From assembly GCF_001648155.1 (NCBI RefSeq), contig NZ_CP015199.1, forward strand, positions 868,001 to 932,000: 64,000 nt of DNA, in the 5' to 3' direction. Position numbers and translations under genes: made by a program. The DNA comes from Chryseobacterium glaciei (GTDB lineage: Bacteria; Bacteroidota; Bacteroidia; Flavobacteriales; Weeksellaceae). Shown here in pieces: positions 1 through 64,000 of this stretch. The first letter of the stretch is position 1. Each line of letters opens with the position of its first letter. Under the pieces are notes generated by a model, which was not told the origin of the DNA, did not search any database, and saw nothing but the letters and a program-made list of their open reading frames with translations.

Positions 1-632
<632 letters not shown>

Positions 633-649
633 TTAAAAAATACAATTAC

Positions 650-688
650 AAGTTTTGTCAGGATTCAGAGTCTTGGCAAAACTTTTTT
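650..688 (+). terminator. Rho-independent terminator after hppD
   Basis: An 8-bp stem, AAGTTTTG (650-657) with CAAAACTT (677-684), is followed by a T run. It lies 18 bases after the hppD stop codon. Confidence 0.7.
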
Positions 689-701
689 ATAAACACATTA
701 T

Positions 702-1157
702 ATGAAAAAATTATTTATCGGGGTTTTATTTTTGGGAGCATTGGGTTTAAAAGCTCAATACGGATCAATGAATGAAATTCTTACCATCCTTGAAGAAAAA
801 AAAGGCATCAATCAACATCTGGAAAATGAAAGTGTAGACAACAAAAAATTTGTTTTCATTAAAGACGCGGAAGACCACACAGAAAGGGATTTTATTATTA
901 TTAAAGGAAATAACGCTACCTACGTAGAAGTTTTTGATGATAAAGCTACCGGAGAAACAAGCTCAAATGTTTTCACAGGTGATATTATCAGAAAAAAGAA
1001 CATTCTTTCTCTACGGGCGAATATGCTTGAAAATAAAAGAGTTCCCATTCCGGTTACCAAAACTTTACTGCTTACAAAACAAAAAGATATTCTGTATCTT
1101 ATTGACATCAACACCAAAGACAGATGGATCGATGAAGCATCGTATTCAAAAAAATAA
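702..1157 (+). CDS. Small exported protein of unknown function
   Basis: This 151-residue protein begins with a Sec signal peptide (MKKLFIGVLFLGALGLKAQ, cleavage probably after KAQ). The mature part is short, charged and beta-rich, with no motif I recognise. It lies between hppD and fahA on the same strand, but a terminator precedes it, so it need not be cotranscribed with hppD. The ATG at 702 is the only start that keeps the signal peptide. Function unknown; likely periplasmic or outer-membrane associated. Confidence 0.8.
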   Translation: MKKLFIGVLFLGALGLKAQYGSMNEILTILEEKKGINQHLENESVDNKKFVFIKDAEDHTERDFIIIKGNNATYVEVFDDKATGETSSNVFTGDIIRKKNILSLRANMLENKRVPIPVTKTLLLTKQKDILYLIDINTKDRWIDEASYSKK

Positions 1158-1174
1158 TATAAATCTTGGAAGAA

Positions 1175-1232
1175 CACTCGTCATTGCGCATAGCATAAGT
1201 TTATGCTGAGCCTGTCGAAGTAAGCAATCTTT
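1175..1232. repeat. Dispersed intergenic repeat fragment
   Basis: The spacer before fahA contains a self-complementary core, AGCATAA (1192-1198) with TTATGCT (1201-1207), followed by CTGAGCCTGTCGAAG and then AAGCAATCT. From memory this wording recurs in spacers of flavobacterial genomes. No second copy is seen in this window, so the family assignment is recall, not something shown here. Confidence 0.45.
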
Positions 1233-1260
1233 TTAATAATCTAAACTAAATTCAAATCTT

Positions 1261-2508
1261 ATGAAATCATTTGTAGAGTATTCCTCCAATTCGGACTTTT
1301 CAATACACAATATTCCTTTCGGAGTAGCAGTTTTTAACAAAGAATATATCGGATGTTGTACAAGAATCGGAGATCAGATCGTTGATCTTGCGACGTTGTA
1401 TGACCTTAGTTATTTTGAAGACATTGACGGATTAGAAGACAATGTTTTTGAAGCCTATACCTTAAACGAATTTATTGAACTGGGAAAACCTGTTACCAAT
1501 GCTGTTCGTTTAAAAATTCAGGAATTATTACTTGAAGGTTCTATCTTGTCTAAAGACCAGAAAACCATTGAAGACGCTTTCTATGATTTGGATAAAGTAA
1601 AAATGATGATGCCGGTTCACATTCCGAACTACACTGATTTTTACAGCAGCATCGAACATGCAACCAACGTTGGAAAAATGTTCCGTGACCCTGCAAATGC
1701 ATTGTTGCCTAATTGGAAACATTTACCTGTAGGATATCACGGCAGAGCTTCATCAATTGTGGTTTCAGGAACGGATATTAACCGCCCAAAAGGTCAGACG
1801 AAACCTGCAGATGCAGAAAAACCAGTTTTCGGACCTTCAAAACAATTGGATTTTGAATTAGAAATGGCTTTCATCATCAATAAAAATACAGACATGGGTG
1901 AAAGTATCTCTACAAAAGAAGCGGAAGACGCTATTTTTGGAATGATTATTTTCAACGACTGGTCTGCAAGAGATATTCAAGCTTGGGAATATGTTCCACT
2001 AGGACCATTTTTAGCTAAAAACTTTGGTTCATCAGCTTCTCCTTGGGTTGTAACATTGGAAGCTTTGGAGCCTTTCAGAACGGCTTCTCCTACACAGGAT
2101 CCTGAAGTTTTAGATTATTTAAAATTTGAAGGAGATAAAAATTACGATATTAATTTAGAGGTTTATTTACAGCCGGAAAACGGTGAAGAAAATCTGATCT
2201 CTGAAAGCAATTATAAATTTATGTATTGGAACATGACGCAACAACTGGCTCACCACACTGTAAATGGTTGTAACCTGGAAGTTGGTGATCTGTATGCAAG
2301 TGGAACGATTTCAGGAAGCGATCCAAAATCTTTCGGTTCTATGCTTGAGTTGACATGGAGAGGGCAAAATCCAATCCAATTAAGCAACGGACAAGAAAGA
2401 AAGTTCATCGATGATAACGACACTGTAACGATGAAAGCCTGGTCTGAAAAAGATGGTGTAAGAGTTGGTTTCGGTGAAGTAAGTGGAAAAATTATTCCTA
2501 CTAAATAA
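1261..2508 (+). CDS. fahA: Fumarylacetoacetase
   Basis: The enzyme hydrolyses 4-fumarylacetoacetate to fumarate and acetoacetate, the final step of tyrosine catabolism. At 415 residues it has family length. An N-terminal FAH_N domain (about 1-110) precedes the catalytic FAA-hydrolase domain. Visible active-site motifs are DFYSSIEHATNVGKMFRD (catalytic His in EHAT), DFELEMAF (metal-binding Glu residues) and FNDWSARDIQAWEYVPLGPF (metal-binding Asp). The ATG at 1261 fits the family N-terminus. It is cytoplasmic and works with hppD at the window's left edge. Confidence 0.97.
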   Translation: MKSFVEYSSNSDFSIHNIPFGVAVFNKEYIGCCTRIGDQIVDLATLYDLSYFEDIDGLEDNVFEAYTLNEFIELGKPVTNAVRLKIQELLLEGSILSKDQKTIEDAFYDLDKVKMMMPVHIPNYTDFYSSIEHATNVGKMFRDPANALLPNWKHLPVGYHGRASSIVVSGTDINRPKGQTKPADAEKPVFGPSKQLDFELEMAFIINKNTDMGESISTKEAEDAIFGMIIFNDWSARDIQAWEYVPLGPFLAKNFGSSASPWVVTLEALEPFRTASPTQDPEVLDYLKFEGDKNYDINLEVYLQPENGEENLISESNYKFMYWNMTQQLAHHTVNGCNLEVGDLYASGTISGSDPKSFGSMLELTWRGQNPIQLSNGQERKFIDDNDTVTMKAWSEKDGVRVGFGEVSGKIIPTK

Positions 2509-2522
2509 TAAAAATAATATTT

Positions 2523-3014
2523 AACCACAAAAGTCACAAAAGATTTTATGATTACACAATCTTATCTGACAGATTTAACATATAAGATAAATGGCGCCTG
2601 CATAGAAGTTCACAAAATTCTTGGCGCAGGCTTATTAGAAAGTGTTTATCATAAATGTTTGGAAGAAGAATTTAGATTGAGAAATATCAATTTTAAATCT
2701 GAATTTAAAATTCCTGTAGTTTATAAAGGAAAAGAAATTAATTGTGATTTCTTTTGTGATTTTATGGTTGAAGATTTAATTGTTGTTGAATTGAAAGCAG
2801 TTTCTATATTAAATGAAATTCATCGAGCACAACTTCTGAATTATATTAATTTGATGAAAAAGCCTAAAGGAATTTTAGTAAATTTTAATGTGAAAAATTT
2901 ATACAATGACGGGCAAGAAACTTTTGTAAATAAATATTACGATATGCTTTTTTGATCTTAAAAGAATTAAGGCTCTTCATCTTAGACTAATTATCTTTTG
3001 TGTCTTTTGTGGTT
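2523..3014. mobile_element. Putative cassette with 22-bp terminal inverted repeats around the GxxExxY gene
   Basis: Bases 2523-2544 and 2993-3014 are inverted copies of one another with a single mismatch in 22. Each arm is itself a 9-base direct repeat, CACAAAAG-N-CACAAAAG. The arms bracket the GxxExxY gene tightly: 3 bases before its ATG and 37 bases after its stop. No target-site duplication is visible outside the arms. A similar AACCACAAAAG wording is, from memory, common in flavobacterial spacers, so mobility is an inference. Confidence 0.4.
2548..2955 (+). CDS. GxxExxY protein (PD-(D/E)XK nuclease superfamily)
   Basis: At 135 residues it has full family length. The name-giving motif is GAGLLESVYHKCLEEEF (G-LL-E-SV-Y). 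A likely nuclease core follows: an Asp in the CDFFCDFMVED stretch and an E-x-K in VVELKAV, then IHRAQLLNYI. The family belongs to the PD-(D/E)XK superfamily and often occurs in many dispersed copies per genome; its role is unknown. Start ATG 2548 lies directly after the left inverted repeat. The gene separates fahA from the flavin reductase with no metabolic link to either. Confidence 0.9.
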   Translation: MITQSYLTDLTYKINGACIEVHKILGAGLLESVYHKCLEEEFRLRNINFKSEFKIPVVYKGKEINCDFFCDFMVEDLIVVELKAVSILNEIHRAQLLNYINLMKKPKGILVNFNVKNLYNDGQETFVNKYYDMLF

Positions 3015-3104
3015 CAAAATCTCATCAATACATAAGCTTTCAAACTTAAAATATTTTCTTAAAAAAATAAACTTTTGCCCTTTTCTTGGTCAAAACAAAA
3101 AAAT

Positions 3105-3926
3105 ATGAAAACAGCAATCCCATCCGAATTATCTTCCGTACAACTACAAACCATTATGCAAACAGCCGTTTCACCACGACCGATTGCATTGGCTTCAACG
3201 GTGGATAAAGACGGAAATCATAATTTATCTCCATTCAGTTTTTTTAATATGTTCAGTACGGTTCCTCCGATATTGATATTTTCACCATCGAGAAGAGTCC
3301 GTGACAATACTACAAAACACACATTAGAAAACGTTCTGGAAGTTCCGGAAGTTGTCATCGGAACCGTAAATTTCCCAATTGTACAGCAAATTTCTTTAGC
3401 TTCTACAGAATATGGTGACGGAGTAAATGAGTTCATCAAATCGGGCTTAACCATGAAAGACGCGGATCTGGTTCAACCTAAATTAATTGAAGAATGTCCT
3501 GTCAACTTTGAATGTAAAGTTTTAGAAATAAAATCTTTGGGAGATCAGGGTGGCGCAGGAAATCTAGTGATTTGTGAGGTTCAAAAAATCCACATCAGAG
3601 AAGAATATTTGAATGAAGAAGGAAATTTAGACCAGAAAAAACTTGATATGGTCGCTCGTCTCGGCGGAAACTGGTATTCAAGAAATAATGAAAATAATCT
3701 TTTTGAAGTTCCGAAACCGTTGGTAACAAAAGGAATTGGTTTTGATCTTCTTCCTGATGCTATCAAACTTAGTAATATTTTCACAGGAAATGATTTAGGA
3801 ATGCTTGCCAACGTTGAGGTTTTACCTTCTGAAAATTGTCATGCAGACGAAAACATTCATCAAGAGGCTCAAAAATTATTACTGGAAAGCAAAATTGATG
3901 AAGCGTGGAAAATATTAGTCATTTAA
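3105..3926 (+). CDS. Flavin reductase family protein
   Basis: This is a 273-residue FMN-binding split-barrel protein of the flavin reductase-like family, predicted to reduce flavin with NAD(P)H for a partner oxygenase. Diagnostic segments near the N-terminus are AVSPRPIALASTVDKDG and NLSPFSFFNMFS, followed by PPILIFSPSRR, which form the flavin-binding part. An in-frame TTG at 3075 would add ten residues, but ATG 3105 begins MKTAIPSEL as expected for the family and is preferred. The physiological partner is not evident from the neighbours; a role in aromatic catabolism with hppD and fahA is only a guess. Confidence 0.9.
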   Translation: MKTAIPSELSSVQLQTIMQTAVSPRPIALASTVDKDGNHNLSPFSFFNMFSTVPPILIFSPSRRVRDNTTKHTLENVLEVPEVVIGTVNFPIVQQISLASTEYGDGVNEFIKSGLTMKDADLVQPKLIEECPVNFECKVLEIKSLGDQGGAGNLVICEVQKIHIREEYLNEEGNLDQKKLDMVARLGGNWYSRNNENNLFEVPKPLVTKGIGFDLLPDAIKLSNIFTGNDLGMLANVEVLPSENCHADENIHQEAQKLLLESKIDEAWKILVI

Positions 3927-3935
3927 GCATATTAT

Positions 3936-4532
3936 ATGAAAAACTCTATACTTTTATTTTTTGCTATTTTCACCTTACAATCATGCTACTACCCTGTAAA
4001 AAAGGATTACGGAATTTATAGTAGATCGCTTGTCTTTTCAAAAGATCAAAAATGGTTGATCAATAGAATTTATACAGATGTAGATTCTCATCATAGAGAA
4101 ATGATGGAACAAGATGTTTTAAAATTTTTCAATACAATGAGCAATTCTAAAGCCTATACGCTCAATATGGCTAAATCCGAAAATATCATATTAAACAGAA
4201 TTCCTTTTGAGCCTGAAATTGAAGATCTAGAAACACTAAAAAGCAGTACAGATTTCAATTTTCTGGTTAATATTTCAACCATAAAAGTTCGAAAAGATCT
4301 GGATACCGAACTTGGTCAACAGACAGAATATAAAAAGAATGAAACTTTCGCGATCATGGAAGTTTACGACATCCGAACCATGAAGAAAATATATTCTTTT
4401 AAAGCCTCTTCTGAGTTTTCTGTTGAGAAAGGAGAAAAAGCAACTATTTTCACTCCCACCAGTGAGATGATGACGATGAAGAATTTCAGACAATTACTGA
4501 AATCTATAAAAAAGAATGCCGTGAAAAGCTAA
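3936..4532 (+). CDS. Lipoprotein of unknown function
   Basis: A 198-residue protein with a type II signal peptide: MKNSILLFFAIFTLQSC ends in a lipobox (LQSC), so the mature protein starts at Cys17 and is lipid-anchored. The rest is a mixed alpha/beta domain without catalytic motifs that I recognise. It starts 9 bp after the flavin reductase stop, so the two are probably cotranscribed. A strong bidirectional hairpin follows. Confidence 0.82.
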   Translation: MKNSILLFFAIFTLQSCYYPVKKDYGIYSRSLVFSKDQKWLINRIYTDVDSHHREMMEQDVLKFFNTMSNSKAYTLNMAKSENIILNRIPFEPEIEDLETLKSSTDFNFLVNISTIKVRKDLDTELGQQTEYKKNETFAIMEVYDIRTMKKIYSFKASSEFSVEKGEKATIFTPTSEMMTMKNFRQLLKSIKKNAVKS

Positions 4533-4560
4533 ATTTAAGAGCTTAATGGTTCAATACAAT

Positions 4561-4590
4561 AAAAGGAGTGAAAATTTTTCACTCCTTTCT
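4561..4590. terminator. Bidirectional terminator between convergent genes
   Basis: A near-perfect palindrome, AAAGGAGTGAAAA (4562-4574) with TTTTTCACTCCTTT (4575-4588), has A and T tracts on its two sides. It sits between the rightward lipoprotein gene and the leftward hydrolase gene. Confidence 0.8.
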
Positions 4591-5439
4591 TTATTCATTT
4601 ACAATCTTATCGTTGATAAATTGAATGCATTTTTCAACAACTGTATTCAATTCTTTAGGCAAATTATTGTCTTCCCAAGGCTCTTTTGATCCAAACGTGT
4701 GATTGGCATTTTCAATTAAAAATAATTCAGAATTTGGGTTTAAAATATGAAGATGTTCCGCACTTTTCACACTTACGCTTTCATCATTTGCTCCATGAAT
4801 AACTAAGATATGAGCTTTCGCCATTTCTGTAGCTCTTTCTACATCAAAACGATGTTCATCTTTTTCAAAATCTTTATAGAATTGATAGTAATGAGGCATC
4901 TCTTGCTTTGTTCGTCCGTTCAACACATAATAAACTCCTTTCGTTTTCCAGTTTTCCAAAGCTTCATCTTTCGGAAAACGTTCCAAAGTATCAACACTTG
5001 CTAACGTAATTAATCCATTAATTCTTTCATCTTCAAAAGTTTTAATAATAGAAATCCCTCCTCCTCTGCTATGCCCGATCAATATTATTTTCTGATCATC
5101 AATATTCGGATGCTTAACAAAATGATTAATCACAACACCTAAATCTGAAAGTTCTTTAGAATAATTATTATTTCCAAAAGCTTCAAGGTCTGCAAAATTA
5201 TGAGGATCTTCAACCGTCGTTCCGTTGTGCGAAAAATTAAACTTAACAAAGAAAAGTCCGGCTTCGGCAAACTTTTCTGCCATTAAATCCCATGCTCCCC
5301 AATCTTTGTAACCTTTGTAGCCGTGAACGAAAATGACTAACGGTAATTTTTTATCTGTTTCCGGATAAAATGCGTCTGCAAGAAATTCTCTGGTTTCAGA
5401 ATTTTGGATGATTATATTTTGTTGTTTTGTGATTTTCAT
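4591..5439 (-). CDS. Alpha/beta hydrolase
   Basis: This 282-residue cytoplasmic enzyme has the alpha/beta-hydrolase layout. VIFVHGYKGYKDWG gives the oxyanion HG, GHSRGGG is the nucleophile elbow with catalytic Ser, VIHGANDESVSV carries the acid Asp, and NANHTFG carries the catalytic His. It resembles the dienelactone hydrolase/peptidase S15-type group; no signal peptide is seen. Substrate unknown. It is transcribed alone from the region of the 5465-5655 repeat. Confidence 0.9.
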   Translation of the reverse strand: MKITKQQNIIIQNSETREFLADAFYPETDKKLPLVIFVHGYKGYKDWGAWDLMAEKFAEAGLFFVKFNFSHNGTTVEDPHNFADLEAFGNNNYSKELSDLGVVINHFVKHPNIDDQKIILIGHSRGGGISIIKTFEDERINGLITLASVDTLERFPKDEALENWKTKGVYYVLNGRTKQEMPHYYQFYKDFEKDEHRFDVERATEMAKAHILVIHGANDESVSVKSAEHLHILNPNSELFLIENANHTFGSKEPWEDNNLPKELNTVVEKCIQFINDKIVNE

Positions 5440-5464
5440 GTTTTGATTTTGTCCTATTTATTTG

Positions 5465-5655
5465 TTGGTTAATCGCAAAGGCGCTAAGTTTTTATTTAAA
5501 TTATGTTTTTAAGGCGCAAGAAAATCGGAGATTTTCATTTTAGTCATTTTATTTTAATGTTTAATTATTTAGACCCAATCAATTTTATCGCAGATAAAAT
5601 CTTTGCGTCTTAAAACGTTCTGTTAAAAATTATTTGCGCCTTTGCGATTAACCAA
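5465..5655. repeat. Nested palindromic repeat, copy 1 (191 bp)
   Basis: Perfect 20-bp outer arms lie at 5465-5484 and 5636-5655 (TTGGTTAATCGCAAAGGCGC and its complement). Inner near-inverted segments TTTTTAAGGCGCAAG and CTTTGCGTCTTAAAA lie within. A related element with the same plan and nearly the same length is at 52234-52426. It fills the divergent spacer between the hydrolase and the HipA-like gene and contains no gene. Confidence 0.8.
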
Positions 5656-5707
5656 CCAATTTTCACTTAAAAATATTAAAAATACACCTAAACACAAAGT
5701 AAAATCT

Positions 5708-5715
5708 TATTTTTG
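5708..5715 (+). promoter_or_regulatory. Bacteroidota -7 box (TAttTTTG) for the HipA-like gene
   Basis: TATTTTTG ends 4 bases before the ATG at 5720. With the usual distance from box to transcription start, the mRNA would be leaderless or nearly so. The box also excludes the longer reading frame beginning at 5642. Confidence 0.6.
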
Positions 5716-5719
5716 CGAT

Positions 5720-6493
5720 ATGTTGGATTTAAGAACGGTAACCGTAATGCGTTATATTCTGCCACTTCGCGAGGGAGGTTCGCTTCCGGCTTTGGCAGAG
5801 GCTGATGATGATTTTAAATATGTTTTGAAATTCCGTGGCGCTGGTCATGGCGTTAAAATGTTGATTTCTGAATTATTAGGAGGAAAAATAACAGAAGTTT
5901 TAGGATTAAAAATTCCTGAACTGGTTTTTATCAATCTTGATGTAGATTTTGGAAGAGCCGAAGCAGATGAAGAAATCCAGGATTTATTGAAAAATTCTGA
6001 GGGACTCAATTTAGGACTGCACTATCTTTCCGGCTCGATTACATATGATTCGAGTATAAAAGTTGATCCGCTTTTGGCTTCAAAAATTGTCTGGCTGGAT
6101 GCCTTTATTACCAATATCGACCGTACTTTTAAGAACACCAATCTTTTGATGTGGCATAAGGAATTGTGGGTGATCGACAACGGTGCGTCATTTTATTTCC
6201 ACCATTCTTGGCAGAATTTTGACGTGGCAGCGAAAACTCCCTTCAAATATGTGAAAGACCACGTTTTGCTTCCACAAGCGAAACTGCTGGATGAAGCTGA
6301 TACGTTCGCAAAAGAAGTTTTGAATGATACCGTTTTCAGAGAAATCGTTAATTTGATTCCTGAAGACTGGCTGCATTGGAATGACGCCGATGAAACGCCT
6401 GAAGAAATTCGCGAGATCTATTTCAACTTCCTGAAAACACGATTAGAAAATTCTGAAATCTTTTTAAACGAAGCCAAAAATGCAAGAGGATAA
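5720..6493 (+). CDS. HipA-like kinase family protein
   Basis: A 257-residue protein of the stand-alone HipA-like type (HipA_2 group). It has a Lys-containing ATP-side segment (YVLKFRGAGHGVKMLISELL), a catalytic-loop-like FITNIDRTFKNTNLLM and a metal-binding-like LWVIDNGASF, matching the kinase-loop order of HipA. It is much shorter than the roughly 440-residue HipA toxin and no HipB-like antitoxin is adjacent. Start ATG 5720 follows a -7 box; the upstream extension would begin inside a palindromic repeat. It overlaps the DUF3037 gene by 14 bp, a pairing seen repeatedly in this family. Confidence 0.85.
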   Translation: MLDLRTVTVMRYILPLREGGSLPALAEADDDFKYVLKFRGAGHGVKMLISELLGGKITEVLGLKIPELVFINLDVDFGRAEADEEIQDLLKNSEGLNLGLHYLSGSITYDSSIKVDPLLASKIVWLDAFITNIDRTFKNTNLLMWHKELWVIDNGASFYFHHSWQNFDVAAKTPFKYVKDHVLLPQAKLLDEADTFAKEVLNDTVFREIVNLIPEDWLHWNDADETPEEIREIYFNFLKTRLENSEIFLNEAKNARG

Positions 6494-6863
6494 AATTTAC
6501 GAATACGCTGTAATACGCTTGGTACCGAAGGTTGAGAGAGAAGAGTTTTTCAATGTCGGACTCGTTATGTTCTCAAAAAGAGAGAAATTTATCAAGGTGG
6601 ATTATTATTTATGTCCCGATAAATTCAAATTAATGCACAGCAAACTGGATTATGACGACATCATTCAAAATCTGGAAAGCTTCCAAAAAACAGCAAATGG
6701 AGATAAAGACGGCGGGCCTATTGCACAATTTGAAATCCCAGAACGTTTCCGTTGGTTAACGGCTGTGAGAAGTTCTGTTGTTCAAACTTCAAGACCTCAT
6801 CCGGGAAAATCTAAAGATCTGGAAAAGACTTTTGGTAAACTTTTTGAAGAGTTAGTAAAATAG
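6480..6863 (+). CDS. DUF3037 domain-containing protein
   Basis: A 127-residue cytoplasmic protein starting YEYAVIRLVPKVEREEFFNVGLVMF, the typical DUF3037 opening, and continuing with YLCPDKFKLMH and FRWLTAVRSSVVQTSRPHPG. The molecular function is unknown. The coding overlap with the HipA-like kinase implies translational coupling and a shared role, perhaps as substrate or regulator of the kinase; that is inference. Confidence 0.9.
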   Translation: MQEDKIYEYAVIRLVPKVEREEFFNVGLVMFSKREKFIKVDYYLCPDKFKLMHSKLDYDDIIQNLESFQKTANGDKDGGPIAQFEIPERFRWLTAVRSSVVQTSRPHPGKSKDLEKTFGKLFEELVK

Positions 6864-6884
6864 CACTCTCTCAAAAAATATTAT

Positions 6885-7913
6885 ATGAAATCATTCATAA
6901 ACAATACATCAATCTACAGGTTTTCAATAAACCTGTTTTTTATTTTATTTTTAAGTTCATTTATGTTAGGCTTTTCTCAGCTTCCATTTGAACCCAAAAC
7001 TGGGAAAAGTACACTGTTACCGGAAAAGGCAAAAGTTTCTGAAAATATTATCTACAAAACCAATCAAAATGGTGATCAAATGGCTTTGGATATCTACACG
7101 CCAAAAGATACCTCATCAGAGAAACTTCCTGTTGTAATCTACGTCTTCGGAGGAGGATGGGTAAAAGGTGATAAAACCATACGATCTGAGACTTATATTG
7201 AAGATATGTTTCTAAAATTGGTTGAAAAAAAATATGCAGTAATTGCGATAAATTATACCTTATTAAACGAAAATATTCATTTTCCATTACCTCTTCAAGA
7301 TACTAAAGACGCGGTAAGATGGGTGAGAAAAAATGCTGAAAAATATAATTTTGACACTAATAATATTGGATTATTCGGAGCTTCGTCGGGTGCTCATCTT
7401 TCTATGCTTGCCGCTTATACTCAAGATAATGAATTCGTTGGAAGCCCTGAACTCGCGCCTTATTCTGCAAAAGTAAATTATGTAGTTGATAATTTCGGGC
7501 CGGCAGATCTTAATACACTTCTTCATACCCGAATCGGAAAAATACCTGTTTTTTTCGTTGGATTAATATTTTCAGATAAAATCGTGACTTTAAGAGAAAA
7601 TCTTGTCAATGGAATTTCCGGATATGACATTAAAAAAGAAAAAAGAAAAGTTGTAAAATATTTCAAAACCGTATCTCCGATAACGTATGCAGATACTGCT
7701 GTTCCGACTTTAATTGTACAAGGTGATAAAGATAAAGTAGTTCCTTTAAAACAATCTAAAAAGCTCAGCAGAAAGCTAAAAAAAGCCAACGTACAAAATT
7801 CTTTAATTATCGTAAAAGACGGAATGCACGGATTTGGAACGACTGACAAGAATTATTTACATCAAATTGATGATGAAATGGTAAATTTTATTGTTTCACA
7901 AAAGAAAAACTAA
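6885..7913 (+). CDS. Exported alpha/beta hydrolase, carboxylesterase-like
   Basis: A 342-residue protein with an N-terminal signal peptide ending near LGFSQ. The hydrolase domain has the HGGG-type oxyanion motif in a variant form (VIYVFGGGWVKGDK), the nucleophile elbow FGASSGAHLS (Ser in GASSG), acid-site VQGDKDKVVP and His-site GMHGFG. It resembles the BD-FAE / hormone-sensitive-lipase-like esterases. FGGGW rather than HGGGW in the oxyanion loop is a small oddity. Substrate not inferable; periplasmic. Starts 21 bp after the DUF3037 gene. Confidence 0.88.
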   Translation: MKSFINNTSIYRFSINLFFILFLSSFMLGFSQLPFEPKTGKSTLLPEKAKVSENIIYKTNQNGDQMALDIYTPKDTSSEKLPVVIYVFGGGWVKGDKTIRSETYIEDMFLKLVEKKYAVIAINYTLLNENIHFPLPLQDTKDAVRWVRKNAEKYNFDTNNIGLFGASSGAHLSMLAAYTQDNEFVGSPELAPYSAKVNYVVDNFGPADLNTLLHTRIGKIPVFFVGLIFSDKIVTLRENLVNGISGYDIKKEKRKVVKYFKTVSPITYADTAVPTLIVQGDKDKVVPLKQSKKLSRKLKKANVQNSLIIVKDGMHGFGTTDKNYLHQIDDEMVNFIVSQKKN

Positions 7914-8684
7914 TTAATTTCCAGGTTCATCATAAAGCTGACTTCCCCAAAACTGAATATCTCTTTCCGCCAAGTTTGAATTAAAAAATAAATCTTTTAC
8001 TTCTTCTATAATTTTTTGAACAGCGTTAATATCGGTGGTTCTTATTCTTGTTTCGTGGTTTTCTTTTACACCGCTTCCTGTAAAATTAAGAGAACCTAAA
8101 TAGGCAATTTCATCATCAATAACGTAAATTTTGCTATGAATAAACGTTTTATTGAAAGAATTTCCATTATTATTTGGAGAAACAAAAACCTTGAAAGGAA
8201 ATAACTGTTTATAGGTGTAATGATAAACTTTGGTATTTCTAATTTTCTTAACCACAGAATCTCTCGCAAAAAATATCAGAACAACAATGATGAAACCAAG
8301 TCCATATTTCAAGTCTTTCAAAAGATACATTAAAGGAAACAAAACGACCGCCAATCCTATCATTGCAAAGAGTAGAGTTCCCGACAAACTCTCCAGATTA
8401 TCTCTCGTTTCTTTTGCTTTCTGATCAACATGCTTGTTTTGAATAATGAGTTTGTGAATATTTTTTTCATATCCATAAAAATCTTCAATCTCATCACTCG
8501 TAATAAGTTTAATATTGATCCCTCTGGAATGAAGAAAAATCAGTTCTTTAATTAAAAAAGGAGAAAGATAGGGAGAAACAATTTTCACGTTTTTCTTAGC
8601 ATTTCTAATATCCTGCATGAGCTTGGCACCAGCGCCCTTTCCCATGTAGATATCGCATACTGCATTATTATAAAAAGTTCCCAT
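7914..8684 (-). CDS. Phospholipase D-like protein with a central membrane hairpin
   Basis: The predicted protein has 256 residues from ATG 8684. A C-terminal HKD motif is complete (FIHSKIYVIDDEIAYLGSLN: H-x-K-x4-D-x6-GS). The N-terminal half (KNVKIVSPYLSPFLI, INIKLIT) has the PLD-like fold but no HKD. Between them two hydrophobic segments (LLFAMIGLAVVLFPLMYLL and LGFIIVVLIFFA) form a membrane hairpin. A longer TTG start at 8753 is rejected because the -7 box at 8740-8747 would lie inside the gene. One HKD per chain suggests a dimer. Role unknown: phosphodiesterase, nuclease or lipid enzyme. Confidence 0.82.
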   Translation of the reverse strand: MGTFYNNAVCDIYMGKGAGAKLMQDIRNAKKNVKIVSPYLSPFLIKELIFLHSRGINIKLITSDEIEDFYGYEKNIHKLIIQNKHVDQKAKETRDNLESLSGTLLFAMIGLAVVLFPLMYLLKDLKYGLGFIIVVLIFFARDSVVKKIRNTKVYHYTYKQLFPFKVFVSPNNNGNSFNKTFIHSKIYVIDDEIAYLGSLNFTGSGVKENHETRIRTTDINAVQKIIEEVKDLFFNSNLAERDIQFWGSQLYDEPGN

Positions 8685-8739
8685 TCTTATTAAAAATTGA
8701 AGTTTTTCATTATTTGTTTTTGTTGTTTTTATCGGACAG

Positions 8740-8747
8740 CAAAAATA
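8740..8747 (-). promoter_or_regulatory. -7 box (TAttTTTG) for the PLD-like gene
   Basis: Read leftward, TATTTTTG spans 8747 to 8740, 55 bases before ATG 8684. Confidence 0.5.
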
Positions 8748-8817
8748 GTTCAACTTTAAATATTTTAACCTTTAAAAGTCAATTTTTTCTAAAATTAAAG
8801 TGAATATCTGTTTTTAA

Positions 8818-8930
8818 AGATTTCTTTTAACGCAAGGTTCGCTAGGTTTTTCTTTAAAATAATTGAGAATATTTTCGTTCGCAAAGGCGTTCTACTCAGC
8901 TAAGTTCACTGATTTTTCTTCAATTATGCT
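8818..8930. repeat. Possible degenerate copy of the palindromic repeat
   Basis: The 333-base gap between the PLD-like and TonB-receptor genes contains AACGCAAGGTTCGCTAGG and, further on, TTCGCAAAGGCGTTCTACTC. These resemble the arms of the element at 5465-5655 but no intact pair of inverted arms is present. No gene is seen in the gap. Confidence 0.3.
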
Positions 8931-8951
8931 AAATTAAGGATAATGAAAAAT

Positions 8952-8986
8952 TAAAAAAAAACGGATTCCCATAAAGAATCCGTTCC
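8952..8986 (-). terminator. Terminator of the TonB receptor gene
   Basis: Stem AACGGATTC (8960-8968) with GAATCCGTT (8976-8984); read leftward it is followed by a T run (A run at 8952-8960). Confidence 0.8.
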
Positions 8987-9018
8987 TAATAAATAATAAT
9001 AGAAAGCTAAAAAAACAT

Positions 9019-11775
9019 TTAAAAATTGAAATTAAGTCTTGAAAACAGATATCTACCATTCTGTCCAAACTGCGATGTAGAGCGCGAATAGATGAACTGA
9101 TCGTTATTGGTAGATGCCGTAAGATTTTTTGTAGGATAAATATCAAACAAATTATTTACCCCTAAAGTAAGTCCAACATTTTTTGTAAACTGATAAGCCA
9201 CAGAAAGATCCGTGATGATTTTTGGAGTGATTTGCTGATGTTCATTCGTCTCAACAATTCCGTTTCCGTTGGCATCAATGATATCCGGACTTGTTACTTT
9301 TCCGAAATAAGTATTTCTTAAATAAACAATTGTTTTCCCCCAAGAAAGCTGGTTTGATAAACTTGCTTTTACCCTTGGTACAGCTTCTTCCAAATAAATT
9401 CTTGAGGCTTCAGAAAAATAGACATTTTCTAAATTCGTTTCCTGTAAAGAACCTGAGGAATGAATATTTCCAACTTTTTTCGTCTGATTAAGATTGATCG
9501 CAAAATTGTTATCCAATTTCACTCCGGAAAACCTCAAATTATGACTGATAACCACATCTAAACCTTTTGTTTCCGTGTCAATTGCATTGGCAAATAGCTG
9601 AACTGCATTTACTCCGGCCGCATCAAAGGCTTCCTGTGCTGCTGCAGAAACCGCAGCTCTTGCAAACTGCCCTGTAAGAATAATTCGATTATCAATTCTT
9701 GTAAAATATCCATCTGCTGTAAATGTTAAATTAGCAGCCGGAATTTTATAGGTAAAACCTACACTTGCCGACTTTGAAGTTTCCTGTTTTAAGCTTGGAA
9801 TACCCAATAAATTGGCAACTTTTGAATCATTGCTAAAAGTTCCAACCTCTTTTAAAACCCCGTCTGTAAACAAAGTAGACGTTACATTATAATAAATCTG
9901 ATGAATTGATGGAGCTCTAAACCCCGTAGATCCTGCAAATCTCAAGTTAAAGTTTTTATCTAATTTAACTCTGGAAGCCAGCTTATAATTAAAAGTAGAG
10001 CCAAAATCAGAATAATTTTCATATCTCGCTGCTGCGTCTACCAATAACCAATCTGTGAAATTAAATTCCAGATCTGCATATCCTGCAACCGACTGGCGGT
10101 TTTTATCCACCGCATTTTCAGGTCTGAAACCTCCGAAAACCTGTGATCCTCCTGGCAGTACGTTTCCGAAGAAATCTGTTGGTCTTGCAGAACTGCCATT
10201 CCAAACATTTCCATTTACATCATATGTTGCATATGACGCTTCTTCTCCGGCCGTAATTTTGAAATTTTCATAACGGTGTTCTGCTCCGAAAGCAACATTA
10301 ATTCCACTCCAGACATCATATTTTTTAGAAAAATCTAAATTGATTGTATTTTGTGAGAATCTTAATCCACCTGCACTAAACTCGCTTGGCGAGGCAAATC
10401 TCAACGATGTATTTCCTGTATTTTGAATAGTATAATCAAATGAATTTTGCCCGAAAGTATTGCTTAAATCAATATTCCAACCACTCCAATTTCCTTTAAT
10501 TCCTGCAGAAAGCGACAAATCCTGAATATCCGTCCCAATCTGTGGCAAATATCCGTTGGCTGCCAATCCTGTAAACGTTCTGCTCTGATTAGGCTTTCTG
10601 TAAAAACCTCCGGAAGTACCTTGTCTGTAGCTGTAACCACCAAAAGTATAGACTTTCCAGTTATCATTTATTGGAATTTCAATGTTGGCAAATAACTGAT
10701 GATTGCTAAGCTTAGACTGACCAACCTGCATATTGAAATCTTTTCTATCTTGACCTCTGTACGCTAATTCTTTATCAGTTACATCAAAATTTAATAAGGA
10801 TTGAAGACCTTGCTGGATAACATTTCCATTACTGTCTTTTATATCTTGAATTGTGTTAGCATTCTGTATCGCCGACTGTTGTGTGGAACTAAAATAATTT
10901 ACACCCTGAGCATATTGATGAATAGAATTAATAATTTGCTGAGAGTTTGGTATACTTCCGATATTCGTAAAAAGGGAAGATAAATTCACTCCATTATTCA
11001 AAGCGCGTTGTTCTATGGCGTTGTAAGCATTGTAAATCGTACCACTTTCTGTTCCTGCTCTGTAAGTTGGATTTCTGAACTGTGAAGTCCATGTTATGTT
11101 GTAAAAACCACCTTTTTTTCCTATTTTATTTCCGTAATTAAGATCAACCTGAATATTCTGTCCGTCAAAATCTCCGGTATGATCATTGCCTGTTGGCGTC
11201 AAATTACCTCCATAATTTACCTGTCCAGTTAGTTTTCCAGTATCTTTTTTCAATTCTAAATTGATAACTCCTGCAATCGCATCCGAACCATATTGAGCGG
11301 CAGCTCCGTCACGCAAAACCTCAATTCTGGTTAATGCAAAAGATGGAATTGAGTTTAAATCCGTTCCCACACTTCCTCTTCCAGGCGATCCGTTGACATT
11401 CACTAAGGCTGAAGTATGCCTTCTTTTTCCATTCACCAGAACCAAAACCTGATCTGGGCCAAGTCCTCTTAACTGGGCAGGATCGAGGTGATCCGCCCCA
11501 TCTGCATTCGTCTGAATTGTGGACGTAAAAGATGGAGCAACCGAATTTAAAATCTGCGAAATATTGGTTTGCGGAAGAATAACCGAAGATTCTTTTACAT
11601 TAAATACATCCACAGGAACCGGACTGTCAACTTTAGACCTTGCACCACTTCTTGATCCCAGAATTACCACTTCCTCTACATCTCCCGTCTTTAAAGTATC
11701 TTTTTGTTGAGCGTATGTATAAGTTCCCAAGAAAAAAAGTACGGAAACTGAAAAAATTGTCTTTTTATTTTTCAT
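9019..11775 (-). CDS. TonB-dependent outer-membrane receptor
   Basis: At 918 residues it has receptor size. Signal peptide MKNKKTIFSVSVLFFLGTYTYAQ is followed by a plug domain (about 40-175) with QLRGLGPDQVLVLVNGKRRH and IEVLRDGAAAQYGSDAIAGVINL, then a long 22-strand-type barrel ending in aromatic YLFSRLNFNF. It lacks the N-terminal carboxypeptidase-regulatory-like domain and adjacent SusD of glycan systems, so it is more likely a siderophore, cobalamin or other small-ligand receptor. The ligand cannot be read from sequence. Single gene with its own terminator. Confidence 0.95.
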   Translation of the reverse strand: MKNKKTIFSVSVLFFLGTYTYAQQKDTLKTGDVEEVVILGSRSGARSKVDSPVPVDVFNVKESSVILPQTNISQILNSVAPSFTSTIQTNADGADHLDPAQLRGLGPDQVLVLVNGKRRHTSALVNVNGSPGRGSVGTDLNSIPSFALTRIEVLRDGAAAQYGSDAIAGVINLELKKDTGKLTGQVNYGGNLTPTGNDHTGDFDGQNIQVDLNYGNKIGKKGGFYNITWTSQFRNPTYRAGTESGTIYNAYNAIEQRALNNGVNLSSLFTNIGSIPNSQQIINSIHQYAQGVNYFSSTQQSAIQNANTIQDIKDSNGNVIQQGLQSLLNFDVTDKELAYRGQDRKDFNMQVGQSKLSNHQLFANIEIPINDNWKVYTFGGYSYRQGTSGGFYRKPNQSRTFTGLAANGYLPQIGTDIQDLSLSAGIKGNWSGWNIDLSNTFGQNSFDYTIQNTGNTSLRFASPSEFSAGGLRFSQNTINLDFSKKYDVWSGINVAFGAEHRYENFKITAGEEASYATYDVNGNVWNGSSARPTDFFGNVLPGGSQVFGGFRPENAVDKNRQSVAGYADLEFNFTDWLLVDAAARYENYSDFGSTFNYKLASRVKLDKNFNLRFAGSTGFRAPSIHQIYYNVTSTLFTDGVLKEVGTFSNDSKVANLLGIPSLKQETSKSASVGFTYKIPAANLTFTADGYFTRIDNRIILTGQFARAAVSAAAQEAFDAAGVNAVQLFANAIDTETKGLDVVISHNLRFSGVKLDNNFAINLNQTKKVGNIHSSGSLQETNLENVYFSEASRIYLEEAVPRVKASLSNQLSWGKTIVYLRNTYFGKVTSPDIIDANGNGIVETNEHQQITPKIITDLSVAYQFTKNVGLTLGVNNLFDIYPTKNLTASTNNDQFIYSRSTSQFGQNGRYLFSRLNFNF

Positions 11776-11818
11776 AGACTTTCTAAAATAATTAATAATT
11801 TATGTTTTTTTTGAGGAG

Positions 11819-11861
11819 CAAATGTAAATCATATTTATTAGTCTACAAAATTAATAGACTT
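11819..11861 (-). promoter_or_regulatory. Promoter and possible operator of the TonB receptor gene
   Basis: Read leftward, a perfect -7 box TAcaTTTG spans 11826 to 11819, 44 bases before the start codon. Just upstream lies an inverted pair AGTCTA (11840-11845) and TAGACT (11855-11860) spaced by 9 bases, where the -33 region would be. It could be a repressor or activator site. The remainder of the 297-base spacer up to 12072 is AT-rich and shows nothing else. Confidence 0.4.
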
Positions 11862-12072
11862 TTAAATTGTAAAAATCTTTATCCTCTAAATTCATTAAAT
11901 AAATTTTCCATCTAAAAATCACTGCCAATTTAATTTTTAAAGAGTAAAATGGTATTTCACCAACCGATCTTATGACAATCAATCATTTCATTTAAACATG
12001 ATGTAAAAATGCTAACACACTGATTAATAATTAATAATAACTTATTATATTTACTCTTAAATAACACATAAT

Positions 12073-13998
12073 ATGATAAAATTAAATTTACTCGAAGAGA
12101 CTCGTTTTGAAAAATTACCTGTCACTGTTTTTGAAAATCCCAAATCTGCTTCCATCAATGTCGCTCATCGCATCGCCAATATTATTAGAAAAAAACAGGC
12201 AGAAAATACGTTCGCTGTACTAGGCTTGGCAACCGGAGTTACTCCAATTGCAGTTTATAACGAGTTGGTGAGATTGCACAAAGAGGAAGGTTTAAGCTTT
12301 AAAAATGTAATCACTTTTAATCTCGACGAATATTATCCAATGCTTCCCAATGCTTCTCAAAGCTATGTTACCTTTATGAATGAAAACCTTTTCGATCATA
12401 TTGATATAGAAAAAGAGAACATTCATATTCCGGATGGAACTTTACCTTTAGAAGATATTCCTGACTTTTGTTTAAATTATGAAAAGAAAATTGCAGAACT
12501 TGGTGGATTAGACATTCAAATTTTGGGAATAGGACGTACAGGACACATTGGTTTTAATGAACCCGGATCTGCACCAAATTCAGGAACACGTTTGGTTACG
12601 CTTGACGATCTTACCCGACGAGATGCTGCAAAAGATTTTGGCGGAAAAAGTTTTGTTCCCACGAAAGCAATCACGATGGGTATCGGAACCATTTTTAAAG
12701 CTAAAGAAATCATTCTGATGGCTTGGAGCCGTAAAAAAGCTTCCATTATTAAAAAAGCCGTAGAAGGAAAAATTTCAGGAAAAGTTCCCGCGACCTATCT
12801 CCAATTATCTAATAATGTAGAATTTATTCTGGATCAGCCTGCTGCTTCTGAGCTTACCCGTTTTGACACTCCCTGGCAGGTAAAAGATTGTGTTTGGACT
12901 GATGAATTGATTCACAAAGCCGTCATCTGGCTCGCCAATCATCTGCAGAAACCTGTTTTAAAACTAACAGAAGACGACTACAATAACAATGGAATGGCTC
13001 AGTTAGCCACCGAAAAAGGCCCCGTTTACAATATTAATATTCATATATTTAATAAATTACAACACACCATTACAGGCTGGCCTGGTGGAAAACCTAATGC
13101 CGATGACTCTCAACGTCCCGAAAGAGCCGAACCGTCTCAAAAACGTGTGATTATTTTTTCACCACACCCTGATGACGATGTTATTTCGATGGGCGGAACC
13201 TTTATTCGATTGGTAGATCAAAAACATGATGTTCATGTAGCTTATCAAACTTCGGGAAATACTGCTGTTTGGGATGATGATGCACTTCGTTTTATAGAGT
13301 TTAATGTTGATTTTACCGAAAAAATGGGAATGGATAGCGCAAAACTCAAAGAAATGTATCAAAATATGCGCTTATTCATTGATCAGAAAAAACCGAATCA
13401 GGTAGATACTTCTGAGATTCAAACCATCAAAGGATTGATCCGAAAAGGAGAAGCTATTGCTGCAGCCCGTTATTGCGGTTTGGAGGACGATCACATTCAT
13501 TTTCAGTCACTTCCTTTTTACGAAAGTGGAAAAACGAAAAAAAATCCGGTTACAGATTTGGACATTGAATTAACAATGAAACTTCTTCAAAAAATACAAC
13601 CTCATCAGGTTTTCGCAGCCGGAGATTTTGAAGACCCTCACGGAACGCATATTGTTTGTTTTAATATTATTTTAGAAGCTTTAAAACGTTTACGCAAAAC
13701 TGAAAGCTGGGTGCAAGATTGCTGGTTATGGATGTATCGCGGTGCGTGGCATGAGTTTGAAACCCACGAAATTGAAATGGCAGTTCCCATCAGTCCGCAG
13801 GAATTGGAAAGAAAGAAACACGCTATTTTTAAACATCAAAGTCAGAAAGACAGAGCTGTTTTTCCGGGCGATGATGCAAGGGAATTCTGGCAACGTGCCG
13901 AAGACCGTAATCGCGAAACTGCGCAAGCTTATGATGATTTGGGACTTTCTGAATATGAGGCGATGGAAGCTTTTGTGAGATGGAAGTTTGAGGACTAA
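12073..13998 (+). CDS. nagB: NagB-like glucosamine-6-phosphate deaminase fused to a PIG-L/LmbE deacetylase domain
   Basis: A 641-residue fusion. Residues about 1-275 are a NagB domain (LGLATGVTP; FNLDEYYPM with Asp85; GIGRTGHIGFNEPGS with His158 and Glu163). Residues about 355-600 are a PIG-L/LmbE metal-dependent N-deacetylase with IFSPHPDDDVISMGG (zinc motif HPDD at 365-368) and a later DPHGTH. Together the domains suggest removal of acetyl and amino groups from amino sugars. Where E. coli NagB has catalytic Asp141 (NDGH), this protein has Thr156 (RTGH), so deaminase activity is uncertain. Similar fusions are, from memory, common in Bacteroidota. Monocistronic. Confidence 0.9.
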   Translation: MIKLNLLEETRFEKLPVTVFENPKSASINVAHRIANIIRKKQAENTFAVLGLATGVTPIAVYNELVRLHKEEGLSFKNVITFNLDEYYPMLPNASQSYVTFMNENLFDHIDIEKENIHIPDGTLPLEDIPDFCLNYEKKIAELGGLDIQILGIGRTGHIGFNEPGSAPNSGTRLVTLDDLTRRDAAKDFGGKSFVPTKAITMGIGTIFKAKEIILMAWSRKKASIIKKAVEGKISGKVPATYLQLSNNVEFILDQPAASELTRFDTPWQVKDCVWTDELIHKAVIWLANHLQKPVLKLTEDDYNNNGMAQLATEKGPVYNINIHIFNKLQHTITGWPGGKPNADDSQRPERAEPSQKRVIIFSPHPDDDVISMGGTFIRLVDQKHDVHVAYQTSGNTAVWDDDALRFIEFNVDFTEKMGMDSAKLKEMYQNMRLFIDQKKPNQVDTSEIQTIKGLIRKGEAIAAARYCGLEDDHIHFQSLPFYESGKTKKNPVTDLDIELTMKLLQKIQPHQVFAAGDFEDPHGTHIVCFNIILEALKRLRKTESWVQDCWLWMYRGAWHEFETHEIEMAVPISPQELERKKHAIFKHQSQKDRAVFPGDDAREFWQRAEDRNRETAQAYDDLGLSEYEAMEAFVRWKFED

Positions 13999-14038
13999 TT
14001 CTTTACTTGAATTTTCACTAAAACTTATATTAAATTTC

Positions 14039-14066
14039 CCACAGATTACACAGATTTGCACAGATG
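14039..14066. repeat. Short tandem repeat CACAGAT
   Basis: CACAGAT occurs at 14040, 14049 and 14059, a 9-10 base period. It follows the nagB stop. Confidence 0.5.
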
Positions 14067-14090
14067 ATTGCGTATAATTCTTTTTCAATA

Positions 14091-14125
14091 AGCCTTGTCA
14101 AGGTTTAAAACCTTGACAAGGCTTT
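14091..14125. terminator. Perfect 16-bp hairpin between nagB and the helicase gene
   Basis: Arms 14091-14106 and 14108-14123 are perfectly complementary around one central base. It separates convergent genes and can act as a terminator in both directions. Its core (CAAGGTTT/AAACCTTG) resembles the hairpin at 51150-51182, so it may be a dispersed repeat used as a terminator. Confidence 0.65.
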
Positions 14126-14134
14126 ATAAATAAA

Positions 14135-16465
14135 TTAAATCTTAGTCAACTTAGCATATTTCAAGATCAGATTTTTTTCGCCTTCATGCATGAAAATAAC
14201 TTTTGCCTTAATATTTTGCGGGTCTGTACCGTCCAAGAAAGTTACCTGTCCGATTCCGAAACGGTCGTGTCTTACACTGTCTCCTACTACGATATCCTGA
14301 GAAGAAGCTCCGCTTGGATTAATAATTTTAGCCGTGCTTACAGGTTTCAATTTTCTTGGTTCAGCAATTGGCTTTGAGCCTTCTGCTTTTTCAATACTTT
14401 TCTTTTCAACTCTTTTGAAACTTTTCATTTCAGAAGGATGTTCATCGAAAATATTTGATTTTACACCCGTATTATTAATGAAACGTTTTTCGATCGCAGG
14501 ATTCACAAATTCAATAAACTCTTCATCAATTTCACTTAAAAATCTTGAAGGTTCTGCATCGGTAATTTTACCCCATTGAAAACGGGAAACTGCATATGAG
14601 AAAAACACTTGTTTTTCAGCTCTCGTTAAGGCAACGTAAAATAAACGTCTTTCCTCTTCCAAATCTTCTCTGGTTGCAGAACTCATAAAGCTCGGGAAAA
14701 GGTTTTCTTCCAAACCAACCAAGTGGACAACCGGAAATTCCAGTCCTTTTGAAAGGTGAATGGTCATTAAAGAAACCATTTCATCCTCATTATCTTTATT
14801 TTGTGTATCCGCCGAAAGAGCAATATTTTCAAGGAAATTCGGTAAACTTGGGTCTCCATCTTCCAGCTGCATCTGTTCTTCGATAAAGCCCTGCATGGAG
14901 TTCATTAATTCCTGAACGTTTTCTACACGGGAAATTCCTTCCGGAGTCTGATCGTCTTTTAAAAATTTAATCAAACCGCTTCGTTTGGCAACTTCCATTG
15001 CAACATTGTAGGCTGTTTCCGTTTTTAACAACACTTGAAATGCCTTGATCATCGACCAAAAATCACTCAATTTTGTTAAGACTCCGTTATTAAAACCTAA
15101 TTGCGGTGCATAAATCGGAAGATTATCTAAAACATTAGACACCGGAATATTTTGAGAATCTGCAAATACTATCAACTTATTCTGAGTCGTTTCTCCGATT
15201 CCTCTTGTCGGATAATTAATGATTCTCATCAACGCTTCCGAGTCATTTTCATTCACCAATAATCGAAGATAACCGATCAAATCTTTAACTTCTTTTCTTT
15301 GGTAGAAAGACAATCCTCCATACACTTTGTACGGAATATTTTTACGTCTCAGCGCATCTTCAAAGGCACGTGTTTGAGAGTTTGTTCTGTATAAAATAGC
15401 GAAATCACTGTATTTCCTTTGATCTCTATTTCTTAATTCCCAGATATTTCCGGCAACGAAATTGGCTTCATCCGCATCGGAAAGCGAACGGTAGACTTTA
15501 ATTTTATCTCCCAGTTCATTTTCACTGAAAACGTTTTTCTTAAACTGCTGTAAGTTTTTAGCAATCACAACATTGGCCGCATTTACGATCGTTTGTGTTG
15601 AACGGTAATTTTGTTCCAAAGAAACAGTTACTGCGTCCGTATAATCTTTTTTAAAGTTTAAGATATTGTAAATATTAGCGCCACGGAAAGAGTAAATAGA
15701 CTGAGCGTCATCTCCAACCACACAGATATTTTCAAATTTTGAAGCTAATGCTTTAACAATAAGATACTGAGAATGGTTTGTATCCTGGTACTCATCCACC
15801 AAAATATATCTGAATCTGTCTTGATATTTTGCTAAAGCTTCCGGAAAACGAGTTAATAATTCATTGGTTTTCAATAATAAATCATCAAAATCCATTGCTC
15901 CATTTTTGAAACATTGTTCAACATATTTCTGATAGATCTGTCCGATGAATTTCATGTTGGCTTTTTCATCAGCTTCGACCAATTCAGGATTGTTGAAATA
16001 GGCCTTTACCGTGATCAGGTTATTTTTATAAGTAGAAATTCTTGACTGAACTTTTTTCGGTTTATACAAATCTGCATCTACATTCATGTCTTTGATCACT
16101 TTTCGGATAACATTTAAAGCATCCTGCTGATCATAGATCGTAAAATTGGAAGGATAGCCTAAATAATGACCTTCAATTCTCAAAATTCTTGCAAAAACAG
16201 AGTGAAAAGTTCCCATCCAAAGGCTTCTTGCATTGCTTTGTCCAACCACTTTTGCAATACGTTCTTTCATTTCTTTTGCCGCCTTATTGGTAAAGGTAAG
16301 CGCCAGAATATTGAAAGGGTCTACTCCATTCGTAATCAAATGAGCGATACGCATCGTCAGTACACGCGTTTTTCCGGAACCCGCTCCCGCAAGCACCATC
16401 AGAGGTCCTTGTAACGTGGTAACGGCTTCATATTGTGATTCATTGAGTCCTTTCAGATAATCCAT
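14135..16465 (-). CDS. pcrA: ATP-dependent DNA helicase, UvrD/PcrA type
   Basis: From ATG 16465 the protein has 776 residues, beginning MDYLKGLNESQYEAV (Q motif). Superfamily 1A helicase motifs appear in order: Walker A AGAGSGKTRVL, LALTFTNKAAKEM, VDEYQDTN (II), GDDAQSIYSFRGA (III), EQNYRST (IV), LMTIHLSKGLEFPVV (V) and RRLFYVALTRAEKQV (VI). The C-terminal tail (about 725-776, VGDSVRHDRFGIGQV) is the PcrA/UvrD tudor-like domain. It unwinds DNA 3' to 5' in nucleotide excision and mismatch repair. A TTG start at 16489 is rejected because it falls inside the -7 box. Confidence 0.96.
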   Translation of the reverse strand: MDYLKGLNESQYEAVTTLQGPLMVLAGAGSGKTRVLTMRIAHLITNGVDPFNILALTFTNKAAKEMKERIAKVVGQSNARSLWMGTFHSVFARILRIEGHYLGYPSNFTIYDQQDALNVIRKVIKDMNVDADLYKPKKVQSRISTYKNNLITVKAYFNNPELVEADEKANMKFIGQIYQKYVEQCFKNGAMDFDDLLLKTNELLTRFPEALAKYQDRFRYILVDEYQDTNHSQYLIVKALASKFENICVVGDDAQSIYSFRGANIYNILNFKKDYTDAVTVSLEQNYRSTQTIVNAANVVIAKNLQQFKKNVFSENELGDKIKVYRSLSDADEANFVAGNIWELRNRDQRKYSDFAILYRTNSQTRAFEDALRRKNIPYKVYGGLSFYQRKEVKDLIGYLRLLVNENDSEALMRIINYPTRGIGETTQNKLIVFADSQNIPVSNVLDNLPIYAPQLGFNNGVLTKLSDFWSMIKAFQVLLKTETAYNVAMEVAKRSGLIKFLKDDQTPEGISRVENVQELMNSMQGFIEEQMQLEDGDPSLPNFLENIALSADTQNKDNEDEMVSLMTIHLSKGLEFPVVHLVGLEENLFPSFMSSATREDLEEERRLFYVALTRAEKQVFFSYAVSRFQWGKITDAEPSRFLSEIDEEFIEFVNPAIEKRFINNTGVKSNIFDEHPSEMKSFKRVEKKSIEKAEGSKPIAEPRKLKPVSTAKIINPSGASSQDIVVGDSVRHDRFGIGQVTFLDGTDPQNIKAKVIFMHEGEKNLILKYAKLTKI

Positions 16466-16488
16466 ACTGCAAAAAAATTTTGGGAACA

Positions 16489-16496
16489 CAAAATTA
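16489..16496 (-). promoter_or_regulatory. -7 box (TAatTTTG) for the helicase gene
   Basis: Read leftward, TAATTTTG spans 16496 to 16489, 23 bases before ATG 16465. Confidence 0.5.
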
Positions 16497-16616
16497 GTGT
16501 ATTATATGGAGAATTCAAATTTTGATTTTGTCGCATCATTGAAAATAACAAACTCTTCAGAATGTTTCTGAAGAGTTTGTTCTCTAATCTAGTTGTTTAA
16601 AAATTTATATTCTAAT

Positions 16617-17201
16617 TCATTTTTGTTGAAGTTTTTTAGATTGCTCTTTAGATTTATTATACTTATCTACTTCCCCCCAATATACATCGTAAAATTTTGT
16701 TCTGCGACGAAGATTTTTTATCCCATCAGCAAAGTATTCTGTTATTTTATTTCTGTCTGGTGAGTGCTCTGTAAGACAATCTTTCTCATCATCATAAACC
16801 AATACACAAGAGTAAATACCCTCAAATTTTTCTTCTCCACCAGCATAAATGGTGTACAGCGTATTTTTATTTGGAAACAAACGTCTTTTTTCCCAAACTA
16901 AAATGGGATGTTCTTCATTATTAGGACGAATTTCTTTATCCCAAACCCCAAAATTGTCAAACATCATTTGTTGAGTATAACTAGCAAAATATGTATTATT
17001 AAACCTAAGCTCATGGAGTGTATCCTTTTTTGCAGCAACCGGAATCTTAATAATATTAAAATCTTTATAACCACGTTTATAGATAATTGGAGTATTTGGG
17101 TTAAATGTTCTTTCTGGAGCCCCAACAGGCTTAGTTTTCTTCTGAGCATTACAGAAAAAAAGAAAATTAAACAATAAGATAAGTGAAAATATAATTTTCA
17201 T
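16617..17201 (-). CDS. Exported protein of unknown function
   Basis: A 194-residue protein with signal peptide MKIIFSLILLFNFLFFCNAQ. The mature part is basic, with a beta-rich middle (NNTYFASYTQQMMFDNFGV) and a Lys/Gln-rich end. No family recognised. It is the last of a leftward cluster of exported proteins (19420 to 16617), 48 bp after the DUF6705-like gene. A short hairpin lies at about 16553-16580, downstream of its stop. Confidence 0.75.
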   Translation of the reverse strand: MKIIFSLILLFNFLFFCNAQKKTKPVGAPERTFNPNTPIIYKRGYKDFNIIKIPVAAKKDTLHELRFNNTYFASYTQQMMFDNFGVWDKEIRPNNEEHPILVWEKRRLFPNKNTLYTIYAGGEEKFEGIYSCVLVYDDEKDCLTEHSPDRNKITEYFADGIKNLRRRTKFYDVYWGEVDKYNKSKEQSKKLQQK

Positions 17202-17249
17202 TGTTTATGTTTTTTTTAATAAATCGCCAATATTCACGATTCTTATTAT

Positions 17250-17855
17250 TTACTGCTTTATCATTGTAAACTCTCCTCTTGGTAAGGAAAAATCAGGAGG
17301 GTTCATGTTTTCAAAATCAGGTAGAACATCTGTTAACTTCACCTGTAAAACTTCTTGTCCGTTTACCATTGTTTTCCTTATGATATAATCTCCTGATCTG
17401 TTTGTGTCTACATCTCTTATTTTTAAACGTAATCTTTTCTCGTTGGGATTGCATTGTGGACATTTCCACACTCTGTTGTTATTTTTAATTGGAGCATTTC
17501 CAGCTAATGCATGTTTTGCAAATTGGTTATTATACACAACATTAAGATTAGAAAGTGTATTTGCTTTTTCTACTCCATTCACTATATATTGATATTCTCC
17601 GATAATTAAATCTTCAAAGTGCAGTCCTTCAGTTTGCTTTATCATCTTTTGCAAAATGATTTTGAATTTTTTATTTCCATTAGTATAAATATATGTTCCT
17701 TGAAATGGATCTAAAACATTATTTAAATCTTTTTTATAATAATTATAGTAGGTATTAGTCATTCCAGAATAAGTAGTATCTGTTATATCAACAATAGTTT
17801 GTGATTTTACAATACTTGAGATAAATAGAATTAATATTATATGTATATATTTCAT
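17250..17855 (-). CDS. DUF6705-like exported protein
   Basis: A 201-residue protein with a signal peptide ending near VKSQ. The segment LDPFQGTYIYTNGNKKFKI followed by LQKMIKQTEGLHFEDLIIG resembles the DUF6705 family found in Chryseobacterium and relatives, often next to variable surface proteins. It has a CPQC pair (VWKCPQCNP) that could bind metal or form a disulfide. Family assignment is from memory of the GTY-x4-GNK-F pattern. It starts 13 bp after the JAMM-like fragment and is probably cotranscribed. Confidence 0.65.
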   Translation of the reverse strand: MKYIHIILILFISSIVKSQTIVDITDTTYSGMTNTYYNYYKKDLNNVLDPFQGTYIYTNGNKKFKIILQKMIKQTEGLHFEDLIIGEYQYIVNGVEKANTLSNLNVVYNNQFAKHALAGNAPIKNNNRVWKCPQCNPNEKRLRLKIRDVDTNRSGDYIIRKTMVNGQEVLQVKLTDVLPDFENMNPPDFSLPRGEFTMIKQ

Positions 17856-17868
17856 TTGATTAAGTTTT

Positions 17869-18750
17869 TTAATTACAATTAACAGGAGTTACAACTGCGG
17901 TATCTGAATTTTCACTGATTGTAAGCTTGCTCCAATTAGTTAAATCACTACTCGCTTTATACAAACCAATATTGGTACCGAAATTAAGTTGTAAAAATAC
18001 ACGTTCATAATTTGGATTGCTTTTTTCTGATTCAGTATCATATTTATCTTTAAATGCTTTATCCATTTTTTCTACAATCTGTTTAGGTTCTAGTCCTATA
18101 TTTTCAGGATTAGCCCATACGTCTTCTACTTGTTGCCCTATATTTTCAAAGACAATAGCGTAGGTTTGCTTTACCCCATTCTCATCTTCACAAACTAATA
18201 AAAAACTTGTATGTCCATTGTTGTATTGATAAGCTTTCATTTCTAAATTATATAATACCATCATGTCACTATAAGAAAACATTGGATATGCTATTTTGGG
18301 GTGAGTATGTGCCATTGAATAATAGCTTGTTCCCCATTTAGGTGGTAGAGATAGGGTATCTGAAGGAGGAGCTATTTCTGTCGTAATATTTCCTGCACTA
18401 TCTTTTCTTAAATATAACCCGGCTTCACCTTTATTACCGCTATTGATATAGCTAAACATACCGTTAGTAATCAGAGGTTTTAAGTTCGCCTTTGAAGGAG
18501 TTAATAAATCTTTTAACTTTTCACAAGGAGTAGGTGGATTTTCCACATTCGGTATCGTAGGAATTCCTCCACCGCAAGGGTTCATACCAATATCATCATT
18601 CGGGATTTGTGGTCCGGTAAGTACTCCATTGGGTGTACATGGTCCATCGTTACCTCCTATAATAGGATTATCATTATCGCCGTAACCTCCGCCGCCTGAT
18701 CCACCACCACTGCCATCTCCGCCACCGCCTCCGTTATTACCATCCCCCAT
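17869..18750 (-). CDS. C-terminal fragment of a frameshifted lipoprotein: Gly-rich linker and JAMM/JAB-like domain
   Basis: The frame opens with a Gly-rich linker (GDGNNGGGGGDGSGGG), then a Cys/Pro-rich stretch, then a domain of about 190 residues. Within it a JAB/MPN metalloprotease-like signature is visible: Glu in KGEAGLYLRK, HTHP, then SxxD in FSYSDM. The spacing from HxH to S is eight residues; the classic motif has seven. Alone the frame has no signal peptide, so it is probably the 3' half of the gene that begins at 19420. ATG 18750 is the only ATG that retains the whole linker. Confidence 0.6.
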   Translation of the reverse strand: MGDGNNGGGGGDGSGGGSGGGGYGDNDNPIIGGNDGPCTPNGVLTGPQIPNDDIGMNPCGGGIPTIPNVENPPTPCEKLKDLLTPSKANLKPLITNGMFSYINSGNKGEAGLYLRKDSAGNITTEIAPPSDTLSLPPKWGTSYYSMAHTHPKIAYPMFSYSDMMVLYNLEMKAYQYNNGHTSFLLVCEDENGVKQTYAIVFENIGQQVEDVWANPENIGLEPKQIVEKMDKAFKDKYDTESEKSNPNYERVFLQLNFGTNIGLYKASSDLTNWSKLTISENSDTAVVTPVNCN

Positions 18751-19420
18751 TAGAGTCGCAAACAAGAATAGAAACGGTTACTTTTACAGATTTCACTGCC
18801 GCGTCACAGTTTTTTTGTCCTTTCTTATGTACGCCTTGACTACAAGTGGTAAATGCTGTAGCTTGCACCCAACTGCAATCTCCATTTTTATTGGCCAATC
18901 CTGTATAGCTACCAAGTTCAGTGATAGAAGTTTTATCTTTTGTATCAATATCTTCTCCTTTCAGTAAAGCAATCTTTTCCTGCTTGGTAAGATTGTAAGA
19001 AACTAAAAGTGCTCGGTAGGTTCCATCTGTGTATGGACTTAGCACAACATTTTCTAAAGGATCATTATCAGAGCTGTTTTCTCGGATTACCCTAAAAGTA
19101 TATGTATAATAATCTGCTCCGTTTTCCATGTAGATCACATGATCGGTATCCAATGAAATTCCATTCCCAAATTCTATTGTTTTTCCAAAGATATTAGCTG
19201 TTCCTATTTGTTTAAGCATTGTTTCTGTTTTTAGAACTTCAGGGATAAGTTTATCCTTGTGCTTACTTTGGTTAAGAGAGATTGTTTTAGACGTTAATTG
19301 AAATGCACTGCTATTGTTATAAGTTTCCTGGTGATCAGGAAGAAGATCGTTTCTACAGGACTGTAGTGTAAAACCGAAGACTGCTAATAAGAGCAGTCCG
19401 ATGATAAAGCTTTTTTTCAT
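18737..19420 (-). CDS. N-terminal fragment of a frameshifted lipoprotein
   Basis: A 227-residue frame starting with a type II signal peptide (MKKSFIIGLLLLAVFGFTLQSC, lipobox LQSC). The body has an alpha/beta segment and two Cys clusters (NGDCSWVQATAFTTCSQG and GQKNCDAAV). It ends abruptly with DSNGGW at a stop just inside a G5 run; the next reading frame continues with a Gly-rich linker. This N-terminal layout recurs, from memory, in Chryseobacterium surface lipoproteins with variable C-terminal domains. The upstream neighbour is a divergent XRE regulator. Confidence 0.75.
   Translation of the reverse strand: MKKSFIIGLLLLAVFGFTLQSCRNDLLPDHQETYNNSSAFQLTSKTISLNQSKHKDKLIPEVLKTETMLKQIGTANIFGKTIEFGNGISLDTDHVIYMENGADYYTYTFRVIRENSSDNDPLENVVLSPYTDGTYRALLVSYNLTKQEKIALLKGEDIDTKDKTSITELGSYTGLANKNGDCSWVQATAFTTCSQGVHKKGQKNCDAAVKSVKVTVSILVCDSNGGW
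18744..18748 (-). other. Probable single-base frameshift in a G5 run
   Basis: On the coding strand the run is AATGGGGGATGGTAATAAC. With five G the upstream frame ends in CDSNGGW and a stop. With four G it reads CDSNGDGNNGGGGG and joins the two frames into one lipoprotein of about 516 residues. The cause could be mutation, slipped-strand phase variation or a sequencing error. Confidence 0.7.
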
Positions 19421-19593
19421 TAATTGTAGTTTTAAAGTTGTAAATATATAAATTTTTGTTTCACCTTATGGAGAACTTTGGCAAATCTAAAATTATATCT
19501 CAATCTGCACAACAACTTTTGTTTTAAAATCCAGCACATTTGTTTTAATTTTAAAATCTAAAAAACAGTAAATTAGCCAAAAATTATACCCAT

Positions 19594-19989
19594 ATGTCTT
19601 TAGGAACTAAACTTCGTGAGCTGAGAAACGAAAAAAAATTATCACAAACACAGATTGCCGTTGAGCTTGATGTCTCTCAAACTGCATACGGGAAATGGGA
19701 AAGTGACCAGACGAAACCCGGAATAGATAATCTTTTGAAGATTTCCGAGTTTTATGAATTAGATATCTATGAGCTTTTAAAACCTGACGATGCTTACACA
19801 CAAATAAATAAGGAAAATTCAGCTAATGAAAATTCTAGTAATAATATGATTCAGAATCAGACTAATAATTATAACGCTTCTGAAAAGCTAATCGAACAAT
19901 ACGAAGCCCGCATCAAAGATCTTCAAGATCAAAACCAAGAACTTCGTGAGCAGGTAAGCTTCTGGAAAAACAAAACGGAAGGACAGTAA
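19594..19989 (+). CDS. XRE-family transcriptional regulator with coiled-coil tail
   Basis: A 131-residue protein. Residues about 5-62 form a Cro/CI-type helix-turn-helix (LSQTQIAVELDVSQTAYGKWE; PGIDNLLKISEFYEL). An Asn-rich linker (about 75-95) leads to a coiled coil (LIEQYEARIKDLQDQNQEL), probably for dimerisation. It is divergent from the frameshifted lipoprotein across 173 bp and may regulate it; that is inference from position. A chromosomal housekeeping role is equally possible. Confidence 0.9.
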   Translation: MSLGTKLRELRNEKKLSQTQIAVELDVSQTAYGKWESDQTKPGIDNLLKISEFYELDIYELLKPDDAYTQINKENSANENSSNNMIQNQTNNYNASEKLIEQYEARIKDLQDQNQELREQVSFWKNKTEGQ

Positions 19990-20002
19990 CATACTTTCTA
20001 TT

Positions 20003-20087
20003 TTCCCGAAAGCTTCCTGCACCCTAGCAACAGACTTTCGGGAAGCTCCGAAAACCTCCCGCATCCTAGTAAGAAGTTTTCGGGAAA
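20003..20087. repeat. Two tandem related hairpins
   Basis: Hairpin 1 pairs TTCCCGAAAG (20003-20012) with CTTTCGGGAA (20035-20044). Hairpin 2 pairs CCGAAAAC (20048-20055) with GTTTTCGG (20076-20083). Their loops share CCTAGCAA / CCTAGTAA at the same position, so the unit of about 43 bases is duplicated in tandem, with compensating changes in the stems. It lies between the XRE gene and the M16 pair. Confidence 0.7.
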
Positions 20088-20156
20088 GAAAAAGATGTAC
20101 AACTTTGTAACATCTTATCTATACATTCTACTAATTGACAAAACAATTTCTATTTT

Positions 20157-21470
20157 ATGAAAAAACGACTTCTTTCTGTTGCTGCAGTGGCTTTCTTCGG
20201 AATGGCTTTGAATGCACAACAAATTAAATTCGAAGAGTATGACCTACCAAACGGGCTTCACGTAATTCTTCATCAGGATAATTCGGCGCCGGTAGTTACA
20301 ACAGGGGTAATGTACCACGTAGGTGCAAAGGATGAAGTAAAAGGAAGAACGGGTTTTGCTCACTTTTTTGAGCATCTTTTATTTGAAGGAACTCCAAACA
20401 TCAAAAGAGGTGACTGGTTTAAAATAGTTTCTTCAAACGGAGGACAAAACAACGCCAACACAACCAACGACAGAACATATTACTACGAAACTTTCCCTTC
20501 AAACAATGAGCAATTGGGTCTTTGGATGGAGTCTGAAAGATTGCGTCATGCTGTTATTAACCAAGTTGGGGTAGATACTCAGAGAGAGGTTGTAAAAGAA
20601 GAAAAAAGATTGAGAATGGATAACCAGCCTTATGGAAATCTATTCACAACAGTACAAAAAAATCTATTCACGAATCACCCATACAACTGGCCAACGATCG
20701 GTTCTATGGAAGATTTGAATTCAGCTAAATTAGAAGAGTTCCAAGCATTCTATAAAAAATTCTATGTTCCAAACAACGCTACTTTGGTAGTTGCAGGAGA
20801 CATTAAGCCTGAGCAAACTAAAAAGTGGATTCAGGAATATTACGGAGCGATTCCTAAAGGAACTGTATATCCAAAAAATTATCCAAAAGACGCTCCTATT
20901 ACTCAGGAAAAAGAAGTTACGGCTACAGATCCTAATATTCAGCTTCCTGCGTATGTTTTTGCATACAGAACACCTGCTAACAAAGAAAAAGATGCTTATA
21001 TTTTAGATATGCTTTCTTCTTATTTAAGCAGTGGAAAATCTTCAGTTTTATACAAAAAATTAGTAGATCAGGAGAAAAAAGCACTTCAGGTGCAGGCTTT
21101 CAACCAAGGTCTTGAAGATTATGGAATTTTTGCATTTTTCGCGATCCCAATGGGACAAACGACGAAGCAGACATTACAGACAGATATCGATGCTGAGATC
21201 AAAAAACTTCAGACAACTTTAATTTCTCAGGAAGATTATCAGAAACTTCAAAATCAATTTGAAAACCAGTTTGTAAATCAGAATTCGAGCATTCAGGGGA
21301 TTGCTGCTTCATTGGCAACAAACCACGTTTTGATGGGAGATACCAACTTAATCAACAAAGAAATAGACATCTACAGAGGCATCACAAGAGAAGACCTGCA
21401 GAATGCCGCTAAAAAGTATCTTAATCCTAACCAAAGAGTAGTTCTTAACTACGTTCCTGAAAAAAAATAA
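20157..21470 (+). CDS. M16 family zinc peptidase, active subunit
   Basis: A 437-residue exported protein (signal peptide ending near ALNAQ). The inverted zinc motif HxxEH is present (HFFEHLLFEG) with the downstream Glu in REVVKEEKRLR. It has the two-lobe M16B layout, and the chamber segment NNATLVVAGDIKPE is typical. The second M16 gene starts 10 bp downstream and lacks the zinc motif, so the two should form the active/inactive heterodimer known for M16B proteases. Located in the periplasm; degrades peptides. Confidence 0.95.
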   Translation: MKKRLLSVAAVAFFGMALNAQQIKFEEYDLPNGLHVILHQDNSAPVVTTGVMYHVGAKDEVKGRTGFAHFFEHLLFEGTPNIKRGDWFKIVSSNGGQNNANTTNDRTYYYETFPSNNEQLGLWMESERLRHAVINQVGVDTQREVVKEEKRLRMDNQPYGNLFTTVQKNLFTNHPYNWPTIGSMEDLNSAKLEEFQAFYKKFYVPNNATLVVAGDIKPEQTKKWIQEYYGAIPKGTVYPKNYPKDAPITQEKEVTATDPNIQLPAYVFAYRTPANKEKDAYILDMLSSYLSSGKSSVLYKKLVDQEKKALQVQAFNQGLEDYGIFAFFAIPMGQTTKQTLQTDIDAEIKKLQTTLISQEDYQKLQNQFENQFVNQNSSIQGIAASLATNHVLMGDTNLINKEIDIYRGITREDLQNAAKKYLNPNQRVVLNYVPEKK

Positions 21471-21480
21471 TTTTTTACAA

Positions 21481-23514
21481 ATGAAAAAGCAATTAACATA
21501 TATAGCGGTAGCATTTTTATTCACAGGAATGCTTTCTGCACAAAAAATAGATATTAATGCAATGCCGAAGCCGGGGCCAACTCCTGCGATCAACATTGCT
21601 AAGCCAAAAACTTTCCAGTTAAGCAACGGTCTTACGGTAATGGTGGTTGAAAACAACAAGTTACCAAGAGTAAGCGCTAACCTTTCTATGGACAGACCTC
21701 CATATTATGAAGGAACTGTTTCCGGGGTAAGTTCAATCATGGCAGAGCAGCTTGAAAACGGAACAACGAATTTAAGCAAAGACGAATTCAACAAGAAAAT
21801 CGATTTCCTTGGAGCTAGCTTAAACTTCTCTTCAAACGGAGCTTTTGCAAACTCACTTTCAAAATATTTTCCTGAAGTTTTAGGTTTAATGGCTGATGCG
21901 ATTATCAATCCTAAATTCTCTGCTGAGGAAATTCAAAACTCAAAAGAAAGAACGATCGAAGGATTGAAATCTGATGAGAAAAATGCTTCTTCTATCGCAA
22001 ACAGAGTTTCAAACGCTTTGATGTATGGAAAAAATACTTCAAGAGGGGAATTTGAAACAGTTGAATCTATCAGCAAAATTCAATTAGCTGACGTACAGAA
22101 CGTTTACAAAAAATATTATTCTCCAGACAACGCTTATTTAGTTATTGTTGGTGATGTAAAATTTGATCAGGTAAAACCTTTGATCGAAAAAGCATTCAGC
22201 AGCTGGAAAAAATCAAATACAACATTTGCAGCTCTAGAACCGGCTTCTAACGTAGCTAAGACAGAAATCAATGTTGTAGATGTTCCTTCTGCTGTACAGT
22301 CTGTTGTTTCTGTAAACAACCTGAACACGCTGAAAATGAAAGATGCGAACTACTTCCCTGCTACAATGGCCAACTATATTTTAGGTGGTGGTGGTGAAGC
22401 CAGACTTTTCATGAATCTTCGTGAGAAAAACGGATTTACATACGGAGCTTATTCTAGCATGACTGCAAGTAAATTCTCTCCGGACTTTTCTGCTGAAGCA
22501 AGTGTAAGAAACGAGGTTACAGACAAAGCAGTTAAGGAATTCATGAATGAACTTAACGCAATTTCTACTGTAAAACCAGAAGAATTGGAAAATGCTAAAG
22601 CTAAATTGAAAGGATCTTTCATTATGTCTTTAGAGAAGCCTGAAACGATCGCAAGATTTGCTTTAAACCAAAAAGTTCAGGATCTTCCTTCTGATTTTTA
22701 TACTAATTATTTAAAATCAATTGATAAAGTAACTGCTGCAGACGTAACAAATGCTGTAAAAGCTACTATTTTACCAAATCAAAGCAGAATTTTCATCGCT
22801 GGTAAAGCTTCTGATATTTCTGAAGGATTGGAAAAATTGGGTTACCCAGTAAAATACTTCGATAAAGATGCAAATCCTGTTGCAAAACCGGCTGCTCAGA
22901 AAGTTGACGCAAGTGTAACAATTGGATCTATTGCTGATAAATACATCAATGCGATCGGAGGTTTAGCTGCTGTTCAAAAGATCACTTCAATCTCTTCTGA
23001 TGCTACTACGAAAGTTCAGGGAATGGATATGAGCATGAAAATGATCCAAGGAAAGAACGGAAAAATGGCAATGAACGTTAGCATGATGGGAAATACAGTT
23101 CAAAAAATTGTATTTGACGGAAAAGACGGTTACATGGAAGCTCAAGGAAAAAAAGCTCCTCTTAGCGACAAGCAGAAAGCTGATATGTCGAAAGATGTTG
23201 AACTTTTCCCGGAACTTGCTTTTGCAAAATCGGCTGAGTACAAACTTGCAGGAATCGAAAAATACAACAACGAAGATTCTTATGTAGTAAAAGGAGCGAA
23301 AGAAACGTATTACTACAGCGTAAAAACTGGTTTGAAAACCGGTGAAGTAAAAGCTGGAGAAGGAGGTTCTATCCCGACAAGCTATGCAGATTACAAGGAT
23401 GTTTCTGGAGTTAAATTACCTTTCACGATCACTCAGAATATGGGCGGAATGGATATTAATTTGACGGTACAGTCTTACCAGATCAATCAGGCAAAAGATT
23501 CTGATTTCAAATAA
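21481..23514 (+). CDS. M16 family peptidase-like protein, inactive partner with C-terminal extension
   Basis: At 677 residues it is longer than its partner. Signal peptide ends near MLSAQ. Residues about 30-460 are an M16 fold without HxxEH: the corresponding region reads VSSIMAEQLENGTT. It keeps the substrate-side GGGGEARLFMNLREKNGFTYGAYS. Residues about 475-677 form an extra beta-rich domain (DKYINAIGGLAAVQKI, FTITQNMGGMDINLTVQSY) resembling outer-membrane lipoprotein-sorting folds. Probably pairs with the upstream M16 protein. Confidence 0.93.
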   Translation: MKKQLTYIAVAFLFTGMLSAQKIDINAMPKPGPTPAINIAKPKTFQLSNGLTVMVVENNKLPRVSANLSMDRPPYYEGTVSGVSSIMAEQLENGTTNLSKDEFNKKIDFLGASLNFSSNGAFANSLSKYFPEVLGLMADAIINPKFSAEEIQNSKERTIEGLKSDEKNASSIANRVSNALMYGKNTSRGEFETVESISKIQLADVQNVYKKYYSPDNAYLVIVGDVKFDQVKPLIEKAFSSWKKSNTTFAALEPASNVAKTEINVVDVPSAVQSVVSVNNLNTLKMKDANYFPATMANYILGGGGEARLFMNLREKNGFTYGAYSSMTASKFSPDFSAEASVRNEVTDKAVKEFMNELNAISTVKPEELENAKAKLKGSFIMSLEKPETIARFALNQKVQDLPSDFYTNYLKSIDKVTAADVTNAVKATILPNQSRIFIAGKASDISEGLEKLGYPVKYFDKDANPVAKPAAQKVDASVTIGSIADKYINAIGGLAAVQKITSISSDATTKVQGMDMSMKMIQGKNGKMAMNVSMMGNTVQKIVFDGKDGYMEAQGKKAPLSDKQKADMSKDVELFPELAFAKSAEYKLAGIEKYNNEDSYVVKGAKETYYYSVKTGLKTGEVKAGEGGSIPTSYADYKDVSGVKLPFTITQNMGGMDINLTVQSYQINQAKDSDFK

Positions 23515-23532
23515 GAACAACCTATTTCATAT

Positions 23533-23564
23533 AAAAAACGGCAACAATTGTTGCCGTTTTTATT
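23533..23564 (+). terminator. Terminator of the M16 operon
   Basis: Perfect 13-bp stem AAAACGGCAACAA (23535-23547) with TTGTTGCCGTTTT (23548-23560), then a T-rich tract. Confidence 0.85.
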
Positions 23565-23614
23565 TTTATTACCATTTACTTCTATCTTTTTTTTGCCATT
23601 CAGTAAAAAAAGAT

Positions 23615-23622
23615 TAAATTTG
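23615..23622 (+). promoter_or_regulatory. -7 box (TAaaTTTG) for secG
   Basis: TAAATTTG lies 24 bases before ATG 23647 and excludes a longer frame beginning with TTG at 23548. Confidence 0.5.
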
Positions 23623-23646
23623 CCCATTCAAAAAGATATCAAATTC

Positions 23647-23994
23647 ATGGATACTATATTTATTTTATTGATGGTTCTCACTATGATTGCTAGTGTTTTA
23701 TTAGTAATCGTTGTTATGGCTCAGAACCCAAAAGGTGGAGGTCTTTCAAGTACATTCGGAGGTGCATCTTCTGCACAGTTCGGGGTACAAAGAACCAATG
23801 ACTTCATGGAAAAAGCAACTTGGAGTTTAGGAGCAATCATTATCGTTCTTATCCTTATCAGCGTTGTAATTACAGGAAAACCAACACAAGCGGCTCCTGC
23901 TCAACAGCCAATTAAGAAAGAAGCACCTGCACAATCTGCTCCGGCTTCTAAAACAGCTACTCCGGCTAACACTCCTGCGACACCGGCTAAATAA
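23647..23994 (+). CDS. secG: Preprotein translocase subunit SecG
   Basis: A 115-residue SecG with two membrane segments (TIFILLMVLTMIASVLLVIVV and LGAIIIVLILISVVI) and the conserved cytoplasmic loop MAQNPKGGGLSSTFGGAS between them. The C-terminal tail is Ala/Pro/Lys-rich, as is usual in Bacteroidota SecG. It joins SecYE in the inner membrane and assists export of the many signal-peptide proteins in this window. ATG 23647 starts just before the first membrane segment. Confidence 0.95.
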   Translation: MDTIFILLMVLTMIASVLLVIVVMAQNPKGGGLSSTFGGASSAQFGVQRTNDFMEKATWSLGAIIIVLILISVVITGKPTQAAPAQQPIKKEAPAQSAPASKTATPANTPATPAK

Positions 23995-24020
23995 GCAAAT
24001 AATATTTTACATATACAAAT

Positions 24021-24050
24021 AACTCTCGGCTTCGAGAGTTATTTTTTTTA
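24021..24050 (+). terminator. Terminator after secG
   Basis: Stem AACTCTCG (24021-24028) with CGAGAGTT (24033-24040), loop GCTT, then T run. Confidence 0.85.
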
Positions 24051-24067
24051 TTTACTATCATTGATTT

Positions 24068-25093
24068 TTATCTGTATTGATTCCAATAATCATCCTGATT
24101 CGAGATAAATAAACACTCAATAAAAGAATCCAAAGACATCATATGCAGTGCTTCTTTATCTAATGGTTCGAAATCCTTTTTAAAAAATTCAGCGTTTAAT
24201 TGAATATTTTCCCGATCGAGAACTAAAATATTTTTTGGATTATAAAAAGGATAATTTTTAATATCCGTATTCGCTGTTATCAGCTTTCTTCCCGAAGCCA
24301 AAACTTCAAACGTCCTGATCGTTAAACCATATTGAAAAGGTTTATTAATATCAAGTACAGACTTTGATTTCTGGTAATAATCGATGATTTGCTGATGATT
24401 GAGTTTTTCGAAACTTAATTTATTATTATCAAACTTCTTTAAATTTTTATCAATCAACTTTTTAATTCTGAAAGCGACCTTTCCCATTGCATAATAATAG
24501 AAAAAAGTCTTTAAATTAAGAGCATCCGCCTTAGCTTTTACCTCCTCTCCTACGATATAACGGTCTGTGTGTGCACTTCCGATAAATACAATGTCATATT
24601 CAAAAGCCTTGGAGTTTTGATTTAAATTTTTATATTCATCCAAATAAAAAAGCGGTCTGAAATTTAACCCATACTTCACCGAATCATCATATTCAAACGT
24701 AATTTTTCTGTCGAAATATTTGAGATTTGAGATAAGGTTTGGATATTCCTTTAATGGATCGAAATTATAATAGATCATTTCCATTTCAGGGTTTAATTCC
24801 TTGATTTTTTCAAGAAAAAAAAACGGAATTGCCTCCCCTTTTATTAATAGAAAATAATTGTATTTTTTATTCTTAATCTCATCTAAAATTGCATTGTAAT
24901 ATTTCGTAATCTGAGATTGATACAATCTTTTATTTAAACGGATAATTCCCTTTGAAAAGTTAGAATTGGAAGGTCTTTCATCATAAAAATCAACCTCAGC
25001 GCCTAGCTCAGTTAATCTTTTCGCAATAGCTCTTTCATATTTAAAAAAGCTAACCGATAAGAAAAGTATTTTTTTATGTTTTAAACTGATCAT
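24068..25093 (-). CDS. CgeB-like glycosyltransferase
   Basis: A 341-residue cytoplasmic protein of the CgeB/GT-B type: an N-terminal Rossmann-like half (ILFLSVSFFKYERAIAKRLTELGAEVDFYD), a DIVFIGSAHTDRY linker, and a C-terminal donor-binding half with SVLDINKPFQYGLTIRTFEVLASGRKLIT, characteristic of the family. It is the last gene of the leftward cell-surface glycan cluster and overlaps the epimerase gene by 4 bp (ATGA-type), so it is translationally coupled. Sugar specificity is unknown. Confidence 0.88.
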   Translation of the reverse strand: MISLKHKKILFLSVSFFKYERAIAKRLTELGAEVDFYDERPSNSNFSKGIIRLNKRLYQSQITKYYNAILDEIKNKKYNYFLLIKGEAIPFFFLEKIKELNPEMEMIYYNFDPLKEYPNLISNLKYFDRKITFEYDDSVKYGLNFRPLFYLDEYKNLNQNSKAFEYDIVFIGSAHTDRYIVGEEVKAKADALNLKTFFYYYAMGKVAFRIKKLIDKNLKKFDNNKLSFEKLNHQQIIDYYQKSKSVLDINKPFQYGLTIRTFEVLASGRKLITANTDIKNYPFYNPKNILVLDRENIQLNAEFFKKDFEPLDKEALHMMSLDSFIECLFISNQDDYWNQYR

Positions 25094-26220
25094 TTTAAAA
25101 GCCCTTTAACCTTCATTTCCTCCAACGATTCTTTGAACTTTATGTCCTGAATATTCTGTTGTAGTACCCAAGTTGTAAACCTCGACATTCCTTCTTCAAA
25201 AGAAATTTTTGGCTGAAAATTTAGCTTTGATTTAATTTTACTGATATCCGCAAAATTATGCCTGATGTCCCCCAAACGAAACTGTCCGGAAACATTAATA
25301 TCAAAATCTTTATTGTAAAATTTTCGTAAATTTTCGGCAACTGCAGTTACAGCGGTAGAAACTCCTGTTCCAACATTAAAAATTTCACCATTCGCTTCAT
25401 CATTTTCGATACACTTTATCGTTGCTTCAACCGCATCATCTACATGCACGAAATCTCTTGATTCTTTACCGTCTTCAAAGACATTAATGTCATTTCCATT
25501 AAGGATTTGTGATGAAAAGATGGATAAAATTCCGGTATAAGGATTCAATAAAGACTGACCTTCTCCGTACACATTCTGAAATCTTAATGAAACAGGTTCA
25601 ATCCCAATAGCAGCGCAGGTTGTCATAACCATTTGCTCCTGATTATGTTTAGTAATTCCGTAAATAGACGTTGGATGAATTTTCGATTCTTCATCAGTTG
25701 GAAGAGCTTCAAGAACTTGTCCGTCAGAATATTTCACTTCAAAATCACCGCTTTTCATTTCTTCAACTTTTCTTGGCTTTGGATAAACCAATCCCAGCTT
25801 AGGATGAAGATATTTTCCTTCGCCATAAATAGCTCTGGAAGATGCAATGATTACTTTCTTAACATGATGGGTTTTATTAACCAAAATATCCAGCATTTTT
25901 GCTGTTCCTGATACATTTACTTCAGTATATTTTTCGATCTGATACATTGACTGTCCGGTTCCAGTTTCAGCGGCCAAATGAACAATTACATCCTGACCTT
26001 CAATGGCATTTTCCCAATCTTCACGATTTGTAACATCTCCTTTAATAAAGTTGATTTTATTTAAAATACTCCTATACAAAGGCGAGTCTTCCGATGGATT
26101 TTCTCCATGAATCTGTGACGAAAGATTATCCAACACCGTTATCTCATGCCCCTTCTTTGTAAGCTCTAATGACAGCTTACTTCCTATAAAACCAGCTCCA
26201 CCGGTGACGAGTATTTTCAT
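25090..26220 (-). CDS. NAD-dependent sugar epimerase/dehydratase
   Basis: A 376-residue extended short-chain dehydrogenase. VTGGAGFIGSKLS is the NAD-binding glycine motif; VIHLAAETGTGQ, the catalytic Tyr and Lys in YGITKHNQE (YxxxK), and LRFQNVYGEGQ are typical of nucleotide-sugar epimerases. An insertion at about 150-185 is longer than in GalE. It supplies an activated sugar for the neighbouring glycosyltransferases; 18 bp separate it from the GT2 gene. The precise substrate cannot be told. Confidence 0.92.
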   Translation of the reverse strand: MKILVTGGAGFIGSKLSLELTKKGHEITVLDNLSSQIHGENPSEDSPLYRSILNKINFIKGDVTNREDWENAIEGQDVIVHLAAETGTGQSMYQIEKYTEVNVSGTAKMLDILVNKTHHVKKVIIASSRAIYGEGKYLHPKLGLVYPKPRKVEEMKSGDFEVKYSDGQVLEALPTDEESKIHPTSIYGITKHNQEQMVMTTCAAIGIEPVSLRFQNVYGEGQSLLNPYTGILSIFSSQILNGNDINVFEDGKESRDFVHVDDAVEATIKCIENDEANGEIFNVGTGVSTAVTAVAENLRKFYNKDFDINVSGQFRLGDIRHNFADISKIKSKLNFQPKISFEEGMSRFTTWVLQQNIQDIKFKESLEEMKVKGLLK

Positions 26221-26238
26221 TGTGAATTAGTAAAAACT

Positions 26239-27048
26239 TTATTTTTTTATATTGTTGTTATAATAAAACTGTCTGCCTAGCAAAAGTAAGTATTTTGCTT
26301 TGTAAAAAAACCTGAATAAGATATATTGGATAAATGATATTTTTTTCAGTTTGTACATTTCATGAAGGTTTTTACGGAATCCTTTTCTCATTTCAAAAAG
26401 GTTCGCAGATAAACCCGAAACACCAAAAGATCTTTTTCCTTTTCCAACACTGACTAAACTTTGGTTCAAAATATACATTTTGTTCTTCAAAGAAATTTTC
26501 AACCAATAATTCACATCTTCTGCATATCTTTGATTATCATCGAAATACCCTGTATTTTCAAGAATTTTCCTTTTAAATAGTACCGTTGACGGTTGCGCTT
26601 CGTTTCTTATGAGAAGTTTGTTGAAAGTTATTTCCGCAAGATTATTTTTTATTTGATAAGGGAAAAGAATTTTATTATCATTTCTTTCCGTTGCTAGAAA
26701 ATCAATATCCGTCGATGTATCTTCAAAATAACTCATCTGAGTTTTTATTTTTTCCGGCAACCATCCATCATCAGAATCTAATAAGGCGATGTAATCTCCT
26801 TTTGAAATCTTTAAACCTGTATTTCGAGCTTTTGAAACCCCACCATTGGCCTGACTGATCAATTTGATGTTCATATCAGGATTTTCTCTGATATATTTCT
26901 CGACAATAACTTGGCTTTTGTCTGTCGAACCATCATTGATGATGATAATTTCAAACTCTTTTTGAGGAAAAGTCTGTTGTTTTACGGAATCCAAAGCAAA
27001 AGATATAGACTCTTCTGCATTATACATCGGGATAATTACAGAAATCAT
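26239..27048 (-). CDS. Glycosyltransferase family 2
   Basis: A 269-residue GT-A enzyme. MISVIIPMYNAEESI and IIINDGSTDKS bind the nucleotide sugar, GGVSKARNTGLKISKGDYIALLDSDD contains the DxD metal motif, and RYAEDVNYWL contains the ED acceptor-side motif. It overlaps the membrane-protein gene by 4 bp. It probably adds a sugar to a lipid-linked surface polysaccharide at the inner face of the cytoplasmic membrane. Confidence 0.94.
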   Translation of the reverse strand: MISVIIPMYNAEESISFALDSVKQQTFPQKEFEIIIINDGSTDKSQVIVEKYIRENPDMNIKLISQANGGVSKARNTGLKISKGDYIALLDSDDGWLPEKIKTQMSYFEDTSTDIDFLATERNDNKILFPYQIKNNLAEITFNKLLIRNEAQPSTVLFKRKILENTGYFDDNQRYAEDVNYWLKISLKNKMYILNQSLVSVGKGKRSFGVSGLSANLFEMRKGFRKNLHEMYKLKKISFIQYILFRFFYKAKYLLLLGRQFYYNNNIKK

Positions 27049-28211
27049 ACTACATTTTTTTGATGGTTATTTTTAAAAAATCCATACACTAAGCCCAATA
27101 TCACGAACGGCATTGACATATTAAAAAAGCTCAGGTCAAACATAGAATTATTGACAATATCATTGTAACCATACTCCATTAAATAAATAATAAAAGGCAC
27201 AAAAACGCAGATAAACAGTAAAGTTCCTGTCCAATAAATACTATCATAAAAAGATTTCAATTTAAAGGACAAAATAAAAGCTAATATGATGTATGAAATA
27301 CTTAAAAATAAAGGTTGCTTTGCCCCTTGTATCATAAACGGGTTATGTTTTACTATCAAATCAAAGCTTTCTGCATTATGAAAAAACAAATACAGAATAC
27401 AGGAAATCATTATAACAAAAACGGATGCAAAACGTAACTTTTCCTTTATTGTAAAATTGTAAAACTTTTTAAAAAGCAATAAAACAATTGGAATAATTAC
27501 GGAAAGGCGCGTAAGAAATATTAAAGCTGTTAAAACTGAAGCCCATTCAAGTTTCAGCTTTTTTTCTTTTATAAAATTCTGCCATATCAAAAACACAAAA
27601 CCTGAAACTATTATAAAATTAGAAAACAAATCACTTTTGACATACACTTCCCATAAATAACTTGGAGAAAAAAATAGCAAAATCAATACTGCTAATCTCT
27701 GCTTGTAATTATTAAAAATTTTAATAATTAAATATGAAAAAAATAAAAAAATGAATGACTGCAGAAATCCCACGCTCCCAAATATTAAATAAAAAGGCAT
27801 TCCTAAGATAATCAACATCGGCAAGTTAGAAGACTCCCTTCCCATATGGTCGGGAATATTATAGGGATATTCACCGTTCAGCAATGCTTTTATGCCTATT
27901 TCCATTGCAGACCATCGGTCTACATTCAAAGATAAACCATCAACAGTATAATTTAAATAAATACTAAATATAAAAAATGAAATTACTCCTATCCAGAATA
28001 TGTATTTATAAAATAAATCTTTAAGTTCAATTTTAATATAAAATAAACTTATACCAAGAATAGCAATAATGTAAACAGCCAATAAAGGAAATCCATACTT
28101 TTCACCATATTTTAAAACAAAGAGTGAGTTAACAATAATGTAGATAAAAAAAAGACTGTATTTCTTTATATTGTTTAAAGTATAGTTAGAAAATATATCA
28201 GATGTTTTCAT
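27045..28211 (-). CDS. Polytopic membrane protein, GT-C/GT87-like
   Basis: A 388-residue protein with about ten hydrophobic segments. The first large external loop holds NVDRWSAMEIGIKALLNGEY followed by PYNIPDHMG, a pattern resembling polyprenol-phosphate-sugar-dependent GT-C mannosyltransferases (GT87-like). The call rests on that loop, topology and location in a glycosylation operon; flippase or polymerase are alternatives. Starts 29 bp after recR. Confidence 0.72.
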   Translation of the reverse strand: MKTSDIFSNYTLNNIKKYSLFFIYIIVNSLFVLKYGEKYGFPLLAVYIIAILGISLFYIKIELKDLFYKYIFWIGVISFFIFSIYLNYTVDGLSLNVDRWSAMEIGIKALLNGEYPYNIPDHMGRESSNLPMLIILGMPFYLIFGSVGFLQSFIFLFFSYLIIKIFNNYKQRLAVLILLFFSPSYLWEVYVKSDLFSNFIIVSGFVFLIWQNFIKEKKLKLEWASVLTALIFLTRLSVIIPIVLLLFKKFYNFTIKEKLRFASVFVIMISCILYLFFHNAESFDLIVKHNPFMIQGAKQPLFLSISYIILAFILSFKLKSFYDSIYWTGTLLFICVFVPFIIYLMEYGYNDIVNNSMFDLSFFNMSMPFVILGLVYGFFKNNHQKNVV

Positions 28212-28240
28212 GGGAAATCAATCAACTTTATTTGTATTTA

Positions 28241-28852
28241 TTAGCTTGCTTCATTATAAGGCAACCTATTAATAATCGATCTTCCCAAAGAAATTTCATC
28301 AGCATATTCCAACTCGTCCCCAACTGAAATTCCTCTTGCAATGCTTGAAAAATTCACATCAAAACCTTTGAATTTCTTATAAATATAATAGGCAGTCGTA
28401 TCTCCTTCCATCGTTGCACTTAAGGCAAAAATAAATTCTTTTACCTGCCCTGCATTAAGTTTCTTTTCAATACTCGGAATATTTAACTGATTTGGTCCCA
28501 CTCCTTCCATTGGAGATATTTTTCCTCCTAAGATCAAATATTTTCCTGTATATTTTCCTGTATTTTCAATGGCAATAACGTCGCGAACGTCTTCTACGAT
28601 ACAAATAACTTCGTCATTTCGTTTATGATTGCTGCAGATTTCACAAATCTCAAAATCAGAGAAGTTATGACATTCTTTGCAGTATTTTATTTCGTTAACA
28701 AGATTAATCAGAGAATTTCCTAAAGTTACCGCTCTGGAATTAGGTTGTTTCAATAAATGTAATGCTAAACGTAAAGCTGTTTTTCTGCCAATCCCCGGTA
28801 ATCCAGAGATCTCATCCACTGCTTTTGCCAAAACTTTACTAGGGTAATCCAT
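28241..28852 (-). CDS. recR: Recombination mediator protein RecR
   Basis: A 203-residue RecR with a helix-hairpin-helix (EISGLPGIGRKTALRLALHLL), a C4 zinc finger (CKECHNFSDFEICEICSNHKR) and a Toprim domain (CIVEDVRDVIAIENTGKYTG, GGKISPMEG), ending in a Walker-B-like GDELEYADEISLGRSI. It loads RecA in the RecFOR pathway. As first gene of a leftward operon it precedes four surface-glycan genes, a location that looks fortuitous. Confidence 0.97.
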   Translation of the reverse strand: MDYPSKVLAKAVDEISGLPGIGRKTALRLALHLLKQPNSRAVTLGNSLINLVNEIKYCKECHNFSDFEICEICSNHKRNDEVICIVEDVRDVIAIENTGKYTGKYLILGGKISPMEGVGPNQLNIPSIEKKLNAGQVKEFIFALSATMEGDTTAYYIYKKFKGFDVNFSSIARGISVGDELEYADEISLGRSIINRLPYNEAS

Positions 28853-28857
28853 AACTA

Positions 28858-28865
28858 CAAAAATA
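28858..28865 (-). promoter_or_regulatory. -7 box (TAttTTTG) for recR and the glycan genes
   Basis: Read leftward, TATTTTTG spans 28865 to 28858, 5 bases before the recR ATG. The transcript would start at or next to the start codon (leaderless). Confidence 0.55.
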
Positions 28866-28931
28866 ATACAAAAAGATGATTTTCCGTAGTTTTACGGGGG
28901 CTAAATCAAGAGATAATTCCAATAAAAAAAT

Positions 28932-28939
28932 TATCTTTG
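28932..28939 (+). promoter_or_regulatory. -7 box (TAtcTTTG) for the LURP-one-like gene
   Basis: TATCTTTG lies 36 bases before ATG 28976. Confidence 0.5.
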
Positions 28940-28975
28940 GAAACTTAATATTAATCTGAAAAAAAAATAAACTAA

Positions 28976-29581
28976 ATGGTACTTAACAACCTAAATTATC
29001 CACTGGATTTTAAATTTAAAATCACAACATTAGCCAGCGATTTCAACATTACTGACAAAAACGGAAATGCCGTTGCTTATGTTCGTCAAAAAATGTTTAA
29101 ATTGAAGGAAGATGTGATCATTTTCAATGACGAAAGCAAATCAAAAGAGCTTTTTAGAATTCAGGCGAATAAATGGATCGATTTTAATTCTTCTTATTCT
29201 TTAAATGACTTAATTGATAAGAAAAATTACGGAAGATTGGCCAGAAAAGGAATGCGTTCTATCTGGAAGTCTACTTATAATATTTTAGACTCAAACGATC
29301 AACCAAAATTTACTGTGACAGAGGACAATGCATGGACAAAATTCTTCGACGGAATGGTAAGTGAGATCCCAATTATTGGTATGTTTACAGGATATTTTCT
29401 TAATCCGGCTTATACTGTAAGAGGAATTGACGGAAAAGAATATTTTAAACTTAAAAAAATGCCTTCATTCTTCGGAAGAAGATTTCAGCTTGACAGAATG
29501 ATCGATATTGACGACGAAGACGAAAGTTTAGTTGTTCTTTCATTATTAATGATGGTTCTTCTAGAAAGAGGCAGAGGATAA
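28976..29581 (+). CDS. LURP-one-related (tubby-like fold) protein
   Basis: A 201-residue protein without a signal peptide. LDFKFKITTLASDFNITDKNG, FKLKEDVIIFND and a repeated beta pattern ending FQLDRMIDIDDED, followed by a hydrophobic C-terminal helix (LVVLSLLMMVLLERGRG), fit the LURP-one-like/phospholipid-scramblase-like fold. Function in bacteria is unknown; membrane-surface association is plausible. It is followed after 19 bp by a lipoprotein gene. Confidence 0.75.
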   Translation: MVLNNLNYPLDFKFKITTLASDFNITDKNGNAVAYVRQKMFKLKEDVIIFNDESKSKELFRIQANKWIDFNSSYSLNDLIDKKNYGRLARKGMRSIWKSTYNILDSNDQPKFTVTEDNAWTKFFDGMVSEIPIIGMFTGYFLNPAYTVRGIDGKEYFKLKKMPSFFGRRFQLDRMIDIDDEDESLVVLSLLMMVLLERGRG

Positions 29582-29600
29582 ATAATATAAACCACAAACA

Positions 29601-30092
29601 ATGAAATACCTAATTATTTTCTTTTCAGCGTTCTTATTGGTCGCTTGTAAAAAAGACAAAGAAACAGTTTCGAGTTCGCCAGCTAAAGATTCACTGAATA
29701 TTGTTCAGGATTCTGCAAAAACGACAGCTTCTTCAGGTAAAATTTTAGTTGAAACTATTACTTTTCCTAAAGAAATTAAAGAATGTTCATGTTATTTTGC
29801 CAGAAACAAAGCAGATTTTGAAGCGGAAAAATATATTTACGCCGATGACGCAGGAAAAACAGCCTATATGAAACTTGACGGTAAAAGATTAGCAATGAAT
29901 CTGATCTCCTCAAGCGATATGGAATCTGACGAAGAACTCAGCAAAGAAATTGAAATTGACGATTACAAGATCTCTGTAAAGGGTAAAAAAATAAAAGGGG
30001 AAGAAGCTTTGTTATTTCAAGGCACATTAACTATTGAAAAACCAGACGGAACTGTTGAAACAATGACAATTTATGGTGAATGTGGATGCTAA
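29601..30092 (+). CDS. Small lipoprotein of unknown function
   Basis: A 163-residue protein with lipobox LVAC after MKYLIIFFSAFLLVAC, so anchored via Cys16. A Ser/Lys-rich linker leads to an acidic beta-rich domain with Cys pairs at both ends (ECSCYFARNK; GECGC at the C-terminus), which could form disulfides. No family recognised. Probably cotranscribed with the upstream LURP-one-like gene. Confidence 0.78.
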   Translation: MKYLIIFFSAFLLVACKKDKETVSSSPAKDSLNIVQDSAKTTASSGKILVETITFPKEIKECSCYFARNKADFEAEKYIYADDAGKTAYMKLDGKRLAMNLISSSDMESDEELSKEIEIDDYKISVKGKKIKGEEALLFQGTLTIEKPDGTVETMTIYGECGC

Positions 30093-30117
30093 ACAAGTTC
30101 TAGCTTCTAATAAAAAT

Positions 30118-30150
30118 AATGCTTCCAGATTTACGGAAGCATTTTTTATT
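30118..30150 (+). terminator. Terminator after the lipoprotein gene
   Basis: Stem AATGCTTCC (30118-30126) with GGAAGCATT (30135-30143), then T run. Confidence 0.85.
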
Positions 30151-30153
30151 TCG

Positions 30154-30161
30154 TAATTTTG
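30154..30161 (+). promoter_or_regulatory. -7 box (TAatTTTG) for pepD
   Basis: TAATTTTG lies 16 bases before ATG 30178, immediately after the upstream terminator. Confidence 0.5.
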
Positions 30162-30177
30162 ATAAAAATAAAATTTC

Positions 30178-31623
30178 ATGGAATTATCTAATATAGAACC
30201 GCAAATAGTGTGGAAAAATTTCGCCAAACTTAATGCTGTTCCAAGACCTTCAAAAAAAGAAGAAAAAGTAATTGCTTTCATTAAAGAATTTGGTGAAAGT
30301 CTAGGATTGGAAACTAGAGTTGATGAAGTAGGAAACGTGATCATTAAAAAACCTGCCACTGCAGGAATGGAAAACCGCAAATCTATTGTGCTACAATCGC
30401 ATTTGGATATGGTTTGTCAGAAAAACAATGATGTTACTTTTGATTTCGAAACTGAAGGAATCAAAATGGAAATCGATGGAGATTGGGTAAAGGCAAAAGG
30501 AACAACTTTAGGAGCTGATAACGGTTTAGGAGTTGCTACAATTATGTCGATCTTAGAAAGTTCAAACATTCCGCATCCAGCTTTGGAAGCGCTTTTCACA
30601 ATTGATGAAGAGACTGGAATGACTGGAGCAATCGGTCTAAAACCAGGACAATTGACAGGTGAAATTTTATTAAATCTTGATACTGAAGAAGACGATGAAA
30701 TTGACATCGGCTGCGCAGGTGGAATTGATGTTACGATTTCTCAAAACTATCAAACAGAAGCTTCAAACGGACAAATTGTAAGAATTGAAGTTAAAGGTTT
30801 ACAAGGTGGTCACTCGGGAATGGACATCCATAAAGGTTTCGGAAATGCGAATGTTATTTTAGGAAGATTACTTTATAAAGCTTTAGCAAAAGAAAATATT
30901 CAGTTAATTTCTATCGACGGTGGTGGATTACGAAATGCTATTCCGAGAGAAGGTGTAGCTATCGTATCTGTGAGAAATGCTGAAGAATTTATTGAAGAAA
31001 TTACGAATGGTCTTAAAAAAGAGATTCTAGAAGAATTTGCAACAGTTGAACCTGCTCTTCATATTAATATTGAAAATTCAACAAGTTCTGATAAAGCGAT
31101 TTCGGAAGAAGATTCAAAGAAGATCATTTTAACTTTGAAAGCTCTTCACAACGGTGTTTACAGAATGAGTCCGGATGTTAAGGATTTGGTGGAATCTTCA
31201 AACAATGTGGCAAGAGTTGAATTAAAAGAAGGAGGATTGAAAATTTTAAACCTTTCAAGATCATCAGTTGATTCTTCTAAAGATTCTGTCTCAGAACAAT
31301 TAAAATCTGTGGCAGAATTAGCAGGAATGAATACTGAATTCAGCGGTTCTTATCCAGGTTGGAAACCTAAACCGGGTTCTGAGATCGTTCAATTAATGGA
31401 GAAAATTTACACTGATAAATTTAACGAAAAACCACAAGTTGTAGCTTGTCACGCAGGTTTAGAATGTGGAATTATCGGAGCAAATTATCCAGAAATGGAA
31501 ATGGTAAGTTTCGGGCCAACTATCAGAGGTGCTCACTCTCCTGACGAAAGAGCAAATATCCCTTCCGCACAGAAGTTTTGGAGTTTCCTAAAAGATATTT
31601 TAGCGAATATTCCTCAGAAATAA
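30178..31623 (+). CDS. pepD: Aminoacyl-histidine dipeptidase (M20 family)
   Basis: At 481 residues it has PepD length. Metal ligands and catalytic residues of M20 are visible: His in LQSHLDMVCQ, Asp in LGADNGLGVA, Glu-Glu in FTIDEETGMTGA, Asp in LLNLDTEEDDE and the C-terminal His in RGAHSPDERA. GLQGGHSGMDIHKG marks the dimerisation lid. No signal peptide, so cytoplasmic; it cleaves Xaa-His dipeptides such as carnosine. Confidence 0.96.
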   Translation: MELSNIEPQIVWKNFAKLNAVPRPSKKEEKVIAFIKEFGESLGLETRVDEVGNVIIKKPATAGMENRKSIVLQSHLDMVCQKNNDVTFDFETEGIKMEIDGDWVKAKGTTLGADNGLGVATIMSILESSNIPHPALEALFTIDEETGMTGAIGLKPGQLTGEILLNLDTEEDDEIDIGCAGGIDVTISQNYQTEASNGQIVRIEVKGLQGGHSGMDIHKGFGNANVILGRLLYKALAKENIQLISIDGGGLRNAIPREGVAIVSVRNAEEFIEEITNGLKKEILEEFATVEPALHINIENSTSSDKAISEEDSKKIILTLKALHNGVYRMSPDVKDLVESSNNVARVELKEGGLKILNLSRSSVDSSKDSVSEQLKSVAELAGMNTEFSGSYPGWKPKPGSEIVQLMEKIYTDKFNEKPQVVACHAGLECGIIGANYPEMEMVSFGPTIRGAHSPDERANIPSAQKFWSFLKDILANIPQK

Positions 31624-31644
31624 AATAATACAATTGCTATATTG

Positions 31645-31680
31645 AATATCCAAAATCGTTTGATTTTGGATATTTTTTAT
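31645..31680 (+). terminator. Terminator after pepD
   Basis: Perfect 13-bp stem AATATCCAAAATC (31645-31657) with GATTTTGGATATT (31662-31674), then T-rich tract. Confidence 0.85.
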
Positions 31681-31715
31681 TATAGGATCATATAGATTTT
31701 AAATTTGAAGTTTAA

Positions 31716-31723
31716 TATATTTG
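31716..31723 (+). promoter_or_regulatory. -7 box (TAtaTTTG) for the prolyl oligopeptidase gene
   Basis: TATATTTG lies 54 bases before ATG 31778. Confidence 0.45.
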
Positions 31724-31777
31724 CATTAATTATTATTTTATCCCAGTTATAAGAAATATTAAAAAAAATACAACTAT

Positions 31778-33928
31778 ATGAAATTAAAATTTTTATTTAC
31801 AGGCTTAATCTGTTGCCAATTCTTTTCCGCTCAATATAATTATCCAGCAACGCCAAAACACCCTGTTGTAGATGATTATTTCGGAACTAAAATTACAGAT
31901 AATTACCGATGGCTGGAAGATCTTAAAAGTCCGGCTGTACAATCTTGGTTCAAAGCTGAATCTGATTTTAGCAATACTATCATCGACAAAATTCCTCACC
32001 GTGAAGATCTTTTCAAACAAATGAAAGATATTCAAAATATGAGCGGAGATTCTTTCGGTGTTATCATGCAAAGGCAAAATTCATATTTTTACACAAAAAC
32101 AAAAAAAGGAGAAAACCTTTCAAAATTATACTCAAAAGACATTTCTACAGGAAAAGAAGTTTTAATATTTGATCCTGAAAAAATCAAAAAAGGAACTCAA
32201 ATAACCAATTTCACCGTTGACCTAAAAGCACAAAAGATTGCTTTATTATTATCAAAATCTGGTGGTGAGATTTGTGAGCTTAAAATATTAGATCTTAATA
32301 CAAAAAAATTGCTGAACGATTCCATTGATCCGATCTGGAGTGAATTTAATTTTGAATTTACACAAGACGGCAAGTCTATCATTTATACTAAAATGAGTAC
32401 CGGAGACCCAAACAGCAACATGCTTTTAAAAGACATGAAAGCAATGCTTCACGAAATTGGTACAGATGTAAAAAATGATAAAATATTAGCTTCAAGAGTA
32501 GATTATCCTGAATTAAATGCTTTGACCGAACAGTTTACAAGTATAACATTTAGTGATGATTATAAATATATTATTCTGAGATTAAGCTCTGTAAAATCCG
32601 AAAGTCCAATTTTTGTTGCGCCATATTCAGAGTTAAAAAATAAAAAAATCAACTGGAAGCAGATCGTCAAAGCGTCAGATGATATTACCGATATCTATAT
32701 TTCTGATGATAAACTTTTCCTGCTTACCCATAAAGATGCTCCCAATTATAAAATCATACTTACAAGTTTAGCAAAGCCTGATTTTATTAATGCAAAAGTA
32801 GTAGTTCCTGAAAGTAAGGATGCGGTGATTATTGCAATTCACACTTCTAAAAACTATTTATACTATTCATTAGGTAATGGCATTACAAGAGATAAATATC
32901 AGGTAAATATCAAGACTCTAGACACTAAAAAGGTTCCATTACCACCTGGTGTAAACTCGTCGTTATCATTAAATCCGCATGAAAATGACAATATTTATTG
33001 TGAGAATATGAATTGGCTTACTCCATTAACTATTTATGATTATAACCCCGAAAAAGGCGCTCCGGTAAAGAGTAAATATCTTAGCTCTGACGGAAATTAT
33101 CCAGATTATAACAAACTTTACACCGTAAAAGAAATTGAAGTAAAAAGTCACGACGGAGTAATGGTTCCGCTTTCTATTATTTACCCTAAAAATATGAAAA
33201 TGGATGGCTCCTCTCCTGCTTATATTACTGGATATGGTGGTTACGGAATATCTTATGAACCAAGATTTTCCCAAAGATTGACTGCATTATTAGAACAAGG
33301 AGTAGTTATTGCTATTGCGCACGTAAGAGGTGGTGGTGAAAAAGGCGAAAACTGGCACAAGACAGGTATGAAAGCAAACAAACCAAATACTTGGAAAGAT
33401 TTTATTGCGTGTTCAGAATATCTAGTTGCTCAAAAATACACTTCTCCTTCAAAACTTATTGGAAATGGAGTAAGCATGGGCGGAGTTCTTATCGGAAGGG
33501 CAATAACTGAAAGACCGGATCTTTTTGCTGTTGCAATTGCTGAAGTTGGTATGACGAATGCACTTCGTTCAGAAACTACTGCCAATGGTCCGAACCAAAT
33601 TCCTGAAGTGGGAACCCTACAAAATGAAGAGGATACAAAAAATTTGATGGAAATGGACGCTCAGAGTAAAGTAAAAAAAGGAGTAAAATATCCCGCTGTA
33701 ATCATCCGTACCGGAATGAACGACTCAAGGATAACACCTTGGGAACCGGGAAAATTCGCAGCCATTCTGCAGAAAAATTCAGGTTCAGGAAAACCTGTTT
33801 TATTATATGTAAATTATGAAAATGGACATTTTACAAGCGACAAAGATGTCGTTTTCCATGAATATTCTGATATTTATGCGTTTGCTTTATGGCAGGTGGG
33901 GCATCCAAAGTTTCAGCCAGCAAAATAA
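31778..33928 (+). CDS. Prolyl oligopeptidase family serine peptidase (S9A)
   Basis: A 716-residue protein with signal peptide (ending near FFSAQ). Entry motif HPVVDDYFGTKITDNYRWLED is typical of S9A. A seven-blade propeller (about 75-430) gates a C-terminal alpha/beta hydrolase: catalytic Ser in GNGVSMGGVLIG, Asp in TGMNDSRI, His in NYENGHFTSD. The nucleophile elbow reads GVSMGG rather than the usual GGSNGG, a conservative variant. Periplasmic; cleaves after proline in short peptides. Confidence 0.94.
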   Translation: MKLKFLFTGLICCQFFSAQYNYPATPKHPVVDDYFGTKITDNYRWLEDLKSPAVQSWFKAESDFSNTIIDKIPHREDLFKQMKDIQNMSGDSFGVIMQRQNSYFYTKTKKGENLSKLYSKDISTGKEVLIFDPEKIKKGTQITNFTVDLKAQKIALLLSKSGGEICELKILDLNTKKLLNDSIDPIWSEFNFEFTQDGKSIIYTKMSTGDPNSNMLLKDMKAMLHEIGTDVKNDKILASRVDYPELNALTEQFTSITFSDDYKYIILRLSSVKSESPIFVAPYSELKNKKINWKQIVKASDDITDIYISDDKLFLLTHKDAPNYKIILTSLAKPDFINAKVVVPESKDAVIIAIHTSKNYLYYSLGNGITRDKYQVNIKTLDTKKVPLPPGVNSSLSLNPHENDNIYCENMNWLTPLTIYDYNPEKGAPVKSKYLSSDGNYPDYNKLYTVKEIEVKSHDGVMVPLSIIYPKNMKMDGSSPAYITGYGGYGISYEPRFSQRLTALLEQGVVIAIAHVRGGGEKGENWHKTGMKANKPNTWKDFIACSEYLVAQKYTSPSKLIGNGVSMGGVLIGRAITERPDLFAVAIAEVGMTNALRSETTANGPNQIPEVGTLQNEEDTKNLMEMDAQSKVKKGVKYPAVIIRTGMNDSRITPWEPGKFAAILQKNSGSGKPVLLYVNYENGHFTSDKDVVFHEYSDIYAFALWQVGHPKFQPAK

Positions 33929-33956
33929 CGATAAAATTAAATTCATCTATAAAACA

Positions 33957-33986
33957 AAAACTCTCGAAAATTTCGAGAGTTTTTTA
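33957..33986. terminator. Bidirectional terminator between convergent genes
   Basis: Stem AACTCTCGAAA (33959-33969) with TTTCGAGAGTT (33971-33981), A run on the left and T run on the right. Confidence 0.85.
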
Positions 33987-34005
33987 TTATTTAGTTAAAA
34001 CTTTT

Positions 34006-34335
34006 CTAAGGATAAGGAGCAATCTCCACTTCAAGACCTTCCATTTCTTCAACAATATGCAGCTGGCAACCCAGTCTGCTATTCTCTTTCACATGGTAAG
34101 CTTCCGCAAGCATTGCATCTTCTTCATCGCCCATTTCTACAAGTCCCGAATCACTGATCACGTATACCTGACATGATGCGCACATCGCCATTCCTCCACA
34201 AACTCCGATTGTTCCTTCTTCTGCTAATTCATACGAACGGATGATTTCCATTAAATTCATGGACATATCCGTAGGAGCAACAATATCGTGAGTTACACCG
34301 TCTCTATCGGTGATTTTTATATTAATATCGTTCAT
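34006..34335 (-). CDS. 2Fe-2S ferredoxin
   Basis: A 109-residue adrenodoxin-type ferredoxin. The cluster ligands are visible in VCGGMAMCASCQVYV and the later Cys in SRLGCQLHI. It lies 82 bp downstream of a ferredoxin/flavodoxin NADP reductase-like gene on the same strand, so the two form a reductase-ferredoxin electron chain. The spacer between them is almost entirely a heptamer inverted array. Confidence 0.94.
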   Translation of the reverse strand: MNDINIKITDRDGVTHDIVAPTDMSMNLMEIIRSYELAEEGTIGVCGGMAMCASCQVYVISDSGLVEMGDEEDAMLAEAYHVKENSRLGCQLHIVEEMEGLEVEIAPYP

Positions 34336-34337
34336 TC

Positions 34338-34413
34338 TAGTTGATAGTTGATTGTCTGTAGTTGATGGTAAAAGTTCGTTTTAACTAACAACTAATAACC
34401 GTCAACTGGCAAC
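34338..34413. repeat. Inverted heptamer array 1 (TAGTTGA / TCAACTA)
   Basis: Left half: 7-base units TAGTTGA, TAGTTGA, TTGTCTG, TAGTTGA (34338-34365). Right half: TTAACTA, ACAACTA, ATAACCG, TCAACTG (34381-34408), degenerate complements of the left unit. The array fills the spacer between the reductase stop and the ferredoxin start and would fold into an imperfect hairpin in their shared mRNA. Confidence 0.75.
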
Positions 34414-34417
34414 AAAT

Positions 34418-35473
34418 TTAATCAATTTTTTTCACAACAGCTTTCTCAGCTTCTTTACGGCTTCCGTCAAACCCGTCTACTCCACTTACGGTTGTATATT
34501 TTAAGACGTATTTTTTACCCGGATTTAGTCTGTTGTAAACACTCTGACACATCAACGTTGCCTCGTGGAAACCACAAAGAATCAACTTCAATTTACCCGG
34601 ATAGGTATTGATATCTCCAATTGCATAGATTCCATCGATATTTGTTTGATAATCTAATGCATTGTTTACAACGATTGCGTTTTTCTCAATGTTTAATCCC
34701 CACTTAGAAATATCTCCTAATTTTGGAGTCAATCCGAATAATGGGATGAAATAATCAGTTTCAAGATCATAAGCTTCTTCACCATCTTTCACAATAGTGA
34801 TTGCTTCCACTTTTCCGTCTCCTTTAATTCCTGTAACTTCAGCAGGAGTAATCAATTTGATTTTTCCTTGATTTTTAAGATCCTGTACTTTTTCTACAGA
34901 ATCCAAAGCTCCTCTGAACTCATTTCTTCTGTGAATCAAAGTAACTTCACTTGCAACATTTGATAAGAAAATACTCCAATCAAGTGCAGAATCACCACCT
35001 CCGGCAATCACTACTTTTTTATTTCTGAAATGTTCAGGCTCTTTAACGAAATATTCAAGACCTTTTTCTTCGTAATCAGCTACATTTTCAAAAGTTGGTT
35101 TTCTAGGCTCGAAAGTTCCCAAACCACCTGCAATTGCAATTGCTTTTGCTCTGTGAACAGTTCCTTTGTTGGTAATAACTTCAAACCATTCATCATCAAC
35201 TTTAGAATAAGAAACCGCCGTTTCTCCCAATGTAAAACCAGGTTGAAACTGCTTGATCTGCTCCATTAAATTATCAATTAATTCCCCTGCATTCACCGAA
35301 GGATACCCCGGAATATCGAAAATAGGTTTTTTAGGATAAAGCTCAGTCAATTGGCCTCCAGGTTGAGGAAGTGCATCGATGATGTGACACTTCATTTTTA
35401 ATAAACCTGCTTCAAAAACAGCAAAAAGTCCAGTTGGTCCGGCTCCTATGATCAATATATCAGTAGTTATCAT
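34418..35473 (-). CDS. Ferredoxin/flavodoxin--NADP+ reductase, thioredoxin-reductase type
   Basis: A 351-residue FAD/NADPH oxidoreductase. FAD motif IIGAGPTGLFAVFEAGLL at the N-terminus, second dinucleotide motif VIAGGGDSALDWSIFL, and FAD-binding YAIGDINTYPGK near the C-terminus. There is no CxxC redox pair of true thioredoxin reductase, which marks the FNR branch of the family. It should pass electrons from NADPH to the ferredoxin encoded downstream. Confidence 0.93.
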   Translation of the reverse strand: MITTDILIIGAGPTGLFAVFEAGLLKMKCHIIDALPQPGGQLTELYPKKPIFDIPGYPSVNAGELIDNLMEQIKQFQPGFTLGETAVSYSKVDDEWFEVITNKGTVHRAKAIAIAGGLGTFEPRKPTFENVADYEEKGLEYFVKEPEHFRNKKVVIAGGGDSALDWSIFLSNVASEVTLIHRRNEFRGALDSVEKVQDLKNQGKIKLITPAEVTGIKGDGKVEAITIVKDGEEAYDLETDYFIPLFGLTPKLGDISKWGLNIEKNAIVVNNALDYQTNIDGIYAIGDINTYPGKLKLILCGFHEATLMCQSVYNRLNPGKKYVLKYTTVSGVDGFDGSRKEAEKAVVKKID

Positions 35474-35506
35474 AATAATAAGATAATTTAATTATAAGTA
35501 TAGCTG

Positions 35507-35514
35507 CAAATTTA
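35507..35514 (-). promoter_or_regulatory. -7 box (TAaaTTTG) for the reductase-ferredoxin genes
   Basis: Read leftward, TAAATTTG spans 35514 to 35507, 33 bases before the reductase ATG. Confidence 0.5.
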
Positions 35515-35596
35515 CTAATTTTAATGCTAAGCATATTTAATTCAGTCTAAATAAAAAGCTGAGATTTATCAAATATGAGTAAATAAATAAAAAATT

Positions 35597-35604
35597 TAAA
35601 TTTG
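35597..35604 (+). promoter_or_regulatory. -7 box (TAaaTTTG) for the DUF3108 gene
   Basis: TAAATTTG lies 25 bases before ATG 35630. Confidence 0.5.
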
Positions 35605-35629
35605 GCAACGTTTTTGTAAAACTCTTAGT

Positions 35630-36400
35630 ATGAAGAAAATATTTATTATTTTAACTTTATTTGTTTTCTGTTTGGGCAGCGCTCAAATAGATAATATCGC
35701 GAACGGTGAATCTTTAACCTTGAGAATTCATTATGGTTTTCTCAATGCAGGAACTGCAAACCTAACAACCAAAACCACTACCTATCAAGGAGTTCCGCAT
35801 CTTTATGTAAAAGGAACCGGATCTACAACGGGTGCTGTAAAAGCATTTTTCAAAGTAGAAGATTTGTATGAAAGTTTTATCAACGTACAAACCGGACTTC
35901 CAAGTTTTTATGTAAGAGATGTAAAAGAAGGGAGTTACACACAGCATTTTGAAACTGTTTTCAATCACGATAATCAAACTTTAATCTTAACAGATAAAAA
36001 GACTCCGGCTAACGGCTCTAAGGTTCTAAAATCAGTAAAAGGAGTTCAGGATATGCTTTCCTGTTTCTATTATTTAAGAAGTAAAAGCCCGGCCGAGCTA
36101 AAAGTAGGAACTGTGATCAACATGAACGTTTGGATTGATGATGAAATGTTTCCTTTCCAATTAAAAGTAACAGGAACAGAGAATTTAAAGACAAAATTCG
36201 GAACGATTAATTGTTTAAAAATTATTCCGTCTGTAAAAAGCGGAAGGGTTTTCAAAGAAAAAGAAGGCGTGACGATGTGGGTTTCCAATGATGCGAATCA
36301 CGTTCCGATGTTATTGAAGGCAGAATTGGCTGTAGGCTCTCTAAAAGCCAGTATTGATGATTATAAAAATGTGAAATATCCCTTGAAATTCACAAAATAA
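35630..36400 (+). CDS. DUF3108 domain-containing exported protein
   Basis: A 256-residue protein with signal peptide (cleavage near LGSAQ). LTLRIHYGFLNAGTANL, VKAFFKVEDLYESFIN and VQDMLSCFYYLRSKSP are the conserved DUF3108 landmarks, forming an antiparallel beta barrel-like domain exposed to the periplasm. Function unknown; the fold recalls lipid-handling envelope proteins. Own promoter and terminator. Confidence 0.92.
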   Translation: MKKIFIILTLFVFCLGSAQIDNIANGESLTLRIHYGFLNAGTANLTTKTTTYQGVPHLYVKGTGSTTGAVKAFFKVEDLYESFINVQTGLPSFYVRDVKEGSYTQHFETVFNHDNQTLILTDKKTPANGSKVLKSVKGVQDMLSCFYYLRSKSPAELKVGTVINMNVWIDDEMFPFQLKVTGTENLKTKFGTINCLKIIPSVKSGRVFKEKEGVTMWVSNDANHVPMLLKAELAVGSLKASIDDYKNVKYPLKFTK

Positions 36401-36425
36401 AATATAGTTAGTTTTTTTAATTTTG

Positions 36426-36463
36426 AAAATGTCTGTAAAAATTTTTACAGACATTTTTGTTTT
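36426..36463 (+). terminator. Terminator after the DUF3108 gene
   Basis: Perfect 16-bp inverted repeat, arms 36426-36441 and 36442-36457 (AAAATGTCTGTAAAAA and its complement), followed by T-rich sequence. Confidence 0.8.
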
Positions 36464-36516
36464 TAGATGTAATAAATTCTCTTTTTAGATTGTCTTGATT
36501 TTATAACACTAAGAAC

Positions 36517-38949
36517 ATGAGAACTAAATTACTGATCATTTGTTTACTATTTCACTCATTGATAGCGTATTCTCAGAAAAAAGAAGATGATCATATTGAA
36601 AGGAAAAAAATTATTATCACTAAAACCTCATCATCCCCAAAAATTGATGGAATTCTTGATGATGCAGAATGGCAAAACGCTCCCATCGCAACAAATTTTA
36701 TTGAAAGAAATCCAAATAATGGAAAACCTCAGGCAGATTCTTTAAAAACTGAAGTCAGAATTTTATATGATGATACCGGAATTTATTTTGGTGCCCAAAT
36801 GTACGATCCCACTCCCAAAAAGATTGCAAAAGAATTAACGGAAAGAGACGGAATCAGCAATGATGATTTTTTTGGAGTTGCTTTAAATGGATACAATGAT
36901 AAACAGCAAAGTCTGGAGTTTGTAGTAACTGCAGCTGGAGTTCAGTTTGATGCTAAATTAACGACTGACGGAGAAGATGATACATGGAATTCAATTTGGT
37001 ACAGTGGAGCAAAAATCAACGATAAAGGTTGGGCTGTTGAAATAAAAATACCTTACTCCGAATTGAGGTTTCCAAAGAATAATGTTCAGGAATGGGGAAT
37101 GAATATGTTCAGAAAAATTCAGCGGACAAAAACTTTTTATGATTGGAATTTTGTAGATAATGCCAAAAACTCCTACACACTTTTTGACGGAGTTTTACAA
37201 GGTATCGAAAATATCAATCCTCCTACCCGATTGTCTTTTACACCTTATTTTTCAAGTTATGTCAATAGTTTTGACGGAAAAACCACAACAAATTTCAATG
37301 GCGGAATGGATGTAAAATATGGGATTAATGATGCCTTTACATTTGACATGACCTTAATTCCGGACTTTGGGCAGGCTAATTTTGATAATTCTATTTTAAA
37401 TTTAAGTCCGTTCGAGCAGCAGTTTTCCGAGCAGAGAACTTTTTTCACAGAAGGAACTGAATTATTCAGCAAGGGCGGAATGTTTTATTCAAGAAGAGTC
37501 GGCGGTGAACCATCAAGATATCCAACAACAAATGAAAATGAGGAAGTTTTAGAATATCCTGCAAAAGTAAAATTATTCAATGCTTTTAAAATTTCAGGAA
37601 GAACAAAAAAAGGTTTAGGAATCGGCTTTTTCAATGGAATAACTCAAAAAATGGAAGCCACAATTTTAAATAATGAAACGGGCGAAACCAGAAAAGAAGT
37701 TGTAGAACCATGGACGAATTACAACGTTTTGGTTTTTGATCAAAGATTCAACGGAAACTCATCAGTTTCCCTTGTGAACACCAATGTAACAAGAGAAGGA
37801 GATTTTCGCGATGCCAATTCCACAGGGATTCTCTGGGATTTAATCAACAACAAAAATACCTACAAAACTTTCGGAAGTCTGAAGGGAAGTTGGGTGATGG
37901 ATGAAGGAACAAAATTTGGAAGTCGCGCAGAAGCCGGAGTTGAAAAAATTGCAGGAAAACACCGTTTTTCATTAAACGGAAACGCAACCACAAAAGATTG
38001 GGACATCAATGATCTTGGATTTTCAACCAAAACCAATTTTGCTAATTATAACGCTTGGTATGGTTACAGAATTTTACAGCCGACAGAGAAATTCAACAAT
38101 ATTTATCTAAATTTTAACCTAAATTATTTTCATCGAATTGAACCATTTTTAAATTCAAATTTCGTATTCAATAACAACAATAGTTTTACTGATAAAAAGT
38201 TCAGAGTTTTTGGTGGCGGAATTGAATTTACCCCTTTCGGACAAAATGATATTTACGAACCCAGAACATTTGGAAGACATCTTAAAATTCCTGGATATTT
38301 TGATTCGTGGGTTTGGTTTGAAAGTGACAGCAGAAAAAAATTGCAGTATAATTTTACGGTAGATTATTATGCATTTGATGAAAAAGGAAGAAATCAGTTT
38401 TTCACTAATTTCGGATTGCGTTACAGATTTTCAGATAAATTTAATGTCAATTGGAGTTTTAACCCTAGTTTCAGCAACAATGAAACAGGTTTTGCGGGAA
38501 AAAGTGACACGGATATTTTCATTGGAAGAAGACAAAGAAATACGTACGAAAATGCTTTAACCTCAAAATATACTTTTAATGAAAAAATGGCTTTAACGTT
38601 GACTTTCCGTCATTATTTTTCAGATGTTACTTACAAAAACTTTTATACTTTAAATCAAGACGGAAGTTTAGCCGACACCAATAATTTCACCAAAAACCTT
38701 GACGGAACTTACAATGCCTGGAATGTAGATTTAAGATTTTCGTGGTGGTTCGCTCCGGGAAGTCAGTTGACTTTATTATATCGAAATGCAACTTCAAATT
38801 ATCTGGAAATGTCAAGGTTGAATGTGGGAAAAAATTATGATACGCTCTTCAGTGAGCCGATGGTGAATAATTTTTCGTTAAAGCTCACGTACTTTTTAGA
38901 CTATAATCGAGTAAAAACCTGGACGAAAAAGAAGAATATGAAAAGTTAG
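36517..38949 (+). CDS. DUF5916 protein with CBM9-like N-terminal domain
   Basis: An 810-residue outer-membrane-type protein with a signal peptide. Residues about 30-225 form a family-9 carbohydrate-binding-like domain (SPKIDGILDDAEWQNAP, IYFGAQMYDP). The long remainder has alternating amphipathic strands (FGGGIEFTPFGQNDIYEPR, RYRFSDKFNVNWSFNP) typical of DUF5916 and probably a beta-barrel. The function is unproven. Monocistronic. Confidence 0.92.
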   Translation: MRTKLLIICLLFHSLIAYSQKKEDDHIERKKIIITKTSSSPKIDGILDDAEWQNAPIATNFIERNPNNGKPQADSLKTEVRILYDDTGIYFGAQMYDPTPKKIAKELTERDGISNDDFFGVALNGYNDKQQSLEFVVTAAGVQFDAKLTTDGEDDTWNSIWYSGAKINDKGWAVEIKIPYSELRFPKNNVQEWGMNMFRKIQRTKTFYDWNFVDNAKNSYTLFDGVLQGIENINPPTRLSFTPYFSSYVNSFDGKTTTNFNGGMDVKYGINDAFTFDMTLIPDFGQANFDNSILNLSPFEQQFSEQRTFFTEGTELFSKGGMFYSRRVGGEPSRYPTTNENEEVLEYPAKVKLFNAFKISGRTKKGLGIGFFNGITQKMEATILNNETGETRKEVVEPWTNYNVLVFDQRFNGNSSVSLVNTNVTREGDFRDANSTGILWDLINNKNTYKTFGSLKGSWVMDEGTKFGSRAEAGVEKIAGKHRFSLNGNATTKDWDINDLGFSTKTNFANYNAWYGYRILQPTEKFNNIYLNFNLNYFHRIEPFLNSNFVFNNNNSFTDKKFRVFGGGIEFTPFGQNDIYEPRTFGRHLKIPGYFDSWVWFESDSRKKLQYNFTVDYYAFDEKGRNQFFTNFGLRYRFSDKFNVNWSFNPSFSNNETGFAGKSDTDIFIGRRQRNTYENALTSKYTFNEKMALTLTFRHYFSDVTYKNFYTLNQDGSLADTNNFTKNLDGTYNAWNVDLRFSWWFAPGSQLTLLYRNATSNYLEMSRLNVGKNYDTLFSEPMVNNFSLKLTYFLDYNRVKTWTKKKNMKS

Positions 38950-38952
38950 TTT

Positions 38953-39045
38953 GATGCTTCAACAGGCTTAATACCATCTTTAATACGAGCTGTTTAATTA
39001 TGTATTATTCCGAGCCAATGTCATGTGGAGCTGCGTTGAAGCATC
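38953..39045. repeat. Inverted repeat in a 378-base gene-free gap
   Basis: GATGCTTCAAC (38953-38963) and GTTGAAGCATC (39035-39045) are perfect 11-bp inverted arms separated by 71 bases. No reading frame lies between them. The rest of the gap to 39327 holds two terminator hairpins and AT-rich sequence. Confidence 0.55.
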
Positions 39046-39130
39046 TTTTAAGAATAATAAGTACTGTATAAGTTTTTCAATAATCAGTTTTTAATTACGT
39101 TTTGTTTCTAAGGTCAGTAATTAAAAACAA

Positions 39131-39160
39131 AAAACCTCCGGAAATTTTCGGAGGTTTTGT
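39131..39160. terminator. CCTCCG hairpin 1
   Basis: AAAACCTCCG (39131-39140) pairs with CGGAGGTTTT (39149-39158). It can terminate in either direction. Confidence 0.7.
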
Positions 39161-39290
39161 TATCATTCATTTGTGTAAAAAGAAATAATTTTTTTTTATC
39201 ATTTTGTTGATACAAAGATACCAACATCCAGTATATTATTGTTTTAAATAGCGTAGATATATATCGGTTGGGTTATAGATATTTTTCTAT

Positions 39291-39319
39291 AAAAAAACCT
39301 CCGAAGTTATCGGAGGTTT
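39291..39319 (-). terminator. Terminator of pheS (CCTCCG hairpin 2)
   Basis: AAACCTCCGA (39295-39304) pairs with TCGGAGGTTT (39310-39319); read leftward it is followed by a T run. The stem is nearly identical to the hairpin 160 bp away. Confidence 0.8.
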
Positions 39320-39327
39320 AATTTTTA

Positions 39328-40338
39328 TTATAAAGTTTTAAACTGTTCTAATGTTCGGATATCATTTTCGAAGAACATTCTGATATCGCTCATTTGGTAA
39401 AGAAGCATCGTAATTCTTTCAATACCCATTCCGAATGCATACCCGGAATATTTCTCAGAATCAATATTTACATTCTTCAAAACGGCAGGATCTACCATTC
39501 CGCAACCCATGATTTCTAACCAACCTGTTCCTTTTGTAATTCTGTAGTCAGTTTCAGAGTTTAACCCCCAATAAACATCAATCTCAGCACTTGGCTCAGT
39601 GAACGGGAAATAAGACGGTCTCATTCTGATTTTAGATTTACCGAAAAGTTCAGTCGTAAAGAACTGGATCGTTTGCTTCATATCTGCAAAACTTACGTTC
39701 TCATCAATATATAAACCTTCAATCTGGTGGAAAATACAGTGCGAACGTGAAGAAATTGCTTCATTTCTGAATACTCTTCCCGGGGATAAAATTCTGATCG
39801 GCGGCTGATTTTCTTCCATGTAACGAATCTGTACAGAAGAAGTATGCGTTCTCAACAAAAGATCAGGATTTTGCTCGATAAAGAAAGTATCCTGCATGTC
39901 TCTTGCCGGATGATATTCAGGAAGATTCAGGGCTGTAAAATTGTGCCAGTCATCTTCGATTTCTGGTCCGTCTGCAACAGCAAATCCGATAGATTTAAAA
40001 ATCTCAATAATTCTGTTCTTCACCACATTAATTGGATGTCTTGAACCCAAATCCAATGGAAAAGCAGGTCTCGTAAGATCTTCTTTTTCTAAGATAATAG
40101 AAGATTCAGACGATGTTTTCAAATCTTCCAATTTTACAGCAACCGCTTGCTTTAGAGTATTGATCTTCTGTCCGAATTCTTTCTTCTGGTCATTCGGTAC
40201 TTCTTTAAATTTTTCAAAAAAATCATTCAGAACACCTTTTTTACCATTGTACTTAATTCGGAAGTTCTCTATCTCCTCTCTAGATGTAGCATTAAAGCCG
40301 TTTACTTCAACAAGTAGTTCTTCTATCTTTTCTATCAT
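39328..40338 (-). CDS. pheS: Phenylalanine--tRNA ligase alpha subunit
   Basis: A 336-residue class II synthetase subunit. An N-terminal coiled coil (about 1-85) binds tRNA. The catalytic domain shows [11 protein letters not shown], motif 2 [32 protein letters not shown] and motif 3 [14 protein letters not shown]. It charges tRNA-Phe together with PheT, which is not adjacent. It has its own promoter and terminator. Confidence 0.97.
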
Positions 40339-40364
40339 TATTCTACACTTTCAAAAATGTTTTG

Positions 40365-40372
40365 CAAAAATA
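40365..40372 (-). promoter_or_regulatory. -7 box (TAttTTTG) for pheS
   Basis: Read leftward, TATTTTTG spans 40372 to 40365, 26 bases before the ATG. Confidence 0.55.
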
Positions 40373-40403
40373 CGGTTTTTAAGTTTAATAATTTATTTGA
40401 ACC

Positions 40404-40436
40404 AAAAAAAATCTGCCTCTTTTCGGAGGCAGACTT
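40404..40436 (-). terminator. Terminator of the YceI-like gene
   Basis: TCTGCCTC (40412-40419) pairs with GAGGCAGA (40426-40433); read leftward a T run follows. Confidence 0.8.
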
Positions 40437-40465
40437 CAATCACTTATTTCACTTAAATAAAAAAA

Positions 40466-41125
40466 TTATTTTTTTTCTAAAGCTTTAACGTTGATCTGAA
40501 GAGTTACTTCATCCTTGATGACTCCGTTTTCAGCAGGAGCCTGGAATTTCACGCCAAACTCTTCTCTTTTAATATCCTTAGGCTCAGTTGCAACGCTCAC
40601 TACTCCATCTTTTACGGAAACATTGGCTTTAAACTGAGTTGGTTTTGTAATTCCTTTAATCGTTAAGTTACCGTCTAGCAATGTGTTGTAATCACCCTCC
40701 GCAGCTGGCGTAACTTTTGTAATTTCATAAGAAGCTGTGGGGAATTTTTCTACTTCGAAAAAATCTCCGCTTTTCAAATGACCATTTAATTTTCCTAACT
40801 GATCAGCATCGTCTTTTAAATCAACTGATGTTAAAGAATTCATATCAGCAACGAATTTTCCGCTTTCAAGTTTTCCGTCTTTTACTGTAACGTCTCCACT
40901 TTCAAATTTAATGGTTCCGAAATGGCTTGTATTTTCAGATTTAAAAACTTTATATCCTTTCCATTCTACTTTACTGTTCAATGTATCCAGCGTATATTGG
41001 CTACCGTCTTTTGTTGTAGCAACTTCATTACTTTCACTTGTCAGCGGTTTGTCTTTATTACAAGAAACCACTACAACCGCAGTAAAAAGAGCAGGAATAG
41101 CTAACGAAAACAGTTTTTTTCTCAT
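40466..41125 (-). CDS. YceI-family lipoprotein
   Basis: A 219-residue lipoprotein with lipobox VVSC after MRKKLFSLAIPALFTAVVVVSC. The lipocalin-like YceI domain (about 40-218) shows SKVEWKGYKVFKSENTSHFG, FVADMNSLTSVDLKDDADQ, FPTASYEITKV and KDIKREEFGVKF. YceI proteins bind polyisoprenoid or other lipids in the periplasm; the precise ligand is unknown. Confidence 0.93.
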   Translation of the reverse strand: MRKKLFSLAIPALFTAVVVVSCNKDKPLTSESNEVATTKDGSQYTLDTLNSKVEWKGYKVFKSENTSHFGTIKFESGDVTVKDGKLESGKFVADMNSLTSVDLKDDADQLGKLNGHLKSGDFFEVEKFPTASYEITKVTPAAEGDYNTLLDGNLTIKGITKPTQFKANVSVKDGVVSVATEPKDIKREEFGVKFQAPAENGVIKDEVTLQINVKALEKK

Positions 41126-41188
41126 TTTTGATATATTTTTATTCTACCTGTAAATATAATAAAATATTTTATTTTTTCCTAAAATCGC

Positions 41189-41196
41189 TACATTTG
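41189..41196 (+). promoter_or_regulatory. -7 box (TAcaTTTG) for the ABC ATPase gene, leaderless arrangement
   Basis: TACATTTG ends 4 bases before ATG 41201, so transcription should start at or inside the start codon. Confidence 0.6.
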
Positions 41197-41200
41197 TAAT

Positions 41201-42136
41201 ATGCTATTAGAAATAAACAATTTATACTTCTCACATACCAAAGACAAACCGCTGTTTCAGAACCTCAACATTAAGTTTGAAGAGGGGAAGATCATCGCAT
41301 TGGCGGGGGAAAGCGGTTGTGGAAAATCTACCTTATTAAACTTGATTTACGGACTTCTCGACTGGGAAAGTGGTGAAATTATCTTTAACGAAACCAAACT
41401 TTTCGGACCAAAAGGAAACTTAGTTCCCGGTGAAGCTGAAATGAAATTTGTAGCTCAGAATTTTGATTTGATGCCTTATTCTACAGTGGCTGATAATGTG
41501 GGAAAATTTATTTCTAATATTGATTTAAAAAAGAAAAAAGAAACCGTAACCGAACTTCTGGAAGTTGTTGGCTTGGAAGAATTTACCAACATTTTACCTA
41601 AATATTTAAGTGGTGGTCAACAACAAAGAGTTGCCATTGCAAGAGCACTTTCCGTACTTCCGAAGCTTTTAATTTTAGATGAACCTTTCAGTAATCTGGA
41701 TTTTCCAAGAAAGATAGAACTTCGTGAAAAACTGTTCAGATATGTGAAAGAACATAATATTTCTCTGATTATTTCTACCCACGAATTACAGGATATTATG
41801 CCTTGGCTTGACCAGATTGTTATTCTTCAGGAGGGAAGATTAATTCAGAATGAAAGTCCGGAAGAAACGTATAGAAATCCTTACAATTCTTATGTTGCAA
41901 AGCTTTTTGGAGAAGTGAATATTTTTAATGAAAATGAAATTTATGATTTAAAACTTTCTAAATTTTCTTATTATCCGAAAGAAGTTACAATTTCTGAAAA
42001 TGGTTTTGAAGCAGAAGTTTTAGAAAGTCGATTTGCAGGAAATCATTATTGGAATAAGTTGAAAATGAAGGATAAAGAGCTTGTTGTTTATACTGATGGA
42101 AAGCTGGAAAATCCGGTTAATATTTCTTTCGAGTAA
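41201..42136 (+). CDS. ABC transporter ATP-binding protein
   Basis: A 311-residue ATPase: Walker A GESGCGKST, Q-loop VAQNFDLMP, signature LSGGQQQRVAIARAL, Walker B LLILDEPFSNLD and H-loop ISTHELQDI. A C-terminal extension (about 235-311) resembles the TOBE-type regulatory domain of importer ATPases such as those for polyamines or ferric iron. No permease or binding protein is adjacent, so its partner must be elsewhere. Confidence 0.94.
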   Translation: MLLEINNLYFSHTKDKPLFQNLNIKFEEGKIIALAGESGCGKSTLLNLIYGLLDWESGEIIFNETKLFGPKGNLVPGEAEMKFVAQNFDLMPYSTVADNVGKFISNIDLKKKKETVTELLEVVGLEEFTNILPKYLSGGQQQRVAIARALSVLPKLLILDEPFSNLDFPRKIELREKLFRYVKEHNISLIISTHELQDIMPWLDQIVILQEGRLIQNESPEETYRNPYNSYVAKLFGEVNIFNENEIYDLKLSKFSYYPKEVTISENGFEAEVLESRFAGNHYWNKLKMKDKELVVYTDGKLENPVNISFE

Positions 42137-42152
42137 ACGTTTTCAGCATACA

Positions 42153-42222
42153 GTTTGTCATTCCGTAGGAATCTCAACAATGCTATTTATCACTTAATTT
42201 AGATTCCTACGGAATGACAAAC
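42153..42222. repeat. Hairpin repeat with perfect 22-bp arms
   Basis: Arms 42153-42174 and 42201-42222 are perfectly complementary (core GTCATTCCGTAGGAATC) with a 26-base loop. A fragment with the same TTTGTCATTCC wording lies near 51107-51117. It is the first element of a 538-base gene-free gap. Confidence 0.75.
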
Positions 42223-42292
42223 TTGGTGTTGACTTAGTGTTAATTTTAATGCTAAATTCAGATGACAAAATTTGAAAAAAACGACTACCACC

Positions 42293-42403
42293 TTAGCCCA
42301 GATAGAAACGGTTACCCCGCAGTAAGAGTTGGAACATTGGAGGGTTTGAGCGTTGGAGTGCGCTGGCACGAGGAGTATGGGTGGATAGCTGGAAATAGCT
42401 TCT
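42293..42403 (+). ncRNA. Structured repeat related to the 50994-51063 element, possibly Flavo-1-type RNA
   Basis: Begins TTAGCCCAGATAGAAACGG and ends GGAAATAGCTTC, the same two end blocks as the reverse complement of 50994-51063, with a different middle. Shared ends and variable interior suggest a structured RNA or a mobile palindrome. The link to the Rfam Flavo-1 family is recalled, not verified. Confidence 0.35.
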
Positions 42404-42442
42404 AAAAAAAATCATAATCACCACATTTACTAACAGTTATTG

Positions 42443-42637
42443 TCAATTTGTGGATAAAAAAAATCGCGATCTATTAATCTTTTTCTTAGATTTGTAGTAC
42501 CACAGCATAAGGAAATTTTTGGTTAATTCTCTTTCATCCATTAGACGGACATTAGCAGGCTCTGCAATTAAGTCTTCGAAAGATAACACTGTCCAATTCT
42601 TTCCTTTTTTTTGTGTTTTATCAATAAAAAATGCGCC
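42443..42637 (-). pseudogene. Unassigned gene remnant
   Basis: On the minus strand 64 codons are open up to the stop at 42443. The translation looks coding: KNWTVLSFEDLIAEPANVR, then LMDERELTKNFLMLWYY, then KSKKKINRSRFFLSTN. There is no start codon upstream, only the first Met at the LMDE position, and the PhnA-like gene's terminator lies at its 5' end. It could be the decayed C-terminus of a transferred gene. Family not recognised. Confidence 0.3.
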
Positions 42638-42655
42638 TTAAAGACGCATTTCTAT
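42628..42655 (-). terminator. Terminator of the PhnA-like gene
   Basis: AATGCG and CGCATT arms around CCTTAAAGA (about 42630-42650), followed leftward by T-rich sequence. It lies 20 bases past the stop at 42675. Confidence 0.7.
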
Positions 42656-42674
42656 TATATTTATTAAAGCTAAC

Positions 42675-43019
42675 TTAAGCTTTCTTTACAAATTCAGATT
42701 TCAAAGCCATAGAACCGAAACCATCAATTTTACAATCAATATTATGGTCGCTGTCTGGTCTTAAACGAATATTTTTCACTTTAGTTCCTGCTTTTACCGG
42801 TTTTGGAGCACCTTTTACAGGAAGATCTTTCACAACAACTACAGAATCACCGTCTTGCAATTCATTTCCGTTAGCATCAAGGATTTTTCCTTCGTTTGAA
42901 GCTTCAGAAGCCGCTTCTTCAGGATTCCATTCGTAGAAACATTGGGAACAAACCGTCATGTTATCACTTGGATAGGTAAATTCGGAACTACATTTCGGGC
43001 AAAGTACAGTATCACTCAT
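42675..43019 (-). CDS. PhnA/YjdM-like zinc-ribbon protein
   Basis: From ATG 43019 the protein has 114 residues. [10 protein letters not shown] and VCSQCFYEW form a C4 zinc ribbon at the N-terminus; the PhnA/YjdM core follows with [30 protein letters not shown] and [22 protein letters not shown]. Despite the historical name it is not known to act in phosphonate uptake; role unclear. A longer frame from 43112 is rejected because it spans the -7 box at 43035-43042 and part of a repeat. Confidence 0.92.
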
Positions 43020-43034
43020 ATTTTTTAATTTTTG

Positions 43035-43042
43035 CAAAGGTA
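43035..43042 (-). promoter_or_regulatory. -7 box (TAccTTTG) for the PhnA-like gene
   Basis: Read leftward, TACCTTTG spans 43042 to 43035, 15 bases before the ATG. Confidence 0.5.
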
Positions 43043-43059
43043 AAATTTTATAATTAATC

Positions 43060-43144
43060 AGCTGGAAGCTTGAAGCTGGGAGATGAAAGTTATTGTGTCG
43101 TGAAAAACTCATAATTCATAACTTATAAATCATAACTAATACCA
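43060..43144. repeat. Inverted heptamer array 2 (AGCTGGA / CATAACT)
   Basis: Left units: AGCTGGA, AGCTTGA, AGCTGGG, AGATGAA, AGTTATT (43060-43094). Right units: CATAATT, CATAACT, TATAAAT, CATAACT (43110-43137). The period is exactly 7 on both sides; complementarity between halves is weaker than in the other three arrays. It lies between the divergent PhnA-like and methyltransferase genes. Confidence 0.6.
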
Positions 43145-43157
43145 TTTATAATTTTCG

Positions 43158-43165
43158 TATTTTTG
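43158..43165 (+). promoter_or_regulatory. -7 box (TAttTTTG) for the methyltransferase gene
   Basis: TATTTTTG lies 26 bases before ATG 43192; AGGAG at about 43179-43183 could serve as a Shine-Dalgarno. Confidence 0.5.
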
Positions 43166-43191
43166 CAGATTCAAAACAGGAGAAGCAATTT

Positions 43192-44397
43192 ATGGAACTT
43201 ATTCACAGAAACTTAGCGATCGGAATTCACGATGCTTTACAAGAAACATTTTTCGAGAAAAATAAATACGCTGATAAAGTAATCGAAAGACTTTTAAAAG
43301 CTCACAGAAAATGGGGAAGCCAAGACAGAGCCGTTGTTTCTGAGATTTTCTATAATATCATCCGTTGGAAAAAACGTCTGGAATATTATATGGGAGAAGG
43401 CGTAAAACCTGATAATATTTACAAACTGATTATCGCCTATTTACTTTGGAGCAAAACAAATTATAAAAGATTTGAAGAATTCGAAGGTGTAAAAATCGCT
43501 GATATCACAACTAAACTTAAAAAAGGAACTGTTCCTACCAAAGCAATCGAATATTCTATTCCTGAATGGTTGGTTGAGACTTTGGAAAGAGAGTTAGGTC
43601 CAATTTGGGAAAAAGAAATGAAAGCTCTGAATGAGCGCGCTCCTACCGTTTTAAGAGCGAATGCTTTAAAAACTACACCAAGAGAACTTATTTCTGACCT
43701 AGAATCTGATAATATCGTTTCTTATACTGTAAAAAATTATCCAGATGCGGTACAATTGGAAGAGAAAAAGAATGTTTTTCTTACAACTGCTTTTAAAGAC
43801 GGATTATTTGAAGTTCAGGATGCTACTTCACAAAAAATCGGATATTTCCTTGATGTAAAAGAAGGACAAAGAGTTGTGGATGCTTGTGCAGGTGCAGGTG
43901 GAAAAACACTTCATTTAGCTGCTTTGATGGGTAATAAAGGACAAATTATCGCTTTAGATATCTACGAATGGAAATTAGCTGAGCTAAAGCGTCGTGCAAA
44001 AAGAGCCGGAGCTCACAACATTGAAACCCGTATGATTGCTGACAATAAAGTAATCAAACGTCTTCATGAGAAAGCTGACAGATTGTTGATTGATGCGCCA
44101 TGTTCAGGTCTAGGAGTTTTGAAAAGAAACCCTGACAGTAAATGGAAAATCGACCAAGATTTTATCGATAGAATTAAAAAAGAACAACAGCAAATTCTTC
44201 AGGATTATTCTAAAATTCTTAAAAAAGGTGGAAAAATGGTGTACGCAACATGTTCTATTCTACCTTCTGAGAACAACTTGCAAGTTGAAGAATTCTTGAA
44301 AAACAATGCAGATTTCAAAATGGTTAAAGAAGATAAAGTAATGCCAAGCGAAGGGTATGATGGATTCTACATGGCTTTGATCGAAAGACTTGCTTAA
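43192..44397 (+). CDS. RsmB/NOL1-NOP2-Sun family RNA cytosine-C5 methyltransferase
   Basis: A 401-residue enzyme. An N-terminal helical part (about 1-140) resembles the NusB-like region of RsmB. The SAM-dependent domain shows VVDACAGAGGKTLHLAALM, LIDAPCSGLGVLKRNPDSKW (catalytic Cys in PCSG) and YATCSILPSENNLQVEEF (second Cys in TCS). It methylates cytosine-5 in rRNA, most likely 16S C967, though other NSUN targets are possible. Confidence 0.93.
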   Translation: MELIHRNLAIGIHDALQETFFEKNKYADKVIERLLKAHRKWGSQDRAVVSEIFYNIIRWKKRLEYYMGEGVKPDNIYKLIIAYLLWSKTNYKRFEEFEGVKIADITTKLKKGTVPTKAIEYSIPEWLVETLERELGPIWEKEMKALNERAPTVLRANALKTTPRELISDLESDNIVSYTVKNYPDAVQLEEKKNVFLTTAFKDGLFEVQDATSQKIGYFLDVKEGQRVVDACAGAGGKTLHLAALMGNKGQIIALDIYEWKLAELKRRAKRAGAHNIETRMIADNKVIKRLHEKADRLLIDAPCSGLGVLKRNPDSKWKIDQDFIDRIKKEQQQILQDYSKILKKGGKMVYATCSILPSENNLQVEEFLKNNADFKMVKEDKVMPSEGYDGFYMALIERLA

Positions 44398-44426
44398 ACA
44401 TTAGCTTAACATTATCAAAATACATA

Positions 44427-44456
44427 AACTACTCTATTTTTGGAGTAGTTTTTTGT
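44427..44456 (+). terminator. Terminator after the methyltransferase gene
   Basis: AAACTACTC (44427-44435) pairs with GAGTAGTTT (44443-44451), then T run. Confidence 0.85.
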
Positions 44457-44612
44457 TGTTTTCAATTAAAATTTAGAAAATAAAAATCATACAAATTCGT
44501 TTAAAAAATTAATATTTTTTATTGAGGTGTAACTTTCACATTGTCATTTCATACCTATTCATCAAAAGCTATTTTCAAAATTCACAAAGTTGATATTATG
44601 TTAACTAAATTT

Positions 44613-44620
44613 TATCTTTG
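44613..44620 (+). promoter_or_regulatory. -7 box (TAtcTTTG) for the PNGase F-like gene
   Basis: TATCTTTG lies 18 bases before ATG 44639. Confidence 0.5.
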
Positions 44621-44638
44621 TGATAAACCTACCCTATT

Positions 44639-46306
44639 ATGTACAAAAGAATTTTATTAAGTTTTCTTTCTGTCTTTTTATTTTGTTTGACGTTTGCTCA
44701 GACATACGAAATCCAATACATCAGTTCTTACAACGGAAAAGTGTTGATTGACCAGACTCCTACTTTAGTTTGGGCTAATGAAAAGGAAAATTTCATATTA
44801 AATAATAAAATCAGAGAACAAAAAAGCGATTATCCTTTTGAAATAACGAAAATTGAAAAACCATCAAACACCATTATTTCTTATGGATTTTTAAAGCCTA
44901 ACGAAATTATTTCAACGTCTGATGTAGAATCTATAGGAAAACAAACTTTCGAACTGACGAATGAAACGAAAAAAATTCTTGGTTATAATTGCAAAAAAGC
45001 GGTTACAAAAATCAATTCAAACACCATTGAAGTTTGGTATACAAATGATTTAAAAATCAAAGGTGGGCCGTCAACTTTAGGTCAAAACTTAGGACTGGTA
45101 TTGGAAGTTGAGCGTAATAAAAACTCAGTGATAACAGCTAATTCAATTAAAAAAGTTAAGAAAACAGATATTGAAACTTTATTAAAAGGTTCCATAAATT
45201 CTACGGATTTATTAGGCTATAAAGATCTTCTTTGGAAAAGCAGATTTACAACCTTAAAAGTTTTTGAAAACGAAACCATTAATTTTTCTGATCAATCAAA
45301 ATCAGATGAACAAATAAAAAGATTCGCCAACGGAACAATTATACTTAAAAAAATTAAGTTCCCAAAAATTTCAGAAGGTGAACTTATTTTTGCTGAACTT
45401 AAGCAACAATCCAATGGCGACGCTTACGACAGAACCGGAACAGTTTTCTTTATTCCACAGGATAAATCACAATCTTTCTTTGATGGATTAGAAAAAGGAG
45501 CAAAAACACTTCCTCTTTATGACAACGGTAACGGAAAACAGTATTACGGGATAACTTCAACCGAAAATTATACTCCCGCAACGGAAATGATGAGATTTTT
45601 CACCGCTTTCGGAACTCAAAAATTTAATCATATTGAATTAAAAGGAAAAACATGGCAAACGATCACGCCTTACCGTCAGGATATCACCGAATTGAAACCT
45701 TCTCTTTCCGAAAAAGAACTTTGGATCGGTACTTTTATCGGTAACTACGACAAAGGTGGTCACAAAGTGAGTTTAGAAATAACGATTCACAAAAGCGATC
45801 AGACCGTGAATAAAAATAACACTGTCATTCCACTTTTTAATACATTAAATATTATGGAAATGGCGGGACAGGATTATTCCACCATGTTCAATAACGATAA
45901 AGGGCTTTTTGTAGAATTTACCTTACAAAAAGATTTGAAAAATGCACAGTTAAAATATACAACTACAGGCCACGGCGGCTGGGAAAACGGAGACGAATTC
46001 GTTCCTAAAGCTAATTCCATCTTTCTGGACGGAAAAATGTCGTTTTCTTTTGTTCCATGGAGATCAGATTGCGGATCTTACCGTTTGTACAATCCTGCAT
46101 CAGGAAATTTCCCGGACGGACTTTCATCATCAGACTTAAGTAGATCAAACTGGTGCCCTGGAACGGTTACCAATCCAAACTTCATTCCTCTTGGAGATCT
46201 AAAAGCAGGAAAGCACACCATTCAGGTAAAAATACCTCAGGGACCAACGGAAGGAACAAGTTTCAGTTCGTGGAATGTATCAGGTGTTTTACTAGGTTCC
46301 CAATAA
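44639..46306 (+). CDS. PNGase F-like peptide-N-glycosidase with GLPGLI-like N-terminal domain
   Basis: A 555-residue exported protein (signal peptide ending LTFAQ). Residues about 22-180 form a beta domain with GGPSTLGQNLGLVLEVE, resembling GLPGLI proteins and perhaps the bowl domain of PNGase F-II. Residues about 200-555 match the two jelly-roll domains of PNGase F: AYDRTGTVFF aligns with the WDR segment carrying catalytic Asp60 (here Asp264), TGHGGWENGDEF supplies acidic residues, and WRSDCGSYRL plus SRSNWCPGTV match the C-terminal domain. It should release N-glycans from glycoproteins in or outside the periplasm. Alignment to PNGase F is from memory. Confidence 0.85.
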   Translation: MYKRILLSFLSVFLFCLTFAQTYEIQYISSYNGKVLIDQTPTLVWANEKENFILNNKIREQKSDYPFEITKIEKPSNTIISYGFLKPNEIISTSDVESIGKQTFELTNETKKILGYNCKKAVTKINSNTIEVWYTNDLKIKGGPSTLGQNLGLVLEVERNKNSVITANSIKKVKKTDIETLLKGSINSTDLLGYKDLLWKSRFTTLKVFENETINFSDQSKSDEQIKRFANGTIILKKIKFPKISEGELIFAELKQQSNGDAYDRTGTVFFIPQDKSQSFFDGLEKGAKTLPLYDNGNGKQYYGITSTENYTPATEMMRFFTAFGTQKFNHIELKGKTWQTITPYRQDITELKPSLSEKELWIGTFIGNYDKGGHKVSLEITIHKSDQTVNKNNTVIPLFNTLNIMEMAGQDYSTMFNNDKGLFVEFTLQKDLKNAQLKYTTTGHGGWENGDEFVPKANSIFLDGKMSFSFVPWRSDCGSYRLYNPASGNFPDGLSSSDLSRSNWCPGTVTNPNFIPLGDLKAGKHTIQVKIPQGPTEGTSFSSWNVSGVLLGSQ

Positions 46307-46312
46307 AACAAA

Positions 46313-46341
46313 ACCTTCTTGCAATGGGATTGCAAGAAGGT
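46313..46341. terminator. Hairpin after the PNGase F-like gene
   Basis: Perfect 13-bp stem ACCTTCTTGCAAT (46313-46325) with ATTGCAAGAAGGT (46329-46341). It is not followed by a T run, so termination is less certain. The rest of the 319-base gap to asnB is AT-rich, with only the -7 box noted below. Confidence 0.5.
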
Positions 46342-46597
46342 AAAAACACAAATGATGAAAAAAAATTATTTCGAGCCACAAAGTAAGGGCAAAAATTCGT
46401 ATAATTAATTAACATAGATTAATAAATATTTCATTTTTATTTCGTATGTAATAATGAATTAATATGTAGATGTGAAAAATATTAATCAAAATCGCCATAA
46501 TCAATGGATTTAATTAATATTTTACCGTTAAACAATTTATTAAGTTAAAATTTTTCACATTTATGTATTTTTTGTTGTTATTTTTAAATTACAATTC

Positions 46598-46605
46598 TAT
46601 TTTTG
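46598..46605 (+). promoter_or_regulatory. -7 box (TAttTTTG) for asnB
   Basis: TATTTTTG lies 20 bases before ATG 46626, with TTG triplets about 22 bases upstream that could be the -33 element. Confidence 0.6.
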
Positions 46606-46625
46606 CTTTAAATAAATGATAAAAA

Positions 46626-48296
46626 ATGTGTGGAATCGTATGTTTGTTTGATGCAAAACAAAAAACCGAAATATTAAGACCTCAAGTTTTAGAAATGTCA
46701 AAAAAAATCCGTCACAGAGGTCCGGACTGGAGTGGCGTGTTTCAAAATGAAAAAGTAGTTTTCTCTCACGAAAGACTTGCTATTGTAGATCCTACTTCAG
46801 GAAAGCAGCCTTTATTTACCAAAGACGGAAATGTTGTTTTAGCCGTAAACGGAGAGATTTATAACCATAGAGAATTAAAGGAAGAATTTCCTGATTATGA
46901 ATTTCAAACTCAGTCAGATTGCGAAGTTATTTTAGCTCTTTATAGAAAATACGGAAAAAATTTCATCGAAAAACTAAATGGAATTTTCGCTTTTGCTCTT
47001 TATGACATAGAAAATGATGTTTATCTGATCGCCCGTGATCATATGGGAATCTGTCCATTATATCAAGGTTGGGACAAAAACGGAAACTATTATGTAGCTT
47101 CTGAACTAAAAGCTTTAGAAGGAGTTTGTAAAACTATTGAAACTTTTTTACCCGGACATTTTCTTTTCAGCCCGGATGGGACTGAACTTCAACAGTGGTA
47201 CACAAGAGACTGGGAAAGTTTTGATAATGTAAAAGATAACGAAACTGATATTTCGAAAATCAGAAAAGGACTTGAAGATGCCGTTCACAGACAATTAATG
47301 AGTGATGTTCCTTACGGAGTGCTTCTTTCAGGAGGTTTGGATTCGTCTGTTATTTCTGCAATTACTGCAAAATTTGCAAGACAAAGAATTGAAAGTGGTG
47401 ACACTCAGGAAGCCTGGTATCCAAGATTACACAGTTTTGCCGTTGGTTTGGTAGGTTCACCTGATTTGATTGCGGCAAAAAAAGCGGCAGAACATATCGG
47501 ATCAATTCATCATGAAGTTAATTTTACTGTTCAGGAAGGTCTGGATGCAGTTCGTGATGTAATTTATCATCTGGAAACTTATGATGTGACGACCATCAGA
47601 GCTTCTACCCCGATGTATCTTTTGGCAAGAGTTATTAAATCAATGGGAATAAAAATGGTACTTTCCGGTGAAGGTTCCGATGAATTATTCGGTGGATATT
47701 TGTATTTCCATAAAGCTCCGAACGCAAAAGAATTCCATGATGAAACGGTAAGAAAATTAGGAAAACTTCACCTTTACGATTGCCTGAGAGCCAACAAAGC
47801 GTTGATGAGCTGGGGAATTGAGGGTCGTGTACCTTTCTTAGATAAGGAATTCATGGATATTGCAATGGCCGTGAACCCAAAAGATAAAATGATCAACGTT
47901 GCCGAAGGAAAAATTGAAAAATGGGTTTTAAGAAAAGCATTTGAAGATCTACTTCCTGAATCTATTGCTTGGAGACAAAAAGAGCAGTTCTCGGACGGCG
48001 TTGGCTATTCATGGATCGACACTTTAAAAGAAGTTGCCGAAAAAGAAGTTTCTGACGAAATGATGACGAATGCCAAATTCAGATTCCCGCTAAACACTCC
48101 TCAAAACAAAGAAGAATACCGTTACAGAAAAATTTTTGAAGAACATTTCCCAAGTGAAACGGCTGCAGCTACTGTTCCATCTGTTCCATCTGTTGCTTGC
48201 TCAAGCCCAATTGCTTTGGAATGGGACGAGGCTTTCAAAAAAATGAACGATCCGAGCGGAAGATCTGTAAAGGTTCACGAAACTTCATATGAATAA
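46626..48296 (+). CDS. asnB: Asparagine synthetase B (glutamine-hydrolysing)
   Basis: At 556 residues it matches AsnB length. MCGIVCLFD gives the N-terminal nucleophile Cys2 of the class II glutaminase; RHRGPDWSG and AVNGEIYNHREL complete that domain (1-200). The synthetase domain has the PP-loop VLLSGGLDSSVISA, LSGEGSDELFGGY and EGRVPFLDKEF. It converts aspartate, glutamine and ATP to asparagine in the cytoplasm. A telomere-like heptamer array begins 3 bases after the stop. Confidence 0.97.
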   Translation: MCGIVCLFDAKQKTEILRPQVLEMSKKIRHRGPDWSGVFQNEKVVFSHERLAIVDPTSGKQPLFTKDGNVVLAVNGEIYNHRELKEEFPDYEFQTQSDCEVILALYRKYGKNFIEKLNGIFAFALYDIENDVYLIARDHMGICPLYQGWDKNGNYYVASELKALEGVCKTIETFLPGHFLFSPDGTELQQWYTRDWESFDNVKDNETDISKIRKGLEDAVHRQLMSDVPYGVLLSGGLDSSVISAITAKFARQRIESGDTQEAWYPRLHSFAVGLVGSPDLIAAKKAAEHIGSIHHEVNFTVQEGLDAVRDVIYHLETYDVTTIRASTPMYLLARVIKSMGIKMVLSGEGSDELFGGYLYFHKAPNAKEFHDETVRKLGKLHLYDCLRANKALMSWGIEGRVPFLDKEFMDIAMAVNPKDKMINVAEGKIEKWVLRKAFEDLLPESIAWRQKEQFSDGVGYSWIDTLKEVAEKEVSDEMMTNAKFRFPLNTPQNKEEYRYRKIFEEHFPSETAAATVPSVPSVACSSPIALEWDEAFKKMNDPSGRSVKVHETSYE

Positions 48297-48298
48297 AA

Positions 48299-48393
48299 GG
48301 GTTTAGGGTTTAGGGTTTAGGGTTTAGGAAAATAAAATTTAAAACAGTAAGCTAAAAACCTAATTCCTAAGCCCTGAATCCTATTACCTAACA
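48299..48393. repeat. Inverted heptamer array 3, telomere-like (GGGTTTA / CCTnnnn)
   Basis: Four exact GGGTTTA units plus GG (48299-48328) are followed by a 30-base AT-rich centre and then CCTAATT, CCTAAGC, CCTGAAT, CCTATTA, CCTAACA (48359-48393), a degenerate complementary heptamer series. It starts directly after asnB and precedes its terminator. Confidence 0.85.
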
Positions 48394-48405
48394 ATAAAAT
48401 TTATC

Positions 48406-48432
48406 AATCCTGTAGCGATACAGGATTTTCTT
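48406..48432 (+). terminator. Terminator of asnB
   Basis: AATCCTGTA (48406-48414) pairs with TACAGGATT (48419-48427), then TTCTTTT. Confidence 0.75.
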
Positions 48433-48497
48433 TTGAAAAACTAATAATAAATTGATATAATTTAACTGACAATCAAAAATATTATCTAATAAATAAT

Positions 48498-48505
48498 TAT
48501 ATTTG
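48498..48505 (+). promoter_or_regulatory. -7 box (TAtaTTTG) for the gene at 48532
   Basis: TATATTTG lies 26 bases before ATG 48532. Confidence 0.5.
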
Positions 48506-48531
48506 GAAAACGAAAAATCAATTTTATAAAA

Positions 48532-49344
48532 ATGAGAAGAAACATTACTATCTTTTTTGCTTTATTATCTATAACTTTTACCTTTGGTCAGGGTAAATTT
48601 GGTAAATATCTTAACTCAAAAAAACTTGCTTTAACATACAAAAGCGTAAAGGATAATGAAAAGGATGATTATTATCAACAATTCTATTGGCTTGCAAAAG
48701 CTGAACAGCTAAAAACATATCCACACCTTAAGGATGTAAAGCCTAAGGTTTTGTATGAGTTTGTGAAAAAAGTAAATCCTCAAAATCCAACAAAAAAACT
48801 GGATGCAAGAGGTAAAGAATTAAGAGCAACAGCAGAATTATCTTTAAATCAATATTTTAAAAATAAAAATTTCGAGAACAATAATGTCTTAATGCTAAAC
48901 CTGGAAACTTATTGTGATCCTTCTCAAGGAGAATATTTCACAAAAGTAGATCCGGAAAAAATCAAGGAATTGGTACCAAAAGAATTATTTGCATTCAACT
49001 CATTGAACAAAAAAACTCAGGAAGAGAAGACTTATTATCTTTGGATCAACAAGAAAAAAGATGATTTCAATATTGTAGACATCATTCCTGAAGAGAAAGA
49101 AAACAAAACTTTCTATGCAAGAGTGAAACAATATCTTCCAAGTTATAAATTCTCTAAATATGTACCTTCAGTTAAAAAAGGAACGAAAACAGATAAAACT
49201 GACGTAGATTTTTACTACATCATGCCTTTTGAACAGAATACTGATAACATTGAATACAAAACAACGGATTTCAAAACTTACGAACTAAGCCAGTATAGAA
49301 AAGCTGGTGACGAGTGGAAAGGAGTAGAAAAACCTAGAAAATAA
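48532..49344 (+). CDS. Exported protein of unknown function
   Basis: A 270-residue protein with a signal peptide (MRRNITIFFALLSITFTFG, cleavage near FGQ). The mature part is Lys-rich, alpha-helical at first (ATAELSLNQYFKNKNF) and then beta-rich, ending VDFYYIMPFEQNTDNIEYK. No catalytic motif or family recognised. Own promoter and terminator. Probably periplasmic or surface-exposed. Confidence 0.82.
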   Translation: MRRNITIFFALLSITFTFGQGKFGKYLNSKKLALTYKSVKDNEKDDYYQQFYWLAKAEQLKTYPHLKDVKPKVLYEFVKKVNPQNPTKKLDARGKELRATAELSLNQYFKNKNFENNNVLMLNLETYCDPSQGEYFTKVDPEKIKELVPKELFAFNSLNKKTQEEKTYYLWINKKKDDFNIVDIIPEEKENKTFYARVKQYLPSYKFSKYVPSVKKGTKTDKTDVDFYYIMPFEQNTDNIEYKTTDFKTYELSQYRKAGDEWKGVEKPRK

Positions 49345-49349
49345 ATTAA

Positions 49350-49380
49350 AAAGTCTTGTGAAATATCGCAAGACTTTTTT
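49350..49380 (+). terminator. Terminator after the gene at 48532
   Basis: AAAGTCTTG (49350-49358) pairs with CAAGACTTT (49369-49377), then T run. Confidence 0.85.
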
Positions 49381-49547
49381 GTTGAAATCAATTCTAAATT
49401 TGCCATTCCCAAGAAATCTAAACTTAGTTTACTATTTTACATAAAATCTTTGTTTAAAAAACTTATTAAGGAATAAATATTGCTTTAAAAAGAACAATTC
49501 TTTGAACCAAAACAAATCTGGAAAGTTTCATTTTCAGTAAAAATCAT

Positions 49548-50954
49548 ATGTCAGAAGTAAGTGAACAACCCAAAACATCCATAAAAAAAATCCTTCCACT
49601 GATTCTTGCCACTGCGATTTTCATGCAGATGCTGGATTCCACAATTTTGAATACTTCCCTGCCTTCCATCGCAAAAGACCTGCAGGAGTCTCCACTTAAT
49701 ATGCAGAACGCGATCATCAGCTATGTTCTTACGTTAGCTGTTTTTATGCCGGCAAGCGGTTTCTTGGCCGATCGTTTTGGAACGAGGAAAGTTTTTATTT
49801 TTTCGTTAGTACTTTTTAGTTTGGGTTCGTTTTTTTGTGCTATTTCGCAAAACCTTACGCATTTGGTTATTGCGCGAATAATTCAAGGTGTTGGAGGAAG
49901 TTTAATGACTCCCGTCGGAAAATTAGCTTTAATTAAAACTTTCGATAAAAACGAATTATTAAAAGCAATGAATTTCGCCATCATTCCTGCATTGATTGGC
50001 CCTGTTTTAGGCCCATTGGTTGGAGGTTACATGGTAGATTATCTTTCGTGGCACTGGATTTTCTTAATTAACATCCCGTTTGGTATCATCGGAATTATTT
50101 TAGGCGTCAAATATATGCCCAACTATAAATCCGAATCCCCCGATTTCGATTTAAAAGGTTTCCTGATTTTTGCAGCAGCCTCTCTCCTACTTTCAATTTC
50201 ATTAGAACTTTTTGGAGATCTTCAAAATACAACGCCTGTTTTGGTCGTATTTATTTTAGGCTTTTTATTCATGTATTATTATTACAGACATGCAAAAAGA
50301 GGTGGAAATCCTATTTTTCCGTTAAATCTTTTTCAGGTAAGAACATTTCGTGTAGGTGTTGTAGGAAACTTAGCAACGCGAGTAGGAATCAGCGCTATTC
50401 CACTATTATTGCCATTAATGATTCAGATCGCGTACAAACAATCCGCGGTAACTTCTGGCTGGATTATCGCGCCAATGGCTTTAACCGCCATGTTTGGAAA
50501 ATCGTATGTCATTAAAATTTTAGATACATTCGGTTACAGACAAACACTGATGGTCAACACATTTATCATCGGAACATTAATCTGCTTATTGGCCATTCCA
50601 AATATTCACACTTCTTTATATTGGTTTGTACCGATTATTGCTGTTTTGGGATTTTTCAATTCGATCCAATTCACTTCAATGAATACAATTTCCATCGCTG
50701 ATTTGCGAAACTTCCAGACAAGCAGCGGAAACTCATTAATATCCGTTAATCAACAACTTGCCATTGGTTTTGGGATCGCATTTGGTTTAATTGTTTTAAA
50801 ATTATATGAAAACACAGATTTAATTGAAGGAGAAATTCACAACGCTTTCCGATACACATTTCTCACCGTTGGAATTTTAACCATTATTTCCGGTCTTGTT
50901 TTCAGAAGGCTTCATGTCTCAGATGGAAAAAATATGAAATCAAAAGAAGATTAA
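49548..50954 (+). CDS. MFS multidrug exporter, DHA2 (EmrB/QacA-like)
   Basis: A 468-residue membrane transporter. DHA2 hallmarks: FMQMLDSTILNTSLPSIAKDL in helix 1, GFLADRFGTRKVF (motif A) after helix 2, RIIQGVGGSLMTPVGKLAL (motif B) and LIGPVLGPLVGGYMVDYLSWHWIF (motif C region). About 13-14 hydrophobic segments. It exports drugs or other amphipathic compounds in exchange for protons. No EmrA-like adaptor or regulator is adjacent. Confidence 0.93.
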   Translation: MSEVSEQPKTSIKKILPLILATAIFMQMLDSTILNTSLPSIAKDLQESPLNMQNAIISYVLTLAVFMPASGFLADRFGTRKVFIFSLVLFSLGSFFCAISQNLTHLVIARIIQGVGGSLMTPVGKLALIKTFDKNELLKAMNFAIIPALIGPVLGPLVGGYMVDYLSWHWIFLINIPFGIIGIILGVKYMPNYKSESPDFDLKGFLIFAAASLLLSISLELFGDLQNTTPVLVVFILGFLFMYYYYRHAKRGGNPIFPLNLFQVRTFRVGVVGNLATRVGISAIPLLLPLMIQIAYKQSAVTSGWIIAPMALTAMFGKSYVIKILDTFGYRQTLMVNTFIIGTLICLLAIPNIHTSLYWFVPIIAVLGFFNSIQFTSMNTISIADLRNFQTSSGNSLISVNQQLAIGFGIAFGLIVLKLYENTDLIEGEIHNAFRYTFLTVGILTIISGLVFRRLHVSDGKNMKSKED

Positions 50955-50993
50955 AATTCTATATTTCATCAATTATAGTTTATATTTTTTTTG

Positions 50994-51063
50994 AAGCTAT
51001 TTCCCGCTTTCCGCTACAATCTTTTTTTTCAAAAAAGGATTTTCGCTGCAATCGGGGCTGGGT
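50994..51063 (-). ncRNA. Structured repeat, possibly Flavo-1-type RNA
   Basis: On the minus strand the element starts CCCAGCCCCGATTGCAGCG, contains the complementary pair AAAATCCTTTTTT / AAAAAAGATT, and ends GCGGGAAATAGCTTC. It shares both ends with 42293-42403. This wording is frequent in flavobacterial spacers as I remember it; the Rfam Flavo-1 link is unverified. It lies in the 369-base gap after the MFS gene. Confidence 0.4.
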
Positions 51064-51149
51064 ATTTGTCGTTATTTCAACACTCATAATCAATTCAACA
51101 TTCTCTTTGTCATTCCACAAACATCTAGACTCGAATTTTTCTACACAAT

Positions 51150-51201
51150 AAACCTAACAGGTTTTGAAAACCTGTTAGGTTTGTCTCATCACTGAGACAA
51201 A
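51150..51201. repeat. Perfect 16-bp hairpin plus adjoining short hairpin
   Basis: Arms 51150-51165 and 51167-51182 are perfectly complementary around one base (AAACCTAACAGGTTTT). A second pair, TTTGTCTCA (51180-51188) with TGAGACAAA, directly adjoins it. The core resembles the hairpin at 14091-14123. Confidence 0.7.
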
Positions 51202-51292
51202 TCTCGTTTCAAAATCTCACTTTTAAAAACTCTTAACTTCAGAACAAACCAACTACTTATCACACATCAATGCATCTGATTTTTAACTTTAA

Positions 51293-51300
51293 TAATTTTG
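51293..51300 (+). promoter_or_regulatory. -7 box (TAatTTTG) for the first pirin gene
   Basis: TAATTTTG lies 23 bases before ATG 51324; a longer frame from 51270 would begin upstream of the box. Confidence 0.5.
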
Positions 51301-51323
51301 TATCTATAAAATCAACAATTATT

Positions 51324-52199
51324 ATGGCAACTAAAAAAGTAGAAATCGTAATATCTCCAAAACCTGCACATTTCGTGGGTGACGGTTTTAGGGTGCATAA
51401 TTTTATTCCGAGTGTACAGGGATTGGATATGAAGAGAATGGATCCTTTCATTATGCTCGATTATAACTCAAAATTTCATTTTAACGGAACAGAAACACCA
51501 AGAGGAGTCGGCGTACATCCTCACAGGGGGTTTGAAACCGTAACAATAGCTTATCAAGGCAGAGTGGAACATCACGACAGCGCAGGAGGCGGTGGAATTA
51601 TCGGCGAAGGCGATGTACAATGGATGACCGCTGCAAAAGGTGTTCTCCACAAAGAATATCACGAAACCGAATGGGCAAAAACAGGCGGAATTTTCCAAAT
51701 GGTTCAGCTTTGGGTAAATCTTCCGTCAGTGTATAAAATGAGTTGCCCAAAATATCAGGCAATCAAAAATTCCGACATGGAAAAAGTTGATCTTGGTGAC
51801 AACGGATTTATAGAAATCATTGCCGGAGAATATAACGATCATAAGGGGCCTGCATTTACTTACAGTCCGGTTCATATGATGAATGCAAAATTAAAATCAG
51901 GAGGAAAAGCTAACTTCAATTTTCCTGCAAACTTTAATACCGCAGCTTTGGTTGTTGAAGGAAGTATCATCATAAACGGAAAAGAAAAAGCACCATCAGA
52001 TCATTTGGTATTATTCAAAAATGATGGTGAAAATTTCACCATTGAAGCATCTGAAGATTCAATTGTATTAATCATCAGCGGAATGCCATTAGACGAACCT
52101 ATTTATCCACATGGCCCTTTTGTAATGAATTCAAAAGAAGAAATTATGCAGGCTTTTGAGGATTATAATTTGGGGAGATTTGGATATTTGGCGGATTAA
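51324..52199 (+). CDS. Pirin family protein 1
   Basis: A 291-residue bicupin from ATG 51324 (MATKKVEIVISPKPAHFVG). Pirin metal ligands are in VGVHPHRGFETVTIAYQG and VEHHDSAGGGG, followed by GEGDVQWMTAAKGVLHKEYHE. Bacterial pirins include quercetinase-like dioxygenases and metabolic regulators; which applies here is unknown. A second pirin gene follows after a repeat-filled spacer. Confidence 0.93.
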   Translation: MATKKVEIVISPKPAHFVGDGFRVHNFIPSVQGLDMKRMDPFIMLDYNSKFHFNGTETPRGVGVHPHRGFETVTIAYQGRVEHHDSAGGGGIIGEGDVQWMTAAKGVLHKEYHETEWAKTGGIFQMVQLWVNLPSVYKMSCPKYQAIKNSDMEKVDLGDNGFIEIIAGEYNDHKGPAFTYSPVHMMNAKLKSGGKANFNFPANFNTAALVVEGSIIINGKEKAPSDHLVLFKNDGENFTIEASEDSIVLIISGMPLDEPIYPHGPFVMNSKEEIMQAFEDYNLGRFGYLAD

Positions 52200-52233
52200 T
52201 TTTTAATTATTTCTTACCTTTATAATTGAGTTT

Positions 52234-52426
52234 TTGGATAATCGCAAAGACGCAAATTTAATTAACAACTTATTATTTTAAGGCGCAAGGATTTTATCTA
52301 CGATAAAATTTATTGAGTAGAAAACAACCATCAAATTAAATAGGATTAGAAATTGAAAATCTTCGATTTTCTTGCGCCTTAAAACAGAATAATTAAAAAA
52401 TTCTTTGCGTTTTTGCGTTTATCCAA
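52234..52426. repeat. Nested palindromic repeat, copy 2 (193 bp)
   Basis: Outer arms 52234-52256 and 52404-52426 match with two mismatches in 23. Inner arms TTTTAAGGCGCAAG (about 52278-52291) and CTTGCGCCTTAAAA (about 52371-52384) are perfectly complementary. Same plan and length as 5465-5655. It fills most of the 325-base gap between the two pirin genes. Confidence 0.8.
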
Positions 52427-52524
52427 CAAAAATCTATTCAACTTTAATTTTCATTAAAGTACCATAACCATTGGAAATATTGATTACATTAGCGTAAACA
52501 AAAATTGAAAAAACAACTTTAGCC

Positions 52525-53424
52525 ATGTCAAACATCGGACTTATTATAGAAGAAAAATCAGCAGATATAGGAAACTTTTTAGTGGGAAGATTATTGCCTT
52601 TCCGTGAAAAAAGAGCAGTCGGACCTTTCGTTTTTATCGATCATATGGGACCTTCTGAATTAAAAGATTATCAAAATCTTGATGTTCCGCCACATCCGCA
52701 TATCGGACTTTCAACCTTAACTTATCTTTTGGAAGGATCAATTTTCCACAGAGATAGCATCGGAAGCGCTCTTGAAATAAAACCTGGCGCTGTAAACTGG
52801 ATGACAGCCGGAAAAGGTGTCGTTCACTCAGAAAGAACACCGGAATATTTAAGACATACCGATAAAAAACTTCACGGATTTCAAATCTGGGTCGGACTTC
52901 CGAAACATTTGGAGCAATCAGAACCGACTTTTCATCATATCGAAGCGAATGAAATTCCGGTTTGGGAAGAAGGTGATATTCAATATAAATTAATTGCAGG
53001 AGAAGCTTTTGGAAGAACATCTCCGGTTCCTGTTCACAGTAAATTATTTTTTATTGAAATTAAAACAAAAACGGCTCAAAAAATCAGCATCGGAAAAGAT
53101 CTTTACGGTGAAGCTGCGGTGTACGTTTTGGACGGAACCGTTACTACAGACGGAAATTCTTACGGTTCAAAACAATTAATGATCGCCAAAGAAACCAAAC
53201 TTTGTGAGTTCGAGATGAGCGAAAACGGAACTGTTTATCTTTTCGGAGGAGAACCTTTCGATGAAGAGCGTTTTATATTCTGGAATTTTGTAAATTCAGA
53301 CAAAGAATTAATCGATGAAGCAAAAGTGAATTGGAACGATCAAAATCACGATGCTTTTCCTTTAGTCCCAGGCGATGAGCATGAATTTGTTCCGCTTCCT
53401 AAAGCTATTTTAAACAGAAAATAA
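52525..53424 (+). CDS. Pirin family protein 2
   Basis: A 299-residue bicupin. RRLLPFREKR-like opening (GRLLPFREKRAVGPFVFIDHMG), PPHPHIGLSTLTYLLEG and FHRDSIGSALEIKPGAVNWMTAGKGVVHSER carry the His/Glu metal ligands. It is a paralogue of, but clearly divergent from, the pirin at 51324. The beta-lactamase gene starts 41 bp downstream, so it may lead into that operon. Confidence 0.93.
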   Translation: MSNIGLIIEEKSADIGNFLVGRLLPFREKRAVGPFVFIDHMGPSELKDYQNLDVPPHPHIGLSTLTYLLEGSIFHRDSIGSALEIKPGAVNWMTAGKGVVHSERTPEYLRHTDKKLHGFQIWVGLPKHLEQSEPTFHHIEANEIPVWEEGDIQYKLIAGEAFGRTSPVPVHSKLFFIEIKTKTAQKISIGKDLYGEAAVYVLDGTVTTDGNSYGSKQLMIAKETKLCEFEMSENGTVYLFGGEPFDEERFIFWNFVNSDKELIDEAKVNWNDQNHDAFPLVPGDEHEFVPLPKAILNRK

Positions 53425-53465
53425 ACATTTAAATTTCAAAATAATTACCCGTAAATCCTAAATAA

Positions 53466-54341
53466 ATGAATAGAATAATTCTTGTATTATTAATAATTAT
53501 ATCTTTTATAAGTAATGCTCAGACCGTAAATGAGCCTAAAAACAACCCTGAAGAATGGTCAAAACCTTATGAACCGTTCAGAATTGCAGGAAATTTATAC
53601 TATGTAGGAACTTACGATTTGGCATCTTATCTGATTGTTACCGATAAAGGAAATATTCTTATCAACACAGGATTAGCGGGCTCACTTTCAATGATCAAGA
53701 ATAATATTAAAAAACTTGGTTTTAATTATAAGGACATCAAAATTCTGACTTTGACACAGGCTCATTTTGACCACATGGGAGCAATGGCCGACATCAAAAA
53801 AGAAACAGGCGCCAAATTGTATGTAGATGAAAAAGATGCGGAAGAATTAAAAAGTGGCGGAAAATCTGATTACGAACTGGGAAAATATGGAGTAACATTT
53901 AAACCTGTAAATCCAGATTATCTTTTGAAAAATAATGCTAAAATAAAACTAGGAAATACGACCTTGACTTTACTTCATCATCCCGGACATACAAAAGGAT
54001 CTTGTAGCTTTTTATTCGAAACCAAAGATAAAAATCAAACGTATAAAGTTTTAATTGCCAATTTGCCTTCGATCATTATTGATGACAAAAAATTCTCTGA
54101 AGTAAAAACGTATCAAACTATTCAGAAAGATTATGGTGATACATTTAAAGCTATGAAAAATGTGAATTTTGACATTTGGGTAGCTTCTCATGGAAGTCAG
54201 TTTGGTCTGCATTCAAAACGAAAAGCAGGAGATGCCTACAATCCGAAACTATTTGCAGATAAAGAAGTCTATTTTCAAAAACTTGAAAAATTAGAAGCAG
54301 ATTATCAGGAAAAAGTAAAACAAGATTCACCAGAAAAATAA
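53466..54341 (+). CDS. bla: Subclass B3 metallo-beta-lactamase, GOB-like
   Basis: A 291-residue exported enzyme (signal peptide ending near SNAQ). The zinc motif reads TQAHFDHMGA: Gln98, His100, Asp102, His103, with His175 in HHPGHTKGS and His242 in VASHGSQ. Most B3 enzymes have His where Gln98 stands; Gln is the mark of the GOB group from Elizabethkingia. Long stretches (PFRIAGNLYYVGTYDLASYL, SDYELGKYGVTFKPV) also match GOB as I recall it. It hydrolyses beta-lactams, probably including carbapenems. It is the first gene of a compact six-gene redox operon and not part of a mobile element. Confidence 0.93.
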   Translation: MNRIILVLLIIISFISNAQTVNEPKNNPEEWSKPYEPFRIAGNLYYVGTYDLASYLIVTDKGNILINTGLAGSLSMIKNNIKKLGFNYKDIKILTLTQAHFDHMGAMADIKKETGAKLYVDEKDAEELKSGGKSDYELGKYGVTFKPVNPDYLLKNNAKIKLGNTTLTLLHHPGHTKGSCSFLFETKDKNQTYKVLIANLPSIIIDDKKFSEVKTYQTIQKDYGDTFKAMKNVNFDIWVASHGSQFGLHSKRKAGDAYNPKLFADKEVYFQKLEKLEADYQEKVKQDSPEK

Positions 54342-54357
54342 CAGAAAGTATTAAATA

Positions 54358-54891
54358 ATGAAAATATTAGCATTTGCAGGAAGCACCTCTTCCACTTCAA
54401 TTAACAGAGAATTGGTGAAATTTGTTCTGAAAGATTTTCAGGATGAAGAAATTAATTTAATTGATCTTAATGATTTCACAATGCCTACTTTTTCTGTTGA
54501 TCTTGAAAAGAAAGGTTTTCCCGATGAAGCGCACAACTTTTTAAAGCAAATAGAAGAATGTGATGTGATTATTTGTTCGCTTGCTGAACATAACAGATCG
54601 TACAGCGCAGCTTTTAAAAACGTTTTCGATTGGGCTTCAAGGATTAATGTTAAAGTTTTTCAGAATAAGCCAATGCTATTGATGTCAACTTCTCCGGGAG
54701 GTTATGGTGGCGGAAACGTGATGAATACGGCAAAAACGTTCTTTCCAAACTTTGGAGCTGATATTAAAGACACTTTTTCTCTTTCTAAATTTTACGAAAA
54801 CTTCGATTTGGAAAGCGGCGTCATCAATCCGGAAATGCTTAAAGAATTAAAGGAAAAAATTGAGAATTTTAAAATTCAGGTTAAAAACTAA
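54358..54891 (+). CDS. NADPH-dependent FMN reductase
   Basis: A 177-residue flavodoxin-fold protein. ILAFAGSTSSTSINREL is the FMN phosphate-binding loop; DVIICSLAEHNRSYSAAFKNVFDWAS and MSTSPGGYGGGNV complete the flavin site. It reduces FMN, quinones or azo compounds with NAD(P)H. It starts 16 bp after bla and its stop overlaps the TMEM175 start by one base, so cotranscription is very likely. Confidence 0.92.
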   Translation: MKILAFAGSTSSTSINRELVKFVLKDFQDEEINLIDLNDFTMPTFSVDLEKKGFPDEAHNFLKQIEECDVIICSLAEHNRSYSAAFKNVFDWASRINVKVFQNKPMLLMSTSPGGYGGGNVMNTAKTFFPNFGADIKDTFSLSKFYENFDLESGVINPEMLKELKEKIENFKIQVKN

Positions 54892-55469
54892 TGACAAAAG
54901 GAAGATTAGAGGCTTTCAGTGACGGTGTTTTAGCTGTTATTATTACAATTATGGTGCTTGAATTAAAAGTACCGGAAGGAAGTAATTGGGAAAGTTTAAA
55001 ACCTATTATTCCAAAGTTTTTGGCTTATATTTTCAGTTTTATTTATATCGGAATCTATTGGAACAACCATCATCATTTGTTTCAGGCTGTAAAAAAAGTG
55101 AATGGAAGTATTCTTTGGGCCAATCTTCATTTGTTGTTCTGGCTTTCATTAATGCCCGTCGCAACAGAGTGGATCGGGGAAACCCATTTTGCAAAAAATC
55201 CCGTAACAGTTTATGGCATAGGATTGATAATGGCCGGGATTGCGTATACTATTCTGGAAAATTTAATTATAAAAAATGAAGGCGAAAACTCAAAGATAAA
55301 AGAAGCAATACATTCTAAATTTAAAGAATATATATCGATTATTTTTTATATTTCAGGGATCGTGACTTCGTTTTTTTATCCTTATATTGCAATAGGTTTT
55401 TATTACGCCTCTGCTTTATTATGGCTCGTTCCCGACAAAAGAATTGAAAGATCATTAAAAGAAGATTAG
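54891..55469 (+). CDS. TMEM175 family (DUF1211) potassium channel-like protein
   Basis: A 192-residue membrane protein with about six segments. The first helix carries the family motif RLEAFSDGVLAVIITIMVLELKVP (RxxxFSD, the pore-lining signature). Bacterial TMEM175 proteins form tetrameric potassium channels. NNHHHLF in helix 2 is typical. It is third in the beta-lactamase operon. Confidence 0.9.
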   Translation: MTKGRLEAFSDGVLAVIITIMVLELKVPEGSNWESLKPIIPKFLAYIFSFIYIGIYWNNHHHLFQAVKKVNGSILWANLHLLFWLSLMPVATEWIGETHFAKNPVTVYGIGLIMAGIAYTILENLIIKNEGENSKIKEAIHSKFKEYISIIFYISGIVTSFFYPYIAIGFYYASALLWLVPDKRIERSLKED

Positions 55470-55470
55470 T

Positions 55471-55689
55471 ATGGAAACACACGAATACATCAATGGAGAA
55501 ATCACTGTTATCTGGCAACCTCAAAAATGTATCCATTCAACAGTTTGCGTGAAAACTCTTCCAAAAGTTTATAATCCAAAAGAAAGACCCTGGATAAAAG
55601 TTGAAAATGCAACTCCTCAGGAACTTAAAAATCAAATAGACCTGTGCCCTTCCGGAGCATTAAGTTATAAATTCAAGACACAACAATAA
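55471..55689 (+). CDS. YjdI-like (4Fe-4S) mono-cluster protein
   Basis: A 72-residue protein of the Fer4_19 type. CIHSTVCVKTLPKVYNPKERPW and DLCPSGALSYK carry the three Cys visible plus neighbouring ligands of a divergent cluster site. In E. coli YjdI is encoded next to the acetyltransferase YjdJ, and the same partner is found here two genes on. Its stop overlaps the OsmC start by one base. Confidence 0.9.
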   Translation: METHEYINGEITVIWQPQKCIHSTVCVKTLPKVYNPKERPWIKVENATPQELKNQIDLCPSGALSYKFKTQQ

Positions 55690-56087
55690 TGGGAGTAACC
55701 GTAAAAGCAGTTTTAGGAAAAGAAAAATATTACACCGAAGTAACGGCTGGTGAAAATCAACTGATCACAGATGAACCTGTAGATAAAGGCGGACAGAATA
55801 AAGGTTTCAATCCTTTTGAAATCCTAGCAACATCTTTGGCAAGCTGTACCGCAGCTACATTAAAAATGTATATCGACCGAAAAGAATGGGACGTAGAAAA
55901 AATAAATGTAGAAGTAGAACTTGAAAATTTTCCTTTGACAAAACTTTGTGTTTTCAAAAGAAATATCAGCTTTGAAGGTACAAATCTTGACGAAGAACAG
56001 ATGAAAAGACTTCATTTGATAGCGGACGCATGCCCTGTACACAAAATATTAACTCACGATATAGAAATTCAAACCAAATTTTCATAA
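55689..56087 (+). CDS. OsmC/Ohr family peroxiredoxin-like protein
   Basis: A 132-residue protein. NPFEILATSLASCTAATLKMY contains the first redox Cys and DACPVHKILTHDIEI the second, in the OsmC arrangement; a catalytic Arg is plausible in the DRKEW or RNISF segments. It reduces organic hydroperoxides using thiols. Position in the redox operon fits this role. Confidence 0.92.
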   Translation: MGVTVKAVLGKEKYYTEVTAGENQLITDEPVDKGGQNKGFNPFEILATSLASCTAATLKMYIDRKEWDVEKINVEVELENFPLTKLCVFKRNISFEGTNLDEEQMKRLHLIADACPVHKILTHDIEIQTKFS

Positions 56088-56088
56088 T

Positions 56089-56376
56089 ATGATAGAAGTA
56101 AAGCAAAACAACGACGAAAAACACGGAAGTTTTGAGGCTTTCATAGACGGGATCTCAACAGGAAAAATGACTTACACTTGGGCAGGTGAAGAAAGATTCA
56201 TCATCGATCATACCGAGGTAGGCGAAGAACACAACGGAAAAGGTGTTGGTAAAGAAATGCTTTTGGCTGCGGTAGATTTCGCAAGGCAAAATGGCAAGAA
56301 AATCATTCCGCTTTGTCCGTTTGCAAAGGCTAGTTTCCAAAAAAGTGAAGAACTTCAGGATGTTTTAGTTAATTAG
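56089..56376 (+). CDS. YjdJ-like GNAT N-acetyltransferase
   Basis: A short, 95-residue GNAT of the single-domain YjdJ type. FIIDHTEVGEEHNGKGVGKEML is the acetyl-CoA-binding motif A and KIIPLCPFAKASFQK the C-terminal signature. Substrate unknown. It is the last gene of the operon, one base after the OsmC stop, and a terminator follows. Confidence 0.92.
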   Translation: MIEVKQNNDEKHGSFEAFIDGISTGKMTYTWAGEERFIIDHTEVGEEHNGKGVGKEMLLAAVDFARQNGKKIIPLCPFAKASFQKSEELQDVLVN

Positions 56377-56403
56377 TTTTAAATTAAACACAGAAAATAA
56401 ATC

Positions 56404-56440
56404 AACCTTTCAGTTATCAATACTGAGAGGTTTTTTTTCT
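56404..56440 (+). terminator. Terminator of the beta-lactamase/redox operon
   Basis: AACCTTTCAGT (56404-56414) pairs with ACTGAGAGGTT (56422-56432, one G-T pair), then a long T run. Confidence 0.85.
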
Positions 56441-56463
56441 TTTTTAACACACCATAAAAAAAC

Positions 56464-56471
56464 TATATTTG
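56464..56471 (+). promoter_or_regulatory. -7 box (TAtaTTTG) for the symporter gene
   Basis: TATATTTG lies 22 bases before ATG 56494. Confidence 0.55.
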
Positions 56472-56493
56472 TAAAATTTTAATCGAATAAAAT

Positions 56494-57990
56494 ATGTCTC
56501 CATTTATATTATTGTCCATTATTATCATTTATTTTGCCCTACTCCTTTGGGTAGCTTATAAAACAGGAAAAGGCAGTGATAATGAAAGTTTCTTCATCGG
56601 AAACCGTAAAAGTAATTGGATGCTTGTTGCCTTTGGAATGATCGGAACTTCACTTTCAGGAGTGACTTTTGTGAGTGTTCCGGGCGCAGTTGGAAAAGAC
56701 AGTTTTTCTTATTTACAGATCACTTTAGGATATCTTATCGGATATATTGTGGTTGCCTACGTTTTACTTCCTTTATATTATCGGTTAAAATTAACCTCCA
56801 TTTATGGTTATCTTCAGCAAAGAATGGGGCAACTTTCCTATAAATCGGGAGCATGGATTTTCATTGTTTCGAGATTGGTTGGTGCGACAGCAAGATTGTA
56901 TTTGGTTGTTAATATTCTTCAAATCACTATTTTAGATAGTTTGGGTGTTCCTTTTATTGTGACGACTTTAATTATTTTAATCATGATTATCCTTTATACG
57001 TATGAAGGAGGCGTAAAAACCATTGTCTGGACGGATACTTTACAGACTTCTTGCATGCTTTTAGGATTGATTATCTGTACGGTTTATATGTTGAATCATT
57101 TAGATCTAAGTGTTGGACAGAGTTTAACCGCAATGAACGACAAAGGCTACACGAAAATATTTGAATTTGATATTAATTCTCCCGGATTTTTCATCAAACA
57201 AATTCTTGCCGGAGCATTTATTACCATTACCATGACCGGAATTGATCAGGAAATGATGCAGAAAAGTCTTTCTGTAACGAAGCTGAAAGATTCTCAGAAG
57301 AATATGGTAACGCTTGGTTTTATTTTATTGGGAGTAATTTCACTCTTCCTTTATATGGGCGGACTTTTATATCTTTTTGGACAAAGCGAAGGTGGTCACA
57401 TCACAGAAATCATTAAAGACGGAATTCCTAAAAAAGAATTTTTATTGAATGGAAAAGATATTTTCGGAGATAAAATTTTCCCGGAAGTGGCTTTAAATCA
57501 TATGCCTGGATTTATTTCAATTATATTTATCATTGCTTTAATCTCGGCTTTATTTCCAAGTGCGGATGGTGCTATGACAGCGCTTACCTCATCAATTTGC
57601 ATTGATATTGTCGGAATGAAAGACAAGCCTTGGGATACTAAAAAGAAAGAAAAATTCAGAAAAAATGTTCACTTGATCGTTGCTGCTTCTTTCTTAGTTA
57701 TGGTTGTTATCTTTAAAATTATTAATGATAATTCCATGATTGGTTTAATTCTTAAACTGGCAGGATTCACTTACGGACCTCTATTAGGTCTTTTTGCTTT
57801 CGGAATTTTCACTAAATATAAAGTAGTTGATAAATTGGTTCCTTACGTTTGTATCGCAGCGCCGATTATCTCTTATTTTATCGATAAATATCAGGCTACT
57901 CTTTTCGGAGATTTCAAAATTGGTTTGGAGTTGTTGATCATTAATGGATTGTTGACTTTCTTTGGACTTTGGTTGATTAGAAAGAAATAG
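56494..57990 (+). CDS. Sodium:solute symporter (SLC5/SSS family)
   Basis: A 498-residue membrane protein with about 13 segments. SSS landmarks are FFIGNRKSNWMLVAFGMIGTSLSGVTFVSVPG (sodium-site helix 1), SRLVGATARLYLV, YTYEGGVKTIVWTDTLQ and FPSADGAMTALTSS. It carries a solute into the cell with Na+; the substrate (sugar, amino acid, sialic acid or other) cannot be read. Monocistronic. Confidence 0.92.
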   Translation: MSPFILLSIIIIYFALLLWVAYKTGKGSDNESFFIGNRKSNWMLVAFGMIGTSLSGVTFVSVPGAVGKDSFSYLQITLGYLIGYIVVAYVLLPLYYRLKLTSIYGYLQQRMGQLSYKSGAWIFIVSRLVGATARLYLVVNILQITILDSLGVPFIVTTLIILIMIILYTYEGGVKTIVWTDTLQTSCMLLGLIICTVYMLNHLDLSVGQSLTAMNDKGYTKIFEFDINSPGFFIKQILAGAFITITMTGIDQEMMQKSLSVTKLKDSQKNMVTLGFILLGVISLFLYMGGLLYLFGQSEGGHITEIIKDGIPKKEFLLNGKDIFGDKIFPEVALNHMPGFISIIFIIALISALFPSADGAMTALTSSICIDIVGMKDKPWDTKKKEKFRKNVHLIVAASFLVMVVIFKIINDNSMIGLILKLAGFTYGPLLGLFAFGIFTKYKVVDKLVPYVCIAAPIISYFIDKYQATLFGDFKIGLELLIINGLLTFFGLWLIRKK

Positions 57991-58000
57991 TTTTTAAGTT

Positions 58001-58051
58001 TTGGCTAAAGCCAATTGAATAGATCTTTTGGCTTGGACGGGCTAAAGCCCG
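58001..58051. repeat. Pair of short hairpins GGCTAAAGCC
   Basis: TTGGCTAAAGCCAA (58001-58014) and CGGGCTAAAGCCCG (58038-58051) share the core GGCTAAAGCC with compensating outer bases. They lie 10 bases after the symporter stop in a 299-base gap which otherwise holds only the 58207 terminator. Confidence 0.65.
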
Positions 58052-58206
58052 CCTCTATTGATGAAAAAATTACATTGTTGAGATTCATTCAGAATTACAA
58101 AGATTCAGTTGCAATATTTAGTTAAAAAAGATTAATAATATTTTAATAAAACTGTCAACATCCATCATCAAAGGCTGTTAAAGCAATAAAATGTTTAAAT
58201 AATTCA

Positions 58207-58236
58207 AAATCCGAGTTTTACACTCGGATTTTTACA
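58207..58236 (+). terminator. Terminator upstream of the transketolase genes
   Basis: AAATCCGAGT (58207-58216) pairs with ACTCGGATTT (58222-58231), then T-rich sequence. A variant -7 box, TAaaTTCG, follows at 58261-58268. Confidence 0.75.
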
Positions 58237-58289
58237 TTTTTATAAGCCATTAAAAAATTGTAAATTCGCGTGTAAATAAATCAGATATA

Positions 58290-59141
58290 ATGAGTAAAAG
58301 TATCGAAGAGTTGAAATCTCTTACTACACAAATCAGAAGAGACATTTTAAGAATGGTTCATGCTGTAAATTCAGGTCACCCGGGTGGAAGTTTAGGTTGT
58401 ACAGAATTTTTCACGGCACTTTACGGAAAGGTAATGAACTATAGCCTTCCGTTCACAATGGAGGGGAAAAATGAAGATCATTTTTATCTTTCAAACGGAC
58501 ACATTTCACCGGTTTTCTATTCTACTTTAGCTAGATTTAATTTCTTTCCAGTTGAAGAATTAAAAACTTTCAGAAAATTAGATTCAAGACTACAAGGACA
58601 CCCAACTACTCATGAGGGTCTTCCGGGAATCCGTATCGCTTCAGGATCTCTTGGTCAAGGGCTTTCTGTAGCTTTAGGTGTGGCTCAAGGTAAAAAATTG
58701 GACGGAGACAGCTCTTTAGTATATACTTTACATGGAGATGGAGAATTGCAGGAAGGTCAAAACTGGGAAGCCCTGATGTATGCTTCTGCTAAAAAAGTGG
58801 ATAACATTATTTCAACAATTGACTACAACGGTCGTCAGATCGACGGTGATACTGATGATGTATTAAGCTTAGGAAATCTTCATGCTAAACTGGAAGCTTT
58901 CGGGTGGACTGTTTTGGAAGAGAAAAACGGTAACGATCTTGAAGCAGTAATTGCTATCCTTGAGAGAGCAAAAACTGAAACAGGAAAAGGAAAACCAGTG
59001 GTAATCCTTCTTCATACAGAGATGGGTTATGGTGTAGATTATATGATGGGATCTCACGCTTGGCACGGAAAAGCTCCTAATGATGAGCAATTGGATACTG
59101 CATTCAAACAATTATATTTAGAAGCTCCTGCGGACTATTAA
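58290..59141 (+). CDS. Transketolase, N-terminal subunit
   Basis: A 283-residue protein covering the thiamine-diphosphate (PP) domain of transketolase. SGHPGGSLGCTEFF, GHPTTHEGLPGIRIASGSLGQGLSVALG and the TPP motif LHGDGELQEGQNWEA are visible, as is HAWHGKAPNDEQ near the end. With the downstream C-terminal subunit it forms the split enzyme of the non-oxidative pentose phosphate pathway. Confidence 0.95.
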   Translation: MSKSIEELKSLTTQIRRDILRMVHAVNSGHPGGSLGCTEFFTALYGKVMNYSLPFTMEGKNEDHFYLSNGHISPVFYSTLARFNFFPVEELKTFRKLDSRLQGHPTTHEGLPGIRIASGSLGQGLSVALGVAQGKKLDGDSSLVYTLHGDGELQEGQNWEALMYASAKKVDNIISTIDYNGRQIDGDTDDVLSLGNLHAKLEAFGWTVLEEKNGNDLEAVIAILERAKTETGKGKPVVILLHTEMGYGVDYMMGSHAWHGKAPNDEQLDTAFKQLYLEAPADY

Positions 59142-59143
59142 TA

Positions 59144-59218
59144 ATAAATGATGAATCATCAATGATAAATGATGTGTTACAATATCGTTTATCAACTATA
59201 ATTTATCAATTATCAAAA
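59144..59218. repeat. Inverted heptamer array 4 (ATAAATG / ATCATTT)
   Basis: Left units: ATAAATG, ATGAATC, ATCAATG, ATAAATG, ATGTGTT (59144-59178). Right units: ATCGTTT, ATCAACT, ATAATTT, ATCAATT, ATCAAAA (59184-59218). The period is exactly 7 on both sides with a 5-base centre. It starts 3 bases after the N-subunit stop and fills the intra-operon spacer before the C-subunit. Confidence 0.75.
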
Positions 59219-59229
59219 ATTTTAATAAA

Positions 59230-60177
59230 ATGAAATATACATATACAGAAAAAAAAGATACACGTTCAGGATTTGGAGCTGGATTAGCTGAACTTGCTGA
59301 CACACACCCTAATGTAGTAGCACTTTGTGCAGACCTTATCGGTTCTTTGAAAATGGAGAAATTCATTGAAAAAGCACCGGAAAGATTCTTCCAGATTGGA
59401 ATTGCAGAAGCAAATATGATGGGAATTGCGGCAGGTCTTAGTATTACAGGAAAAATTCCTTTTACGGGAACTTTCGCTAACTTCTCTACTTCAAGAGTTT
59501 ATGACCAGATCCGTCAATCTATCGCTTACTCTGATAAAAATGTAAAAATTTGTGCTTCTCACGCCGGACTTACGCTAGGAGAAGACGGAGCTACTCACCA
59601 GGTTTTGGAAGACATCGGAATGATGAAAATGCTTCCGGGAATGACCGTAATCAATACTTGTGATTATAATCAAACTAAGGCAGCAACTTTAGCTATTGCT
59701 GATTTTGAAGGTCCTGTTTATCTAAGATTCGGTAGACCGGTAGTTCCAGTTTTCATTCCGGAAGATATGCCTTTCGAGATCGGAAAAGGAATTATGCTTC
59801 AGGAAGGAACTGATGTAACGATTGTTGCAACAGGTCACTTGGTTTGGGAATCTCTTGTAGCTGCAGATGAGCTTGAAAAAGAAGGTATTTCTTGTGAGGT
59901 GATCAATATCCACACCATTAAACCTTTGGACGAAGAAATCATCTTAAAATCAGTTGAAAAAACTGGAAAGATCGTTACAGCTGAAGAGCACAACTATATT
60001 GGTGGTTTAGGAGAGTCAATTGCTGGTATGTTGGCTAGAAAAAGACCAACCAGACAGGAATTCGTTGCTGTAAATGATACTTTCGGAGAATCTGCAACAC
60101 CTGCTGAATTAATGAAAAAATATAAAATCGATTCTACAGCCGTGAAAGAAGCTGTGAAGAGAATTTTAGATAAATAA
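59230..60177 (+). CDS. Transketolase, C-terminal subunit
   Basis: A 315-residue protein with the pyrimidine and C-terminal domains. FQIGIAEANMMGIAAGLS contains the TPP-activating Glu; SHAGLTLGEDGATHQVLEDI, YLRFGRPVVPVF and VVAAEEHNYIGGLGE-like VTAEEHNYIGGLGES complete it. It complements the 283-residue N-terminal subunit upstream. The 88-base spacer between the two cistrons is almost all heptamer array 4. Confidence 0.95.
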   Translation: MKYTYTEKKDTRSGFGAGLAELADTHPNVVALCADLIGSLKMEKFIEKAPERFFQIGIAEANMMGIAAGLSITGKIPFTGTFANFSTSRVYDQIRQSIAYSDKNVKICASHAGLTLGEDGATHQVLEDIGMMKMLPGMTVINTCDYNQTKAATLAIADFEGPVYLRFGRPVVPVFIPEDMPFEIGKGIMLQEGTDVTIVATGHLVWESLVAADELEKEGISCEVINIHTIKPLDEEIILKSVEKTGKIVTAEEHNYIGGLGESIAGMLARKRPTRQEFVAVNDTFGESATPAELMKKYKIDSTAVKEAVKRILDK

Positions 60178-60196
60178 GATCATCTTTTTGATATAT

Positions 60197-60232
60197 AAAA
60201 ATGCCTCAAAAATTTTGAGGCATTTTTTATTT
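60197..60232. terminator. Terminator after transketolase
   Basis: AAAATGCCTCAAAA (60198-60211) pairs with TTTTGAGGCATTTT (60213-60226), A tract before and T tract after; it serves the convergent gene too. Confidence 0.85.
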
Positions 60233-60244
60233 AGTATTAGTAAT

Positions 60245-60793
60245 CTATTGATAACGTTTGCTTATTTCGTCCGTATTTATAGTCTGCATGGAATTTAAGT
60301 CGGTTTTAAAATAAGTATCATGGATAGAAAAGTAAGCGTCAGTTTTTACTTCCGTTTGTTCTGAAGCTTTTTTCCAACATTCTAAAAACCAATTTTCAAA
60401 CAATTCGTATTTCTCTGTATTATATTCGTCCAGAATATCATCAGAATCATCCTCTTCATAAATATCTTCAAAAGCTGTAACTGTTACCCATATTTTTTCT
60501 GGAATCAATGCATCCCAATCATCACTTTCATTTATGATGTCAATCTCTTTTGAAGGTAACTTAATTATTTCAGTGATTCTTTCACCTTCTTGATCAACTG
60601 CCCAAAATATAATGTTTAAATAATCATATCTATATTCAAAATATAATGCTTTTGTATCAGCCTTCGATTTATTGTTAAGATAATTAATGTTCTTATCATT
60701 AACCAATTCTGTCAGCTCCACAATAAGCATTGGACTTATTTTTTCTTCCAGATATTTTTTTAATTCAATATTTAAACTTTTAAGATTTACCAC
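60245..60793 (-). CDS. Acidic protein of unknown function
   Basis: A 182-residue cytoplasmic protein. The N-terminal half (LNIELKKYLEEKISPMLIVELTEL) is helical and the middle has a long acidic stretch (DIYEEDDSDDILDEYN). No signal peptide or motif recognised. It lies 29 bp downstream of a small membrane-protein gene on the same strand. It might be an immunity or SMI1-like protein by its composition, but that is only a guess. Confidence 0.72.
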   Translation of the reverse strand: MVNLKSLNIELKKYLEEKISPMLIVELTELVNDKNINYLNNKSKADTKALYFEYRYDYLNIIFWAVDQEGERITEIIKLPSKEIDIINESDDWDALIPEKIWVTVTAFEDIYEEDDSDDILDEYNTEKYELFENWFLECWKKASEQTEVKTDAYFSIHDTYFKTDLNSMQTINTDEISKRYQ

Positions 60794-60822
60794 AAGCCAA
60801 TTATTTTTAATAGATATTTAAA

Positions 60823-61200
60823 TTATTTAAAAAACTTCCACTTCGGGATAATCGCCAACATTCCAAATCCTGTGAAAAGGAAAAGGTTGGTAACGTCTGT
60901 GTACAAAAATGTTGATAAATAATAGTTGTGCATAAAGAAATGCAGAACCAGCAAAACAGGAAATGCAAAGATCCCTATTTTTCTATAAAAGAACATCAGC
61001 ACCAAGCTTATCATCATTAATGCATCAATTGAAAAGATCACGTAAAAATACCATCTTGGGATATTAAGAAACTCGTGCTGCAGGTATTCATCTACATCAA
61101 TCCCCAATCCCATTACCGTAAATAACATCAAAGCGGCAAATGCTGCAATAAAGCCCCATCCTTTCTTCGGATCCTCGTCAAAGTAACTGTATTCTTCCAT
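60823..61200 (-). CDS. Small polytopic membrane protein of unknown function
   Basis: A 125-residue protein with four hydrophobic segments (FIAAFAALMLFTVMGLGI; WYFYVIFSIDALMMISLVLMFF; IFAFPVLLVLHFFMHNYYL; LFLFTGFGMLAIIP) after a short cytoplasmic N-terminus (MEEYSYFDEDPKKGWG). No family recognised. It starts 68 bp after the Lrp-type regulator stop, with a terminator between. Confidence 0.8.
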   Translation of the reverse strand: MEEYSYFDEDPKKGWGFIAAFAALMLFTVMGLGIDVDEYLQHEFLNIPRWYFYVIFSIDALMMISLVLMFFYRKIGIFAFPVLLVLHFFMHNYYLSTFLYTDVTNLFLFTGFGMLAIIPKWKFFK

Positions 61201-61212
61201 AGGTACAAAAAT

Positions 61213-61246
61213 AAAGAACTTATGAGAGATTTCATAAGTTCTTTTA
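61213..61246 (-). terminator. Terminator of the Lrp-type regulator gene
   Basis: AAAGAACTTATGA (about 61213-61225) pairs with TCATAAGTTCTTT (about 61232-61244); read leftward, TTTATTTTTG follows. Confidence 0.75.
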
Positions 61247-61268
61247 TAGTAATTCGTTTAAAATTTGA

Positions 61269-61739
61269 TTAAATAGAAATAGCGTTGATCAATCTATTTT
61301 TATCGCTTAAGAATTCTTCCATAGAGATCATACTCTCAGTTCTCATAACATCCTGGATGTCATCGATCTGATAAATGATTCTCTTAGCATCGTCCGTATT
61401 CTTAGCTCTTACTTTACAGAAAATATTATATTTTCCTGAAATTACGCTCGCTTCGATTACGTTTGGAATGCTTGTAAGCTCTTTCAATACCTCTTGTGTG
61501 CGGTTTGATTTCGTTAAAAGAATTCCGATAAAAGCTGTAAAATGATAGTCTAACTTACCATAATCGATATTAAGGGATGATCCCAAAATAATACCTGCAT
61601 CCTCCATTTTTTTCACTCTTACGTGAATTGTACCCGCAGAAACATCCATTTGCTTAGCAATTTCAGTAAAGGGCATTCTTGTGTTTTCTACTAAGAAGTC
61701 AAGAATCTTCTTGTCTATTTCGTCCAGTTGATAGTTCAT
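61269..61739 (-). CDS. Lrp/AsnC family transcriptional regulator
   Basis: A 156-residue regulator. An N-terminal winged helix (YQLDEIDKKILDFLVENTRMP; FTEIAKQMDVSAGTIHVRVKKMEDAG) is followed by a RAM ligand-binding domain (FTAFIGILLTKSNRTQEVL; VIEASVISGKYNIFCKVRAKN). Such proteins sense amino acids and form octameric rings on DNA. Targets are unknown. Confidence 0.95.
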   Translation of the reverse strand: MNYQLDEIDKKILDFLVENTRMPFTEIAKQMDVSAGTIHVRVKKMEDAGIILGSSLNIDYGKLDYHFTAFIGILLTKSNRTQEVLKELTSIPNVIEASVISGKYNIFCKVRAKNTDDAKRIIYQIDDIQDVMRTESMISMEEFLSDKNRLINAISI

Positions 61740-61793
61740 ATTAGTTAAATTACAATTTCCTTAAAAATTCTATGTATTCTTTGCAAATTTAGG

Positions 61794-61801
61794 AAAAATA
61801 A
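61794..61801 (-). promoter_or_regulatory. -7 box (TAaaTTTG) for the Lrp-type regulator gene
   Basis: Read leftward, TAAATTTG spans 61801 to 61794, 54 bases before the ATG. Confidence 0.45.
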
Positions 61802-61873
61802 TTTAACCCTGAAAATTATATCAAACATTAACAATAATTAACATGTATGATAAAAATCATTAAAATATTCTGA

Positions 61874-64000
61874 TTATTTGCCCCCTGTTTTTACAGAATC
61901 TGTTTTTATTTCAGTTTTCGACTCGGTCTGTTTTTTATCTTTTTTCTTCTTTTTGAACAAAGAATTGAAGCTGCGACTCCATACAACACCCCCTCCATAG
62001 GCTTGATTAGCAGAACCGTTAGTTCCTGCTCCAACACCCATTCCGATATTACTCGGCTTGGAATATCCTCTTAAAATTAAGCTTCCGTCATTCTTTTTAG
62101 ACACATCATATTCAATAGATCCTTCCCCTGAAAGATAATTTGCTTCTGTACTTTCGGTTTTTGTTAAAGGAATTCCCAGCCCTGTTTTTACTTTAATTCT
62201 AGGCGAAAGCGCAAAACTTACCCCTGCATTTGCCCGGTCTCCCGTATTGGAATTCTGGTCTCCTTTCACATAATTAAGGTCAATCTGGAACTCGTTACTC
62301 ATGGCATTAAGAACCGAACCTAATTGTTTTAAAAGCAAATTATATCCGGAAGATTCTGCAACTCCGGCAACATCTATATCTACTCCTCCGGTATTCGAAA
62401 CGTTAAAACTATTTAACAAAAGAATTGAACCAAATTGTAAAACCTTCTCCCCTTCCTGACTCATTTTTGCAGCCAGCGTTTCTTTTATCTGACTGGAAAC
62501 ATCGAGTGCTGAAACATTCAGATCTATTTTAGGATCAATAAGAGATTGTGTGATATTTGCCTGAAGCAAAATGCTGATCGGCTGAATACCTCCCATATTC
62601 AAATATTCTCCCGCATTGGAAACCATTCTTACATAATTAGCTTTGATATCTAAGGCAGGCTTCATCGCATCACCATCCCAACGAATGCTACTTCCGTTCG
62701 CAATTTGGAAGGTTTTATTAAGAATCGCTTTAGAAACAAAAGTTCCGTTATCTACTTTATATGTTCCATTCATTGCAATACTTCCCTGTCGGCTCATTTG
62801 GAACCTCAAATTATCGGCAACACCTTTTACGGTAATATTTCCTACATCATCTCCGATCAATACGTTTACCGTAGTACCTTTATCAACATCAAGATCGAAA
62901 TCGATATTCATATTGGCTCCGGTTTTTTTCTTTTCCTCGAGTGTGATTAATCCATCTTTTCCTTCTTTCAGGAACCTCAACATTTTGAACTCTTCAACAT
63001 TTGATGTAGAACTGGAATTGAATGTGAATGTACTTCCATTCAGTGCCTTCATATTTGGAGTTGAGATACTTAATCCCGAAACTGGTCCATCAACATAGAG
63101 ATCACCTTGTCCGTAAATTCTTCCCCAGAATAGGTCATAATCTTTTTGTGTGGTGTTCAGCATTAATAAATTATCAGCTCTCATTACAAGGTTGACCCCC
63201 ATTGAAGAAAGCGTTTCAAACTGAATTGCTCCGGAAATCGTCCCTTGTGAATTGGATCTTCCGTCATGAACACTTATATTGTTAAGTACCGCTAATCCTT
63301 TAGATAAAGGAATTACCGTATCATCAAATGAATAATCTACCCCAGTGAATAACAGTTTTAAGCCAAAACTTTTCATGGCAATATCTCCACTGTAATCAAG
63401 GTTGTTTAATTTTCCGCTGATTTTAAGATCTCCTGTTGCTTTGCCCCTTAAATTTCCAAAAACTGACTTTACAAACTGTTGAGCAAAAGCTACATCAAAT
63501 TCACGCATTTGTGCCGTTAAATCGATGGTTGGTGAAGAGGTATTATTATTAACCGTACCTGTTAAATCTAAATTATTTCCGCCAAGTACTCCTGCCGAAG
63601 TTACTTTTATATCTACATCATACACATTTAATGAAAAACCATTGGTCGCTGAAATCGTAAGATCTCCCATATCATTTCCATTCATCATGATATCGTCAAC
63701 CGTAAGATCTACCAAAGGTTGCAGCGTACTTTTGTCCATTTTGATTTTTACACTTCCGTTAGCGAGACCCTTGATATTCATTGAATTACCGCCGGACTGC
63801 ATTTCCAGAAGCTTTTCGATCGCAAAATCTTCTATATCTGCATCTACATAAAAATCCTTGGCAGATTTAAACTGAGCTTCCTTAATAAACAATGAACTTT
63901 TATCTGAATAAATCTTTAAATTTCTAATATCAAAATCAGAAGTTGCTTTACGATAGGTAATAGAATGATCGAGTTCCGGGCTAGTATCTATCGCCCAAGT
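61874..64000 (-). CDS. tamB: TamB-like translocation/assembly module protein (DUF490), C-terminal part
   Basis: The frame runs uninterrupted to the window edge, giving 708 visible residues; the 5' end is outside. The TTG at 63892 is not the true start, because codons continue upstream (SITYRKATSDFDIRNLKIY). The visible part is a long series of beta repeats (VDLTVDDIMMNGNDMGDLTI; LDLTGTVNNNTSSPTIDLTA) ending in the DUF490 domain (PALDIKANYVRMVSNAGEYL; LKTGLGIPLTK-like VKTGLGIPL; GSIEYDVSKKNDGSLILRGY). The Lys-rich tail is non-conserved. TamB-type proteins bridge the periplasm and take part in phospholipid transport or outer-membrane protein assembly. Confidence 0.92.
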   Translation of the reverse strand, partial: TWAIDTSPELDHSITYRKATSDFDIRNLKIYSDKSSLFIKEAQFKSAKDFYVDADIEDFAIEKLLEMQSGGNSMNIKGLANGSVKIKMDKSTLQPLVDLTVDDIMMNGNDMGDLTISATNGFSLNVYDVDIKVTSAGVLGGNNLDLTGTVNNNTSSPTIDLTAQMREFDVAFAQQFVKSVFGNLRGKATGDLKISGKLNNLDYSGDIAMKSFGLKLLFTGVDYSFDDTVIPLSKGLAVLNNISVHDGRSNSQGTISGAIQFETLSSMGVNLVMRADNLLMLNTTQKDYDLFWGRIYGQGDLYVDGPVSGLSISTPNMKALNGSTFTFNSSSTSNVEEFKMLRFLKEGKDGLITLEEKKKTGANMNIDFDLDVDKGTTVNVLIGDDVGNITVKGVADNLRFQMSRQGSIAMNGTYKVDNGTFVSKAILNKTFQIANGSSIRWDGDAMKPALDIKANYVRMVSNAGEYLNMGGIQPISILLQANITQSLIDPKIDLNVSALDVSSQIKETLAAKMSQEGEKVLQFGSILLLNSFNVSNTGGVDIDVAGVAESSGYNLLLKQLGSVLNAMSNEFQIDLNYVKGDQNSNTGDRANAGVSFALSPRIKVKTGLGIPLTKTESTEANYLSGEGSIEYDVSKKNDGSLILRGYSKPSNIGMGVGAGTNGSANQAYGGGVVWSRSFNSLFKKKKKDKKQTESKTEIKTDSVKTGGK

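Follow-up and report, generated by a model that had tools for sequence, protein, structure and literature searches.

Known heptamer repeats and the arrays of the window

The closest described systems are intergenic repeats with a unit of seven nucleotides. Heptameric long simple sequence repeats in prokaryotic intergenic regions were surveyed in 2007 by Mrazek and co-workers, a study represented here by the available portions of PMC4679880 and PMC4692102. In the sections of PMC4692102 that were available, the GGGAATC repeats of Xanthomonas and the GGGGA(C/T)T repeats of Nostoc are heptamers located nearer the upstream gene; the Xanthomonas repeats form 70 (Xcc) and 75 (Xac) convergent pairs and seldom lie between divergent genes (8% and 7%, respectively). 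The available text of PMC4679880 describes TAACTGA direct repeats in Beggiatoaceae, Cyanobacteria, and five Bacteroidetes, as well as further heptamer repeats in spacers of G. forsetii, A. sublithincola, and E. anophelis. One Nostoc spacer in Table 3 of PMC2408588, a paper available in part, contains TTGTCAG repeats, TTGTTAG repeats, and then CCACTGACTACTGAC. Further literature on known repeats is in PMC6344855, also available in part.

Here, we analyzed the window, i.e., the whole stretch of 64,000 nucleotides at C1:868001-932000 in the genome of Chryseobacterium glaciei (G000). A preliminary description had reported that array 1 consists of TAGTTGA-type heptamers, a short center, and TCAACTA-type heptamers; this was found as described at 34338-34413, and arrays 2 to 4 are also present where they had been placed (Table 1). 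Array 1 fills the 82-bp gap from the reductase stop codon (34418, minus strand) to the start of the gene previously called "ferredoxin" (34335), and both flanking genes are on the minus strand. We take the upstream product to be a ferredoxin-NADP reductase (FNR) of the thioredoxin-reductase-like type, while the downstream product had no Pfam match at an E value of 0.001. The units of array 2 are AGCTGGA-type in the left arm and, read as the reverse complement, AGTTATG-type in the right arm; judged by Bacteroidetes promoter boxes, this array presumably lies upstream of both divergent promoters. Based on Pfam, the functions of the neighboring genes are unrelated between the four loci, and arrays 1 and 4 each separate functionally related genes on the same strand. 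Among named relatives, the closest one found was C. limigenitum SUR2 (FNR protein identity, 99%; aligned DNA, 92.2% over 19.7 kb); for arrays 3 and 4, the best match in a search of close relatives was 86%.

Table 1. Positions of the arrays and adjacent features in the window, and of two-arm arrays with longer units in other genomes
Feature	Position	Strand	Description
Array 1, left arm	34338..34371		Degenerate TAGTTGA heptamers, G strand on +; directly upstream of ferredoxin start codon (- strand)
Array 1, right arm	34379..34413		Degenerate TCAACTA heptamers, G strand on -; few nt past reductase stop codon (read on -)
FAD-dependent pyridine nucleotide oxidoreductase	34418..35473	-	ORF; Pfam PF07992; upstream gene of the array 1 pair
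Small protein called ferredoxin in the preliminary description	34006..34335	-	ORF; downstream of array 1
Array 2	43060..43144		Divergent spacer between YjdM/PhnA-domain gene and RsmB/F methyltransferase gene
Array 3	48299..48393		GGGTTTA/TAAACCC-type; between asparagine synthase stop codon (48296) and terminator-like hairpin
Conserved terminator-like hairpin with T run	48406..48434	+	AATCCTGTAGCGATACAGGATTTTCTTTT; separate from array 3
Array 4	59144..59218		TGATAAA/TTTATCA-type; 88-bp gap between two transketolase subunit genes
Facing G-first octamer arrays, G060	Spacers starting L202:13455, L202:1194, L205:14983		GTTGATCG, GTTAATAG, and ATATTGRG types
Facing G-first 11-mer array, G031	Spacer starting L196:13629		GTAAGTGAGTT

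The window arrays share with the heptameric repeats of the 2007 survey, as far as these are described in the portions available, the 7-nt unit, tandem copies, intergenic position, and wide taxonomic spread. They differ from them in that the C. glaciei arrays are degenerate, have two facing arms, and follow one orientation rule over many units, i.e., the G-containing strand leads out of the nearest gene (G-out). With the Xanthomonas and Nostoc repeats, as portrayed in the accessible sections of PMC4692102, they share the heptamer, the proximity to the upstream gene, the rarity between divergent genes, and convergent pairs; unlike the window arrays, those repeats have one unit type per organism and form G-quadruplexes. 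The G-quadruplex unit GGGAATC/GGGANTN is absent from the window arrays, since TAGTTGA, AGCTGGA, and TGATAAA lack G tracts and GGGTTTA is another unit. We rejected the G-quadruplex as a common theme because, by inspection, only GGGTTTA (array 3) among the four has four G3 tracts. Like the TAACTGA repeats in the available text of PMC4679880, the window arrays are heptamers in intergenic DNA; the TAACTGA repeats differ in having a single unit, in being located mostly just upstream of start codons in the main genome, and in including one indirect among 169 direct sets. No window unit is a rotation or complement of TAACTGA, while TGATAAA and AGTTATG are each one letter off a rotation of it or of its complement. 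The Nostoc spacer in the accessible part of PMC2408588 reads as having the same facing order as the window arrays. The preliminary description knew of no named element of this kind; that statement has to be withdrawn, because heptamer repeats are in print, including the facing Xanthomonas pairs in the sections of PMC4692102 available. In the open-access literature, to which our search was confined (subscription papers, the 2007 survey included, fall outside it), we found neither an orientation rule that holds regardless of the unit nor a report of units being exchanged at orthologous sites.

Other classes of element were compared with the arrays as well. At the Rfam gathering score, none of the four arrays had a match in a search of the window; the only Rfam match there was a Flavo-1 RNA (RF01705; 50996-51063, minus strand; 69.3 bits). 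An intrinsic terminator was rejected by inspection, as the arms are AT-rich without a T run and the terminator-like hairpin after array 3 is separate from it. REP, BIME, and REPIN palindromes, which are accompanied by RAYT transposases, make up one conserved sequence family. The window arrays resemble them in being intergenic, foldable, and near gene ends, but differ in that their units vary between loci. When we compared arms, those of different loci matched at 0.531 on average, and loci of the same class had only the unit in common; in the arms, we thus found no sequence beyond the unit common to the copies, unlike in a REP/MITE-like mobile element. Short alleles of the FNR-ferredoxin spacer of 10 to 12 bp exist and are too diverged to define a target-site duplication. 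A comparison of array 1 with plasmids gave short weak matches in 13 records, and a likeness was rejected.

Period, arms, and placement in the C. glaciei genome

We scored two 28-nt windows per spacer for their lag-k self-match and mutual complementarity and used a cut-off of 1.9. The C. glaciei sample (855,919 unmasked bases) was made up of the window plus 40 stretches, each of 20 kb, in which a simple gene caller of our own delimited 527 spacers of 20 to 600 bp; the two-arm scan covered the 356 spacers of 56 to 300 bp. Arrays 1 to 4 scored 1.93, 1.93, 2.45, and 2.13, respectively, and for each of them, 0 of 400 dinucleotide shuffles of its own spacer reached the score. At lag 7, 15 of the 356 spacers had a two-arm match, compared with 1, 0, 2, 3, and 1 at the control lags 5, 6, 8, 9, and 10 and with 1 at lag 7 after one dinucleotide shuffle of every spacer. 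The preliminary description had named beforehand a shuffle test finding no excess of such spacers as a result that would refute it, and its claim survives this test and the control periods. Extrapolated from 15 arrays in 0.86 Mb, the count suggests approximately 85 two-arm arrays in the 4.87-Mb genome. Among single arrays, there were 27 at lag 7 versus 0 to 14 at lags 4 to 6 and 8 to 11, and heptamers in this sample thus prevail over other unit lengths, as in intergenic heptameric simple sequence repeats. This lead of lag 7 is not seen in every sample: Flavobacterium and other loci had 25 single arrays at lag 7 and 24 at lag 6. Single arrays at lag 7 numbered 6 in G057 (8 at lag 9), 1 in G145 (6 at lag 11), and 2 in G084 (3 at each of lags 8, 9, and 10).

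All 15 two-arm arrays of the C. glaciei sample are G-first, i.e., they are facing pairs with the G strand first, the arrangement sought as Xanthomonas-type. On the G strand, C accounts for 34 of 840 bases (70 of 896 in 80 further fetched loci). The two arms of a locus share a unit class: their mean best match was 0.705 compared with 0.531 between loci, and 0 of 20,000 permutations were as high, although the figure of 0.705 is partly built in because the scan itself rewards complementary arms. Array 2 is the exception. Both of its halves have period 7 and are G-first, as in the identical two-half architecture proposed for all four arrays, but its two arms have different units (AGCTGGA and AGTTATG) and an arm complementarity of 0.50. 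The halves had also been called complementary, which holds for unit class and not for precise sequence: permuting the order of the four right-arm units left the match unchanged (0.7048 versus 0.7049, P = 0.52), as it did for 18 arrays from the 80 loci (0.686 versus 0.690, P = 0.67). Because unit order is irrelevant, exact pairing is not what is kept. Unit identity at within-arm distances of 1, 2, and 3 was 0.71, 0.72, and 0.74, respectively, and 0.665 across arms; in the 80 loci, it fell with distance (0.73, 0.69, and 0.63). For C. glaciei, the indifference to order and the flat identity with distance indicate that the arms resemble draws from one degenerate unit pool rather than exact complements. 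The arrays do not consist of near-perfect copies of one unit, within-arm unit identity being about 0.71, and the sole perfect arm among the window arrays is the left arm of array 3, over 28 nt. For the 80-loci set, one direct-only array was dropped from the order test, and this array plus two L078 matches were dropped from the unit-identity and stop-permutation tests.

A different heptamer at each locus had been reported, and this is correct for the four window arrays; in the sampled genome, however, a few classes recur, namely the GGAAGnT, GTTGATn, AATTATG/TGATAAA, and GGGTTTA types, with GGAAGnT at 5 of the 15 two-arm loci. The relations among units in this genome are not tree-like.

The arrays tend to begin shortly past stop codons. 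In the 13 tandem cases, the gap from stop codon to array was 0, 1, 1, 1, 1, 3, 4, 4, 6, 7, 8, 10, and 54 nt, so that 12 of 13 start 0 to 10 nt past the upstream stop codon (P = 0.0002 for uniform placement). A preference for tandem spacers is unproven (13 of 250 tandem, 2 of 53 divergent, and 0 of 53 convergent spacers; Fisher P = 0.25). We determined the orientation with single arms included and counted only arrays with a G-C difference of at least 3 (34 of 48 windows in C. glaciei and 28 of 37 in six other Bacteroidota genomes). In C. glaciei, 28 of 34 arrays had the G-rich, C-poor strand running 5' to 3' away from the nearest gene, and so did all 20 skewed arrays located no more than 15 nt from a gene. 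The corresponding counts were 25 of 28 and 12 of 13 in the six other genomes (200 kb each) and 34 of 42 and 11 of 14 in the 80 loci. Because convergent and divergent spacers are included, G-out is not tied to one direction of transcription. In tandem spacers of C. glaciei, the coding strand was G-rich in 9 and C-rich in 5 of the arrays nearer the stop codon versus 0 and 14 of those nearer the next start codon (P = 6e-4); some of the 5 C-rich stop-proximal arrays are right arms in long spacers. The center between the arms is either short or hundreds of bases long. G-out is well illustrated by convergent spacers. In that of L203, GATGAAA-type arrays directly follow both stop codons and enclose a symmetric terminator, while in that of L188, two facing arrays of one unit class lie some 400 nt apart.

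Two side observations concern the surroundings of arrays. The convergent spacers starting at L188:2076 and L196:6242 (G031) contain repeated CGTCATTGCGAGGA... / ...CCTCGCAATGACG enclosed by or adjoining heptamer arrays. One stretch of the C. glaciei genome has an identical set of heptamer arrays twice, about 7.0 kb apart; the adjacent sequence, which we take to be ribosomal RNA, suggests duplicated rRNA operons with arrays beside them.

Spread and turnover in other genomes

At the same cut-off, heptamer two-arm matches in 200-kb samples of six other Bacteroidota genomes numbered 1 (G122), 1 (G084), 0 (G145), 0 (G031), 6 (G060), and 2 (G057). The G-first order, noted for all four window arrays, applies in 15 of 15 arrays in C. 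glaciei but in only 5 of these 10 matches, with 3 of opposite sign and 2 neutral; at least one of the 10 is a direct array, and the two C-first arrays in G060 have units with both G and C. Among the 80 fetched loci, there were 19 two-arm matches (16 G-first, 1 C-first, and 2 neutral), two of which represent one site in two species. Octamer two-arm matches at a score of at least 1.95 numbered 16 over all samples (9 G-first, 5 of opposite sign, and 2 neutral) and were clearest in G060. Together with the 11-mer array in G031, these octamers show that units in the phylum are not always 7 nt long, and the exact period 7 described for the window arrays is correct for these but does not extend to all two-arm arrays of Bacteroidota. 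Outside the phylum, 1 of 56 spacers on a plasmid from the cyanobacterium Chroococcidiopsis thermalis contained a facing G-first pair at 1.9, which was of the GTTGATG type; a Nostoc plasmid had no two-arm heptamer match in 51 spacers at 1.9, and a single-array scan of 50 kb of Escherichia coli gave no array. In Chryseobacterium sp. BGARF1, TTGCTAA heptamers are repeated directly and perfectly over at least 56 nt, with no arm facing them (L077:15169).

Among 30 genomes of the genus, 14 have a spacer of 54 to 86 bp at the array 1 site, and 16 have one of 10 to 12 bp. On a tree of 60 distinct rows (23 with an array, defined as a spacer of at least 45 bp, and 37 short, 4 of the latter not belonging to the main Chryseobacterium group; one short row and 5 duplicates omitted), three changes suffice to explain presence and absence. 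Most simply, this would reflect a single old gain in the genus, with losses in one large clade and in one further species. In array-less FNR-ferredoxin orthologues (e.g., L062 and L072), the 12-bp spacer is taaTTTTGCAGAATTatg, which in our judgment resembles the Bacteroidetes -7 promoter box (TAnnTTTG) and overlaps the reductase stop codon; array-bearing spacers often begin with TAAATTTG.

Array 1 of the window is 56% identical to its C. limigenitum counterpart, compared with 87 to 100% for ten other spacers, while in array 2 about 8 of 172 positions differ by eye; given this mixed picture, we rejected the idea that slow evolution proves function. Of the 24 distinct array 1 orthologues, 16 were chosen without a formal criterion and aligned, and the array columns differed at a median of 0.40 compared with 0.53 for fourfold sites. 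Conservation tracked the heptamer phase, with phase means from 0.94 to 0.53, a pattern that the alignment and the choice of rows may favor; the GTT-phase columns are conserved (phase means, 0.87, 0.71, and 0.94). Median identity of the orthologues was 0.70 (shuffled, 0.61). Foldability is retained despite this divergence: the fold z score, based on dinucleotide shuffles, was negative in 23 of 24 orthologues (mean, -2.09; 11 below -2), while simulated random substitution of 20 to 30% on four spacers gave mean z scores of -1.34 to +0.16 based on mononucleotide shuffles, unlike the orthologue test. RNAalifold found no consensus pair in the 16 of 24 orthologues, the alignment of which is uncertain.

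At the array 4 site, 20 of 27 genomes with adjacent transketolase genes have gaps of 46 to 101 bp and 7 have gaps of 30 to 41 bp, while in 3 more genomes the second transketolase subunit is missing downstream. Some species have the G arm alone, and in the sister species G001 and G018 the unit classes differ (AGTAATA versus ATAAATG). At the array 3 site, a conserved terminator close behind the stop codon is present in four genomes (L266, L276, L278, and L279). In 22 other genomes (L265, L277, and L280 omitted), the first 35 nt past the stop codon have a G content of 0.31 and a C content of 0.06, and the best lag-7 window is at least 0.62, a purely descriptive cut-off, in 16 of 22. At the array 2 site, the relatives L067 and L078 differ by whole AATCCCG units, as judged by eye. 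Because 7-nt events are not overrepresented among the clean indels of orthologous spacers (30, 10, 5, 3, and 4 distinct events of 3, 6, 7, 8, and 14 nt, respectively), unit slippage is visible in examples only. Orthologous sites in relatives are empty or have other units, yet the plan persists where synonymous sites are near saturation. A scan for period-7 facing spacers and a comparison of orthologous spacers had been proposed as checks; the former gave 15 of 356 spacers in C. glaciei and 0 to 6 per sample in the six other genomes, and the latter pointed to gain and loss and revealed unit change. The units change from locus to locus and, at a given site, from species to species, even between sisters, whereas the plan stays the same; in agreement with the earlier view, the arrays do not look like copies of one element.

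Origin of the arrays

The preliminary description concluded that a process makes such arrays. The rival reading, copies of one element, is unsupported, while the process itself is something that we infer. Our preferred reading, to which we assign a probability of roughly 0.4, is that short-unit slippage and fold-back copying in spare spacer DNA make degenerate heptamer repeats with facing arms, probably with no sequence-specific function. The arrays would arise at the DNA level in spacer stretches without other signal, where a polymerase 3' end entering the spacer would realign by one unit on its own product and, via fold-back, on the opposite arm. A strand entering the spacer from either side would then have the same C-poor, G-containing repeat. 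Point mutation would subsequently render the units degenerate, and renewed slippage and arm-to-arm copying would restore period and unit class and could switch the class at a site. Placement would be set by spare room, i.e., just past the stop codon, before the terminator, and outside promoters. Such copying would account for facing arms of one class, the indifference to unit order, a G-out orientation whatever the gene arrangement, unit lengths of both 7 and 8, and the switching of units, and two-arm units of 8 and 11 nt fit slippage better than a 7-nt recognition rule. Against copying, indels lack a 7-nt excess, unit identity in the 80 loci drops with distance, and the G-first order loosens beyond Chryseobacterium. 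Moreover, much of the genus has retained array 1 at its site despite a fourfold-site difference of 0.53, and the foldability and phase conservation of this array could reflect selection for an RNA or protein-binding role instead. Why the outgoing strand is C-poor is predicted by no mechanism in hand.

In E. coli, REP hairpins protect upstream mRNA ends or tune passage into the next gene. A selected RNA element acting likewise, as a loose post-stop hairpin with about four base pairs per heptamer, would fit the start of 12 of 13 tandem arrays within 10 nt of the stop codon, the location of arrays 1 and 4 between functionally related genes, and the fold z scores of the array 1 orthologues, which are more negative than in the simulation on four spacers. 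We nevertheless consider it unlikely, because pairing lacks partner specificity, RNAalifold gave no consensus pair (in an uncertain alignment), two of the 15 two-arm arrays (array 2 and one other) are located between divergent genes, array 1 is missing from 16 of 30 genomes of the genus, and an ordinary terminator-like hairpin comes after array 3. A DNA- or RNA-binding protein that contacts a 3- to 4-nt core once per unit, with symmetry provided by the facing arms, would be consistent with arrays both after genes and between divergent genes and with the conservation of the same heptamer phases per unit across 16 species at array 1, a pattern that the alignment may favor. A repeat-binding protein was also proposed for the TAACTGA repeats in the available part of PMC4679880. 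One protein, however, could hardly read TAGTTGA, GGAAGTT, and AATTATG alike, units vary widely between loci and genomes, and their length is 7, 8, or 11, which makes binding arrays rather improbable.

We regard as distinctly improbable a repair scar, in which both 3' ends at a chromosome break would receive G-rich repeats from a telomerase-like or template-driven enzyme and would then be joined. It would yield facing G-out arms with a variable center, and indeed the G strand enters the spacer 5' to 3' from both sides, the center is short or hundreds of bases long, and the units in C. glaciei have no tree-like relation; yet we know of no such repeat-adding enzyme in bacteria, several unit classes occur inside one genome, array 1 seems to be an old, vertically transmitted feature of the genus, the center can be the genes' own terminator (L203), and single arms exist. 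Broader still, and a long shot, is a telomere-like process in more than one bacterial phylum that would extend gene-leaving 3' ends with C-poor, G-containing 7- to 8-nt repeats and join both ends, the unit coming from a locus- or genome-specific template. Finally, a heptamer holding a stop codon would close all three frames past the real stop. In line with such back-up stop signals, the first 35 nt past the stop codon were stop-rich relative to dinucleotide shuffles at the orthologues of arrays 1, 3, and 4 (z scores of 2.6, 5.2, and 7.7, respectively) and in the 13 tandem arrays of C. glaciei (z score, 2.9, versus -0.4 in 237 array-less tandem spacers). These shuffles alone would point to all-frame stops, but a column permutation that keeps period and composition disfavors them (81 versus 76.6 in C. 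glaciei, 73 versus 76.4 in the 80 loci, and 154 versus 152.7 together), and arrays are found as well in front of genes and between divergent ones; we give this idea hardly any credence.

The abundance of 7-nt repeats in bacterial intergenic DNA is in print, without a settled origin or function. The unit-independent G-out rule and the exchange of units at orthologous sites provide testable handles on this question, namely which polymerase event lies behind the arms, why units have 7 or, at times, 8 nt, and what keeps one strand poor in C. Should the arms act on RNA or replication, operons would commonly contain a component that is missing from their annotation.
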